Shown: positions 1 through 64,000 of the stretch, in pieces
How positions within the stretch are numbered: position 1 is the first letter of the stretch
Layout: each line of letters starts with the position of its first letter
Source of the DNA: Antedon mediterranea
Lineage: Eukaryota; Echinodermata; Crinoidea; Comatulida; Antedonidae
Direction of reading: 5' to 3'
Length of the DNA: 64,000 bases
Assembly (NCBI RefSeq): GCF_964355755.1
Contig: NC_092671.1
Span: 35,295,304 to 35,359,303, forward strand
Translations under genes and position numbers: made by a program
Notes under the pieces: generated by a model
What the model was told of the DNA's origin: nothing
Databases searched by the model: none
The model's input: only the letters and a program-made list of their open reading frames with translations

Positions 1-2027
1 TTTGGAAAGTACCCTAAAACAATCTTAATTTATTTATTGTGCGGTAAATGTCAAGTAATAAATCTATTTCAAATTTTGCGAAAAATACAGGCAGTGGTTT
101 ACCGCAAACAAACTTCTGTAAATATACTTTAGCTGTACTGTAGGTACTAAGCCTGAGTATCTTAACCCCGCATTGATAAGATGGGAAATATGAATAATCA
201 TTTATTGCTCATCATTGTCTGTGAATGTGCGATAAACAACAAAGAACATAGCTCATAACTAATCGGATGTTAAATATTTTCCTGTTGTTTGATAACCTTA
301 AATGGATCATGTAGGTATATGGCTTACTTTACACACAGACATAGCGTACAAGGAAATGTACTTTTTAGTGTTACATAGTTAAAGGCCAAGTAGGCCTAGA
401 CAAGTATTCTTTCCTATACAACATCAAACAAAGATATTTTCCCACGATCACAAAAAGCCGGTCACCTCTTCTACAAGTTTTTGACCGTGCATTTAATGTC
501 TCTATGAACAATCATAGTATAAAATATATAACAAATCACACACTCAACCTAGCTCTGTCTACACTATCAAACTCTATGTAACCAAAAAATGTTATGTGCC
601 ATTATGGACATGATGACGTCATGTCACTACTACCATGTTTGGGCACACTTTTTTGTCGAACTAGTTTGATAGTGTGGACCTAAGCTTTATATAAAAGAAT
701 TATTTATTTCATTTTACCACTTGTCTCATGGTATAAATTGATAAATTTATTCTTGTGCTTATGTGGTGCTTTCAATCCTACCGTACAAATCGAACAACAC
801 ACCATTTCAATCGGATACGTCTAGGAACAATAAAAACAACTAATTTGGAAAGCACTCAGCAGATGAGACCATGAAAACAGAGCCTCAACCTCCACCAGGG
901 TGAGACCAAGTCTCTCTTGATCAACATCAACCTTTTCCATGACATAATGACTTCAAATGTAGAGTTTAAAAATGTACAAACATGGAAAAGTATAAAATAT
1001 ACTGTTTACTAGGTGAATGTTTAAAACACAAAATGTCCACTCGTTCTTAACAAAACCATCGGTTCTGCATATATCTACTTTTTTTTATTTTACATTAAAA
1101 TTTGTTTACTGTTCTGTATATACAGTACCTTCCAAATTATGCCTATGTATGCTTTTATTTCATTTTTCTGTATATGTTACAATTGTTCTTTTAAACCTTG
1201 TAACTGGACCATTTTGAGAAGCAGCAATCCAGTCAAAAGAAAGAATAAATAAATAAAATTGGTATGACAATGTAAATATTAATACGTTAAATTTGTTAAT
1301 GTGTGACCTTCAAATCAATTTGTAAATTCTCAACAGTTAGTAAAAATCAAAATTCTGTCATTGTTTTCAGTATTAAAATTGTTTAATGAACTTGGATTAA
1401 ATTCTACAATTTGATTGGTGCGAACATCTTTAAGTTCGTCATTTATGTAACCCTGTTTACAAATCTTTAAAGAATATGATTTCCTGTCGTTTGGACAACA
1501 TAATGACTCAAAATATACTTATAAACTCAACAAAACGGAGTTAGTACAGCATAGGATCTGCCGACATACTTTAATTACTAGCTTGTATTCATCATCTTAA
1601 ATAGTTTGAGCACCATCAACATTTGTTTTTTCTCAGTAATTGTTATTAATTTCAACAAGAATACAGTACATATTTTTGTATGAGCTATAATTTTTTTTTT
1701 TTTTTAATGCCTTTCTTTGTTTGCGAGTCGCAGCGTTTTGAAATACTGGGAAGAGTGGAGGATGGGGAGGCCTAAAATTGTAAAATGACTGAACTTTTTT
1801 TTATTTTTTACATTTTATTTTATAAAATATTCAGTCTGTATATGATTGAGGATGTTCTTGAACATAATTTTTTTTTAGACCGAACGTTCAGCCCTTTGTT
1901 ACTTGATGTATCATAGAAAAATTTAAGAAAAAAAAAATCTGGTCACACTAATATTAGAAATTAATATAACTACTGTTAATTAAAAATTGAAAACATATTT
2001 TAAGAAATTAAATAATATTTAACTTAC
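1..2027. other. AT-rich sequence without recognised gene
   Basis: Apart from one palindromic MITE (551-686), I see only AT-rich DNA, homopolymer runs and a retroposon-like (AATAAATAA) tail near 1240. Short ORFs here have no coding character. If the signal-peptide exon at 2028-2085 is real, this is its first intron. Confidence 0.5.
551..686. mobile_element. Palindromic MITE, family 1 (AGCTCTGTCTACACTATCAA)
   Basis: The left end reads agctctgtctacactatcaa and the right end is its inverted complement, slightly decayed (tttgatagtgtggacctaagct). The centre carries the family hallmark, an atggtagtgata-like or gggcacatcaca-like block. There is no coding capacity. The same family recurs at 17834, 30634, 48714, 50404, 55856, 56153, 57472 and 58093. 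Confidence 0.8.
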
Positions 2028-2085
2028 CTTCTTTGGTAAATAAAACCAACGGCAATATCGTCACAATCCACATTAAATCCATCAT
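2028..2085 (-). CDS. Orphan first coding exon with signal peptide
   Basis: The minus strand reads MMDLMWIVTILPLVLFTKE and then meets a consensus donor GTAAGT (complement of 2022-2027) in phase 1. The 19 residues look like a secretory signal peptide: short start, strongly hydrophobic core, polar end. The first ATG is at 2085-2083. This suggests exon 1 of a secreted or membrane protein transcribed leftward. I could not place a second exon with confidence in 1-2020, so the rest probably lies outside the window. The family is unknown. A chance ORF next to a chance donor cannot be excluded. Confidence 0.45.
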
Positions 2086-3060
2086 GCAAGATGCAAACAA
2101 AACACTCCCGTCTTAAATCTCTCCAATTATGTGATCTTATAAAAAAACAAAAGATAAAGGTATCGCTGAGGAAATGTTCTTACTGATACAAGATCTGTGG
2201 GAATATTAAGAATCCTATAGTGACCGGTTTAATTGCTTGTTCTTCACTTTGTACCACAGGATGTAAGGTTTCATAGGCTTTATGTAAAGAAGTAAAGTAA
2301 CGCCCACAACATGGGCTATTCTCATTATAGTGAGAGGGGTGTTATATCTGCAAAATACTTTATTAATGTTAAATTAAATCAATTTTAAAGTATAAGCTCA
2401 CAACATACAATTGACAAAATAGATAAACATATACAGTATTAAGAGCAATGGTTTTTTTAAGTGTTATATTAATTAATGATTATTTACTGTATAAAACATG
2501 TACAAAGTTATAACAAATAATTTATATTGTTACCATAATTTTATTTATTATTAAGTGTCAATTGTATGATTCTTTTATTCAATCTGCAAATGAAATAACA
2601 CAAAAAAGTCAATCAATATAATTATGAATTAAATTATTGGTAGGCTTACATAATACAATGTCACATGATTTAAAACAAAACCAGTAAAAGATAAAATATT
2701 TCCATATACTAGTAATGTATCTACTGTATATATTGCATGTTGTATTTGGTCCCTAATTAGAGGAATCTTTGCTAAGGTTTTTATTTGTAAGGAGAAACCT
2801 GTAAGATTCAATACACAACACGTATGAATAAATTATTTTAAAAACAATTGGTGGCAGTCTGCATGTTTACCACACAGTGACATTACAACCGTCAAATATA
2901 AATTTAATGTACATATCTCGGTATCTTTATTCATTAAAAACAATGACATTTTAAAAATATAAAGGAAGGAACAGGTGCTGAATTGACGTATTCTTTACAA
3001 AAAAAAAGAATCACAAATTACACAAATAAAATATATCAAAAGTAAAATGTATATATAAAT

Positions 3061-3482
3061 TAAACCGGGCGGTTTGGAATTTATTTCTATGCCTGTTGTG
3101 TTTATATATATATAAAAGTATCTCTCGAGATCCCGCTCAGTGAATAAATATACTGAATTATAGATGAGGGCGTATCAATTTGATCTCTGGTGCGCGTGCG
3201 TACAACTGAGGACTAGTTGTGTTCCAACCGTACCACGCCGAGAATGTTAAAGGGTCGTTGTCCGATCGAGTTAAAGAACAATACCATGAAAGCCTCAGTG
3301 GTCTAATGGTTAGGGCAACTGCATATCAAGCAGACGGTCCGAGTTCGAGTCTCGGTTGGGGCGACTTTTTCTCATTCTCACAGATTTCCTCATCTTTATC
3401 GTTTCAAAAATTAATTAAATAATTTTCAGTGTATCACCGGGCGGTTTGGAATTTATTTCTATGCCTGTTGTGTTTATATATC
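3061..3482 (+). mobile_element. tRNA-derived mobile unit, copy 1
   Basis: This segment shares its layout with 46460-46733: a leader starting tacaactgaggactag, a tRNA-like cloverleaf (3292-3363), a T-run, a conserved trailer (cacagatttcctcatcttta) and an end block reading ccgggcggtttggaatt. The end block occurs twice here, at about 3065-3110 and 3437-3481, so two units or unit ends lie head to tail. It is probably a tRNA SINE or a dispersed tRNA-gene repeat. Confidence 0.7.
3292..3363 (+). tRNA. tRNA-like sequence, anticodon ATC (Asp-type), degenerate
   Basis: It folds as a cloverleaf: acceptor GCCTCAG with TTGGGGC, D stem GTCT/GGGC, anticodon stem ACTGC/GCAGA with an A-A mismatch, loop ATATCAA (anticodon ATC), T arm CCGAG-TTCGAGT-CTCGG. 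A T-run follows directly. Compared with the second copy at 46551 it carries several stem-weakening changes, so it is probably a pseudo-tRNA inside a SINE. Confidence 0.6.
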
Positions 3483-3757
3483 AATAAAAAAATAGAACAC
3501 CAATTATATAGTTTGTAAACTATTATTTTCTAATAATTTCATTAAGTAGAGGACAGGACTATTTTTAAATCTTTCAGCTTTTATCACAGGGATTTCGTAT
3601 TTACTTTTATTCCTTAAAGTTGCATTGATGAAACATTTTTTGATTTTGGTAGCCAGTGATTAAAACATTCATTTTTGTGCTTACTTTTTTTGCAAAACGT
3701 ATGCACAGGTTGGTCCTGCGTTGAGACTGGCTCTCTAAATGTTTTTGGCAAGAATAA

Positions 3758-4684
3758 CGCCCGTATTCTTAAACCGGACTTTAGTCATAGTTCGAAGTTC
3801 GACTTGGAAAAGTCGTAGTTCGAGCTATTACTTCAAATTCGATTCAAAAACGAAGTAGTCAAAGTTTGCAGTTCGACTTAATGAAGTCGAGCTTTTAGTC
3901 GAGTTGCACACGTCTGGGTAACAAAGGCTATACATTGGCCAATGACAAGAGAGTATTGCGGAAGCAGACGAAATTTTGCGCATTGATATCACTTTCCATT
4001 TCTTACAACACTTTTTACGCATCAGGACTATATACATGAAAAATAATTTTAATCGTTAATTATTAGAACAATATCAGTATTAATTTAACAGTGAAGTATA
4101 TTTGATTAACAACAAATAAAATCTTAAAAATATATTTAGGAACCATGGCGGTACGGTAACTTTTATATTTTCTAGGCCCCCAACAAACTATGATCGCCAC
4201 GAACCACGCACTTCATAGCGTGACAAGAAAGCGCTAGGCCCCCTAAACATTCCATCGCGTGGTGAATTGCCGCATCTCCCATTGTCGCTATGGCGTGACG
4301 TAGCTCAAGTCGGACTTGCGCGAAGAAAATAATGTAATTTGTATACAGTTGTAAATAAAGATGATTTTCATTATTATAATTTATACCAATGTATATTTAA
4401 TTAAGCTAATATAAATATAGATATTTCATTCTTCAATATCTGGCCAATATAACAACTCAATGACTGTTACGTTTTTTATAAACATCGTTTAAAAACCATT
4501 TAGTCGACCATTTAGTCTGCCCTCTCCAGGACTAAAAAAATCGATCAAAATCCGTCTCGATTTAGTCGAGGTTGGCCTGATTTAGTCGGTGATTTAGTTG
4601 AAGTTCGGTTTATGAATTAAAATGACGTCATTTTTTTAGTTTTAGCTCGAACTACGACTAAAGTCCGGTTTAAGAATACGGGCG
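3758..4684. mobile_element. Non-autonomous DNA transposon, Harbinger-like, 3-bp TAA target duplication
   Basis: The terminal inverted repeats start cgcccgtattcttaaaccgg and run about 25 bp or more. The element is flanked on both sides by TAA (3755-3757 and 4685-4687). A 3-bp TWA duplication is typical of PIF/Harbinger. The 927-bp interior has no transposase ORF. Near both ends there are further degenerate inverted copies of a 'gttcgaactacgact'-like motif. Confidence 0.75.
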
Positions 4685-4687
4685 TAA

Positions 4688-5580
4688 ATCTACAAATATG
4701 TTTTTGCTCCATTTCAAGTGAAACATCAATTTTTACTGAAAGATATGATACCATACAGGGTAAGTAGATTCTAAAGTAAGGCGAATATACTGTAGCCCAA
4801 GTCAACACTTAATAATTCTTTTTTGTTAAAACAAAATTCTTTTAATTTTCTTAGCATAAACATTGTTTTATTTGCTTTTTTTTTATCATTTGGTCAACGT
4901 GGTTATCTCATTTAATTTTGCACACTAGTACTCTACATTTGATAATGTATTTTTATTTGTCGATGGCGAAATGTGAACATTGTGGTACATATAATTATTT
5001 TGTTTCATTTTATGGATTGCGATAGGTAAACAAATATGGTAAAATATAAACAATTATTATACATTAACAAAACGTGTAGCTGAATAAACAAATAATAATG
5101 TTATTTATTTACCTCTAAAGGAAGTTGTCACAGGTCTAGAATATCACACTTTCCTTTACAGTCTTTCTAATTGTTCCTTAACTACTTCAGGATATGATAG
5201 AGTATTTGTAGGTACTGTACATCATCTCTTTTTATCCACAACCGAAGTGTTGGTTGAACCACAAATATAAAATCTAGTAGGCCTGAAAAAACCCTCCAAA
5301 ATTAGTCATTGTCATGGTTGTGTCATACTTGTTCTGTCCTGAAAAGCGCACCATGTGGTTATATTTATATTTTATTTGTAAAATATAATCTATTCAAATT
5401 ATCATATCAATTATCATTTTTTTTTTTTTTAAGAATAAAGAAATTTAGACTGTAGTTTTATAAATGTTTTCTTGGTATAATGGAGTTACATAATTCAAAA
5501 CCAAAAGTTAAAAAGTGTAAAAACTTTGTTGGTGTGTGAATATAAAGAAGAGGAAAAAGGAATGGATAGGGGAACACATC
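4688..5580. other. AT-rich sequence, nothing recognised
   Basis: I see only poly-T/poly-A tracts and AT-rich DNA. There are no conserved protein segments, structured RNA or clear repeat ends. Confidence 0.4.
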
Positions 5581-5582
5581 AT

Positions 5583-5770
5583 CTGAGCTTATGATGCTTG
5601 GCTACCAATCCAAGGATCCTGGGTTCTAAGACCTGTTATATGTCATGATTTTTTCTAATGAAAAATTACAACTCCACTCTCAAAGACTTGTAATAAGATT
5701 TTGTTTTTGTAGAGCATCTTGTGTATATTTTATGTATATGTATCTTGTGACTGGAATTGCCACCTTTAAG
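5583..5770 (+). mobile_element. Decayed tRNA-derived SINE, family C
   Basis: The stretch atgatgcttggctaccaatc, a ggttctaagacc B-box remnant and the body (acaactccactctcaaagac, then cttgtaataagattttg, then gtagagcatcttgt) match the reverse-strand copy at 24715-24955. The tRNA-like head is degenerate. Confidence 0.65.
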
Positions 5771-6186
5771 ATGGATGTAAATGAATTCGCTTATGGATCC
5801 TTGGCGAACTTGCCTAAATATATCAGAACAAAAACAATCGGGGTTGCAATGCAGTAATTGATATCCATTCTTTTATAATGAAATTGAAATTATGAAACTA
5901 ATAATAGTTCAACAAGTAGGCCTACTTACTAGTACTCGTCTTGAATAAAAGGCACAGTTCAAGAAAATATTTCTAGGCTAGACCGAGGCTTACACATCCT
6001 GTAAAATGTAATAAAGATATATAAAATCATAAATATAGTTAATAGGCTCACTACATAAACCACAGAGTTGAATGACCAAAACTCATTACGAAATGATGTT
6101 TTAATTTGATAATTCAAAGAAATAGGCCTACCTTTTACCATTTAAAAAAAAATTGAAATATAGTCTAGGCCTAGGCCTAGCGGATT

Positions 6187-7300
6187 AGGCCAACTTCGGC
6201 CACAGACAATTTCGGCCACAGACAATATTACTACCATATCTATGGAACGCCCATAGTGCCATTGATAGGGGAACAATGAGACACGACAATGTAATACAGG
6301 ATTATCGATTTCATTGCGTTTTACTTTTGTTTTTACACAGGAAAACACGGACACAGACAAACTTGGCAATTAATTAAATAATTAATAATGAAAATAAAAT
6401 ACTAACACGTATTTTATAGCTAGGTGGCATGAGATAAGAAACGAAGAATTACGTAGATACCGATATTTCAGAGTACAAAAAATACAATACGGTTGAAATT
6501 AAAATGTATAGTTTTTACAAATAAAAGAAATGAATTGAATGAGGCCTAAGTGATACTAATTGTATGTACATTTTTCTATAAATATAAAACGAATTGAAGT
6601 ACGTATTACTCATTTTGTTTGTACTGTATTTTGACATGTTAAAATATGTTAAATGCATATCGCCGCAAATTACTCGATTATTATTTTTATGTTGGGTCTG
6701 ATATGTTCGTTTTATTTATGCACCTGTGTTCTTAAGACATGACCTGAGCTCCATGATAAAACATTTAATTACTCCTGTGTTGTATTAAAAACCAATCAAA
6801 TGAAGACGACAAAGTTTTATTAAATTTATTTTTTTTTATCACTAATTTTCTTCTTGATTCTGCTTGTATTGATGTGTGAGTTCCTGATATTCCTCTTTGT
6901 TCCTTAGGTCACCTAAGCAATGGAAGGAAAAACGTTTTAATTAAATTTCTTTTTTTTTCTTAGCATTTCTATTTCTTTTTTCATAGCCAAACTATTAATA
7001 CGTCTGTACTAAGAGAGTATTTAACTGTGTCACTGACAGTTGAATTTGTTTTTCACCAAGACTCCATGATATAACTAAACTGGAATGGAAACAACAAATC
7101 TAATAAATGCAAATTGTAGTGGAATAACGTTAAGAATGATAACACTGTAATGGTAGTAATCGTCATAAAAAATACTATCCAACAAAGCATGAGATGCGAT
7201 AACTAATAGCAAAAACAATAGCACGGTCTAATATATGCGTGAATGGCGCGCCATAGAAATCTGTTGTGGCCGAAACTGTCTGTGGCCGAAACGGTCATAT
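6187..7300. mobile_element. Candidate TIR element with doubled ttcggccacagacaa ends
   Basis: At 6195-6228 the motif ttcggccacagacaa occurs twice in tandem. At about 7262-7294 its inverted complement (ctgtggccgaaa) occurs twice in tandem. The 1.1 kb between is AT-rich and non-coding. Paired, doubled and inverted ends suggest a non-autonomous DNA element, but I could not define a target duplication. Confidence 0.45.
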
Positions 7301-10300
7301 GCTGGCCTAGCTAGGCATAGAGATTAGAATGAAGGAAATGATTTTGCTTGAATTTGTTTTGTGTCAAATGGGATGGTTGCAAAAAAGAAGCCTTCTTGCC
7401 AAAAATAAGTATAGGCTATTTACAACCAAAAGTTGAAGATGTTTAGTTTTTTTTATTAATAAGGACCATGACTCTAGCTAGGCCTAGGCCTAGAGTATTG
7501 CCAAAATAAGTAAACAGACGATCGGGACTGGTCAACGCCTAAAGACTATGGACCTATAAATTAGTCCATGCTAGCTATTGCTGAGACAAGCGAAGCGCGA
7601 AATTCAAGTTGTCGTGGAATACACGCTTATTAATATTAGTAAGATATATGAGAGTACATTTTTCATTATATTGGAGAATAAGTTGTGGATTATTGTTTAA
7701 AAAAATAACTCAAAAATCCAGCTTACGTACGTGCTACCAAGTACTATGGCTAAGTAGATTTCCTTCCTTTCACCACCAACCAGCAGACGTGTGGGAGAGA
7801 GCTGAGAGAACTGTGTGAGCCACTCGTCGGCATGTGGTTCGTTATGACGTCATACGCGAGTAAAAAGGTTAAAGACCGAATTCAAAAACAAGATAGGGGA
7901 AATCCCCTAAATGGAAGATTCCATAGTGAGTTTCTTAATTTTCGCGCTCTTCGATAAAAATTGTTCCCCTCGTGACCTGCCGTCATAATTTAAACGCCTG
8001 TGATTGGTCAATACCCAACAAACGAGTCGTCCCGTCGGGTGAAAATTAAACATGTTTAATATGCTCACGACGACCTAAAACAACCCCCGACGCTATCTCA
8101 CGATAGATTCAACTCAGACAGCACGGACGAGTCAAGTCCAGACAAGACACAATAGTAGGGGCCCGAGGCCGGCTTTATGGGTAAGTGTAAACACATTGCG
8201 GGCTAAAAAGAAAGCCGGCGTCGGGGCGACTTCGGGCCGGCTAAGAAATCGTCGATGAAGTGTAAATGGGGTCAAAGTAGAACTAGGAAGCCTCTATTGT
8301 TGTAAATCATCGCAATCATTATGTATAATTCAAATATTTAATGATAACTCTATACTGTAATTCAGTGGCGTAACAGGCGGGGGAAGAGGGCGGAATACCC
8401 CCTGGCAGATTTTACCGGGTTGAGAAGCGTTCGATCGGGCTGGGTAACAAGTCAAAAAAATAAAATAAAATACAAAGAAGGGATAGAAGAAAGAAAAAGA
8501 AAGAAAATATAAGATAAGAATAAAATATACGATATATGATATGGCTTCAAATGAGTCACAGTGCAGTACTGTATGATATTCAAGTAAGATGATATGAAAT
8601 ACACAAAATCCTGACTGACAACTCGTGGGAAGACGCACTGCTTATCAGTACATTAAAATGCGGTCAGTTGACTGTGGTTTTTGGCGTCTTTTATCTAAGC
8701 CGCCATCGCGGGCATCTCATACACAATTGTGACGCTGTGCTGTGCGTGTGAGGCCACCTTAAAAAAATACACTCCTACTAATCGTATGTAACGCGCTAGC
8801 GATCAGCAAAACGAACGTACTTTCGTGGCTGGCTGTCGCTCCAATACTCAATCTTTCACAGGCCCGTAACCAGGTGGGATCGGGGGATCGTACCCCCCGC
8901 TGAACAGCGAGTTCCGCTTGTCCTCCCACTTTTTTTTTGCTGGGCACTACAGGCCTAGTCAAGCCTTAATCTATATATAAATTTACGTAAGGGCAAAATT
9001 AGATAAATCGCGGTTTATTTCTGGAATTTTTACTCGATGGTATATAAAGTTGGTTCGTACTTTCGGTACTGATTTTAACCATCTGATGTAACCATGTTTA
9101 CTAATTAAATTGAGTTAGATAATTAGTTATTGACAATTAAAACGAATTTAGGTTCAACGATTTGCCCCAAATAGGGGTGTTTCGTGGTCGTGGTATGCAC
9201 TGTCTAATGGATGTCCAACTTGAAAAATACCCGCAGACAATAATGCGAGGATGCTTCGCATTTTCCTATCTCCTCCTACGATAATTGTTTTTAATAGCTG
9301 AAAACCGGTTGAACAGCTCGAGTACAGCATCATAATGTTGAAGACAGGCCGATTTTCTTTAAAAAATACTATTTTGATAGATTAAATATACGATTATACA
9401 AATGTATTGATTTGCGATGAATGGAACATCCCAATCTCTCAGTCTGCCAGAGACAAGTAGGTAAATTTATGAGCCCTTGGTTTAACACATAATAAATGGT
9501 AGGTAAATATATGGGTCCTTTGAGAATAAACTTGCAATACTTTGACAATACTGTAAATACCTATTAACTATTTTTGGTCCACATTTGAATCGAGCATTTC
9601 TTACTGTGAATGTTCGTACTGTTAGATGTAATATAAAATATATACAAATAAACTTTATTACTGAGATTGTGGATAGGCTCTACTGTTAGATATACAAATA
9701 AACTTTATACTGACAGTTCCTTCTCAACGTTTGTATTAATTAATAATTACCAAAAATATAAACGTCGTAGTGATGTATCGTGACATGTACTTTAATATTT
9801 CAATCGATTGTGACAGTTTTAACAAAGTATTAAATCGCAAATGTTTTACTGTATTTAGAGGTATATTATTTATAGGCCTATAAAACATGAAAAAAAATAT
9901 ATTTAAAAATTGTTCCTCTTTGTACCTATCCGCTTTCCCATCCCTCAACCCTAATGTTACATACAAAACACAAATTCAAAAATTTGGACTCATTTTGTGG
10001 TAAGTTTCTCCTTCGGAAGTAATTCCCAGGGTGCTAATTTTAGTTGACTACATCAATCATCGTGTCTATTTATTCGTTTCTGTAAACGACAATGTATTAT
10101 AGTCCTGCGGTACGTACATTTGAAATCGCCAGTTTTGTTACGCTGAAATTATTGTGTATACGAGAACCATCTGTGGGCACGACCTAGATGGTACGCTCGC
10201 TTCGCTCGCGTACCATCTAGTAAATTTAATTAATATAAATCGACATAAGAATATAAAGTATATTTTAACTAAAATATAAAAACCTAACACTAAATTTACA

Positions 10301-10620
10301 AGATAAATTCTATTTGATAATTGCTGAACATCGTGGTCATCGTGGTTCTGGAGCTCGCCGTACACAGAGCATAGTTGTTTGCTGGACATAAAAGGGTATT
10401 CCCCTACACAGGTCGTGGCGTGCGTGTGACGTGCCCAGCCAGCTGCTTGATAGTATAGAGAGAAAGCATGCAGCTCACGCAAGTGCAAGATGCAATGGGT
10501 GAGTGAATTCAGGGATCATCTTAATTCCATGGTTTGTTACCTAAACACCGCATGATGGTGAATATGCCTGTTAAAGTCTCAATGATACGATCCCTTAATG
10601 TACCATGTTGTTGCTAGGAG
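7301..10620. other. Repeat-rich non-coding stretch
   Basis: It holds a segment at about 8010-8140 related to the palindromic MITE at 51353-51588 (shared caaacgagtcgtcccgtcgg-like and aaattaaacatgtttaa blocks). A hAT-type end 'cagtggcgtaac' lies near 8363. A 'caggcccgtaaccagg' end near 8862 resembles the element at 24971. The rest is AT-rich. No coding exon is supported. Confidence 0.5.
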
Positions 10621-10622
10621 GC

Positions 10623-11222
10623 TTAAAGCTCAGGTACAGGCATGAATTTTAAATATAATATTTGGTTAATTGTACATAAATCAAATATTTGTAACAGAAA
10701 TCAAGACGAAAAAACATAAATTTTCCTTAATATGGTCAAATACAAAATTTTGCAAAATTCTTCCATAAAAACCAGGAAGACTTTTTTTCAGTAGTTAGGT
10801 AGTAAACCTAATGTAATAACATGTCTGGTGACTCCCTAGAAGGTGAAAAAAGATGGTGGATATACAGTGGATAATTTTTGCTATAGCATGAAAATAAAAA
10901 TCTGAAGTTGAATAAAAATACCAGAAATGTAATATTCAAGTTATATTACCTATATTTAGTCATCTGACAACATTTTTTACCACACTGTTTATTTTTCATA
11001 GCTTTTTAAAATTCCTCTCTATTTACAAAATTTGTGTACAAAAGAATAGAGATTTTACTGTGTAATTTAAACTATCCCCCCACTGATAAGAAAGTGCTTA
11101 TTTTCAACAAGCTTGTGTAACACAAATTAAATGCCAAAAATTATGAAACATATGGGAAACTATAGATCGATAATTATTGGAATGTATGATCAATAGAAAT
11201 TTTTTTCCCGCACCTGGCCTTT
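10623..11222. mobile_element. TTAA-type non-autonomous transposon, AGG(C/T)CAGGTGCGGG ends
   Basis: The left end ttaaagctcaggtacaggca and right end cgcacctggcctttaa are diverged inverted repeats next to TTAA. A related single end occurs near 41566 (aaaggctaggtgcgggca). The interior is AT-rich and non-coding. TTAA targets are typical of Kolobok and piggyBac elements. The superfamily assignment is inference. Confidence 0.5.
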
Positions 11223-11639
11223 AAAGGGAGGAGGGATCTAGCTAGTTTCGGTCGGCAAGAGAATGCCGTCCTCTGACAATTTAAGGTCGGCAATAAGGTC
11301 GGCAATTGAAATTCGTTGGCTGGAAATTACACCAAATTATATAGTTCATAAACAAAAGAGATTAGCCGGAAATGCGATTTGCGGCCATACATAGGCCTAT
11401 AGAGAGAAAAAAAAAATTGAGGGTATGGTTCCACTAAACAACTTAACGATCCACCCCGCCGTCAAACCTGGTTACGGCCGGCCCTGTTTCAGTCTTCTAA
11501 CCGGAAAAATTACTACCTTTGCCAGGTGCGGATCCAATGTTAGATTGGGTTTTCACGTGTTCAAATGTTATGTCACCTGTGTTTTTAACGGTGGAAAATG
11601 TACGATCATTTTGCTGATTGCTGTGCAATAAATGGGAGT

Positions 11640-11860
11640 GTTATTTCCAGGCCAACTACTACTAGTTGGAGGCGCCATTTATCATGAATTTTATGTGTGA
11701 GAGTACCATTTCCGACGATCTAGGGGTGTCATTTACCAAAATTCCCCGGGGGGGGGGGGTGCTGTGGCTCAAGTACTTGGTGTCTGGAAGGATCAGCCCC
11801 TCTTTCCCCCCCCCCCCTTCCCCCCTGACAAGACCCCTTGTTACGCGGCTGCTGTAATTT
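11640..11860. mobile_element. Fragment of a G/C-homopolymer element related to 24971-26046
   Basis: The block 'gatctaggggtgtcattta' followed by a long G run and a C run matches 25905-26000. A matching terminus (cctggttacggccggccctg) lies just upstream near 11467-11487. It is probably a truncated copy of the same DNA transposon. Confidence 0.5.
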
Positions 11861-11888
11861 GGGGTTTGATTTTTAATCGTTTTAACAG

Positions 11889-11985
11889 TATTTTAACATT
11901 GGCCTATTAACCATATTTTAACATTGGCCTATTAACCATATTTTATCATTGGCCTATTAACCGTATTTTATCATAGGCCTATAGC
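11889..11985. repeat. Short tandem repeat, about 28-bp unit
   Basis: About four units of a 'ttttaacattggcctattaaccata' type are in tandem. The last ones are diverged and end in taggcctata. Confidence 0.8.
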
Positions 11986-12106
11986 TGTTTTGTAATTTGT
12001 AGTTGTATTGTTTTTAATGATGTCTTAATTATGCCAAGCAAAAACAAACTTCCATTTTAAGTGGACCAATAACCTTTCTTGAAATTATAAATTCTTTTAT
12101 TTGCAG

Positions 12107-12196
12107 AAATCAAAACCAAAGTTATTGTATGGTGCTGAGGAAAGTTTGCAACATAAATATTGTTACAACTGTGGTAAAGAAGGCCACTTGGGTTAT
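12107..12196 (+). CDS. ZCCHC7: ZCCHC7-like exon with zinc knuckle CYNCGKEGH
   Basis: The acceptor is TTTGCAG and the donor GTATGT. It encodes 30 in-frame codons, both ends in phase 0. It contains the first two Cys and the His of the knuckle. The last Cys comes from the next exon. Reading into the intron would also give a Cys in the right place, by coincidence. Confidence 0.7.
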
Positions 12197-14184
12197 GTAT
12201 GTTTTATATTTATCTACTTGTTTAATTTTTTTAAAGGCACTTTTATCTACTGGAAAACTACTGTATGTTTTTGAAACAGTGACATGCTTCTAGAGAGATA
12301 TCTAGAGTAATTAACATAAAGTAAAGGAAAAATGATTTAACAAATGAAAATTACAAGAAAATTTCACTAAATTATGTACAAAGTATAAGTAACAAACGTC
12401 ATTTAAGGATTTAATAACAAAGAACTAGTGAAGCGTAGCAATTGCAGTAATTATTTGGAAGAAGATACAAGTATGGTTGAACCAAGAAAATACATTAATT
12501 TTTTATCTATTGTCCCATTAATAAATTGTTTCCAAACATCAACACAAGGCACTATCTACTTTTTTATTTTTTCACTATCCTACTTGTTCTATGGACACTT
12601 GGGTTATGTTCCATAAATTAAAAAATAATACAATGCACTACTTGTCAAATGTTCTCTCGTAGACAGTCTTAAACCTAACCTAACTTAGCTAGGCATAGAT
12701 TTGTAGGCCTAGCTGGTAATTTAGCTGGAGGCCTAGCCTGATGCATTCTGGTATTTATAGCGGGCCACTTAAATTAGATTCAACTGATTTTTCACATTTT
12801 TTACCACTTAAAGATGAACAAAATTATCGCAATAGGTCTATGGAGTATTTATTTTTATATAGAAGAATGTAGTTTGTGACCTTAAATTAGATCGAAAAAT
12901 GTAGGTAAAATAGCATTAAATGAGAGTACATTTAAGACATATAAAGTTTGATGAAATGTTGTGTTTTGCTGCAAGATGATATCGTCAAAACAAATAACAA
13001 ATCATTTAATTATGAATATTCTGATATCTTCAAAACAAATAACAAATCATTTAATTATGAATATTCTCTTATGTCTTTATAAATTAGTTATATTTCTATA
13101 TTTTACATTGATTTGAAAATCTATTTCAACCCACCTCTTTTTTCAATACAGTAACAGAAATTTGAATTTCTTACAGGAATGTGAAGATGATAGAATAGAC
13201 CGTTATGTAAAGGTGTACTATCCATTTGTTTGTAACTATAGCCACAGACGATTTTCATACATGAACTTCACAGAAGAGGACAGTGAGTCTAGTAAGCCAG
13301 GTTTAGTTTAAGCCGTTCACATTATTTAATTAAAAATTGTTAATTATATAATCTAGCTTACATGACTGACTGACTGGTTTTTTTTTTCAAAAGTGTCCTC
13401 AACCCCACAAATTGAATCTCTCTCGCCAGAAGGTGTTGATGTCGACAGAAAAAAGAAGACGAAAACAAAATTACTTAAAACTGTTAAAGAAACAAATGTA
13501 CCTTTTAAAAATTCTGCAAAGAAAAAAAAGATAGATGACAAAATTCTGAAGATCATTGATGAAAACGAAAATGATTTAGTGACAACGACCAATTTACACA
13601 TTACATCTTTGCGTGCTGGGAAGAAAAGAAAAATAGAATGTGAAAATGAGAAAGAATTTCATAAGAAAGACAATAAAAAGAAGAAAACAGAAATTGGTTT
13701 ACAAGTAACCATTTCAAAATCAAAAAAGAAAAGAAATGTTCAATGTCAAGATAATGAGAAAATAAACGAAACAACGAATATCGAAACAAAACATGATAAA
13801 AAGAAGAAAAAGAAACGCAAAAAATTGAAGAACTCACAGGACGTTTCTAAAGATCTAGAAATTCAAGAAAGTAGTAGTAGTATAAAAGGAAATAGTAAAA
13901 CACAAATAGTTGCTGACAATACACAAACAAAAACCAAACAGAAGGAAAAAAAGGATGATTCGAATATTATTGATGATGCCTCTGAAAATAAAAATGCCAT
14001 GACTACAAATGTGGCATCTTGTGAAGATGAAGAAGTCATTATTCTTAAAACGGTAAAAAAAAAGAATAAAATCCTAAATGAAGATGATGTGATTGTTCTA
14101 AGTAGTGACCCAGAAGTGACCAAAGATGAAGTAATTGTCATCAGTAGTGAGGATGACACAAGACAGAAAAGCTGTTCAGTCTAG
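12107..14184 (+). CDS. ZCCHC7: ZCCHC7-like zinc-knuckle protein (C-terminal part of gene, 3 exons)
   Basis: Three exons (12107-12196, 13177-13282 or 13300, 13394-14184) join in frame. The junction of the first two completes a CCHC zinc knuckle, CX2CX4HX4C, reading CYNCGKEGHLGYEC, followed by an ECEDDRIDRY...YPFVCNY segment. Vertebrate ZCCHC7 has a comparable block (knuckle, then a PFI-type stretch). ZCCHC7 is the RNA-binding Air-type subunit of the nuclear TRAMP/exosome adaptor. The last exon is extremely Lys-rich (many KKKK/KKRK runs, probable nuclear or nucleolar signals) and ends in three SUMO-interaction-like motifs before TAG. Upstream exons with the start and the other knuckles are not identified. 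Other CCHC proteins are possible. Confidence 0.65.
12976..13067. repeat. Direct duplication, about 45-bp unit, two copies
   Basis: The block tcaaaacaaataacaaatca...tatgaatattct occurs twice back to back within the intron between the first two recognised ZCCHC7-like exons. Confidence 0.85.
13177..13300 (+). CDS. ZCCHC7: ZCCHC7-like exon completing the knuckle
   Basis: The acceptor is TTACAG. It begins ECEDDRIDRY. Two donors in the same phase are possible: GTGAGT after 13282, with better consensus, or GTTTAG after 13300, which adds an acidic/serine SESSKP segment. Both join in frame to 13394. Confidence 0.65.
13394..14184 (+). CDS. ZCCHC7: ZCCHC7-like Lys-rich exon with tandem SIM-like motifs
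   Basis: This 791-nt open exon follows a poly-T tract and AAAAG acceptor. The composition is Lys/Glu/Asp/Ser with almost no hydrophobic core, so the region is disordered. The end reads EEVIILKT (14035), DDVIVLSSD (14089) and DEVIVISSEDD (14131). In-frame GT donors at 14053 (ACG|GTAAAA) and 14131 (GAA|GTAATT) would allow splicing to 14394 instead of reading to the TAG. Confidence 0.65.
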
Positions 14185-14393
14185 TAAAAAAAAAAAAAAT
14201 CGTAATGTTATTTTATTATATGATCATGAAAACGGCACTGACAACAGATTTTAAGAAAATGACACAACAAGAACTCCTTTTGCTTTAGTTTGGGGGCTTC
14301 CTGAAACGGTTAAAAATACTGTTAAACCCCTCACGAATAAAATGAAACGGATGTTTGGAAGAAATATGAAAAAAAAATGACATTATGTTACAG

Positions 14394-14538
14394 GAGGGGA
14401 AAAGGAAGAAGAAAAGAAAAAATAGGCCAAAATCAGCTTACGATGGCAATCAATTTATATGTAATGAACCTGGGTCGGCTCCTGCAGCGCCTAGAAGAAG
14501 GCGAAAGAGGAAAATTGCATCAACATTCAGAAAGTTTG
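14394..14538 (+). CDS. Probable coding exon, Arg/Lys-rich (same gene, alternative 3' end?)
   Basis: It has a TTACAG acceptor and GTATGT donor. It encodes 48 codons plus one base: EGKRKKKRKNRPKSAYDG..., with an RRRRKRK basic run and FRKF at the end. It joins in phase to 14945-15000. Its entry phase (0) fits the in-frame donors within the preceding exon, so it may be an alternative C-terminus of the ZCCHC7-like gene. A separate small gene is the other possibility. Confidence 0.5.
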
Positions 14539-14944
14539 GTATGTTTTGTATGTGTTTTTGTCATTTTAGTTTGCTGTTAGGAAGATGATGTTGAAATGAT
14601 ACTGATACCAACCACAGGTATTAATTAATTCTCGTCCTGACAAACTGTAATTAAAAATTCATCTGCGCCAGAATAAATTGAGAGCTTTCGATTTGCAGTG
14701 ACCTTATTTCATGTTCAGTTTTTGAGTTGTCGCTTGACCCAATTTTGTTGACTCTAAGTCCATGTGGATTCTGATAATTGCATGTTTATGCATTTGTACA
14801 GTCGTTTGTAAAAATCAAGTGACAAAATAATGTGTTGAAATGCATAATTCACAAATTAAGATCTCCCTAATATTTCAACAACAACTTATCCACAGTAATC
14901 ATTTGAATCTATAACTTATTTGATTTAATTTTTCTTCTATGTAG

Positions 14945-15000
14945 GAAAGAGGCTTGGTGCGAAGTCTGAAACAGCTAGTGTGTCTTATAAAATGGAATGA
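14945..15000 (+). CDS. Probable terminal coding exon
   Basis: It starts after TATGTAG and continues the frame of 14394-14538 as GKRLGAKSETASVSYKME followed by TGA. The clean phase match and a donor and acceptor that both obey consensus are the support. Confidence 0.5.
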
Positions 15001-15989
15001 ATGTGACATGCAGTAAACTGAACTGAAAATTGATAACCCTCCCCCCAAACCCAGAATATCCTATTATTTCTATTTCTATTTTTTTTTATGATCCTAGGTT
15101 TCCAACCAATTGTACCTGTATTGAATGAACACATGCAATATAAAATTACCTAGTAAAAAAACAATACTATTATTTACAACAAACAAAAACATTAAATGTT
15201 CCATAACAAGCAAAGTTTATAATTTATAGTCAATGATGAGTTGAACAGCTTTGCTTGATTATTTTGTTTACTATAAATTGATTTATTAATAATACTTAAA
15301 TGTTTGACTACACTAATAATTTGATAATAACTTACTATTACTGTATTGTTATGTCGATTTAAAAATAATCATACTTAATGTTTGACATACGTTTTTTTCC
15401 TAATGTCTGTACAACATTTGGTAATAAATATTTATAGCATACATTTAGACAACCAAACAATCCTTATCTATACTGATTATTATAGATAATCTATACAGAT
15501 TATCGTTTTTGGAAAGCTCATCCCATTCCATTATTTTCATTTTTCAGTATTTATGTCTGAAAGCTGGAATGAAATATATTTCTGTTAAAGGTTGGTTCCC
15601 ACTTGAATACCATGATTAGACTCAGTGGGTTTACCAACAAGCAACAGTTAGATGATTTGTCAGGTCCAAGTTGTGAGAACCAAGCTTAATACACATTATT
15701 GTTATTATTTCAGATTATGTCAATAAAACCAATTATATAACACAACAATGGTACAGAAAGGTGTACTACTCTTATTAGCCTAGTACTTGTTCACAAATTA
15801 TTATTTATTAATCATGTTATCTATTGTTAAGAAATGAAATTAAACATATGTCAAAAGTACTGCTTGAGAAATGTGTTATAAAAAAAGGTAAAATGATAAA
15901 TAAATAAATAATTAATGATGCATTATGTCTAAAATGAAGTAGGCCTACGTCCTTTATAATTTTTATTTTGGTAAAAATTAGTTTCATTT

Positions 15990-16345
15990 ATCAATATGCA
16001 ATTATGGAAGGTAGTAACTTTAGTTTAAAAACTTGATTTTGGCTAGTTTAGACCAATTGTCGAACCTTAGAAAACTAAATGTAAAAATCATGGAAAAAAA
16101 ATGTTTTTCTTTAAATTGTTGTTGAATATGCCATTTTTATGTTCCATAAAATCTTCCAAAAATTGGATGGAAAAAAAAAATATTTACCTGAAAATAAGTC
16201 AAGGGATTGTTGGTTGAATTTAACAGTTTATTTTGTCTTTTAAAAGTTTTTTCTTTTTCTGCGGAAGTGATTAACTTATTAAAACTACAAAATAGCATAT
16301 TCAAAATCTGATTTCATTAATCTTCAGTTTTTATATTGGGGAATC
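15990..16345. mobile_element. Remnant of TTAA MITE family 2
   Basis: The segment 'ttcaaaatctgatttcattaatctt' with neighbouring blocks (gaagtgattaactta, ctgaaaat) matches the interior of the copy at 28340-29089. The ends are decayed here. Confidence 0.5.
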
Positions 16346-17833
16346 TTTAACTTTGTAATCTCTGTGAATCAAATAAAGTTTCCTACTGGGGATTTTTTTC
16401 GAACTTGTTTTCCGAAGTTTGTGAACTGTGTTTTTTGCGACCAGTGTAGACTAGACAACTTCTCTAAACGTTTGGTAGTGGACGTAGGCCTACTCTGGGC
16501 CGGGTTGAGTTTGGCAAGAAAAGTTTACTAGCGTGTATTTCCGAGGACTACCACTCTTTGTAAGGACGATAACGTAAATGTCATACTATTATTGGTGATA
16601 TGTAGGATACATGTTTGCTTTGGTAAAGGATTATCTTTTTTGTAAGGGTACATTCTGTGGACAAGTGCATTATTGCGATTTTATGTTTTAAGCATAGCTG
16701 AGTGACGTCTAGCATTTCGGTTACCATTTCAAGGGACAAATCGGAAATTACTTTAAAATATAATACAATATGTATGAAATTAAATAATACTAAACTTAAA
16801 CAATATTATTTTAATTTAAACTATATATTATACCAGGGAAGAGTGAAATTACAATGTAATTTACCACTTCCCTCATTCTCCGAAATCTTTATGAAATATT
16901 TATGTAGCTCGTAATTGGCTCTACTCCACCCTCAAGCGTTAATCCTAAATTGGTTCAAAATTTAAAAAAGAATACCACAAAGATTAAGGAATATTATGTG
17001 CATTGACAACGTAGTATGCGACAACTTATCGCATTCTATTGGCCTTCAAGCCATCATAAATCATAAATAAATTAAAATTAAAATACTGTACAAAACTTGG
17101 AAAATAATGTGAACTCGGCGAATCTTTGTAGTTTTGCTAGTGTATACGTCTTCACCCGTTTTCTGCAGTTAGCCGAATTTTGTAAACTGTTCTGCATCAG
17201 AAAACATTTCTTGACAAACTTATTATAATTTTTGTTCGAGTTTGCCAACAAACGTTTGCCAATTTAGACTGAGCAACTTCTTCAAACAGTGGCAAACAAA
17301 CGTTTGGTAATTTGTGGAGAAATAAGTTTTCCATGGTAAAAAAGTAACTCGGACCAGTGATTTTGTTGAAGTAATGAGATATATGCATAGGCCTAAAAGT
17401 AAAATATAATATTCCTCCATTCATCTTCTTTCATACCCAAATGAATTTAAGATCAATGTCACTACTTTCCTGAATTTGGATATTTAAAGTTAGTCTATAA
17501 TAATAATAATAGAAACGATGATTTTTAAACGAGCAAAAATAACAGCACTTTGACTTCAAACTAGGCCTAATTATAGCCTAATCTACACTACAATTTCTGT
17601 AGATCATAATGGCAGCACAATTTGCTTACCCATTTGCGGTCGTTATAAACGGACAAATTATTTTGTGGCTATACGTTTTGTCCGTATAATTCAATCAGGG
17701 AATGTTCTGATATTTAATTTGAATAACTGCCCCCAACCAATCATAAATTGTTTTCTCAGAGAGAAAAGATAGAAGATAGGAAGCAATGAAATGAGGAAGA
17801 GATGGTTCTTGAGCAAAAGTTTGAAGGAAGAGT

Positions 17834-17950
17834 AAAGCTCTGTCTACACTATCAAACTTCATGTGACAAAAAATGTGTTGTGCTAAAAGATGGTAGTGAT
17901 CATAATTATATCTCCATCATGTCCATATATGGGCAAATCATATTTTGATT
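17834..17950. mobile_element. Palindromic MITE, family 1, right end lost
   Basis: It starts agctctgtctacactatcaa and holds ccatcatgtccatatatggg near the centre. It then runs out without the inverted right end. Confidence 0.75.
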
Positions 17951-18782
17951 GTTTTTACATCAATATAATAATCATCCAACAATCTAACATTCGCATCGCA
18001 TTTTCAATCTCCGACAAAAACAAATAAAAACTACATAAATAGATTTTATCAATTTATTCTTCTGATTTGTAAAAATATTAAATTTACATGGATAAAAAAA
18101 AATAAAGAGTACAAATGTAATATTTATTCCACATCATTGGAATATTTTCCCCAACCTATTACATCAACAACCTTTTCCTAAATTTATTAAATTAACTCGG
18201 CAACAATTTCAGTTTTTCTAAATCAGTTAATATCCTACATATAAAGAATGCTTATGAGTAAAATTGGGGGTTTATGAGACTGTTTTATTCATTGAGGCAA
18301 AGCTGAGTTGAATCATGGAGTAAAGGTTGAATAGTACAGTAATATTCCACTTACTAACAAATATAAAACATTCAGTATTTGTTTATAACAAATATGATAA
18401 GCAATATTTTATCCAATTAATCTAATGTCAAAGGTCATGCGATTAATAAAGCCACTGCAGAGTAGAGCAATTATCGACGACGCATATTACAGGTTGGTTT
18501 TGCAATTCACCAGCCCATCAAATTGCACATTCTCAAAAGCTGACCATACAATATTACATGAAATGGGTCAAAATAATGCATGACATGTGACACAAAATCA
18601 ACCAATCAAATGACAAGAACACACATAATTGTGTTATACAAATATTGCAAGAAAAATGTTGACAATTATTGAAGTACTTTCTCGAGAAATAATTATATAA
18701 TTATATATTCTAAATACATATATTTAAATCAATAAACTGTGTAGTATTTATTAATCTAGTATATTAATATACACATTATAAC

Positions 18783-19140
18783 TATAGAGGCGGGATTATT
18801 TTAAGTAAATTTTCTTTTGGATGATCCAAAGTCGAATAAAATTCGTAAACTTACGTTTTTTTTACTCTAGCTTTCGCTGGTCAACGACGCAGCTTAATCA
18901 TGAGTGAGTCTCTGTGACTTGGACTTGTTACCATTAGATCTCGTATATTACTTAAAATACTATACAGTGATCCAGATGAACCTTTTTACTAAAGAGGCGG
19001 GATTAGTGTGTACTTCAGTATACAAATTTTGCACAAATTAGGGGACAGGAAAGCACAGTATTGTGTGTCCTTATTTAAACCAGGGAGTTGACAACTCCCT
19101 GTTTAAACTATAGAGGCGGGATTAGTGTGTACTTGAGTGT
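18783..19140. repeat. Three dispersed direct repeats (tagaggcgggatta)
   Basis: Copies start near 18783, 18994 and 19108. The last two extend to about 30 bp (agtgtgtactt). A short hairpin, caggg(ag)ttgacaactccctg, lies between them near 19080. Function is unknown. Confidence 0.6.
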
Positions 19141-21026
19141 GATTACTTTATACTCAGCCATTAAAGGTAATAGTGAGGATTGACAGAGTTCAAAATGGTG
19201 CTGTAGGTACAACAAACATATGTTCGTCATAATTGTGATAACAAAAATGACATGATAATTCTTATGAATTGATTAAAATAAAAATGTCAATGTCATTGTC
19301 ACAGGAAATAATGATATCTATATAATGATTGATTAAATACAAATAGCCAAAAATACTGTAATACTGTAGTAATTCACTACATAAAAACGGCTAAAACAAA
19401 TGATAAAAATAGCATGTACAATATTGAATAGAATATGCCACTCTTCCCGATGCCACCAAAGGAAGTGAGATTAGGAAAGCCTTAACCTCAGGAAATATTA
19501 ATCCAAGGTTTAACACCAATACTTTAATATTAATCTACATTAATCTCCACTAATCTATCTTAATCTCCATTAATCTAATTACAGTAGGTTATGTACAAAT
19601 TTAAAATTAAATGTCCTATATAAAAAGTCAAGTATATCCACATAGTACCATTATGAATAATTTTGCACAACTTAATTTCAAATATTGATATTACAATTAT
19701 GTTAATATATGACATTAACAATCTACAGTAAACAAATAAAACAATAATAATTAAACAAATATTACTAAATTAGCTACTAAGTCTAAAATAAATTGTTCTG
19801 TTGCCGAAATTGAAAAACAGGGTCAATCGGTTTTGATATTTTTTTAGTCTTCTTAAACACTAATACCATTGGGCCAAAAAAATTAAGGGAAAATTCACTC
19901 TTGCAATGCATGCAAAAAAAATCAAATTTTTATCCTTTTTTACTTTATAACTTATATTTTAATTAGAAAATAATCATATAAAATATACTATGAATTACAT
20001 TACTAATGAGATAATAATTATAGTTTATACATATAAACACTTATAAAAAATTAAATATTACTGTATATGTGTTATTACTCGTACATAGAAGTTTTTATTA
20101 TCAAATCAATAAAAATATTATTATACCATTACCATAAATTAGTGTATATTAAATTGAATTAATGTATTTTTGCATTTTTAGTAAATATCGTAATACCATT
20201 TAATACATTTCATCAGAGCCAGAGAATTAAAAATGTGGTATTTAATTGGAGTTTTATATTTGTGCAATGAAACAATATTTTTTATTAAAATTTAAGATCC
20301 ACCAATAAAAAAAAAATTCTTTAAATACGTTGAATCAAATTATACATTATGTAGCAATAACAATTAGTATTTTTAAATACTATTAAATATTGAAGTATTC
20401 AAATATTCAATGTCAAGGTGAAATAAATATATAATATAGTTCTATTAATTATAATTACTGAATTTATGATCTTTATAATTTCTTATATTATTATCAACAG
20501 AAGTTCCACTGAAAAATACCAGAAAATTTGTAAGTAAGTGTAACACATTTTGAGAATTCTAATATTTGAAAATTCTAAATTGAATTTTGTCTTTTTATTT
20601 GGAGTCACTCTCGTGATCTTATAATCTTCATCAGTGGTAACCTTCTTTTATATTTAATAAACAAAATCGAGTACAATTTTTTCATGCTGACTGTACAGTA
20701 CACCCAGAAAAGATATAATGTGAATGCTTGTGACAAGAACAAAATTGACAAAAATTGGGTCCGACGACTTTGCAAAAAATGTTAAATCACCATATATGCG
20801 AATAGTGCCTCCAGTATTCGCCGAAAGTATTTTTTAACGGTTTATTTTCGTATTATTCTATTTCTGTAGAACCATTTTGCTACGAGGCCGCCTTTAAAAA
20901 ATCACGATTTTATAAAATAAACCAAATACATTAATATAAAGATATCTTTACAACTTTAAGAAAGCAAAATGGAAAATAAAGATAGTTTAGAAATATTGAA
21001 AGACAAAACAGTACACTGGAAAAGGG

Positions 21027-21593
21027 TTATAGAGTGAGTGCATCTTCCTTTTCTAGATTGTTAAGGTTATCTACCTTTAACTGTTCAAAATCTCCCGGCT
21101 TATTTGCTAGTATTGCTTCAAAATCGTCCGGCCCCTTTGCTCCTATTGGTTCAAAATTGTTTGCTCCCTTCACTCTTATTGGTTCAAAATCTTCAGGCCG
21201 CTTTACTCTGATAAGTTCATAATCTTCCAGGCTGTCTGATTTTCTTATTGGTTCAAATTTTTGCGAAAATTCTTGACCTCGATAAAATGCATCCAAATTA
21301 AATGTTTTAAACAGAATACTTTCGTGAGGTTGCTCCAAACCGCCCTCAAACAGAATCGCAAAGTTTTGTGTCATTTTTCCAGTAAATGGATCGGTATCTT
21401 CAAAATATGTCAGATCTGAGTACGAACTCTTCAAATTGTATACCATCCATCCTGGACTCCACGTTTCACCGCCGTCGAGGCTTAATTTCACGGTCATGTA
21501 ATCACGGAACTTTCTTGATGCCGGATTCGAGAATAATAACCAACGCTTCCTTGGATGGTTCGGATCCGGGCTCGGGAATGCTATAACACTTCC
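21027..21593 (-). CDS. Sialidase exon 8: third Arg, nucleophile Tyr, repeat tail, stop
   Basis: It follows ATTCCAG. It encodes GSVIAFPSPDP, NPASRKFRD (third Arg), SLDGGETW, SSYSDLTYFED (nucleophile) and FAILFEGG...ESILFK. It then encodes a hydrophilic tail of 11-residue units (FEPIRVKGxxDF type) to TAA at 21029-21027. Confidence 0.93.
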   Translation of the reverse strand, partial: GSVIAFPSPDPNHPRKRWLLFSNPASRKFRDYMTVKLSLDGGETWSPGWMVYNLKSSYSDLTYFEDTDPFTGKMTQNFAILFEGGLEQPHESILFKTFNLDAFYRGQEFSQKFEPIRKSDSLEDYELIRVKRPEDFEPIRVKGANNFEPIGAKGPDDFEAILANKPGDFEQLKVDNLNNLEKEDALTL

Positions 21594-24500
21594 CTGGAAT
21601 GCAAGGAAAAACGATGATTTTAATATCAATTTCTTTTTCATTTTTTTTATATTTATTAGGAGTAGATTCTTGTCATTTGATTGGAGGATTTTTAGGTAAC
21701 ATTGTGGGTCACTACTCCATTGAACTCTTACATTCAAAACTGAAATTGTGTTAATATATACGAGTGCAATGCAAATTTTGTACTGACCAAAAAATCTTAC
21801 CTAACTACAGTAGAACATATGTTTTATGTACACTGACTTTTACGTTCCCTGGGTTTTATGTAAGTATGCATAAAATGACCGATGACGTCATCATTTTTAG
21901 TAATTTATTACTTAAATAGTGTTATTTTCTTACATTGAAGGCGCAATTTAACAAAAAAAAACCACAAAGCCAAGGCTGTGTGAGACAAGCCACACATGCA
22001 TTCCCCTATAATTAAAATTACTGAAGTATGGGCATAAAATGTATCTCCAGCTAGGCCTCACATCTAGCTACGCCTAGCCTAGATTAGTCTAGGCTAAGCT
22101 AGCGACCACTGTGTGAGTAAAGTAGGTAAACACGACAGCCTTTTTAACTACGATGTACATATTTGGGGGTTAATTTAAGGTCCACCTGGATTTTACAAAT
22201 CCTATGTTTTACATATGTCTTTTGGTCCCGTACCATATGTAAAACGAAGGTTCTACTGTAATTGTGAATGTGACAAAAAGGTATATATTTACAGTACTAC
22301 CATTGTCCAAAATGGTCCTGGGATGTAGTATATAATACTTAGTTTTCTCATGTTTACTCCCTAAATTTGAGGCTCCTTTACCTGGCAACCTGCTGCCTTT
22401 GATGGTATTGTATAAAAATCATCAACAATTTTAAAGCCAGGTTCAATCAATTCTTGTTTAATCTTCGGGTAAGAAAATGTCAAGCCACCATCAACGCTGT
22501 AAGACTGTATTCGAGGCAATAATGCATTTAATGTTCTTGTATTTAACATGACTGTTCCATTATCTAGTTCAACAACCTGAAAAAAAACCAGAGTTTTATG
22601 AGCATAATAATATTCTATCTACAAATTGAATATAGCCTGTTAAAACATTAATATTTTCCGGTCATACCTGCCAGTTTCTATAGCTTTACTAGCGAGTGGC
22701 CAAGCGGTTAAGACAGAGGGACCGTAATTATGGAACCATAATATCGGCAATGGTTTGAGGCTCACTCGCTCCATGGTTCTGGTGAAGTCTTTCATTAAAC
22801 TCAATGAACATTTAGGTATTTCCCTGAATTGTATTCACTTAGGAGATTTTTTTTCAGGGCAATCCCTATTTGTCTCAAAAAATGTTCTTTAAAGTGCATG
22901 CGAGCATTCTGTGTACACTGGATCTAAGGTTTTAAACTGGTTCTGGTGGTAGAACAAGTCTTTTGGCAAAGGATTATAAACCGTTTATAGTCCTTATCCG
23001 AGAAGACTCGTTCTACCACCAGAACTATGGAGCGAGTGACCCTAGAACCTTTGCTGATGTTATGGCTATGTATGGTTTCAATGTTTTATCCGCTCGGCCA
23101 CTCACTCAGTCAATCAAAAATTATCCTTTTAAACCTTCTTATAAGTCTATTCCAATACCCTTTCACATCTGCAAAATGTAAAAACTTGTAACAAGTTGTA
23201 ACCAGGTTTGATAAGTGTGAATAATTTTGCAGAAAGGTCACCTGTGAAATCTCGGGAGATTGATGAGAGGCCTGTTTTTTGTTTCAAGAAGTTTCTGAGT
23301 TCTTACTGTGTACGCGTGTATTGGCCTGGTATTAAACTGACCTAACATAGTTATAAAATAGCGCGCAACTATATTTTTCTTCCACTATTTCTCAGGCTTC
23401 ATGTATGCGTGTATGAAAACGTGTAATAAATCGGGAGATCAAACTTAGTTAAAATTGGTTATAAGTTGTAAAAAATTATGCAGATGTGAAAAGGGTACTA
23501 GAGTCCAAAACATGGTACTTACTGTAGCTTCATTAGTGTGGATGGGATACCCAGACTTTGGTTCCTGTGAAAAGGGTATTTTACCCCCCGTCTGCCAATT
23601 ATCTCCAAAGTCATCACTGTAGATAACATTTGCATAATTTGTGGTGTTTGAGAAATTGTCTAAATCAACTGAAATAAAAGCAACATTTAGTTATAGTACA
23701 GTCAAGTGTAAAACTTTTCCAATACCAGACTTTTCCTGATGTCCAAAATGTTCCAAATTCATTTTTACCATTAAAAACACATTCCCAATACCAGACTTTC
23801 AAGAAAACCAGAGACTTAGCCATCCCAAACGTGTCCGATATTGAGAGAGTTGACTGTATCAAATTTAGATGATAAAAAAAGAACTATAAATATGTAGTTC
23901 TGTAGTCCGAGGTTTATTAGGGAGTTTGATGTGTGGTGACCAAATTATGACCTAACTAGGTCACTGTCTGGATCTAGAAACCATTTAGGGTATGTTCAGA
24001 TTCACAGAGTTATGCTTTTGTATCGCAAGCAATGTCATATTATAATTAGCATCGTAACACCAAAGTGTTCAGATTTGGCCGAACATCTGGTATGCAGTAA
24101 ATTTGATTGATTAGAGGTCAAAATCGTTGATGTTGGAGGTGGTTCAGTTTCATTACACCGCGTACGATACAAAAGCATAACTCCGTAGGTCTGAACAAGT
24201 CCTTAAACTGTGTTGAGGTGGGGAGCTAGGAAGCACTTCCAACTTCCCCACATGCACACAATAAATTGACATGACCAAAATCAGCCTAAATTCAATTCAA
24301 TGTGATCATTTAAATTTGTCTTGGGACAGCCAGCGTTAATGTATCCTATTTATGGACATCCTAAACCTACCTAAATGCATGCCAATGTGATCTTTCACAA
24401 AGTAGTTTCCTGGAACCATTAAACGGCCAGATTTAAGTTTAATGCCGTGGCCTGGTCCGGGAGCATACAGCGCAGGTAGAGGGCGTATTGCTGCTAACGT

Positions 24501-27500
24501 TGAATCTGTGATATCTTGCGGTGCTGTCCATGTCTCACCATTGTCAAAACTCTATAATCAAAATAATGTTAACTCAATTATTAGAAAATCAAATATTTTT
24601 ATCTGCTCCTGTGTTTGTAGATGAAGATGAAGTTACTGTTTCTAATAAATTATACAATTCATCTGCATGAGAGAAACGGTCCCAATGATTATTTATTTTT
24701 ATTTAACCATATTTAATGAGGGTGATCCATTCAGCTATTGCTGATCATTAGGGACCCTCAGAGGTTCACAAGACAAACATACAAACAAAACATATACAAG
24801 ATGCTCTACTTAAACAAAGTCTTATTACAAGTCTTTGGGAGTGGAGTTGTAATTTGGTCCTTAGAAAAAATCCTGACATGTGACGGGACTCGAACCCAGG
24901 ACCCTTGAAGTGGTAGCCAAGCATCATAACCACCAGGCCACAACTCGACTTCAAAAAAAGATCTATTTCAGGCCCGTAGCCAGGGGGGGTTTTATGGTTC
25001 GGGCGAACCCCCCCTTTACAGCAAACCCCCTTAACCAACTGCGAACCCCCATCCCCGACATGCCCAATACCTCACCCTCATCTCCAAAAATCCTCCAAAT
25101 ACGTGCCCCACAGTACAAAAAGTTGTTTGTAAATTGAAAAATTCGTAAACTTGTTCGTGAACCTTCTTCTCTGTATGAGCGTCAACTAGTGATACGTGTC
25201 TGTAAATTTCTAAAAGCTGCAAATGAATTGCCGATTTTAACCTGAAAAATAAATGTTTGGTCCCTGCATGTAACATGATATTGACGCGTCTCATAGCGAG
25301 CTCAGCTGGCGCACGAACGATTCGTACAAAGGACACCGCCAGACAACTGCGTACCTATAATTGTTTAGTAATAATCACTGGCAGTCAGGCAGCATGCATA
25401 AAGTATATAGCCTTCCGACGTACATCAGTATTTATGTGTGACTATGAAGTATAATGTATCATAGAGGATTATAGTGAATATTAATATTTTACACTATAAT
25501 ATCTATGGTATCAAGTACTGTAGTTCACATTATGGCATCCGATTATTTTTTTCTAGACCACCAGCCGATACGTACTAAAATGTATCAATATCACCTATTT
25601 ACATATTTATATTCCTCAACAAATTGCTGTAAATAAATATTATAGATAGAGCTAGCAAATAGCATTTGCCTTCACCCAGTGTGATTTTTTCTGGGCTGCT
25701 CCTAGATATACGTTCGCATTGAACTTGAACGCAAAACAAAATACGGAGTAAATGATCAAACAATCGGCGGTTCCGCACAGAGCACGCGCATCTAACATAC
25801 GGCAACAAATAGTTATCGTCATTTAATTTATCGACGTGTTTGAGGAGGAGGAAAAAAGTATGATCTTTTTGCTCATTGGTTATATAGCACGAGAGTGTCT
25901 TTTCCGGCCATCTAGGGGTGTCATTTAACAAAATTCGCTTCGCATCAGGGTGGGGGAGTGGGGGGGGGGGGGGGGGGGGGGGGGGTGGGTTTGACCCAAA
26001 TATTTAGTGTCCGAACCCCCCCTTGACAGATCCTGGCTACGGCCCTGTATTTATAGCATTGTATTGTTGCTTGTAAATAGCTTTTAGTTTAGTTATTCAT
26101 GTTCTGTGTTGCTTCTTGATCTCACCGCATATTGTGAGTGCCACTGAAAGGTGCATGGTTAACAAATAAATAAATAAATAAGCCAACATATTATAAATAT
26201 AAAATATACATGTTCGTTCTGATACTATCAGATCTTCATCAGAGAATGACTGGTTATTTGTATAGCAACAGCGAGCTAGAGAAATGATAGCGAGATTTTG
26301 TTTTGGAATTTTAGGCTGTACATTAATTTTAATTGAAGGCAGATAAAGGAAAGCATACATGCCAACACTCCTGTTTTGGCCGGGAGACTCCTGTATTTTA
26401 GACTTATCTCTTGGCTTAATATTGTGCTCCCGTTGTTTTCTACCAGATTACAAAGATAACTGAATTTTGATACATATTTACGATTTTTAAGGGATTGTAC
26501 GACCATCTGCAGTCATAATTTTCTCAATGGATGGGATTCCCCTCACATAGCCACTTATGCAATACCGCTTTCGATGTCACACACTGCACTCGTTACCCCA
26601 TGATAATAGATAGAGTGAACTGTTCACCTAAAAAAACTCCAGTTTTGTTAACTTTAGATGTTGGGATGTATGGGAAAGCTTGGTGTAGGCATTCAAGAAA
26701 CAATTATAACAGATTACAATATTCATATACATATAACTTACTCTAGTAACTAGTACTGCTTGTTGATATAGGCCATCTCTCATTAATTTCCATTGTGATA
26801 TATGGGACGGGATTGCTATAAATACCATGAGCAACATATCTAGTTCTTTGTCTACAATCGGTACTGGGTTCATAGTTCTGTAAATATTTAAAAAAAATAA
26901 GGATATATCAATGATCAATATTTGTTTACACAACACACAATCAATATACTAGTAAGTAATATGATCAGTAATTGTTAACATATGATCAGTAATTATTAAA
27001 ATATGATCAGTAATTGTTAACATATGATAAGTAATTCTTATTCTTATTCTTTTATGGCCAAATATAAAATACATGAAGAACACGACATACAAAAAAACTA
27101 GAACTAACTGAGTGAGCTGGCATGGGACACAAAAGCGAACCTAATCACTATGACTTAAAGCCTGTGTTCCCCACTCACCCAGTTTCACAAGCAATGAATA
27201 TTGTTACCAAATGATTATTAATTGTTAATATATTATGATCATTAATTGTTAATAATAATATATGATCAGTAATTGTTAACATATGATAAGTAATTGTTAA
27301 CATATGATAAGTAATTGTTAATATATGATCAGTAATTGTTAACATATAATCAGTAGTGTTAATATATGATCAGTATTGTTAACATTATGATCAGTAATTA
27401 TTAACATATCATCAGTAATTGTTAACAAATGATCAGTTTGTCAACATATAATCAGTATTGTTAGTATATGATCAGTAATTGTTAGTATATGATCAGTAAT

Positions 27501-30500
27501 TGTTAACAAATGATGAGTAATTGTTAACAACATATGATCAGTAATTGTTAACAACATATGATCAGTAATTGTTTATAAGCAAACAATTAATATTTGTTAA
27601 TAATATAATAATGATCGATAATTCTTAATTAATAACAGTAACACACTGACAATTAATAATTGTTCAATAATATACTTAAGTTTCAAAAACATTTCAGTAA
27701 ATTATGATTTATCATTACTGTAGTGTGTTTGATAAATGATATAAATGATATAAAGATCAGAATTGTATATGTATTATAAATACATCTGTTCAATGTTCAT
27801 TCATACTTCAGACATAACATTGTTTGATCAGTCTACAATACTATGCAAATGCAGTATCAACTAAAGACAATTTGTATACAAACTAGATGTTTTGTTGATA
27901 AGGGCGTGTGGCGTAAGGGCGTGTGGCGCAGTGTGTTGGACGTTGGACTACCGATCGTCAGACCTAGGTTCGAATCCAACTCTCGCCGCATTGCTTGTAT
28001 CCGTAGGCAAGATACTTTACTTACGTTCCCTCTCTCCACCCAGGTGTATAAATGGGTACCCAGTTAGATCTAGACACAACTTTGCGCTGGTTACCGGCTG
28101 CATTATGGGAGTATGTTTCCATACGTGTTTGATCCCAAAAAATACTGGGGTAATAATGCTTGTAAAGCGCCTTTGAGCAGGGCGCTATATAAATGTGGTA
28201 TTATTATTATTATATTATTGATATATATTTATCTGAATTTGTTCTCATAAAACATTGAGTAGTAGTTTTAGTTTATTTAATGTAAATTAGAAATGTTTCT
28301 AAATTGTCTTCTTCAAAACTCATTTTTACAATCCTTTAAAGATACAGAATGTTGTCCCCATTTTTTTTTTCCACATTTTTTTTTTATTATGCCATTTTAC
28401 GGTCATAGTTATTCACTTTGACCAAAAACTGGACCGAAAAAAAAAAATGATTTACCTAATAAAAAAGTAATTTAAAGATGTACTGTTTTTTTGACTAATT
28501 CCAACAAATTTTTTTTTTTATATTTAAAAAAAAAAGTGCGTCATTTTGAAGTATCATAATAGTTATTAACCTTCACCAAAAATAATTTAACCAAAATACA
28601 GACGTTTTTTTTTTTCAAAAAATTACTTTGACTTCCAGTCAAAGTTTTCGATAAAAACATATCTCATAATGCAACATGCTTATTTGGCTTCTCTGTATGC
28701 ATAATCATAAAACCTCCTCGCGATCTGTGTGAAAACACCTTCTCAACCGAGACAAGTTGTAAACAATCCTAATTAGCATCATGCATAATGCATACTCATG
28801 ATTTGAAATCTTTGTTTACTTTCGCTCATGACGATTTACCAGACGAAATTTAATCAAATTAATTTACCTGTTAATTACGTAAACTTGTTTTTGCCTCGAA
28901 TTTTCGACCTAAAGTGAGTAACTTTAATATTACTTTGATATGGCCAATTTAAATTTAGAATACCTTTTTTTTCATTTTTTGTGTTTCAAGGGACAGAAGT
29001 GAATAACTTTAAAAAAACTGCAAAATGGCCTATTCAAAATCTGATTTTATTAATCTTTATTTTTCATGTTTTTGGTAGACAATACATCTTTAAGATTAAA
29101 GTTGCCAGTGTATTCACGTAGCTAGGTTACCGTAAACAGACTTAACAACAAACTTTAACTAAACCATGCTACTTATTCAAGCCTGTTTATTGACTTTGAA
29201 AATCTTATAACAATGTTTGAAAAAATCCACTTTAGAAATTGAGATATCAAATCATAAAATATACTGACCAAAGGTCTGTACGTGCTTAAGTATTGGATTT
29301 TGAGAGGCTGTGAGAGAGAGCATATGCTAAAAGCCATGGTGAGAGAATGCATGGTTTAATTGACTTTTAGAATTCAGATGTTGCATACCCAGAAGCTATG
29401 TTTGCTTTTTGGAGACGGACAATGTGGTCCGTCATGTGATATATTTACTCAATCATAAGTAGCAGTTTGCTTTGAAATAAAAAGTCAATATTAACTATAA
29501 AAAAATTACAGACTACTAGGCCTATATCATTGCGATGTAACCAGTACTGTGTAAAAGTACATTAGACACTGTATAGGACAGCACTAAATGTAAATGTGAT
29601 AGTGATAATATAGGTATACGGCCATACTAAATGTAAATGTGATAGTGATAATATAGGTATACGGCCATACTGCGTTGAAACACCGGTTCTCATCAGATCA
29701 CCGAAGTTGGGCCCGGTTGCGTTCTGGATGGGAGACCGTCTAGAAATAGCAGCGGGTGCTGTATACACAACAGAGAGTGATGGTGTAAATTATAATATCG
29801 AACCAGCTGCCATGGTTCTGTGGAGGGCCTAATCCAAATGTCCTCAGTTTCCAGTTAAGCTCAAGAACCAGAATAATACATTTAACATTTAGACACTATA
29901 GTAAAGTAATAAATGTATGAATTTTTACGGCTATCGTTTGCATGCTTTATAACTAATTTCACTTGCATACCTTTTTGGGTGCATATACCTAGGCCTAGCC
30001 TAGAAAGAAGCTGGGCCTACCATGGCAAGCACCACTGCTCGGCGACCAAATTCCCGCCTAGCCGAGCTAACCGAAAACAATCGTGTAGCAGAATTGACAA
30101 TATATAGGCCTACAAATGGTGTGTGTTTTTTTGTTTTTTTTAAATGGGGCCGCAGTGCAGACAACCTAGTTCGTACTCGTAAATCGTGCAACGAGCTTTA
30201 CCTAGTATAGAGCGATCAGTATTCTGCAATACGATTTATAAATAAAGAGCGCACACGTTACTTATTTCAGCGTGTCTGATTGGCTACATCCTTGAACCCA
30301 TGTTATAATATACTGTAATATTGATAGATAAATGTTACCTCATGCCTGGCATTGACACCACAGTCTTTGCGTCGCTCCATTCCACTTTCCATCCTTTTCG
30401 TTTACCTCTGCGTAATATAATATCCATATTGCCAATGTCACGGTGGGTGTCTTTTCTTGCTTCACAAAATGCCAGAAAATAGTCATTATGATACACTAAT

Positions 30501-33500
30501 GCAGGAATTCTGAAAACAAAACAAGTTTCAAATGTGATGAATAACAAATAAATATTTCTAATATTGTTAATACCATAAAATAATTTTATGGGGCATTTTC
30601 TTCTTTTGGAAGAGAGTTGAATTAGGCCATGTTAAGCTCTGTCTACACTATCAAACTAGTTTTACATAAAAAAGTGTGATGTGCCCAAATATGGTAGTGA
30701 TATACCGTATATTTCGGTGTATAAGTCGCACTTTTGACACGCAAATTTGACCTCTAAATTAAGGGTGCGTCTTATACACCGAACATAAATGCCTCACCAC
30801 ACAGATTGTACATCCTAGCTAGGCCTAGTAGGCTATCGTCACCTCGTTTGCTAGGCCTGAGTAGGCTAGGCCTAGCTACAGTAACTAACGTAACCGCAAC
30901 CTGCTTCTGCCTAGTTTTCAAGGCATTTTAGCATGATGTTATACTAAATATGATGAAAAGATTTGTTCATTATGGCGATAAAATTTCATTTGTAAACGTT
31001 TAGGTACGATTGGAATAGTATTTATTTATACAGTAGTTATACGCACGATCGCCGTACCCCCAGCGCAAGCCCTTCTCTTGGCGGCCACATGGTGTACGGT
31101 ATTCGACTAGTATATTCTCCAGGTGATTATAGAATGGACCTAGCGTACACACTTCTCGGATACATAGATACTAATCGAATACGATTGTCCGTGAAAACGT
31201 GTGCCCTCTCGAAATGATCGAGCGAGGCTAGCCCACACTCGCAGCCCACACGTACGTGTTACACACACGGTCATGCACTCGATGTTGCGGCTGTTGAGGC
31301 TGGGCGCAGCCGAGCCTAGGACTAGGTAAGAAAAAACCTAAATAAAGGACGCCGTTGCAGATATAACAAAATATATTATTACAATAATATTGATTACACT
31401 TTAAAAAAACATTGTTTTGATGAAATATAAGGTGCGTCTTATACACCGACGATATAAAAAATACCGATATTTTACTCTCAGTTAGGGGTGCGTCTTATAC
31501 ACAACAGGTGCGACTTATACACCGAAATATACGGTAGTCAAAATATGGTAGTGATATGACATCAATATGTCCATATATGGGCACATCACATTTTTTTGTC
31601 GCATAACGTTTGATAGTGTAGACAGAGCTTAATACTATAGTAATACCATAAAATAATTTATTTTTAATAAATACATTATTTTACGGGGTGTTTTAATTCT
31701 TTTAGAAGTGAGTTGAATTAGGCTATGTAATGTTATGATAATTCATTTTTTTCATAGCAAAGATGAGCGAGACCTTAAATTCTAAGATCAAGTTAAAAAA
31801 AAAGGCAGTGATGCTCTGCCTCGAGTGAATGAATGAGTGGCCGAGTGGTTAAGAAAGGGGAACCGTAATTACATAGCTATAACATCAGCAAGGGTTCGAG
31901 GCTCACTCGCTCCATGGTTCTGGTGGTATAACAAGTCTTCTTGGATGAGGAATATAAACCGTAGGTCCAATGTACACATCTAGCTCATGTGCACTTTAAA
32001 GAACCTACAGTAGTACCTGTACATCTTTCGAGACGAGTAGAGGGTTACCCCGGTGTATTTAGAGTACACACAGCCACTGTCACTTACAGCCACTGATCAT
32101 AACTGGGCCCTCTGGGAGAACAGTCTTTGACTGAAGAGGCTACCCACTATAAAGAAATAATTAATAATAAACAATAATTAAAATCTATAGGGGGAAATGC
32201 AAATACTCTTTTGATTTAAGATGGAAATAGTGAATAAAACTTAACTTAGAACAGTAGGTATGTTATAAAACAAATAATGTTTTGTATTAGTTATTACCTC
32301 CGCCAAGGAGGTTATGTTTTCACCCCTGTATGTTTGTGTGTGTGTTTGTGTGTGTGTCTGTGAACAGCCTGGAGGCCACAGTTTTTATCCGATTCTCACC
32401 AAATTTGGCCACAATGATCTATGCCTCAAAAGCTCGGACGAGTTCGAATTTGAGGGGAAAAGGTCATAGGTCAAGGTCACAACTAACAAAAAACTATTTT
32501 ACTGCCTAGAAACCACAGTTTTTATCCGATTCTCACCAAACTTAGCCACAATGATCAATGACTCATCATATAATTGTGGTTACATTTTGAAGGGTCAGGG
32601 TCAAAGATCAAGGTCCACAAAAAACAAAAACAAAAAAGAAATAAAAAAATAATATTTTAAAAAAAACTTCAGTGGGACTTGAACCAGCGATCTCAACTGT
32701 GAGAGGCTGGATACATAACCATTACACCAAACCCTCATCCACAACTTTGTAGTGTGCAGTTAGCCTATTTACACTTAGACCTAATAAAAAAACAATTAAA
32801 AAAAATAAATATATTTTCCAGTGACATTTTATGTAGGGGAATTTTACAATAGTCGGAGGTTTGTACTCTCGGAGTACCCTCTAGTTTGTAATTGTGTATG
32901 GTCTGGGTTCCAGACGGAGTTTTTGCCTAATATTAGAAAAAAGATCAATATTTTGGCACATATGGTGTTTCATATGTATCCTACTTGAGCTTGTATTTCA
33001 GACAAACGTCGAAAAGCCTTGAAATAACTACGGACTTGGAACAAGTCTAGCTACAGTAGTATATAGACTAGATTCATTATTCACACAGACTTGTACAAAT
33101 ATTATATCATATTTGTAGACCATATATTCAAAGTTGCTTTATGGCTATAAAGCAATTCAGAATAAACTAATCATTTAATTTATTTAATCAATATTTTAAA
33201 GCACAACCATTATGTTGCCATATTGATAAGATGTATAATTCGTGCGGTTTCAACAACAGATGCAGACAACAAAAATAACAATTTGAAAGTATAATACAAT
33301 AAAAAAAACATAAATTACATTGGATCACAATATTATAATGTTTAATATTTGTTTTAGGGACCATGTCAAAATTATTTTACTGCTGAGTTTACTGCAGTAA
33401 CTACAATTTGTTTACAGCACTTTTTAACTGGTTTAGGTACTTATTCAAATAAACATCCCCCTTGAATATACACCCCCCCCCCCCTCCCTCCCAATAGAGC

Positions 33501-36500
33501 CTTTATTTATTTCTCTGCCACATGCACATATACAGTACACAATATTGTATTACAACTAATATAACACATTTCTATTTGTAGTAGAATTCATTGATTGACA
33601 TGATCTAAAATTTACCAAGCATTTTGATACAATTTTCACTGTATTTTATCACTTCTCGATATTACTTGTGTTGTATTTTTTCATATCTAGGGGTATTTAT
33701 TTGATTATGCATGTTGTTACCATATTATACCCCATCCCAAAAAAAGCCACCCCAAAATAAACATCTCCTTAATAACGCTCCTGAAAAATAAATGCCCCAG
33801 GAAATACGATAATAAATTATTTAGCAAGCCTATTCTGTATATTCATATTTTGTTGGGCGTGGCACAGCTAATCAGGAAGAAGATGTTGGCCTATTTTCCT
33901 AATCCTTGGCGCAATGAAGCTAATTGCTGTTTTCTGTACGTTGGTATAATGTGGTGTTATGATAAAATTCCCCTACATAAGATTTCTCCCGATTATACAG
34001 TGTGTGATTAGGCTAATTTCACTACAACTTGATGAATGTAAGTTTGGTGTAATGGTTTGGACCTATACATTTATAGGTCCATGGTTATATATCCAACCTT
34101 ACACAGTTGAGGTCCCTGATTCATCATCTTTAGTATTTTTATTATTATTTTTTATTATTAATAATGTTACATATTTTAATTTTTCTACTATGAACCCAAT
34201 TTTACGTTAGGATGTTACTCAGCATTGGTTCGCATGCTTTTGAAAATTGTATATCTTTTAACACTAGCAGGTCTGAAAATAATTATCAAAGATTGTCTGG
34301 ATTGCCTCCAAAATTTAATGGAATGGTCCACGACCACATATCTATCTGTAATTTCAATTTAGTAAAGATCTGGCAATAAATTTTTGGGTAATCCTGCAAA
34401 CAAACACCCACCCACACACGCGACATAACCTCTTGTCAGAGGTAATAAAATACACATTGTTTACTGTTGTTAATGATTCTACCACATTAAAATAAAACTT
34501 GAATTAAAACTATGTACTGTTATAGAGATGTTGATACGGTCCCTTATGTATAGACAATGAAAACTGCAACGGTTGAAATAATTTTAAAAAAAGGCTGTAT
34601 TGTATTTTTAATGTAATCTTTTTCTCCCTGTTCTTTGTCATTTATTTTGTTGTCTAATGTTTTGTCATTGGCTAACAATAGGTTGTTGTAGTACTATACA
34701 AAAAAATGTTTATGAGTGCAGTGAATAGGATATTTCCATAAAGAATGAAACGAAGGATGGATTGGTCTATGCATTAGATATTAATATCTCTATGGTCGAT
34801 TTTACAAAATATTCATCATTTGTTGTTATTGAGAATTCTCATTGTAATAATATGTTATGTAATTGTAATTAAAAAAATGTTGGATTATTTGATTAGTATT
34901 TTATTATTGAATTTTAAAATTAAATAAAATACTGATAATTGTGATAAACAAACATAGTTATAATACTGTAAGGCATTATGAATTATAAAATACTAAAAGA
35001 ATGAAGTACCCACCCCTAGTTATTTTCTGATTGTTTATTATCTTTTTTTCTCTTCTCAACCCCACTCTAGAAACCTTCCCAGTACAAATTCTGGTCATTT
35101 TTATACATCATTATTCCACTGAACCTCAATTGAGGTGTATGATTGTGTGCAGTCTTTCATTTTTTAAATTGTATGTTTATGCAAGGCAATCTACCAACAG
35201 GAGGCTGAGCTCCGCAGATCAAAGTGTTTATCTGTGGCTGCAACAAGATCAGTTCCACTCCCATTTCAGACACCATGCACTGCAGAGAGTACATACAGTA
35301 GTACAGTACTGTGGGTATTTGTTGCAGCCAGACATAAGATAAAAAGACTGTTACAAGTTCCTATCTTGGCAAGTCAAGCTCAGTGTGCTGTTGTTAGATT
35401 GCCTTGGTTTATGTAAATCATGCGAATCATAAAAGTAAAAAAAAAAAATATTAAGCGTGGTTCCCACTAGCGACGCAACACAAGGACGTAACGCAACGCA
35501 AGTGAATTGACCAATCACAAGCGATGGCTTATTCGCTTGTGATTGCTAACTGTCTATAACTTCGCTTGTCATTGGTTAAAACGCTTGCTTTGCGTTTACG
35601 TCCTTGCGTTACCTTCTAGTGGGAACCAAGCTTTAAAGTCTATTATTTTTATTGACAAGATGGTCTAGATTTGATTACTAATCATAATTCTAATTTGTAT
35701 GTAGGCCTACTGAAAGTAAACAAGATAAACGTCAGAGAACAAACTTGGTTTAGCCGTGGGTGGTAGGTATAGTTAAAAATCTTGTCTTATTGCACAATAT
35801 TTACAGCCCAACAGCATCAAATTGACTTTTTAACAGGATCTACTGTACATATGGTGGGCGGAGGGGGCTGAATCCCATAGGCTAAATTTCCTGCACCCCA
35901 GTACAAGGTTCAATTTAAATGGTTTTATATTTCACCGATTAGTAGTACAGTACACAGTAGTGTAGTATAATTTGACCTCTTTGTGAACTATGACATGTTG
36001 ACATTCAGGATGGCCGCCCTTACAGAGCACTGGTGTTAATGTGAGGCAATAAAAAGATATTTAATGGATTAACATTAAGGGAATATAATTTAATTAAAAC
36101 CATTTTCTAATAATAATTTAAAATATAATATAAAAACTTAAGATAAAAATATTAAAGTTAGGCGTAGCAAATGAAGCCTTTTTATTTGGAGACTTTATGA
36201 AAATGAGCACAGTTGTAAATTAAAATGCATTCTTGTTGTAGCCAGAAAGACATCAATGGCGATATTTGTGAAAAATCTAATTCTGATCTAGATAATATTA
36301 TGCAAGTCTGAATACAGATCAATGACATATGTGGCTTAAATCAAACACACAATGAAGTACAGTATTTCTAAATTGGCAAATTGCGCCAGCTGCATGTGAA
36401 GTTTAAAGGGGGATTCTGGGTTTAAAATTGCTTTTAAATATCGTTTATTTATTAAATAAAAAATATTATAACAATATAGACATGTCAGAATGAAGAAGTA

Positions 36501-38826
36501 ATAACGAGAAATTAAAAAAATTAAATTTCATATACATTTTAGGGTAAATTCATGGAAAGTCTGTTTTTCAGCAGCTTAGGGAAGCTCATTAATATTCATG
36601 AGATATTCACAAAATCACGTCACCAGTGGATTCCAAACTCGCGACGTCATGTACGTTGTCTTTGTCAACTAATTTACATCTCTCTCCCCTGTCAAACGAC
36701 GACCACCCGATCATTGTGAAATACATTTTTTGAGATTTTCTAAGCTAGGCCTAAAGTGTAATAATAACAATAGTAGCATATATTTATTTGACATTTAATG
36801 AAATACAAAATTTAGTACAGATTACGGAGTCATAAATTATACTATTTTTATACCTCTATAGTACAGATCGTATTATCGGCTTCACGTACAATACTACTCG
36901 AGGCCTAGCCTAATGGGCGAGAGCCATTTTGACTAGGGATTCCATGCCACGATGGCTACGTTAAAACAGTGGGGCCCATAGCCCTAGCTAGCCTACTACT
37001 AGACGATTGGCCCATAAATAACAAAACCCATCCTATCAACCAAACTCATAAACAATCTAAACCTAAAACGTTCTACAAAATCGGCTGTAAATATTGAAGC
37101 AAAACAAGGTCCAATCGCCGTCCACACGTATGGTGTCCCGATCGTCTAAAATAAAATAGGCTTAGTTTACTCTCCAAAAAAGCGGATACTCATGCATCAA
37201 GCAAGTAGACCAGGTAGTAGGAAGGAGACCTAGCCGATCCGGCCCAGTTAAAAATTGAGCTAGCTAGTGTAGTAGACCCTATGCGAATTGATACTACCAG
37301 GCCTTTTACTATAGGCTGCACTACACAAATATTCCAACTCTCTCATTCGAGCTATATTATCTATACCATTCCGGTAGGTCGAGTCGACCTTCAATCAAAT
37401 ACTGTATATCGTTCATGTTGTGATTATAGACGGGGTATACTCGACCCGACCAGTTTGGTATTGTTGTATCTGCTTATCACGTGACGATGCCAGGCATGGG
37501 CAGTAGAGAGAGCACGTGTATCGTCGTCTCGCTCGATCCGATCCTCAGCAGGAATGTACAGTATACGTTACGCTTCATTGATTTTGATTTTTCCCTAAGT
37601 CGGTGCGAAAATCGGCAAACGTAAAGTGCAAACATATCTAATTTTTCACTATTTTGATGAATTTTCATAAAAAATTGACTTTATAAATGGGAAGACCGAC
37701 TACAATTACATCAGATAAGTATAATTTTACAAAAGTAATTGATATGGTTAATGATAACGAGTCGTCGGAAGACGGACCATTTCACGAATTTCCTATTTTG
37801 TAACCACAGTGTGATTTTGCCGTAGCTGCACTTGTAATCTGGCCTGATTTCACAGCCTTCGTTCTGCTTCACTGGGCGCTTATATAAATTGAAACTTTTA
37901 CCGTTCAAGAGACAAACAAATATATTTTACATTTTTTACTATTCATTTTAAACCCGGAACTCCCCTTTAAAATAGACACAAGGAGCATGCAAATCAAACT
38001 AACAGTAATGGTACTGATATGAATCCTGGATATACATTAAGAACCCTGGATATACATTAAGAACCCTGGATATACATTAAGAGCCCTGGGTGTACATTAT
38101 GGACCCTGGGTGTACATTATGGACCCTGGGTATACATTATGGACCCTGGATATACACTATGGACCCTGGATGTACACTATGGACCCTGGATGTACACTAT
38201 GGACCCTGGATGTACACTATGGACCCTGGATATACACTATGGACCCTGGATATACACTATGGACCCTGGATATACACTATGGACCATGGATGTACACTAT
38301 GGACCCTAGTTGACACTATGGACCCTGGAAATGGACACCATAGATCTTAGACTACTAGGAAGTACACTATAGACGCTGGATGTACATTACAGATAGTGGA
38401 TCATTATGGACACTGGAAACTAAAAGTTTTTAATTTATATTTACCTTGATGTATTGTAGCCGTGTTGACCTCTACTAAATATTACTGAAAAATAAGAAGA
38501 AAGAGAAATAGCTTAATTTACGATGTCAAAGAATACCTAATTTTAACTGCATCCTGATTAATACATACATTCTTTCAATCTACTGTACAATCAAATTGTA
38601 ATAATACTTTTATGCAGAAAAAAATTCATAGTTTACCTGTTGTTTCTGATTCGATAGGTCCAAATGAAGCATACTCTATCGTTTTTCTTCTTGTTATGTA
38701 TTTTAATGATTTTTCATTGTTCAGCAACACTATAGAATTCCAATCCCATATTACCCACAATGTTAGACAGCACCCCATTACAAATAGCATTCCTGAATTG
38801 TATTTTCTTATAAACGGCATTATCAT
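21027..38826 (-). CDS. Exo-alpha-sialidase, NEU2/3/4 type, with N-terminal membrane anchor (8 exons)
   Basis: Eight minus-strand exons join in phase to 542 codons including stop (541 residues). It should remove terminal sialic acid from glycoproteins or gangliosides. The sialidase signature is complete: RIP box with Arg77, acid Asp101, Glu286, Arg302 and Arg383 of the Arg triad, nucleophile Tyr411 in SSYSDL, and four Asp boxes (SFDNGETW 180, SDDFGDNW 257, SVDGGLTF 315, SLDGGETW 391). The GCQGSV and LLFSNPASRK segments place it with animal NEU2/3/4, not NEU1. Those run about 380-480 residues. The extra length is an N-terminal hydrophobic anchor (13-27) after RKY, predicting type II topology, and a C-terminal 11-residue repeat tail (479-533). 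The gene diverges from the thioesterase gene. Confidence 0.93.
21054..21218 (-). repeat. Coding 33-bp tandem repeat in sialidase C-terminus
   Basis: There are five 11-codon units (residues 479-533): ELIRVKRPEDF, EPIRVKGANNF, EPIGAKGPDDF, EAILANKPGDF and EQLKVDNLNNL. A decayed unit at 467-478 precedes them. The units differ at several residues but hold the frame, so this is not a recent slippage. Confidence 0.9.
22382..22576 (-). CDS. Sialidase exon 7: second Arg, Asp box 3
   Basis: It begins VVELDNGTVMLNTRTL, whose Arg is the second of the triad, and contains SVDGGLTF. It ends AAGCQ, completed by GSV in exon 8. Phase 0 at both ends. Confidence 0.93.
22692..23000 (+). mobile_element. tRNA-derived SINE, family A (class II tRNA-like head)
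   Basis: The head 22692-22769 has acceptor halves GCGAGTG and CACTCGC, the A box gtggccaagcgg and the degenerate B box ggtttgaggct. It is shared with the copy at 31831-32150. The body (tccatggttctggt) follows. It sits in sialidase intron 6, on the antisense strand. Confidence 0.75.
23155..23502. mobile_element. MITE in sialidase intron 6
   Basis: The ends taccctttcacatctgca and tgcagatgtgaaaagggta are inverted repeats of roughly 40 bp. The interior is non-coding. Confidence 0.7.
23523..23668 (-). CDS. Sialidase exon 6: Asp box 2, catalytic Glu
   Basis: It encodes VIYSDDFGDNW (Asp box) and ends PIHTNEAT. The Glu of NEA aligns with the catalytic Glu of NEU2. The acceptor is TTTCAG and the donor GTAAGT. 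Confidence 0.92.
23985..24206. mobile_element. MITE in sialidase intron 5, about 45-bp TIRs
   Basis: The left end includes agttatgcttttgtatcg and the right end includes cgatacaaaagcataact, with inverted extensions (tgttcaga / tctgaaca). There is no ORF. Confidence 0.75.
24371..24551 (-). CDS. Sialidase exon 5: Asp box 1, PGPGHGI
   Basis: It begins SFDNGETW (Asp box) and holds APGPGHGIKLKSGRLMVPG, the family's GPGHG turn and L-V/M-P-A/G strand. The donor is GTAGGT. Confidence 0.93.
24715..24955 (-). mobile_element. tRNA-derived SINE, family C
   Basis: On the minus strand it starts gtcgagttgtggcctggtgg (A box). It has the B box ggttcgagtcc, then the body shared with 5583-5770 (acaactccactcccaaagac...tagagcatcttg). 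It lies in sialidase intron 4, in the sense orientation. Confidence 0.8.
24971..26046. mobile_element. Non-autonomous DNA transposon, CAGG(G)CCGTAGCCAGG ends
   Basis: The left end caggcccgtagccagg and right end cctggctacggccctg are inverted. A TATTT flanks both sides and is a likely 5-bp target duplication. The ends are rich in G and C runs, and the interior has no transposase ORF. Confidence 0.7.
25960..25985 (+). repeat. 26-nt uninterrupted G run
   Basis: It is flanked by further G clusters (gggtgggggagtg before, tgggt after). Such a tract could form G-quadruplexes. Its length in the assembly is uncertain. Confidence 0.9.
26742..26877 (-). CDS. Sialidase exon 4
   Basis: It begins TMNPVPIVDKELDMLLMVF after TTTACAG and ends at GTAAGT in phase 0. 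The MNPxP segment followed by a hydrophobic strand matches NEU2/3 (MNPCP...LFLFFI). Confidence 0.92.
26945..27580. repeat. Minisatellite, about 20-21-bp unit (atatgatcagtaattgttaac)
   Basis: Many imperfect units alternate the words tgatcagtaattgttaac and tgataagtaattgttaac, with small indels. An interruption at 27050-27210 carries unrelated sequence. It sits in sialidase intron 3. Confidence 0.9.
27918..28213 (+). mobile_element. tRNA-derived SINE, family B
   Basis: The head 27918-27987 has an A-box region (gtggcgcagtgtgttggacg) and B box ggttcgaatcc. The body includes aactttgcgctggttaccgg. The tail reads gcgctatataaatgtgg followed by (ATT)n. The first 15 bases are duplicated just upstream. 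The body matches the truncated copy at 59305-59470. Confidence 0.85.
28340..29089. mobile_element. TTAA MITE family 2, long copy
   Basis: The TTAA at 28336-28339 and 29090-29093 flanks inverted ends, agatacagaatgttgtcccc on the left and agacaatacatct on the right. The interior has poly-T/poly-A tracts. The Kolobok/piggyBac-like target is inference from TTAA. Confidence 0.7.
29583..29670. repeat. Direct duplication preceding 5S-like sequence
   Basis: The block actaaatgtaaatgtgatag...ggtatacggccatac occurs twice in tandem. The second copy runs into the 5S-like sequence, so the duplication includes the 5S 5' end. Confidence 0.85.
29657..29769 (+). pseudogene. 5S rRNA pseudogene
   Basis: It matches 5S rRNA over most of its length: tatacggccatac, cgttgaaacaccggttctc, agatcaccgaagtt, ggatgggagaccg and gggtgctgtatac. 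About 8-10 bases after 'gaagtt' are missing, several positions differ, and no T-run terminator follows. It is probably a dispersed 5S-derived retroposon or pseudogene in sialidase intron 3. Confidence 0.85.
30339..30509 (-). CDS. Sialidase exon 3: RIP box, catalytic Asp
   Basis: It follows TTTTCAG and ends at GTAACA. It reads IPALVYHNDYFLAFCEARKD... then LRRGKRKG. It carries the first Arg context, the conserved Glu-x-Arg (EAR) and probable acid Asp101. Confidence 0.92.
30634..31630. mobile_element. Palindromic MITE, family 1, split by a second element
   Basis: The left half 30634-30705 and right half 31535-31630 carry the family-1 ends and the atggtagtgatatgacatc centre. An 829-bp element is inserted between them. 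The pair is itself bracketed by a direct repeat (ttgaattaggccatgt near 30617 and ttgaattaggctatgt near 31714). Confidence 0.85.
30706..31534. mobile_element. TA-target MITE (ccgtatatttcggtgtataa ends)
   Basis: The inverted ends are ccgtatatttcggtgtataa and its complement. TA lies on both sides (30704-30705, 31535-31536), typical of Tc1/mariner. The interior repeats the motif gtgcgtcttatacacc near both ends and includes TAGGCCTA-type words. There is no transposase ORF. Confidence 0.85.
31831..32150 (+). mobile_element. tRNA-derived SINE, family A, fuller copy
   Basis: The head (gagtggccgagtggttaag, B box ggttcgaggct) is followed by a long body: tccatggttctggt, tgtacacatctagctcatgt, aactgggccctctgggagaa and ctttgactgaagagg. 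The same body without a head is at 55225-55415. Confidence 0.8.
32287..34450. mobile_element. Fold-back composite element with cctccgccaaggagg ends
   Basis: The left arm begins ttattacctccgccaaggag. The right end is its diverged inverted counterpart (taacctcttgtcagaggtaa). Further in, a tRNA-like block on the minus strand (32665-32745, complement of ggtttggtgtaatggttatg with a ggttcaagtccc B box) faces a plus-strand block at about 33995-34115 (agtttggtgtaatggtttgg). The arms are therefore inverted copies of one tRNA-containing repeat around an AT-rich centre. Confidence 0.6.
35183..35407. mobile_element. Palindromic MITE, family 4, intact
   Basis: The ends ggcaatctaccaacaggagg and tgctgttgttagattgcc are inverted. 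The interior includes tatctgtggctgcaacaaga. A second copy at 49642-50060 is split by family-3 MITEs. Confidence 0.75.
35454..35632. mobile_element. Palindromic MITE, family 3 (agcgtggttcccactagcga)
   Basis: The ends agcgtggttcccactag and ctagtgggaaccaagct are inverted. The interior half-repeats gcgatggcttattcgcttgt and ttcgcttgtcattggtt make it a near-complete hairpin. A very similar copy is at 49752-49932. Confidence 0.85.
36407..37966. mobile_element. TTAA-flanked non-autonomous transposon, 1.56 kb
   Basis: TTAA at 36403-36406 and 37967-37970 brackets inverted ends aggggnattctgggtttaaa and its complement. The interior has TAGGCCTA-like words and no recognisable transposase. It is in sialidase intron 2. 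Confidence 0.75.
38018..38340. repeat. Minisatellite, 20-bp unit (ggaccctggatatacactat)
   Basis: About 15 units are in tandem, most exact with a t/g alternation (tatac/tgtac). Because 20 is not divisible by three, reading frames cycle through all three frames of the unit. The apparent ORFs are repeat artefacts. It is in sialidase intron 2, 100 bp from exon 2. Confidence 0.95.
38445..38484 (-). CDS. Sialidase exon 2 (40 nt)
   Basis: This micro-exon between TTTTTCAG and GTAAATA encodes VIFSRGQHGYNTSR across its borders. It supplies the stretch just before the RIP box. Only the phase given here links exon 1 to exon 3 without a stop. Confidence 0.85.
38637..38826 (-). CDS. Sialidase exon 1: start and signal anchor
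   Basis: It encodes residues 1-63 plus one base. It starts MIMPFIRKYNSG, followed by a hydrophobic core MLFVMGCCLTLWVIW, then a polar stem. The donor is GTAAAC. A second ATG lies two codons in. The basic residues precede the core, which favours cytosolic N-terminus and lumenal catalytic domain. Confidence 0.85.
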
Positions 38827-41800
38827 TGTTGTAATTAAAAAATAATACTATTAAAAATATTTTTCTTTGCAGATACTCTCATAGATGGTATGTGTCACAG
38901 GCATCCATTGCCATACAGTATAACATAACTGATGTTTACATTGCTTTAAAGCTGAAATATACAAACATTTTATTCTGTAAGAAGAGAGTGTGAATTTGGT
39001 TAGCAACTTTTTTAGTAAGGAAGAAAAATATTATATTTTGTTATTAAGTCAGACTTTAGTTATTTTCAGATATTCTTGACATATTCTTTCAGATTGAAAG
39101 TTGCTTTATGTTTGGTGTCAATACAAACAGTAATGAAATACCTACTGGCCTTGACCAACACTATACACTGTGAGAATAGCTCACATATTTTCAGCGTTTC
39201 GCCATTATATTTTAAACTCTTTATTTACCATACCTAGATGTTTGTTCTATTCAAGTTTAAAGGGCAGGAGGCCTGATTTTCTTAGTGTATAGCGAATATA
39301 GTGTTGCTTCGCTGGCGGAACTGTAACTAGGTAGTAGGCCTACAGCAAAGATTGTGCAAAAAAAAACCAGCTAGGCCTAATTGCAAAAAAAGCCAGTAGT
39401 ATCTACTTCTACTAGCCCTACACTATAACTACTAATCTACTACTGTTACGTCGTCTATTGAATACTACACTTCTAATAATAATAGTAGCTAGGACCGCGC
39501 CTCCTAACTAAGCGTGGTGGTAACGACTAACTAGCTAGGCCTGGCCTAGCAGGCCCTCACCTACTACTAGTACTAGCTTGGCTAGTACTAAGTAGTATTA
39601 GCTAGGGCCAGGCCTAGGCTAGTACTAAGCAGAAGTACCACTGCCAGCCTACCTACACTGTACTACTAGCTAGGCCTACTCTAGACCTCGACATTCACAT
39701 AAACAAAAGGAGAGGAGGCAACTATTACGAGCATTAAGCTCACAGCCTCTTTTAATCACTAAAGGTAAGACCAGCCTAGAACTTCTTTTTACAGAGGCCT
39801 ACCCTAGGCCTAGTTCTAACTAACTAAGCAAGCCCAAGGCCTTGCCCTTGTTGCTACTGCGCGGTACCATCCACTACCGTACCATCATACTATTAGTAGG
39901 CCTAGGCCTATATAGCCATCATTTTAATTATAAGCAAGAAGGCCTATCTACAACATACTTACGTTTATGGGCTACCTATATAACATTAAAGAAGCCTATG
40001 ACTGTACAATTCATTTTACTTACACCAATATCTTTACTCTGCTGTTATAGGCCTAGGAAGCCTAGGCTAGCTATGTTCTTTACTTTGCTTTAATAAAACA
40101 TTTATTACACGTTTTGATTTTTCAGTTTGTTTGACGTGTGTAAAAAATTAATGAAGTATGACGCCCTCTATAATTTTATTTATTTATTTATTTTATTTTA
40201 TTCAATTTTCAGGCACAAAAATACATGACAAAAAGACAGCGGTGCATAATAATACATTACACAAAAAAAAGATGAAGGAGAGAGGACCAAAACTTTTATC
40301 TATTGGTATATAATGCCTCTCTCCATTTGTAGTACATTTGAATCAATCAACAAATATTTATATATACAAATTAACATTCCGTTTTCGCTTTTCATGATTC
40401 TTGTAAGAAATCGGTAAGTCGAAATCCTTAAATATTCATAAAATGATGGAATATTGCTTTCCACAAACAAATTCCTCGCACAAATCTGGGTTGTCCCAAC
40501 AACCTCCGGAAAGCATCATTATAACAAACTTTAAGTCGGTTGATATCTTTTTTTTAAATGATTAGACCATAAATGAGAACAGTACATGTTAATACAATAT
40601 GATCTAAACAAAAAACATTTGATTGATTTGGAGCAGTATGAAAATTTCCGATAGAGATCTATATTGGCGTTTTATATCTGCCTCTTTTAAAAGAGTTAAA
40701 ATATGGCCTAAGTAGGGCCTACGTAAAATTATTAACATACTCCAGCGCCTTATCACCCAATAGGCCTACTGTTTTAGGAGCCCCATAGATTACGAATAGT
40801 GGGACAAAAACAGCATAGGCCTACAGTTAGACTTTTTATTACATAATACTACCCCCGCCTCTCTCAATTGGAAAGGGGAGTTTTACTTTATGTATAAATC
40901 TATAAATAAAACGCAAAAATCATTATTGATATATTATATAATTATTTTGGCGTTTTCTGTTTTTGAAAGTTTTAATTATTGACTGGACCTCTACTGGGAT
41001 ACTGTACTAGCCTAGCCTTATTAGGAAGCTACAGTAGGCTACAAGAAAACTCTCCCATTTTAGTCCATTATATAAATTTAAATTAAGTCACCATTAGGCC
41101 TATATATAATGATGTGTTGGTGTTTTGGTATTATTTTTAAAATAACAAAAATAATTCATAAAGTTATTGATATGCTGATGATTTAGCGTTTTGGTTTTGA
41201 CTTTCATTAGGCAAGCGTACTCATTGTTGACGATTTATCCAACGCTTTTTCATAAAAGGTAACGCGTTATAAAATCTTCTGTATGGTCACGTGTTTTTCG
41301 TCGAGAGGAGAGATTGTAAGCGGATACCACGCGGTTCGTACATTAGTACGGTATGTACTCCAAATTAAGACTATTGCCTTTTCATGTTCATTTAATTAAT
41401 TAACTGATATTTGCGCACTTTGTAGATATTGAAACGCCGCTTTCTACGGGTAGGCATACCTACCGTGTCGTCGTCTGGCTGGTGGGCTGGGTCACGAACT
41501 CAAGGAAGAAGTAAATAAAAAGGACTCGTAAATCGTATCAGCAGTTCAATTTATGTGTATTTAAAGGCTAGGTGCGGGCAAAAAAAAGTTCAAGTATAAT
41601 TTTTTACACGATTAAAAAAAGCACTGTCGGTGAGGCTGGGGGTTAAATTCACATCAATATCCTTTTTAACGTTGTGAAGACAGAGCGCTGGATTAAAAAA
41701 AAAAGATGTAAAAAAGCATATATGCCTGTAAAATGTGTAATGTACAGTAGTAGTAGGCCTACAGTAACTAACTAAAAAAAGTTTGATTTTATATTAGAAT

Positions 41801-41959
41801 TGCCAATCCTGCATTTGACAATTGTAAGAGAGCACATGTTTTTTCGTAAACAACAACTCAATAGCTGCTTCAAAATAAATAATTAGAAAAATGTTTTGGT
41901 AGCCTATTTTATAGCATCACAAATCTCTTTTATAGTTACAGACAGGTTTCTATCTGAAG
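38827..41959. promoter_or_regulatory. Shared upstream region of divergent sialidase and thioesterase genes
   Basis: No exon is seen. It includes a dense cluster of taggcct/ctagta words at 39500-39910, a LINE 3' fragment at 40290-40760 and a single TTAA-family end near 41566. I cannot point to core promoter elements. Confidence 0.35.
40290..40760 (-). mobile_element. LINE (non-LTR) 3' fragment
   Basis: On the minus strand the translation includes VGTTQICARNLFVESNIPSF followed by YEYLRISTYRFLTRI. This pattern (FVxxNIPSF...LR...YxFLxR) is typical of the C-terminus of non-LTR retrotransposon ORF2. It is truncated and interrupted. Confidence 0.6.
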
Positions 41960-42568
41960 ATGATTTCCATGTCAGTGTTTCTAAGTCGTGGTCGTTACAA
42001 GTGGAAAACGTTGCATACTACACTGATAAGAATGTCTTCTTCATCTCAGAAACAATCTTTATTGGAGAGATCAAATTTTAAGTATTTTCTACCAATACAA
42101 AGTCGTTGGGCGGACAATGATCAATATGGCCATGTTAACAATATCAAATACTATTCTTACTTTGATACAGTAATTAATCACTATCTTATCAAACACTGCA
42201 AACTTAATACAAATCTGAAGACAACAGATTTGATTGGTTTAATGGTTGAGACAGAATGTTCATTCCACCGTCCTCTCAGCTTTCCTGAAGTGGTCTTATC
42301 AGGACTGAGCGTCACTAAAATTGGCAACTCTAGTGTGCACTACAAGATTGGATTGTTCGCAGAAACAGACGATTCTCAAAGAATGCTTTCAGGGGGCAGT
42401 TTCAACGAGGAAGATTTTTCTAGTCATAAACGAGAGGCATGCGCAGTTGGAAAGTGTATCCACGTGTTTGTAAACCCAAAGAAAAACAATGAATCTGTGC
42501 CTATACCAAATGAAATGAGAATTCCATTAGAAAAATTGTTAATTGACAATTATGTTAGTAAATTATAG
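41960..42568 (+). CDS. Hotdog-fold acyl-CoA thioesterase (4HBT/YbgC-like), intronless
   Basis: One uninterrupted frame of 202 codons encodes a single 4HBT-type hotdog domain. The signature SRWADNDQYGHVNNIKYYSY (residues 48-67) carries the conserved aspartate, Asp54, at the position of the 4-hydroxybenzoyl-CoA thioesterase catalytic Asp. Its helix continues YFDTVINHYLI. Such enzymes hydrolyse acyl-CoA to free acid and CoA. The first 40 residues lack Asp, are Arg/Lys/Ser rich and hold one Glu, so a mitochondrial targeting peptide is likely. Met25 is an alternative start. TTACAG ends at 41942, so a non-coding 5' exon is possible. It has no introns, unlike its neighbours. The substrate cannot be told from sequence. 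Confidence 0.88.
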   Translation: MISMSVFLSRGRYKWKTLHTTLIRMSSSSQKQSLLERSNFKYFLPIQSRWADNDQYGHVNNIKYYSYFDTVINHYLIKHCKLNTNLKTTDLIGLMVETECSFHRPLSFPEVVLSGLSVTKIGNSSVHYKIGLFAETDDSQRMLSGGSFNEEDFSSHKREACAVGKCIHVFVNPKKNNESVPIPNEMRIPLEKLLIDNYVSKL

Positions 42569-42651
42569 GATGGCCTAGATATTCGATAATTAAATAATGA
42601 ATTTAGACTTTAAGCGCATAATGCATAAAGCCTCTATGCGCTTCACATAAA

Positions 42652-42657
42652 AATAAA
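42652..42657 (+). terminator. AATAAA polyadenylation signal of thioesterase gene
   Basis: It lies 84 bases after the stop, within cttcacataaaaataaaagt. It is the first AATAAA after the ORF. Confidence 0.5.
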
Positions 42658-42984
42658 AGTAGGCCTAATCCATGAAATAAATAACATAAACAAATTGTGT
42701 TCATTCTTTAAATGTTATTACTAGTGTTTTTTTTGTGTGTTTCGATATTTAGCTGCTATTATATTATTATAAACACTTACTTCAAAATGGATTACATTTA
42801 CATAAAATAAACACACAACATGTGTAGGCCTATACACATTCTGCTTTTTTGGCGGCGGTCCATCTAAATTGGCCGCTACGATCCGTTCGTGAACTACAAA
42901 TACAATACAAAAATCACAATGCAATAATAGCATAGGCGTTTAAATTTTTTATATATTCTGTATATTTTATATTCATTTTTAAAT

Positions 42985-43090
42985 TGTATTTTACAGGGGT
43001 TGCGGACACAAATGTGTTATGGCGCTCTGTTGCTGTCGCAACCCCTGGACCGCTTGTTGTCGAATAAAGAAATGAAATGAAATGAAAAAG
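42985..43090 (+). mobile_element. Retroposon 3' end with (AAATG)n tail
   Basis: A stem (ggggttgcggacac...gtcgcaacccc) is followed by gaataaag and (aaatg)n. This is the usual form of a LINE 3' UTR end. Confidence 0.55.
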
Positions 43091-43144
43091 TCGATTCAGG
43101 AAAATGTGGTATCAGCAAATCAGGAGGTTTGTATTATAGAGACT

Positions 43145-43430
43145 CCATTTGTCTATTCCATTCTATTCAGGTTTTATATGGCGCCCTACAAAGAACAGAG
43201 CGCCTAACAATACTTAGTAATTATTTAAAAAGAAAAGTTTTAAGTTGACGTTTAAATAGAAGTGCCGAATTTGCTCCTCTCAAATCGACAAGTAGCGCGT
43301 TCCAAATCCGCGGAGCGGCGACAGAAAAAGCATTGTCACCATGCTTTCCGATTAGATCGTGGAACGAAAAGTCGAGTGGAATCATTAGAGGGAGCGAAGT
43401 CGACACTGTAATTAAATGAAAGCTGGTCAC
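43145..43430 (-). mobile_element. LINE (non-LTR) 3' fragment with C-terminal ORF2 remnant
   Basis: The minus strand encodes GDNAFSVAAPRIWNALLVDL then FKRQLKTFLFK and stop. This is the characteristic end of CR1/L2/RTE-type ORF2 proteins. The 3' UTR follows, ending ggcgccatataaaacctgaa and a (gaatag/gaatgg) tail. Confidence 0.75.
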
Positions 43431-44938
43431 GGTTAAACTTAATTAAACAAAAACAATAACTTTTTTTTTTATATGAAGCCAATGGAGATAATAAACAAGC
43501 CAAAGTCTATTCATGTTTTTGACACTGGTGTCCCTAGAATGTACAGTACTGTAATTAACGATTTTAACCTGTGTGACCTTTTAAAGATAATTGTTAATGT
43601 TACTCACTTTTTGTCAATTTTTAGTCAGTTTATGTATTTGAATGTAGCTTTTAATCGGATTTACTGACAACCGACATTTCTTTGTTTTTTACGAAGACAA
43701 ATAAAGTTTCTTGTATCTTGTAATTAAAAAAAAAATATTGGTTTACAAAATAATAGTTCAATCTTTTCAAGAAAAAAAGAATCAAGTGATTGACATGGGA
43801 TCATCCCAAAAAAGGTATAGGCTGATTATCATGATAACAGAATAAAAACAATAATACAGTATATTTAAATTATTGTGTCAAGCTGATAATCCTTAGGCCT
43901 AATAACTCGGAATCTACACATACTTTTCATACAGTCTTTTATAAAACTAGCATAGGCCCAATACCGTCTTCGACGGATGGGAGCCCCGCTGATTAACAAA
44001 TTAAACCGAGAAAACTTGTCAAACGCATGTAAAATACAAAAATGTCTGTAATTGGAATTGTTTTTAATCAATTGATACACAAAGGAAGAAATACAGTTAA
44101 ACATAACATACGTCTGGAGGCTCTTATTATCAGTATGCAATGTACGCCGTCAGTAAAATGCATTTTAACAATACATTTTATATTATTCTATCTTACACAG
44201 TTTTCGCACGTACTTCGTAATCTGAAGTTCGAAGAACAAGTCCATGTGTTATTTACGAATTCGAAAGTTCAAACTTTCATATGCTGCAAACATGTAAAAC
44301 GTTTTTGTTCATGTCATTTCAATAACTTACACCAATAATAATTAAATATGATAGAAATAGTTTTGCTTTATTTATGCAACACGGACATGCAGAGACACCA
44401 CAGCGGAACGCAGTGAGTAGTTCAACGCGTCACATGGACATTTGACGCAATTGTTACTAAAAAATGTACACATCGCCTGCTCCCACTTCGGCTTATTATC
44501 TCTCTGACGTATCCGGTTAGTTCGTTTTGTGGTTAAGTTAAATATGAATTGCGCCCTCTATTTTTGTAATGTTTGGCAATGCAAAACAATAAATGCAGTA
44601 AGCATATGAGTAGCCTACTGTTATTATAACTGTGTGTCTGTCAGTCGATTGATTTTCTTGATTGCAACATAATTAATTCAATTGAAACCACAAGAACATG
44701 ATTTAAAATGGACCTAAGTAAGACTTCTAAGAGTTGAAATAACGGCTCCCTAATCGACATTTTAAGTTTACCAGAGAAATGAAAAACATTACGGTATCAC
44801 ACGTTGAAGTTTTCTTGAATGTGATTGTGGAAAATTAAACTCCTTCAAGAGTGAACACACAGATTGACTTAAGAATTTCAAAATCATCAATGTACGAGGG
44901 ATAGCCCAAAGAACGATCATGTATTGAATGTAATTTTT

Positions 44939-45043
44939 TCGTACCCGAATTTTCGTACAATTCGACCACTCGACGGAAGTCGTTAACTATGCAATTTCCG
45001 TACCGTAATTTTCGTACAATTCGACCACTCGACGGAAGCCGTT
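44939..45043. repeat. Direct repeat, about 43 bp, two copies
   Basis: The block gaattttcgtacaattcgac...cactcgacggaag occurs near 44947 and 45007, separated by about 17 bp. Confidence 0.85.
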
Positions 45044-46407
45044 TACGACCCGGCGTTGCTTCCGTGACTCTATGTACAAAATAACCATCTCATATGCATA
45101 CTTTACTAGATTAATAGGTCTAGGCGAATAGATGAAAATATGCGTATCTAGACAACAAATATTTCATGTTATTTATAATCGACGAACAACAGAGATATTG
45201 TATAAAACTTATTGATTGAGACCGGTGAATAAAACAATGTTTATAAACGTTAAATATGTTATTATAATCGATAAACCAACACGTTAAAAGTCCCAATCTA
45301 AAAAAAAAAATAAATCGGTAGGTGATCATAACTCACAATTGGGTTTAAACAGATCTGTAAACAACATACATAAATAATCTCCAACAACCAACTATGAGCG
45401 CTCATTGGCTAACCCAGGGCCCCGGAGCTTATGGAGACCCCTGTTCGGTGCCCAGAGTAAAAACAGGCACTAATGTTAAAAAAGGCTAAAAACACCCGAG
45501 GCCACTCGGCCACTTAGGGTTCCTAAACCAGGGTCCTCATGCCTCTGCGTAACTCCACTCTCCAACCACCCACAAACACAACTTCCATGATATTACATTG
45601 AGATAAACTAAGGAACAGTAGAAATACAATCAGTATCAGTATAAAATCAAAGTCCGCAATCATATTCACATCCAGGTAATGTTAAATTATCCAAACAATA
45701 AACAATGTCTGGTCAATAAGGTGTCGTACGTGAGGTTTTGCACGTAAGCCATTTCTAATCCAGCCTAATAACCAACTATTTAATATTTACCTGTTATAAA
45801 TTAACATTAAGTTAGTACTGTTCTTTACAAAGAAACGCCTGTACAATACGTCTAATTTATAGGCGTTTGCATGTTCGATTAACATTTGAATTGATAACAA
45901 CCGTTACATTATCGGTAAGTACAGTTTTTATATTATTTTATTTTATATAGAAATAGATTTTTTAAATTGAAATGTAAAATTGCCGGTAGGCCTACGACGA
46001 ATGCCATTGTTGTTTAATGCCGTTTGTTATTGGCGATAATATTGATTATTTCCGTGTTGCCGTCAACAAGAAGGATAAGAAATATACAATCTAAACAAAA
46101 TTGTCTGTTAAGATTTACTTATATGTGCTGTCTTTGGCGTTAAAAGTTGACTAAATATTTTCAACATTTTAATAATTGTATCATTATTTTTAAGCGGATT
46201 CAAAGGACCGGATCCATTACGTAATACTGTGTTTGATTATGTTTGAATAAGTGTCACGTTACTAATTGCTTTTTGCAATTAAAGTATCTTAATTATGTAT
46301 ATTCACTATATAGCTTATAGAGGTATAAAATGCTGATTGAGTACCGTATGCTAATAATCAAGACTAAATAGCACCTTTTTTTTTTATCTTTTGTGGTTCA
46401 CCACAAC

Positions 46408-46410
<3 letters not shown>

Positions 46411-46464
<54 letters not shown>

Positions 46465-46729
46465 ACTGAGGACTAGTGCTGTTCCGCCGTACCACGCCGA
46501 GAATATGTTAAAGAGTCGTTATCCATTCGAGTTCGAACAATACCATGAAAGCCCCAGTGGTCTAATGGTTAGGACATCTGCATATCAAGCAGGCGGTCCG
46601 AGTTCGAGTCTCGGTTGGGGCGACTTTTTCTCATTCTCACAGATTTCCTCATCTTTATCGTTTCAAATTAATTAATTAAATTTCAGTATATCACCGGGCG
46701 GTTTAGAATTAATGTTCTTTGCCTGTTGT

Positions 46730-46768
<39 letters not shown>
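46411..46768 (+). mobile_element. tRNA-derived mobile unit copy 2, bracketed by (TA)n
   Basis: A (TA)n microsatellite at 46411-46460 leads directly into tacaactgaggactag. The unit ends cctgttgtgtttatatata and merges into a second (TA)n tract to 46768. Layout and sequence match 3201-3481, so the unit's borders are TA-rich or it targets TA repeats. Confidence 0.75.
46551..46622 (+). tRNA. tRNA-Asp-like gene, anticodon ATC
   Basis: It forms a complete cloverleaf: acceptor GCCCCAG/TTGGGGC, D stem GTCT/GGAC, anticodon stem TCTGC/GCAGG with loop ATATCAA, T arm CCGAG-TTCGAGT-CTCGG, discriminator G. TTTTT begins two bases after, a Pol III terminator. It could be transcribed. ATC is an unusual Asp anticodon, and the unit is repetitive, so a SINE-embedded tRNA is more likely than a housekeeping gene. 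Confidence 0.6.
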
Positions 46769-46773
<5 letters not shown>

Positions 46774-48265
46774 ATTAATGTTTCATTACATAATGTTTAA
46801 AAAATTTTCTACCTTTTTTTTCATATTTTCTGTTTTTTCCTCATTGATATCATAATTTTAACCTTTAGTATCATAGCTTTAGTTAGTAAACATTAGCATT
46901 CATTTAGAATTTATGTTTTCTGAATTACTAAACATTAATACAAAGTATTTACTTCTTAACATTCTTTTTTTGTGTTAAATCCTCTATTTACAATAACCAA
47001 TTGTAGGCCTATATTAATTAAAATACTTAACTAAATAAATCACATCTTAACGATATAAAGCCTGCAATCGAACATAGTGGAAAAAAAATGTAACCCCACT
47101 TTCGTATTGGTCTCCCAATAAACTGATCAACACCGATTTGGCAACATTATATAGGTGTTGATACAATCTACGGATAAAATATTTTAAATGAAGAATCAGA
47201 AAGTTAAAATGATCTCTTATTAATGCTATTCCTGTTTGATTAATATAAATTTTAAATTGAAATTGTTTATGGCATGCTGATCTATGTTATATATATATTT
47301 TTTTTGTCTGTATTTTATTGTTAACCGTTTTTGATGTTGTATTGTTTTATGTTTCAAATCTGTTAGTGGCGGTATTTATCGCTGTTGGTTTTGACTGAAT
47401 AAAATAAATAAAAATAAATAAAATATTCTTATTAATCTTCTTAATCACTGTAAAGGAAATTGGTGCTCGACTTTTAAATATAATATACTGGGAGAAAGGG
47501 CATTTCGAATACCTTTAAACAATAACCCAGTAGGCCTATAGTTATAGTTAGAATATCTACACAAACTACACACAATGTATAATAAGTGATGTATTGTGTA
47601 GGTGTTTATAACCAGAACATTGTTGAGATACTTACCATACCGACGCAATGCAATGGAATACCAAGTTGGATTAGGCCTAATTAATCTATGGAAGAAATAC
47701 ACACCATCATGTCACAATCCAATATTTCGACAATATGTCATCATTAGGAATCATAGAATTTAAAGCCTATGTTAGAAAGAAATGTTGAACCCTGATTGCA
47801 AAATGGTGTGTGTTTCCAGTACCTGGAGAAAATGTATACATACTGTCTATACGTTCACACCTGTAGTTAACTAGGGTGATATTTTTACAGCTCTACAATT
47901 GATTTATCTTTGTTGTAAACTGTGTATCATCATATAGTGCACGTACGCGAGTTTTTGGCTCTTAAACATTAATGACTGAATTATGCTCGCAACACCCTAG
48001 TGACGTAACGGCTATGAGCGCTCAATGGCTAAACCCAGGCCCCGGAGCTTATGGGGGCCACTGAGCAGTGCCCAGAGGAGAAGGCATTACAATACCATAA
48101 TTATGTCGAAAAGGCTAAAAACGCTAGAGGCCTCCAGCGTTGGAGGGCCACTTATTCCTAAACCAGGGGCCTACTTCATTTATTTGTGTTTATCTTATTT
48201 ATTTTCTTAGACTAACTGTAGCCTATAAATAATACAACTGTACGCATACACTTAACTTATTGAAG

Positions 48266-48325
48266 ATGGCACGAGGAATCGGCGGACGTGGCATATTTGC
48301 CAGGTTTAGCAGGGCTAATTATGAA
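48266..48325 (+). CDS. NDUFA4/NMES1-like exon 1
   Basis: ATG starts in gaagATGg. It encodes 20 residues, MARGIGGRGIFARFSRANYE, followed by GTACGT donor in phase 0. Confidence 0.8.
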
Positions 48326-51240
48326 GTACGTACGGGATTATGTTGTGAATATAAATAATACTAGAATGTGTAAAATGATTCGTTTTTAATGTAATGCAAT
48401 AAGAAAAGTTACGTGTTTTGTTTACATGTTGTTTTGAGTACTATTGTCCATGGACAAACGAAAGAGCAGTTGGGTATGAATAAGACTGAGATCAAACGTT
48501 CCAAGTCTCTTGCCGACATGACATAGTGCGCGGACCGCCCAACACAATGTTATAAAAATCAGTAAAATACGAACAAAATGTAGACGATCGACGATGTTGA
48601 CCGATGACGATTACGATGACGAAATGATGCCTAAGGATTATTAACTTACACATTGTAACGATGATACTTTTGATATTGATGATGTTGAAGACGGAGATGA
48701 TTCCAATGACTAAAGCTCTCTCTACAATATCAAACTAGTTTGAAAAAAAAGGTGTGATGTGCCCAAATATGGTAGTGATATACACATGCACTGTGAAAAT
48801 AGTGGTTAGATCTCAAACATATATATTTTTCCACACATTTAGCTTTTAAACACGTAGTTACGTGTTTAGCTACATGTTGTTTTCCTACACTCGTTTAGCA
48901 GTCAACATGTCACTATTATGTTCAGTCAACATGTTTAGGTACGTGTTTAGCGTTGCGTGCATACGATTTTACTGTGGCGGAAAAAAGCTCCACACATGAC
49001 ATTATTAAACACGTTTAAAACCTAAACGTGTCTTTATATTGCTCCATATGTTTAACAATCAACACGCCACCGATGTGTTGAATTGGATACTGAATGTTTA
49101 GAATGTATTTAGAACCTATACATGTTTATAAGATCTAAACACTATTTTTACAGTATGGTAGTGATATGACATCATCATGTCCATATATGGGCACATCACA
49201 TTTGTTCGTCAAACTAGTTTGATGGTGTAGACAGAGCTTACGATGGTGAAAACGCCAAAGATTATATTATATCCGGTATTGGCGATCGACAATGAGTGGT
49301 AATAATAATAACAGTTCAATATTACTTATAGTTAATGCCGCTTGGTGTTATACTTGGATTTGCGTGCTCCATGGCAACAGCATTCGTCGGCTATGCTGCA
49401 CTACAGAAGAAAGATGTGTCGTATGTATAAAACATTTTGTTATTTGTTATTTCTGCTCTTGTGGATGGAGATGGGTGGGTATACGGATTGAGGGTAAATT
49501 TCACTCTTTCCCGGTAAAAGCATGGAGGAAATTCCTCTAGGGTAAAAGCAACTCCATTCACAATAATTATTATTTATCAACTATAAATCCATTGATTACA
49601 TCCTACTTAGTTTAAATACTCAAGTTCAGTAATACCGTAAGGCAATCCAACAGGATGATGAGCTCCGGATATCAAAGGGTTTTATCTGTGGCTGCGGCAT
49701 GATCAGTTTTACGCCCCTTAAAGCTTGGTTCCCAATAGAACTTAACGTAAAAGCGTGGTTCCCACTAGCGACGCAACGCAAGGACGTAACGCAACGCAAG
49801 TGAATTGACCAATCACAAGCGATGGCTTATTTGCTTGTGATTGCTAACTGTCTATAACTTCGCTTGTAATTGGTTAAAACGCTTGCGTTGCGTTTACGTC
49901 CTTGCGTTACGTTCTAGTGGGAACCAAGCTTTACAGAGACACAGTAGGCCTACGTTACTGTTGGTATTTGTCGCAGCAGCCAAACATGAGTTCAAAAGAC
50001 CTTAAGAGTTCCTCTCTTGGGAAGGCGAGCTCAGTGTCCTGTTGTTAGATTGCATTGGTAATATCAAGCAATATAAAAGTAAATCGTTGTATTACTTGCA
50101 TATAAATGGAGATTCTATAATATATGAATTTCTCCACGTTTAACGTCTCCATTTTGATACTACAGATTTATAAAATGGAAGAACCCACATCCGTGGATAA
50201 AAGTGAATCCAGAGGAAACACAAAAGGTAAGACATTAAATGTCAATTTACACAGACGAGCGGTAATGGTAATACAAATATAGAGCATATGTCATTGAATG
50301 ACCATTTACACACAACACGGAATCAAGTGGACGGACGGATACGGATTCTACGTGGGACAAGCTACACGATTTTCGCTACCGTTGCCGCTCGTAAATTGAC
50401 ATAAAGCTCTGTCTACACAATCAAACAAGTTTGACAAAAAAGTGTGATGTTCAAATATGATAGTGATACGCCCAAATATTAGTGATATGACATCATCATT
50501 TCCATATATGGGCACATCACATTTTTGTCACATAAAGTTTGATAGTGTAGACAAGGCTAACGTTTATTTATTACAAATCATTAAATAATCTTCGTCCACA
50601 TAAAAATTTAAAATAAATCTTTAAAATTAGAATGGCGGTCACTTTAATTATTGTAGGGCTATACATTAAAATTAAAAATAATGACGCTTCAGTGTGGTAT
50701 AATTTTAGACTGCTTTTGTGCTTTCCTGGAGGATATTACTCCATGAGGAAAGTGACTATATGATCGTGTTTAATTTGTTGATTTGTAATTATATTTTGTA
50801 AAAAAAAATCTTTTTCCTGAATAAATAATAACACGTATCCATATTTATTATTTTTTATAGCCTACTTATTTCTATATCATCGATTTATGTATTGTGCAAC
50901 TGACAAAATGTATAAATAAAAAATTGCAATAAATTATAGTATTATGGTTGTCATACGTTAGATTAAACTTTCATATAAAATTAAAAATAGGTTTGACGTA
51001 ACAATCTCGAACGCAGTAGTAAAGATCAATTTGTGCCGGCCGGTAAAATGTATAAAACCTGGTCACGCGTGATTCTCCTCTCTGATTAAACTAGAGATTC
51101 GTCATTTCTATAAAGAACTTCTTTTAATTAAAATGTTTTCTGTTGGAAATTTATCATTTCAGCTATTTAAAGGAGGACAGAAGTACGAGATGAATGCCGC
51201 TGTAGAACAACTAAAACGAGAAATCGGCAGTAGAAGATAA
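48266..51240 (+). CDS. Small mitochondrial inner-membrane protein, NDUFA4/NMES1 (MLRQ) family, 4 exons
   Basis: Exons 48266-48325, 49332-49420, 50166-50226 and 51163-51240 join in phase to 95 residues plus TAA. The N-terminus is Arg/Gly-rich without acidic residues (ARGIGGRGIFARFSR), as in mitochondrial proteins. One membrane span follows (LMPLGVILGFACSMATAF..., residues 21-44). Then come KKDVS and the family motif NPxPW (NPHPW, 56-60) and a short charged tail. NDUFA4 (COXFA4) and its paralogue NMES1/C15orf48 have the same plan of about 80 residues, one span and N-P-E-P-W, and associate with cytochrome oxidase. The paralogue is unresolved. NMES1-like is slightly favoured. Introns 1 and 2 hold nested MITEs. 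Confidence 0.82.
48714..49240. mobile_element. Palindromic MITE, family 1, split by another TIR element
   Basis: Family-1 ends are at 48714 (agctctctctacaatatcaa) and 49238 (gtagacagagctta). The centre is interrupted by about 370 bp with inverted ends ctgtgaaaatagtggttaga and tctaaacactatttttacag (about 48785-49155). The insert is full of acgtgttta-type words. It lies in intron 1 of the NDUFA4/NMES1-like gene. Confidence 0.8.
49332..49420 (+). CDS. NDUFA4/NMES1-like exon 2, membrane span
   Basis: The acceptor is ACTTATAG and the donor GTATGT, phase 2. It encodes the hydrophobic span and ALQKKDV. A longer ORF in another frame over the same bases has no family similarity. Confidence 0.8.
49642..50060. 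mobile_element. Palindromic MITE, family 4, split by family-3 MITE(s)
   Basis: The halves 49642-49720 and 49937-50060 match 35183-35407. Between them sit one intact family-3 element (49752-49932) and, just before it, a lone family-3 end (aaagcttggttcccaataga). Confidence 0.8.
49752..49932. mobile_element. Palindromic MITE, family 3, intact
   Basis: It is nearly identical to 35454-35632 over its whole length. Such close similarity suggests recent activity of the family. It lies in intron 2 of the NDUFA4/NMES1-like gene. Confidence 0.88.
50166..50226 (+). CDS. NDUFA4/NMES1-like exon 3, NPHPW motif
   Basis: The acceptor is ACTACAG and the donor GTAAGA. It encodes FIKWKNPHPWIKVNPEETQK after completing Ser50. 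Confidence 0.85.
50404..50562. mobile_element. Palindromic MITE, family 1
   Basis: It starts agctctgtctacacaatcaa and ends ttgatagtgtagacaaggct. The atagtgatacgcccaaatat half-unit is doubled in the centre. It lies in intron 3 of the NDUFA4/NMES1-like gene. Confidence 0.85.
51163..51240 (+). CDS. NDUFA4/NMES1-like exon 4 and stop
   Basis: After CATTTCAG it encodes LFKGGQKYEMNAAVEQLKRE and five more residues to TAA. Confidence 0.82.
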   Translation, partial: LFKGGQKYEMNAAVEQLKREIGSRR

Positions 51241-51352
51241 AGACGTGACGACAATCGGGCCATTTTGTTTCGCGTTTTACTCGATCTTCTTGCTAAAAGC
51301 CAATTAGAAAAAATAGCTTTTTAATGCGTTTTTGCTGTTTTCCTTAGGCCAC

Positions 51353-51588
51353 CTCAGACAGCATCGTACGACAATGCCCGCCCAACGAGTCGTCTCGTCG
51401 GGAGAAAATTAAACATGTTTAAAGTTCTCCGACGACGTAAAACCATGGAGCTTTAAAATTAATTGTATAGCTGCATGGTAAAGGTATATCTCAAGATATT
51501 GGTATATCTCGTCGGGATTTAACTCCGACAGCTCCGACGAGTCAACACGTTTCGTCGGGCCTCGTCGTATGATGCTGTCTTAGTTTTA
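51353..51588. mobile_element. Palindromic MITE, family 5 (agacagcatcgtacgac)
   Basis: The ends cagacagcatcgtacgac and gtcgtatgatgctgtct are inverted. The interior contains inverted cgacgagtc / gagtcgtctcgtcggg blocks. It shares blocks with 8010-8140. Confidence 0.8.
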
Positions 51589-51793
51589 TTCTCAGGTTGG
51601 CTCTGTATATAGACATTCCTCATACTTGAATTTTAAGATACCAACATTTGCTGTTTTGTTTGTAGAAATGATAAAATATATTATGATAAATTAAATATTG
51701 TATGATAGAAATTGTATGTATATAGAAATAGTCAATTATTATAGAGATAAGTCAATTATTATAGAGATATGTCAATATATATTTTGTGGTTAA

Positions 51794-51799
51794 AATAAA
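51794..51799 (+). terminator. Candidate AATAAA polyadenylation signal
   Basis: It lies in taaaataaatacgc, 554 bases past the stop and beyond a MITE at 51353-51588. That MITE would then be part of the 3' UTR. Confidence 0.3.
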
Positions 51800-51962
51800 T
51801 ACGCTAAAATAACGAGGCAATATTGTGCGGTTTGAAATAAATGAATTAAAATGTTAAGCACAGTTTTGTCATACTTGAGGATTATTAATGAAGCTTATAA
51901 GGGTTAAGCGACTTGAGCACTTTGTGGATATGTGTGCTTTACATCTTATTACCTTATCTTAA

Positions 51963-52265
51963 AGATGTATTTCCCCACAAAAACATGAAAAATGAAGAAT
52001 AATTAAATTAGACTTTGTTTAGGTTATGTTATAGTTTTAATCAAGTTAATCAAAAAATCATACCAAAAAAACGTTTTCTTATATAGAATGAAAAAATAAA
52101 TGGGTCAAATTTAACCAAAAACATTGGCTGCCAGCCAATTTGACTATTTTTTACTTTAAATTACAGTTTTTTCAGGTAAATAATTCTTTTTTAATTATTA
52201 TAACTATTATGTGATATTAAAATATATTTTTAAAAAAAAATTTTTTTTCAGGGGACAATACATCT
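51963..52265. mobile_element. TTAA MITE family 2, short copy
   Basis: TTAA at 51959-51962 and 52266-52269 flanks inverted ends agatgtatttcccc and ggggacaatacatct. The interior shares poly-A/poly-T blocks with 28340-29089. Confidence 0.8.
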
Positions 52266-52459
52266 TTAAGTGAGTACATCTCAATTCTTTACCTGACCAT
52301 ATTTGGAAACGCACGATAGATTTAAATACATACTCTCCGCGTTCGTCACACCAACAATCACACTCAAATATTATCAGATGTCACAATAACAAAACAAATG
52401 ATTGTTAAACCAAATTATAACGGACACTAAACACAAACCCATTTTTTTCTTTGTAATAA

Positions 52460-52465
52460 TTTATT
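52460..52465 (-). terminator. Candidate FAH polyadenylation signal (AATAAA on minus strand)
   Basis: The minus strand reads cctgAATAAAttattaca here, about 1.3 kb past the FAH stop. If used, the 3' UTR would include the 53040-53660 tandem repeat. Nearer, weaker signals may exist. Confidence 0.25.
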
Positions 52466-53039
52466 CAGGAACATTTTAATCAACTTAGCTGATTGAGGTG
52501 AATAAAAACGAAATAAAATCTTTTTAAAGAGATAAATAAATAAACTTGATAGAACTTTTAGTTCAGAGATATTTAAATATTAAATATCATTTTGTGCAAA
52601 AGTAAATCATCACATTCTCATAATTAACACCATTAAATGATGAAGAAGTATTTAATAAATTTCAGAATATTATAAATGTAATGTCCAATACGGTACATAA
52701 TTACAGAGGTCAATGCCGTGTTCTGCATTGCAGAAATGTCCAGCACACGTCAAAATGAGGCAGTGGGAGGGGCAAGAGGCAGGGGAGGGGACAGGGAAGA
52801 GCTTAGGAAGGATGTCAAATTAAATATTGCAATTGCATGCCATAGTACTAGTTTAAAATATACGACAAAGATTAGTTCTACAAACTAATCATACATATTA
52901 ATTGACCACTATCTATTCATGTGTAACGAAGCGAAATGACAGCTATCATATTTTAGTAGCTTACCATTTCTGTGGAAAAGACCAAATAATACATTTATCA
53001 TTCTCAAACATTACTGAATGGTTGAAATTGCTAGAGATT

Positions 53040-53660
53040 TCTGTGGTGATCACACTGTGTGGTTCTGTTATGTTAAAGATAGTTATTGTAATGTCTCTTC
53101 AATCTAATTCAGTCCGATATCTAAGTTTCAGTGGGAGTGATTTGTAACAATGACCACATTGTGTGTTTTTGCTGTTTGAGGGGAGTTATTGTAATGTCTA
53201 TTCAATCTTGATTCAGTTCACTCTCAAGAGTTTCAGTGGGAGTGATTTGTAACAATGACCACATTGTGTGTTTTTGTTATGTTGAGAGGAGTTATTGTGT
53301 AATGTCTATTCAATCTTGATTCAGTTCACTCTCAAGAGTTTCAGTGGGAGTGATTTGTAACAATGACCACATTGTGTGTTTTTGCTGTTTGAGGGGAGTT
53401 ATTGTAATGTCTATTCAATCTTGATTCAGTTCACTCTCAAGAGTTTCAGTGGGAGTGATTTGTAACAATGACCACATTGTGTGTTTTTGTTATGTTGAGA
53501 GGAGTTATTGTGTAATGTCTATTCAATCTTGATTCAGTTCACTCTCAAGAGTTTCAGTGGGAGTGATTTGTAACAATGACCACATTGTGTGTTTTTGCTG
53601 TTTGAGGGGAGTTATTGTAATGTCTTTTCATCCGATCTCCAAGTTTCAGTCCGATTTCCA
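53040..53660. repeat. Tandem repeat with alternating 106- and 108-bp units
   Basis: About five units contain ctattcaatcttgattcagt and tcagtgggagtgatttgtaa. Two variants alternate: one with 'gctgtttgaggggagttattgtaatg', one with 'gttatgttgagaggagttattgtgtaatg'. The real repeating block is therefore a dimer of about 214 bp. It lies just downstream of the FAH stop. Confidence 0.92.
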
Positions 53661-53793
53661 AGTTTCAGTCTGATCTCTATGTTTCAGTGGGAGTGATCTG
53701 TAAAAACATCACTGTGTTTCTATGATGTTGAAATGAGTTGGTCTCGAGTTTTTCTATGAGAGTGAGTTGTATAATCATAAATAAATGTCCCCT

Positions 53794-53873
53794 CTATGGC
53801 AGTGGGTTAGCTGGCAAGATCTTTCCGGAGCATTCACCAAACCCTACTTTAAAACCGTCTCCTTGACAATACC
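53794..53873 (-). CDS. FAH: FAH exon 13 and stop
   Basis: It encodes [20 protein letters not shown] then PANPLP and TAG. It matches the FAH C-terminus. The acceptor is CCCTATAG-like (CTATAG). Confidence 0.96.
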
Positions 53874-56800
53874 CTATAGACAAAAAACAAACGTATACCA
53901 GCACTCAATTAGGGTAAAACACTTTTCATAGCACAGACAAGACAAGTTGACAACTTACTTCCCCAACTGGCATCAGCAGTGGCGTAACGCAGAGGCCCGA
54001 TGCTCTTGCTTTAAGGAACCCTAAGTGGCCCTCCAATGCTAGAGGACTCTGCGGTTTTAGCATTTTTTGACATATTTTAATGCCTTTTCCCCTCTGGGCA
54101 CTGCTCAGGGACCCCCATAAGCACCGGGGCCCTTGGGTTTAGCCAGTGAGCGCTCATAGCCGTTGCGCCACTGGGCATCAGATACAAATTTGTTACAGTA
54201 AAATAACTGAAGCCTGTTGCTAGTTTTAGTTTCCCTGTATTGTTTGAGTGTTGAAATTATGTTGTAAGGTTGTAAGAAAAATGACAATTTTAACCTGATA
54301 AAATGACTTCATCGTTATCCTTAAGGAATTTCCTTGTTACTCCATTTCCAAGATCCACTTCTCGTGTTCCTTTCCAAGACAGCTCCAGCATGCATCCAAG
54401 GGAAGTTGGATCCTACAGAAGTTGACATTTGAAAATAATGAAGATTGTCACTATAGAAAGTATTAACTATTTGTTCTTGCAACTTGAACAGCAGACAAAG
54501 TTTGTCAAGTATTTAAAAGTAAATCATCTGATCCCAGTTAACTCTGTATTTTGCTTCCTAATGGAAACTATACCACTTTTTTTGTAATACTGTATATTGA
54601 CCAAAAGTTAGTCTAAAGGTCCATTTACACTAGAATGATAAATAGATAAGCAGGTATTATTTTACATAAAACAAAGGAAATTAGAAAGGTTTTCTTTCTA
54701 GAAGTCTAGGATAATTAATTATGCTGTCCTTGATAAAAATAATGTTTTCAAAATCCAATCAAATGACGTCATGATCAATAAAACAATAAAATCATATTGT
54801 AACAATAATATTCTTACTAATCACGACGTCATTTGATTAGACGTTTGAAAATATTGTTTTCATCAAAGGAAGCATAGATGGTTATAATATGTTTCTGGGA
54901 TGAAAACTTTTTAAGATTTTATTTATTTTATGCAGGAAAAATGCATGCTTATCTATTTATAATTGATCGTTATCGCCATAGTGTAAATGGGCCATAAATC
55001 TTTGCTCTTACGGGTCCACTGATTGTTCCTGAGCCTAGTAGGTCACCAGGTTGAATGTTGCAGCCTGTGACGGAGTGATGGGCCAACTGCTGCTTCATAG
55101 TCCAGTACAGGTACTATCAAATGATGATATAGAAATGTTACAAAACAATAATATGAAAGGATATAATATAAATGTAATATAAGTGTTTTATGTTGACAAA
55201 CATATGTAATGTTACAAACAAATCAGTCTTACGAGAGTCTTCTGGGATAAGGACTATAATCCATAGGTTCAGTGTACACATCTAGCTCATAGTACACCTA
55301 GTACATCTTTTGAGATGAGTAGGGGGTTACTCCGGTGTACTAGTACATCACGGCCACTGATCATAACTGGGCACTCTGGGAGACCAGTCTTTGACTGAAG
55401 AGGTCGCCAAGAATAAATAAATAATAATAAAAAAAAGATCTAGTTTCTGGGGCTGCAGTCAATTATTGAATAAATGATTACCTTAGCATTTGAATTTGAG
55501 ACCACCTTGCCTTCGCTCATGCCATCACCTGAAAAACAAAATGTAGATATACTATTAGACAAGGGTTATTTATATAAAGATTAACTTGAGATGCCCCAAA
55601 ACAGACATAGAACACCACATAAATTATAATTCTATCTGGCTAGATTCTTAGATTTACAGCCACATTGTTGTGGTATGGATAGAATAGAAAAAAGAATTAC
55701 CTTTGAGTTTAACTGAAAGATTTATATCAAAATTGTAGTCATCTTCATGGTATAGATATGGAAGAGGTTTAGGATCCTGAAAAACAACATAAAAACGGTA
55801 TAACAAGCACTGTAGTTTATAAACTAGAGTGTAATCTGTAAATCTAGACCTATAAGATCTGTCTACACTATAAAATTAGTTTTACAAAAAAGTGTGATGT
55901 ACCCAATTATGGTAAGTGCTATTCCTAAATATGGTAGTGATATGACATCATCAGGGACACACAAACATTGCTTTAGATGTCCAAGATCAAGGTAAATCAA
56001 GATTAAATTAGCAAGAAGTCTTGAGGCCCCAAAATATGTTGTGAAAATGTGACCAGGGTAACTATGTCCATATTTGGGCACATCAAATTTGTTTGTCACA
56101 TAAAGTTTGATAGTGTGGACAGAGCAAAAGTAGCAGATGATGGTGTTCTACTTAAGCTCTGTCTACAAATCAAACTTGTTTGACTAAAAAAGTGTGATGT
56201 GTCCAAATATCGTAGTGATATGGCCAAATATGGTAGTGATATGACATCATTAAATATGGCCACACCACATTCTCACATATCACTACCATATTTAAGCACT
56301 TACCTGTGTTTCATTAGCAACCGTGTATGGGGCAAGTGCTTCCATTGTTACGATCCATGGCGAGATGCTTGTGCCAAAGTTCTTTGCTAAGAAAGGTCCA
56401 AGGGGTACATACTCCCACTTCTGAATATCTCGGGCTGTAAAAAAATATCATGACAAACTACATTACAATTAATTAGTTGGGCAACACACTTACGCACATG
56501 CAAGTCATACACCATGTACATTTGTCTAGTGCAACTATGGTAGTTACCCAGATTCATATCATCTACTGAAGCTACAGTAGTCAACTTGCACTTTTTTTGG
56601 CCTGTAGTTTGGGTTATAGATCTTACACCTGCCCTTACAGATCAGTCAATCAAATAAAAGAATATTAATCCATTACTAAACACGCCATTTGAGCACTTAT
56701 TATCTTACTCCTAGCCTTACAGATCAGTCAATCAAATAAAAGAATATTAATCCATTACTAAACACGCCATTTGAGCACTTATGATCTTACTCCTGCCCTT

Positions 56801-59800
56801 ACAGATCAGTCAATCAAATAAAAGAATATTAATCCATTACTAAACACTCCATTTGAGCACTTATGATCTTACTCCTGCCCTTACAGATCAGTCAATCAAA
56901 TAAAAGAATATTAATCTGTTACTAAAAACGCCATTTGAGCACTTATTATCTTACTCCTGCCCTTACAGATCAGTCAATCAAATAAAAGAATATTAATCTG
57001 TTACTAAAAACGCCATTTGAGCACTTATGATCTTACTCCTGCCCTTACAGATCAGTCAATCAAATAAAAGAATATTAATCTGTTACTAAAAACGCCATTT
57101 GAGCACTTATGATCTTACTCCTGCCCTTACAGATCAGTCAATCAAATAAAAGAATATTAATCCATTACTAAACACCCCATTTGAGCACTTATAATTTTAC
57201 TCCTAGGCTTACAGATCAGTCAATTGGATAAAAGAATATTAAACTGTTACTCAACACTCCATTTGAGCACTTACCGCTCCAATCATTCATGACAACACAA
57301 CCAAATATATGATCCTGTGCTTTATCAATGGCGATTGGCTCTCCTAACTTGTTTCCTGGTCCAGTGAAAAATGCCTACAAAAAAGGTATAGAAACCAAAT
57401 GGACCAATGACAAATAAATACATCATGAAAACAACATCAACACTGCAGCACTTGGATACTACCTCTGCAATAAAGCTCTGTCTACACTCTCAAACTAGTT
57501 TGACAAAAAAAGTGTGATGTGCCCAAATATGGTAGTGATATGCTCAAATAAGTTACTGAAATGACATCATTGTGTCCATAGGCACATCACATTTTGTTGT
57601 CACATAAAGCTTGATAATGTAGACAGAGCTTAAGCAATATTCTGTGCAACTTAAACAATTATATCACTGTACCATTTCTAGCTCAAAATCCATCAACTTG
57701 CAGGCTCCCAAAACAGGAGGTTCTATTGGAAAAGGAATATAAAAACATATAATAAATGTTTGTTTGCATATTTTACAGGACAAGCAAGAACTATTACAGG
57801 AAGAGAACAAGAACATGCTTTCAAACTCTTGTTAGCAGTGCTGTTTTAGTCCTGTCATAGTCCGGTATTTGGCTTAGTACCCTTTTTAACCAAGCTCATC
57901 ACTACTAACTTTACTGAAATATTGTTATTGACATTTTACTAAGCTAGCTAAAATCAATTTACTTACTGTCCTCTGGTTTCTGCTGTCCACAAGGCCTCTT
58001 TAATGGAGTGCCAGAAATGACAACAGATGATGCACGGCCATGGTAACCAACTGGAAGATGTCGCCTAATAAACAAATTTATACTTTGATTAAGCTCTGTC
58101 TACACTATCAAAAATATAAATATGGACATGACGATGTCATATCACTGCCATATTTGGGCATATCACTGCCATATTTGAGCATATCACTACCATATTTGGG
58201 CGTATCACTACCATATTTGGGCGTATCACTACCATATTTGGGCGTATCACTACCATATTTGGGCATATCACTACCATATTTGGGCATATCACCTAGTACC
58301 ACTTGATTCAATATTAAATGTTTATTGTTATTATATCATCTTAACCAGTTGAGACAGAAAGATGGTCTTACATCGAAGGTTTAGATTTTCTATTTGACTT
58401 TTTTTATTTGACTATTTAGTTTTGATATTTGTTATGGACCTTCTTGTGGTCATTAAGCTATGTTTGTCTGCTAGATACAGTTCAATCTTTTTTCTTTCTA
58501 TATACAACAATGTCTACATTGTTTCTATCAAAACTAGTGCAGTGTTAGATATTAACAAAATGCCGATTGTATCCTAGATTCTCCATGGACACTTCATATT
58601 GCCACAAATATGTTATATCTTACCAGTTAGGTTGGAGGGCGTTGTCCTTCCCTCTGAACATCGTCCCAACATTTGTAGCATGATATCGAGACGAATAGAA
58701 GTCGGTGTAGTCTCCAATTCTAGCTGGTAAATGCATTGTTGCTTTGTCCTGGTCGACAAAAGCTCTAAAAAAAAAGATTATTATTTTTACTACATCACTA
58801 AAAACATCTTTTAACCACCTCTGGTGATAAGATCCTTTTAAAAAATATGGACCCTCTGGAATGACCTACCAAGTAATATTTGTCAATCATCAATCATCTA
58901 TTCTGTAAAAAAAAAATAAATTACATCCCTGAATCTAATTTCCTGAATAGCCTGGTAGTTGATTTGTGGAGGACCATGAATTATTTTTTGGGGTATTTAA
59001 TTTATTATCTATATTTGGTACAACTTAACCGGGTTATACGAACTAAGCCTGTATCGGCCCACAGATTTATTTGTACTGTCTCGGAAGATATAAGTAAGAT
59101 AAATAAAATACAAGCAATGAATGTAGTTTACTTACTGGGATCTTAGTGTGCTGTTGTCTCGCAGGGTTGGTTCATCAGCTGACAGCAGTTTGGTTAGCGT
59201 CACTCTTGCTTCTTGCCAGGCTGGCTTTCCCAATGCCATGAATGAATTCAATGTGGTCTATCAACACAAAATGAAACATCTTTAAAATGTATTAATTTAC
59301 TCATCAGATCAAGACATAACTTTGCGCTGATTACTACTAGCTGCATTATTATTGTTTCCGTACCTGTTTGATCCAAAAAATGACCGGGGTAATAATGTGG
59401 AGCGCATTGAGAGCTTGCTAATATATGCTATATAAAAATGAACTATTATTAATATTATTAATATTATTATTACTATGTTACGATTATTTTAATTTGAATA
59501 TTCTGCATTGCACAAGGTTTTAATGATTTAGGAACATTTAATGTACTAATACACATTTGAATATGAAATCTTAAAAAAAAACCAGTAAATTCCACATGAA
59601 CACTTACCTCCGAGAAAACATGGTTGCACTCTGACATAATTGGTCCATTGAAAAGATCCTTGACGACACTCAGGTCAAGAATCTTGTTGCCGATAGCAAC
59701 TCCAATACGATGTTGAGCCTAAGATAAGATACCAGAATTGGGAATAAGTAGAGTTAAGAATAGTAAGATGTAAATGAATGTAACAAGGTGAAGAACCTAT

Positions 59801-62800
59801 ACCACTTGTGACGTCACACACTGCACACCTTACCTCTTGATAATAGATAGAGGGTGCTGTTGACCTAATAAAACACCACCCTTCATTTGTTTAACTTCCG
59901 ATGTTGGCATGTATATATGTATATGCCTAATAACGTACGGTGATCGTTCCTTTAGTGTCTGCGCTCCATCTATATGTGAAACACTCTTCCGATTCACATC
60001 ACGAAATCAAAATCTACAAACTTGTTTAAAAGGCATCTGAAATCATATTTATTCCAACAAATTTACGAGTGCTAGCGGTTCTGGCGTTGCGCCTTACAAC
60101 TTATCTTTTTTGGAAAGAATTTGGAGCGTTATAAATACGAATTGAATGTATGACCGCCATTACATGAATGTATGGTCGCCATGTGTTAGTTGGTTCTAGT
60201 AGTAGGCCTAGTGTCGATTGATATTACTTTCGTTTATTTATTAAAAGTGTTCATATCTTTGTGAAGTTGAATAGTTTTTATTACCGTGGTGGCAGCGCAT
60301 TACCCACTACCGCGAAATCGCTTCAATAAACAGAAGACAGAGACTTTTCATACCTTTACAAATCACTGAACATTTTTTCTAGGCTACCGGACTCGATCCT
60401 GAAGTCTAGCTCGCATAGATAAATCGAACGCCCTCTCAGCCGACACGCGAGTAAAGCCTAGCCTTGTTACGTTACCGTCAGCGTCTACCGCTCACAACAT
60501 GGCTACTGCGAGAGCCTCAAAACAATGGCAACTTACCAAAAATGAAACAGTTAACTCCTTTGAAAACTGGCGACAGAATTTATTATATATTTTTTCTCTT
60601 GATGCCAATCTTTCACCATTCCTTGCGGACGCATTCACTTGGAAAAAGAAAACTGCAGGAAACCCCACAAGGGGAATACTTGACGATAAGGACACTGTCT
60701 CAGCCACATCGAGAAAAACATAGCACCAAAAAAATGCTCAACTTGAATATATGTTAAGCCAAATCGCCAACTTTTGCCCAGTTTTATCCAGGAATTCTAT
60801 TATAAAGCAATCGACATCTCTCTCTGATATTTGGCAAACAATTCGCCAGCATTTTGGTTTCCAGTCTTTAGGAGCGCACAACTTGGATCTCCCAACAAAC
60901 ATCACAACGCTACCAGCTAAAAAACCTCAGGCCGACTCCAAAGCATGTCTCGCAGCTATTTTCAACAAAGCACACTGGCCACAGTATAACAATTTTTCCA
61001 AACAAATGGCTCCTAACCAAGCTTTTAGTAAATCTTGCATTTTGTGCCAATCTTCTCAACGACCACACACTTCACACTCAGTAAGTCAGTGCAGATTTCT
61101 TCCAGCAGCTGATAGAAATAGTCTCGGCAATTCACATTTCCAGAGAAAAATTTCATTTAAAAATTTTGTTATTATTGCTATTATAACAAAACTGATTTTT
61201 GAGTCAAGAAACATAGTTTTCTATTGTATTTTTTGCTAAGCAATTTTAGAAATGTATATAGCAATAAGGTTGTTTTGTATAGCTTTTTGCTATGCTACAC
61301 TGGCGAAAATATTCACTGCATTTCATACTCGCAGAGAACGACTATACTACACTCCCTGACGAAGAACTCTGTATCATAGAGTGACCTCACTCAAGGTCCA
61401 CAACATGATCTGCCCACCGGCCTTATCGACAAACCAGCTTCAGCCGAGTCAATGTTATTCAAGCACCATCTCTACACTATTCCTATCATCATTTCCATGT
61501 GAAGGCGACACTTGACATTGATGCCACTACCAATTTCATTCAAGCATCACTTGATTGCCCAATTCTGTTTACCATTGGACTTTTATTTCTGTATTCCTGT
61601 TACCTGTCCACATTCTTTTATTTTGCTTTCATTGTGTTTTTTATTTTTTAACTTTTTGAAAGAAAGGTGGAAGGAAGAGGCGGTTGCGCCATCACACTCG
61701 CACGTCCTATCGATCGACATTGTGGTCGCCATGTGTTAGTTGGTTCTAGTAGTAGGCCTAGTGTCGATTTATTTTATTAAAAGTTTATTTATTAAAAGTG
61801 TTCATATATTTGTGAAGTTGATTAGTCTTTATTGCCGGACTATCTAATATTTAATTTTTTATTATAATTTATGCCCTACTTTTCCAGGTTCTCTGTACTA
61901 CAAGTATACTAAATATTCAATCAATCTTGTTTGAACATAAGGACTGAACGCCTGTAGTTCATTAGCAATTTCATTGGACAATTAAACTGCCAGCATATTT
62001 CTTTTGTTTTCACAGTGAAACTATAATTTGGACGAAGATCCGATGATGGTAGAGAATGCAACATAGTTACTGTAATATAATACCAGCAAAAATTGTTGTA
62101 GATGTATCATATGTACGAATAGGTATAAATCAATGAAACATGCTGGGGCACATTGCTTATTGGGAAGGGTAGTCAGGCCATGGAGGAATCTTATTTTTAC
62201 CTCCATGGTCAGACAGGATGATGGTATTGGTACAGTCAACCACTTCTGATCAAATCAGAGTCAAACATAATTTGCATATACCAAATAGTTAAAAACAATA
62301 GGATATTTTTCCAAACTACAGGACAGCAGTTTAATTTTACGTTATGTCTATAAAGATACGGTACCGTATCCATACTTTTAAAAACTAAAGGTACGGTAAT
62401 TATAGAGGGCGCTATGTAATGTGGATGTTAATCAAATAGGTTATTGCATGGGTTTTCTGCAAGCCAGCTGTGTAGCCTAGTGGGCATGTGATGAGGCTTT
62501 GGCTTAAGGGGTTGGGGGTTCGATACTCTTCCTGACGTCTTTTTATTTTTTTTTTTAGTTTTTAATTTAAGAGAGATTATTTAGAGGATTAGGTTTTTAA
62601 TATTTAGGAAGGAGTTTAATATTTAGGAAGGAGTTTTATATTTAGGAACGAGTTTTATATTTAGGAACGAGTTTTATATTTAGGTACGAGTTTTAGGAAT
62701 GCAATTTTACCGTACTTTTAGCAAACGGAAGCGCCCTCTATAATTACCGTATCTTTAGTTTTTAAAAGCATTGATACGGTACCGTATCTTTAGCAACGGA

Positions 62801-63405
62801 GTTAATTTTATATTCTAATTAAAATATTACCGATTCTTATAATATCAGGGAACATTTTCGCCAGTGTAGCATAGCAAAAAGCTATACAAAACAATCTTAT
62901 TGCTAAATTGTGTAGCAAAAAATACAATACAAAACTATGTTTCTCGACTTAATTAAAAATCAGTTTGATTAGCAATATTGGTAAACAAAATTGTTAAATG
63001 AAATTTTTCCCTGAATATGGTAGTAGGCCTATGACTTAAATTATAATTTGTTGGTATAGGCCTAGGCTAGGCCTACACTGAATGAATGAAATTGATATAT
63101 TTATATTCCTAATTCTTTTTGTTCATAAAAACCAAATAAAAACAGGCACACCGGCACACCTCCAATATCGACCAATCAACGTGCTCCAAACGCCGCCTCC
63201 CACACCGTTTTAAACCGTACACACTCTCTCTTATTATAGTACTAGTAGTAGTAATGGTGTAGGCCCATCAGCAGGCCTAGCTATTACTGGCCTACACATC
63301 CAGACAAAGCATGATGATACTTACATTTTCTGCAGTAGAAAATACGCCGTATGGAAGATTTTGAATCGGGAAGTGGCAATCCTTGTCGTATACAATATAT
63401 GACAT
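53794..63405 (-). CDS. FAH: Fumarylacetoacetase (13 exons)
   Basis: Thirteen minus-strand exons join in phase to 418 residues plus TAG. The human enzyme has 419. It is the last enzyme of tyrosine breakdown, splitting 4-fumarylacetoacetate to fumarate and acetoacetate in the cytosol as a metal-dependent homodimer. Residues matching the metal site (Asp126, Glu198, Glu200, Asp232) and catalytic set (His133, Arg142, Tyr159, Arg236, Gln239, Lys252, Thr256, Glu363) are present. Numbers after residue 184 are one lower than in mammals because of one missing residue. Motifs include [21 protein letters not shown] and [20 protein letters not shown]. Introns hold family-1 MITEs, a hAT MITE, LINE pieces and an LTR element. 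No break is seen, so it should be functional. Confidence 0.97.
53977..54173. mobile_element. hAT-type MITE with perfect 8-bp target duplication
   Basis: The ends cagtggcgtaacg and cgttgcgccactg are inverted. GGCATCAG lies exactly on both sides (53969-53976, 54174-54181). The interior matches the older copies near 45390-45560 and 48000-48180. It is in FAH intron 12. Confidence 0.92.
54295..54412 (-). CDS. FAH: FAH exon 12, Glu363
   Basis: It encodes [20 protein letters not shown] then [19 protein letters not shown]. The weak donor GTTAAA creates an in-frame TAA if unspliced, so intron retention would truncate the last 26 residues. Confidence 0.95.
54617..54994. mobile_element. Palindromic MITE in FAH intron 11
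   Basis: The ends ggtccatttacactag and tagtgtaaatgggcc are inverted. Internal inverted blocks (atgacgtcatgatcaata / aatcacgacgtcattt) also pair. Confidence 0.75.
55012..55113 (-). CDS. FAH: FAH exon 11
   Basis: It encodes [20 protein letters not shown] then [14 protein letters not shown]. The donor is GTAAGA. Confidence 0.96.
55225..55415 (+). mobile_element. SINE family A, headless copy
   Basis: It carries the body only (agtgtacacatctagctcat, catttttgagatgagtag-like, tgatcataactgggcactct, tttgactgaagagg). The tRNA head is missing. It is in FAH intron 10. Confidence 0.75.
55482..55528 (-). CDS. FAH: FAH exon 10
   Basis: It encodes [16 protein letters not shown], 16 residues, the same length as the human block at this place. 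The donor is GTAATC. Confidence 0.93.
55701..55776 (-). CDS. FAH: FAH exon 9
   Basis: It encodes [20 protein letters not shown] then SVKLK. The acceptor is TTTTTCAG and the donor GTAATT. Confidence 0.95.
55856..56125. mobile_element. Palindromic MITE, family 1, with internal insert
   Basis: The ends gatctgtctacactataaaa and ttgatagtgtggacagagc are present. About 110 bp of unrelated sequence interrupts the centre after tatgacatcatcaggg. It is in FAH intron 8. Confidence 0.8.
56153..56295. mobile_element. Palindromic MITE, family 1, rearranged
   Basis: The left end aagctctgtctac and central half-units are present. The right end is replaced by an inverted copy of the central half-unit (catatcactaccatattt). 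It is in FAH intron 8. Confidence 0.75.
56304..56434 (-). CDS. FAH: FAH exon 8, Arg236, Gln239, Lys252
   Basis: It encodes [20 protein letters not shown] then [14 protein letters not shown]. The acceptor is TTTACAG and the donor GTAAGT. Confidence 0.96.
56635..57290. repeat. 82-bp tandem array, eight units, abutting FAH exon 7
   Basis: Units start (ttacagatcagtcaat) at 56635, 56717, 56799, 56881, 56963, 57045, 57127 and 57209, all exactly 82 bp apart. Units differ at a few sites. The last is the most diverged and ends in the FAH exon 7 donor. On the gene's strand each earlier unit has ATAAGTGCTCAAATGG where the real junction has GTAAGTGCTCAAATGG. Confidence 0.95.
57275..57374 (-). CDS. FAH: FAH exon 7, Asp232
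   Basis: It encodes [20 protein letters not shown] then [13 protein letters not shown]. Its donor GTAAGTG directly abuts the 82-bp tandem array. Confidence 0.96.
57472..57632. mobile_element. Palindromic MITE, family 1
   Basis: The left end agctctgtctacactctcaa and right end taatgtagacagagctta are present. The centre has atggtagtgatatgctcaaa. It is in FAH intron 6. Confidence 0.88.
57673..57722 (-). CDS. FAH: FAH exon 6, Glu198/Glu200
   Basis: It encodes [22 protein letters not shown] supplies the two metal-binding Glu. The donor GTACAG is non-optimal. Confidence 0.95.
57967..58064 (-). CDS. FAH: FAH exon 5, Tyr159
   Basis: It reads [20 protein letters not shown] then [12 protein letters not shown]. 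The acceptor is TTATTAG and the donor GTAAGT. Confidence 0.96.
58093..58290. mobile_element. Palindromic MITE, family 1, with expanded 22-bp core
   Basis: The left end agctctgtctacactatcaa is followed by about seven tandem 22-bp units (tatcactaccatatttgggc). The right end is missing. It is in FAH intron 4. ORFs on both strands here are repeat artefacts. Confidence 0.85.
58624..58764 (-). CDS. FAH: FAH exon 4, metal-site Asp126 and His133
   Basis: It contains [20 protein letters not shown] then HATNVG. Asp126, Tyr128 and His133 keep the mammalian numbering. The donor is GTAAGA. Confidence 0.97.
58830..59110 (+). mobile_element. Decayed LINE 3' fragment
   Basis: The plus strand encodes [14 protein letters not shown], the LWNxLPxxI motif of non-LTR ORF2 C-termini, then degenerates into AT-rich DNA. 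It is in FAH intron 3 next to exon 3. Confidence 0.5.
59136..59257 (-). CDS. FAH: FAH exon 3
   Basis: It encodes [20 protein letters not shown] onward, residues 65-104 plus two bases. The acceptor is TTGATAG and the donor GTAAGT. Confidence 0.96.
59305..59470 (+). mobile_element. SINE family B, headless copy
   Basis: The body (ataactttgcgctgattact, gttgatcc-like, ggggtaataatg) and tail atgctatataaaaatg plus (ATT)n match 28070-28213. It is in FAH intron 2. Confidence 0.75.
59608..59718 (-). CDS. FAH: FAH exon 2
   Basis: It encodes residues 28-64 and begins [19 protein letters not shown]. The acceptor is ATCTTAG and the donor GTAAGT. Confidence 0.96.
59940..60172 (+). mobile_element. LINE 3' fragment
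   Basis: The plus strand encodes [20 protein letters not shown] and stop, the FKxxLKxYLF end of non-LTR ORF2, then a 3' UTR ending ggagcgttataaatacgaat. The LTR element starts at its tail. It is in FAH intron 1. Confidence 0.65.
60499..61239 (+). pseudogene. Broken gag-like ORF of the LTR element
   Basis: One frame runs from ATG at 60499 with a single TAG at 60721-60723, then reopens to 61239. The second part holds a [17 protein letters not shown] segment and a Cys/His cluster (CILC...H...C then RFLPAADR), as in gag proteins of invertebrate gypsy-type elements. The last 30 or so codons come from an unrelated repeat (see 61136-61310), so the true 3' end of gag is lost. Confidence 0.7.
61136..61310 (+). 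repeat. About 170-bp repeat, arm 1 of an inverted pair
   Basis: The sequence aaatttcattta...tagctttttgctatgctaca...ctggcgaaaat returns in inverted complement at 62849-63015. Here it interrupts the LTR element's gag. Confidence 0.85.
62355..62788 (+). mobile_element. TIR element carrying an internal tRNA-like Pol III promoter
   Basis: The 59-bp inverted ends (62355-62413, 62730-62788) start gatacggtaccgtatc and differ at about three positions. Inside are an A-box-like tagcctagtgg (62473), a B-box-like ggttcgatact (62517) with a T-run after, and tandem 'atatttaggaacgagtttt' units (62595-62695). It is in FAH intron 1. Confidence 0.75.
62849..63015 (-). repeat. About 170-bp repeat, arm 2
   Basis: It is the inverted counterpart of 61136-61310, with small indels. 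It lies outside the LTR element, so the repeat is an independent mobile or dispersed sequence. Confidence 0.85.
63325..63405 (-). CDS. FAH: FAH exon 1
   Basis: It encodes [20 protein letters not shown] and seven more residues to AEN, then donor GTAAGT. The [13 protein letters not shown] block is the FAH N-terminus, fixing this ATG as start. Confidence 0.96.
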
Positions 63406-64000
63406 ATTTGGATGTCGATAAACTAAATTATTATTTTAAAATGATAGCAAATGGGTAGGCTAGAAATCTCTCAAACCCAGCTAAAAACCAACAAGATTCA
63501 AGAAACACGTTTTGTTGGAAAGAGCTGCTGCATGCTGAGGGAGTCTTTTTTTTTTTATTCCAGCGCCCTCTAGAGTTCATAAAGGATTTTGTTATTTTTC
63601 ATTACCACCAAAAAGGAAAATTAATATACCAAGTGATCAAATGAAAAAAAACCCATTATGTTTTTAATCGTTTGTACTTATTTATTTGTTCTACAGTTCT
63701 ATTAAAATTATATACAATCATATAATTCTTATCCCTACTATTCAAAAAGATTTTTATAAAATGGAATAAAATAATAGGACTGTATTCCATGCACCAATGG
63801 TACAAATTGTTATTTCTATACAATCATTGTAAATATAGTATTATTAAACTGTATTAAAAAAAAAATAGAAAATAACAAATCAAAAAGAAAAAAAATCAAT
63901 TTGATATTTTAGAACCCTCACTCTGCTGGAAACATTTCCACCCAACCCCACATATTTCCTTAACCACACCCATGTAAAATTTAAATATAAATTATATATT
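63406..64000. promoter_or_regulatory. Upstream flank of FAH
   Basis: It is AT-rich. No TATA box or CpG cluster stands out. The first 60 bases are 5' UTR or core promoter by position. No other feature is seen to the window end. Confidence 0.3.

Follow-up and report, generated by a model that had tools for sequence, protein, structure and literature searches.

Vertebrate NEU2 is a cytosolic sialidase, its relatives NEU3 and NEU4 are membrane-associated without a clear anchor, and the route by which the NEU2-4 branch gets to substrates on the outside is debated. Influenza neuraminidase (GH34) has an N-terminal signal anchor, a stem, and a propeller that faces outward. This is the layout predicted here for an animal enzyme; GH34 is a viral family, and the likeness drawn here is one of layout.

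Human NEU2 and NEU1, among the closest described animal enzymes, are arranged differently. Human NEU2 (PDB 2f24, 9nqx) resembles the product of the gene described here over the whole catalytic domain, including six catalytic residues. In the accessible text of PMC9035539, NEU2 is a cytosolic protein without transmembrane domains, of which one mouse variant is found partly in membrane fractions and is termed peripheral. Human NEU1 is comparable in that its active site lies in the lysosomal lumen and two transmembrane segments have been proposed for it. However, these segments are placed on propeller strands and loops of NEU2-based models, with no separate N-terminal anchor in the available portion of PMC5137157.

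NEU5, a group placed at the base of NEU2-4, was defined in sea urchins, acorn worm, amphioxus, and lamprey, and has unusual exon structures (PMC3431349, 2012). The parts of that study open to us report no sialidases in the protostomes surveyed and, because NEU5 resembles NEU3 and NEU4, speculate that it could be membrane-associated. The gene described here is like NEU5, as characterized there, in belonging to the non-NEU1 branch and in having an exon structure unlike that of vertebrate NEU2-4, with eight coding exons against two to three. It differs in its predicted N-terminal anchor: within its accessible text, PMC3431349 names no such element (the word "anchor" is absent, and the single "transmembrane" belongs to the title of a reference), the comparison with NEU5 being one by description only.

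Gene structure and catalytic domain

The window that we analyzed is a stretch of 64,000 nucleotides from Antedon mediterranea. Between its positions 38826 and 21027, on the minus strand, we rebuilt a sialidase gene of eight coding exons that join into a single open frame of 541 codons plus a stop, in agreement with the coordinates given in a preliminary description of this DNA (Table 1). All seven introns are GT-AG with compatible phases throughout, and their lengths from 5' to 3' are 152 (the gap between exons 1 and 2), 7935, 3461, 2190, 702, 946, and 788 bp. Scored with textbook-like weights of our own setting, the seven donors range from 2.3 to 4.5, and that of exon 1 stands at 3.8.

Table 1. 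Coding exons of the sialidase gene and associated features, in window coordinates
Feature	Position	Strand	Content
Exon 1	38637..38826	-	Start codon, signal-anchor candidate, stem; 63 codons; phase-1 donor
Predicted transmembrane segment, codons 12-29	38740..38793	-	Insertion estimate, hydropathy
Exon 2	38445..38484	-	40 nt, phase 1 to 2; codes VIFSRGQHGYNTS as far as the split codon of the catalytic Arg
Exon 3	30339..30509	-	RIPAL motif, catalytic Asp101
Exon 4	26742..26877	-	Part of catalytic domain
Exon 5	24371..24551	-	Asp-box SFDNGETW
Exon 6	23523..23668	-	Asp-box SDDFGDNW, catalytic Glu286
Exon 7	22382..22576	-	Catalytic Arg302
Exon 8	21027..21593	-	Catalytic Arg383, Tyr411, C-terminal tail, stop
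4HBT thioesterase ORF of neighboring divergent gene	41936..42568	+	4HBT_2 6.2e-12; bounds the sialidase gene on its 5' side

The spliced protein matched Pfam BNR_2 (E 2.5e-27), BNR_3, and BNR, the last at three stretches. Its best solved relatives were NEU2 chains (E 1.3e-29), with alignments covering query residues 64/65 to 454, and human NEU1 was a weaker match (Sialidase-1 chain 8du5, E 8e-14). The catalytic residues in NEU2 numbering are R21, D46, E218, R237, R304, and Y334, according to the part of PMC3431349 available. In a multiple alignment, R77, E286, R302, R383, and Y411 pair with NEU2 R21, E218, R237, R304, and Y334, respectively. D101 pairs with D46 in the pairwise structure-chain alignment; the multiple alignment is one column off here and sets R100 against D46. 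The protein therefore has the features of a GH33 animal sialidase (RIP motif, Asp-boxes, Arg triad, Tyr/Glu pair, and Asp), and by sequence it falls in the NEU2/3/4/5 branch of this family. The preliminary description had claimed a NEU2/3/4-type domain with every catalytic residue in place, of the branch that excludes NEU1; both statements hold, the second by comparison with NEU2 and NEU1 only. The catalytic part has only two cysteines. It thus gives no sign of several disulfides, which we count against a lumenal enzyme.

The C-terminal tail, encoded in exon 8, includes the product of a 33-bp tandem repeat (21083..21232, minus strand; 4.5 copies, 74% matches), an 11-residue protein repeat of the type FEPIRVKGANN that was not seen in the composite proteins of the two paralogues, A and B, treated below. 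We can only guess that it serves as a spacer or a lumen-side binding tail, and it is likewise a guess that the copy number of the 33-bp unit may differ between individuals.

Two of the introns hold further repeated or RNA-like sequence. Intron 3 contains a 5S rRNA-like sequence on the plus strand (window 29657-29767; a match to Rfam RF00001 at 50.5 bits over the full length of the model), probably a pseudogene or a 5S-derived repeat, and intron 2 contains a tandem array of ~20-bp units (window 38040-38310), which was spotted by eye and also appeared as repeated frames.

The first coding exon and the paralogues

A genome search with the whole protein returned 40 rows. Outside contig C5 these fall, by position, into 13 places: this gene, paralogues A and B, one place on contig C1, three on C4, and six on C8. 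Further places lie on C5 and are matched also by BNR_2 and by exon 8. Each C8 place is represented by one row, and five of the six have E values of 0.05 to 0.36, at which chance matches are possible. These five places, within C8:4779075-5276621, match the exon 3 part alone and are possibly divergent or broken copies. On C4, two copies ~20.7 kb apart (C4:4052705-4060265 and C4:4073433-4080993) have identical match scores in the listed rows, which suggests that they arose by recent tandem duplication.

Paralogue A, paralogue B, and this gene share 39 to 42% identity, the exon joins of composite A and B having been made by eye, and the C1 paralogue reaches 43.5% identity with this gene across a smaller number of columns. 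Plain identity does not mark B out. A tree of six rows (NEU2 and paralogues) grouped this gene with B at a moderate support of 87/91, which is below the star level of the tool; in this tree, the branch of NEU2 is long and one of the forks is open.

Exon 2 of the gene has no in-frame start codon, and the codon of the first catalytic Arg is split across exons 2 and 3. A working enzyme therefore requires an upstream coding exon. The candidate, exon 1, starts MIMPFIRKYNSGMLFVMGCCLTLWVIWDWN. An alternative first exon, which the preliminary description had raised as a challenge to its own reading, was sought among exons that begin with ATG, span 4 or more codons, and end in a phase-1 donor scoring 2.3 or higher, reaching up to 41935. 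Under this filter, no coding first exon besides exon 1 was present in the 3.45 kb (41935-38485) between the thioesterase ORF, whose start is ~3.1 kb from the sialidase start codon, and exon 2.

To gauge how often such exons arise, we used a background set of 394,266 strand-bases, made up of the window and 15 further genome stretches on both strands, with small overlaps counted twice. ATG exons that ran to 60 codons or more and had a phase-1 donor of at least 3.5 gave nine rows (eight ORFs), including exon 1 and a paralogue B candidate. At the same donor score, with at least 30 codons and a 15-residue hydropathy of at least 2.0, there were four rows. Two of these were again exon 1 and the paralogue B candidate, and one of the remaining two also lies upstream of B; these remaining two set the chance expectation at ~0.02 per 3.45 kb. 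Other measures say less about exon 1. Its codon score, under a model trained on 1632 codons, was -4.0 bits, a value exceeded by 42 of 150 stop-free stretches (which include exons of this gene), making codon usage uninformative. Pfam found no domain in exon 1 alone, and a genome search with its peptide matched only itself and one further place at E 4.9.

Paralogue A lies on contig C2 at ~1.25 Mb. It also has an exon of 40 nt, identical in phases (EIFGQGDHEFNTF), ~8.6 kb before its own exon 3, and 7 of 14 residues are identical to those of exon 2 here, counting the split codons at both ends. By length, phase, and sequence, the two exons are homologous. In the 11.2 kb upstream, paralogue A has eight first-exon candidates, none of them with a 15-residue hydropathy of at least 2, and the nearest (MASNLAAATANVLPIT, ~0.6 kb before exon 2) is short and nonhydrophobic. 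It is conceivable from this candidate, and from the uninformative codon usage of exon 1, that the main transcript of our gene also starts from another first exon and yields an enzyme that, like paralogue A, would be cytosolic or peripheral, with exon 1 belonging to a minor isoform or going unused. We consider this unlikely, given the lack of a further ATG-started phase-1 candidate up to the thioesterase ORF and the structure of exon 2, past which translation from the first Met in exon 3 would cost the first catalytic Arg. The gene structure, its homology, the catalytic residues, and the lack of another candidate first exon in this interval are established directly.

The first exon of paralogue B is ambiguous. 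Three candidates lie within 8.8 kb, two of them with a membrane-grade segment, and a further 8 kb holds two more. One of the two with such a segment, with a donor of 6.5, is a 116-codon ORF that, read from an internal Met of our choosing (MRKDTTTFLHHMFVLLMFLSSFSFFMMFSYLQF), gives a membrane insertion estimate of -1.23 kcal/mol; the best donor (7.1) belongs to a candidate that is only mildly hydrophobic (1.17). Over residues 1-193 of composite B, Pfam found nothing. When ten upstream stretches were filtered for long or hydrophobic phase-1 first exons, three rows came up, two for B and one, nonhydrophobic, for A. An anchor may thus be common to the clade of this gene and paralogue B. The rows for the C1, C4, and C8 genes were empty, which is a weak control with their exon 2 unplaced. 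Scanning of the paralogue stretches gave no convincing exon 2 on C1 or C4, the one possible C4 exon having been picked out by eye only; on C8 it gave a piece (EVFSTADGSEPGNTY) with a donor of 4.4 and a weak acceptor.

The predicted membrane anchor

The exon 1 product has a basic start, a hydrophobic segment of 16 to 18 residues, and then a stem. The preliminary description had read it in the same way, as RKY followed by a hydrophobic run and a polar stem; the type II anchor itself is a prediction. It had also contrasted this N terminus with that of NEU2, and the contrast is upheld, since the RIP Arg of human NEU2 is already residue 21 and its best segment, taken from residue 11 on, is not membrane-grade (insertion estimate, 1.54 kcal/mol). 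Compared with NEU2, the gene adds the 63 N-terminal residues of exon 1 and the 11-residue-repeat tail.

The insertion estimate for residues 12-29 was -0.57 kcal/mol. The segment ranking next in the same protein stood at 2.19 and the best of paralogue A at 3.52; a glycophorin A sequence, used as a control, gave -1.79. Only 7 of 2000 composition shuffles reached a value as low as that of exon 1. The 15-residue hydropathy was best at residue 12 (2.23). Over 19 residues the best was only 1.49, level with a propeller segment, and at this length the segment is not singled out. The flanks carry a charge of +2 over residues 1-12 and 0 over residues 28-42, and further basic residues at 39-49 weaken the charge argument for a type II topology. 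AlphaFold2 modeled exon 1 alone as a single helix over residues 3-53 with a mean pLDDT of 69.1, which rises to 86 over residues 11-20 and 91 over 21-30 and is of low confidence past residue 40. N-glycosylation sequons in the catalytic part number four, near the chance value (shuffle mean, 2.9), compared with five in the soluble-type paralogue A and one in paralogue B.

It is also important to consider whether the hydrophobic segment is instead a cleaved signal peptide, which would leave the enzyme secreted or lysosomal. A short hydrophobic core of 15 to 16 residues and a positive n-region would suit this explanation. However, the simple (-3,-1) rule found no cleavage site after the hydrophobic segment, both fitting sites lying inside the core; the modeled helix runs on through the segment to residue 53, with the drop in confidence noted above; and one paralogue B candidate has a segment of 22 residues. 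We therefore think cleavage improbable. Still less probable, to a degree that we regard as slight, is an N terminus that is not an ER signal at all but a mitochondrial one or a lipid-modified peripheral tether (e.g., acylated at Cys19 and Cys20), for which the adjacent cysteines, the basic residues beyond the segment, and the lysosomal, mitochondrial, and ER locations described for NEU4 in the accessible text of PMC9035539 could be cited, but against which the insertion estimate and the near-flank charge point to a type II anchor.

By computation, then, exon 1 has a single N-terminal hydrophobic segment, a more positive N side, and no cleavage site, as expected of type II proteins. Taken together, the insertion estimate, charge, cleavage rule, and modeled helix favor a type II anchor that stays uncleaved and has a Golgi-like length.

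A proposed anchored sialidase

We propose that exon 1 would act as an uncleaved signal anchor carrying the sialidase into the secretory pathway. The cytosolic end would be MIMPFIRKYNS, followed by a membrane segment at about residues 12-29 and then, as far as about residue 53, by a helical stem. The propeller would then be oriented to the lumen or the outside, where sialic acid would be removed by the usual retaining mechanism, with the carboxylate held by Arg77, Arg302, and Arg383, Asp101 as the acid/base, and Tyr411 as the nucleophile together with Glu286. The short anchor would suit residence in the Golgi or at the cell surface. Membrane insertion, topology, location, and activity are predictions in this scheme, and we regard an uncleaved, active enzyme that faces the lumen or the outside as probable.

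A more tentative proposal, which we hold to be possible rather than probable, concerns its origin. Within this expanded sialidase family, the clade formed by paralogue B and this gene may have left the cytosol when a first exon was exchanged or gained before the conserved 40-nt exon 2; it would then hold integrally anchored ectoenzymes of the NEU2-5 type, in the lumen or at the cell surface. Among titles and abstract openings listed by our searches of the open-access literature, with subscription papers largely outside this scope, no anchored animal sialidase of the NEU2-5 type is described. Such an enzyme appears to be new within the known GH33 NEU2-5 family, as far as that literature goes.

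If the anchor is right, the active site would be lumenal or outside, unlike that of cytosolic NEU2. A NEU2-5 relative with an explicit signal anchor would, if true, present a first-exon change as a route to the cell exterior, and would provide a testable enzyme in a deuterostome lineage in which unusual sialic acids abound.
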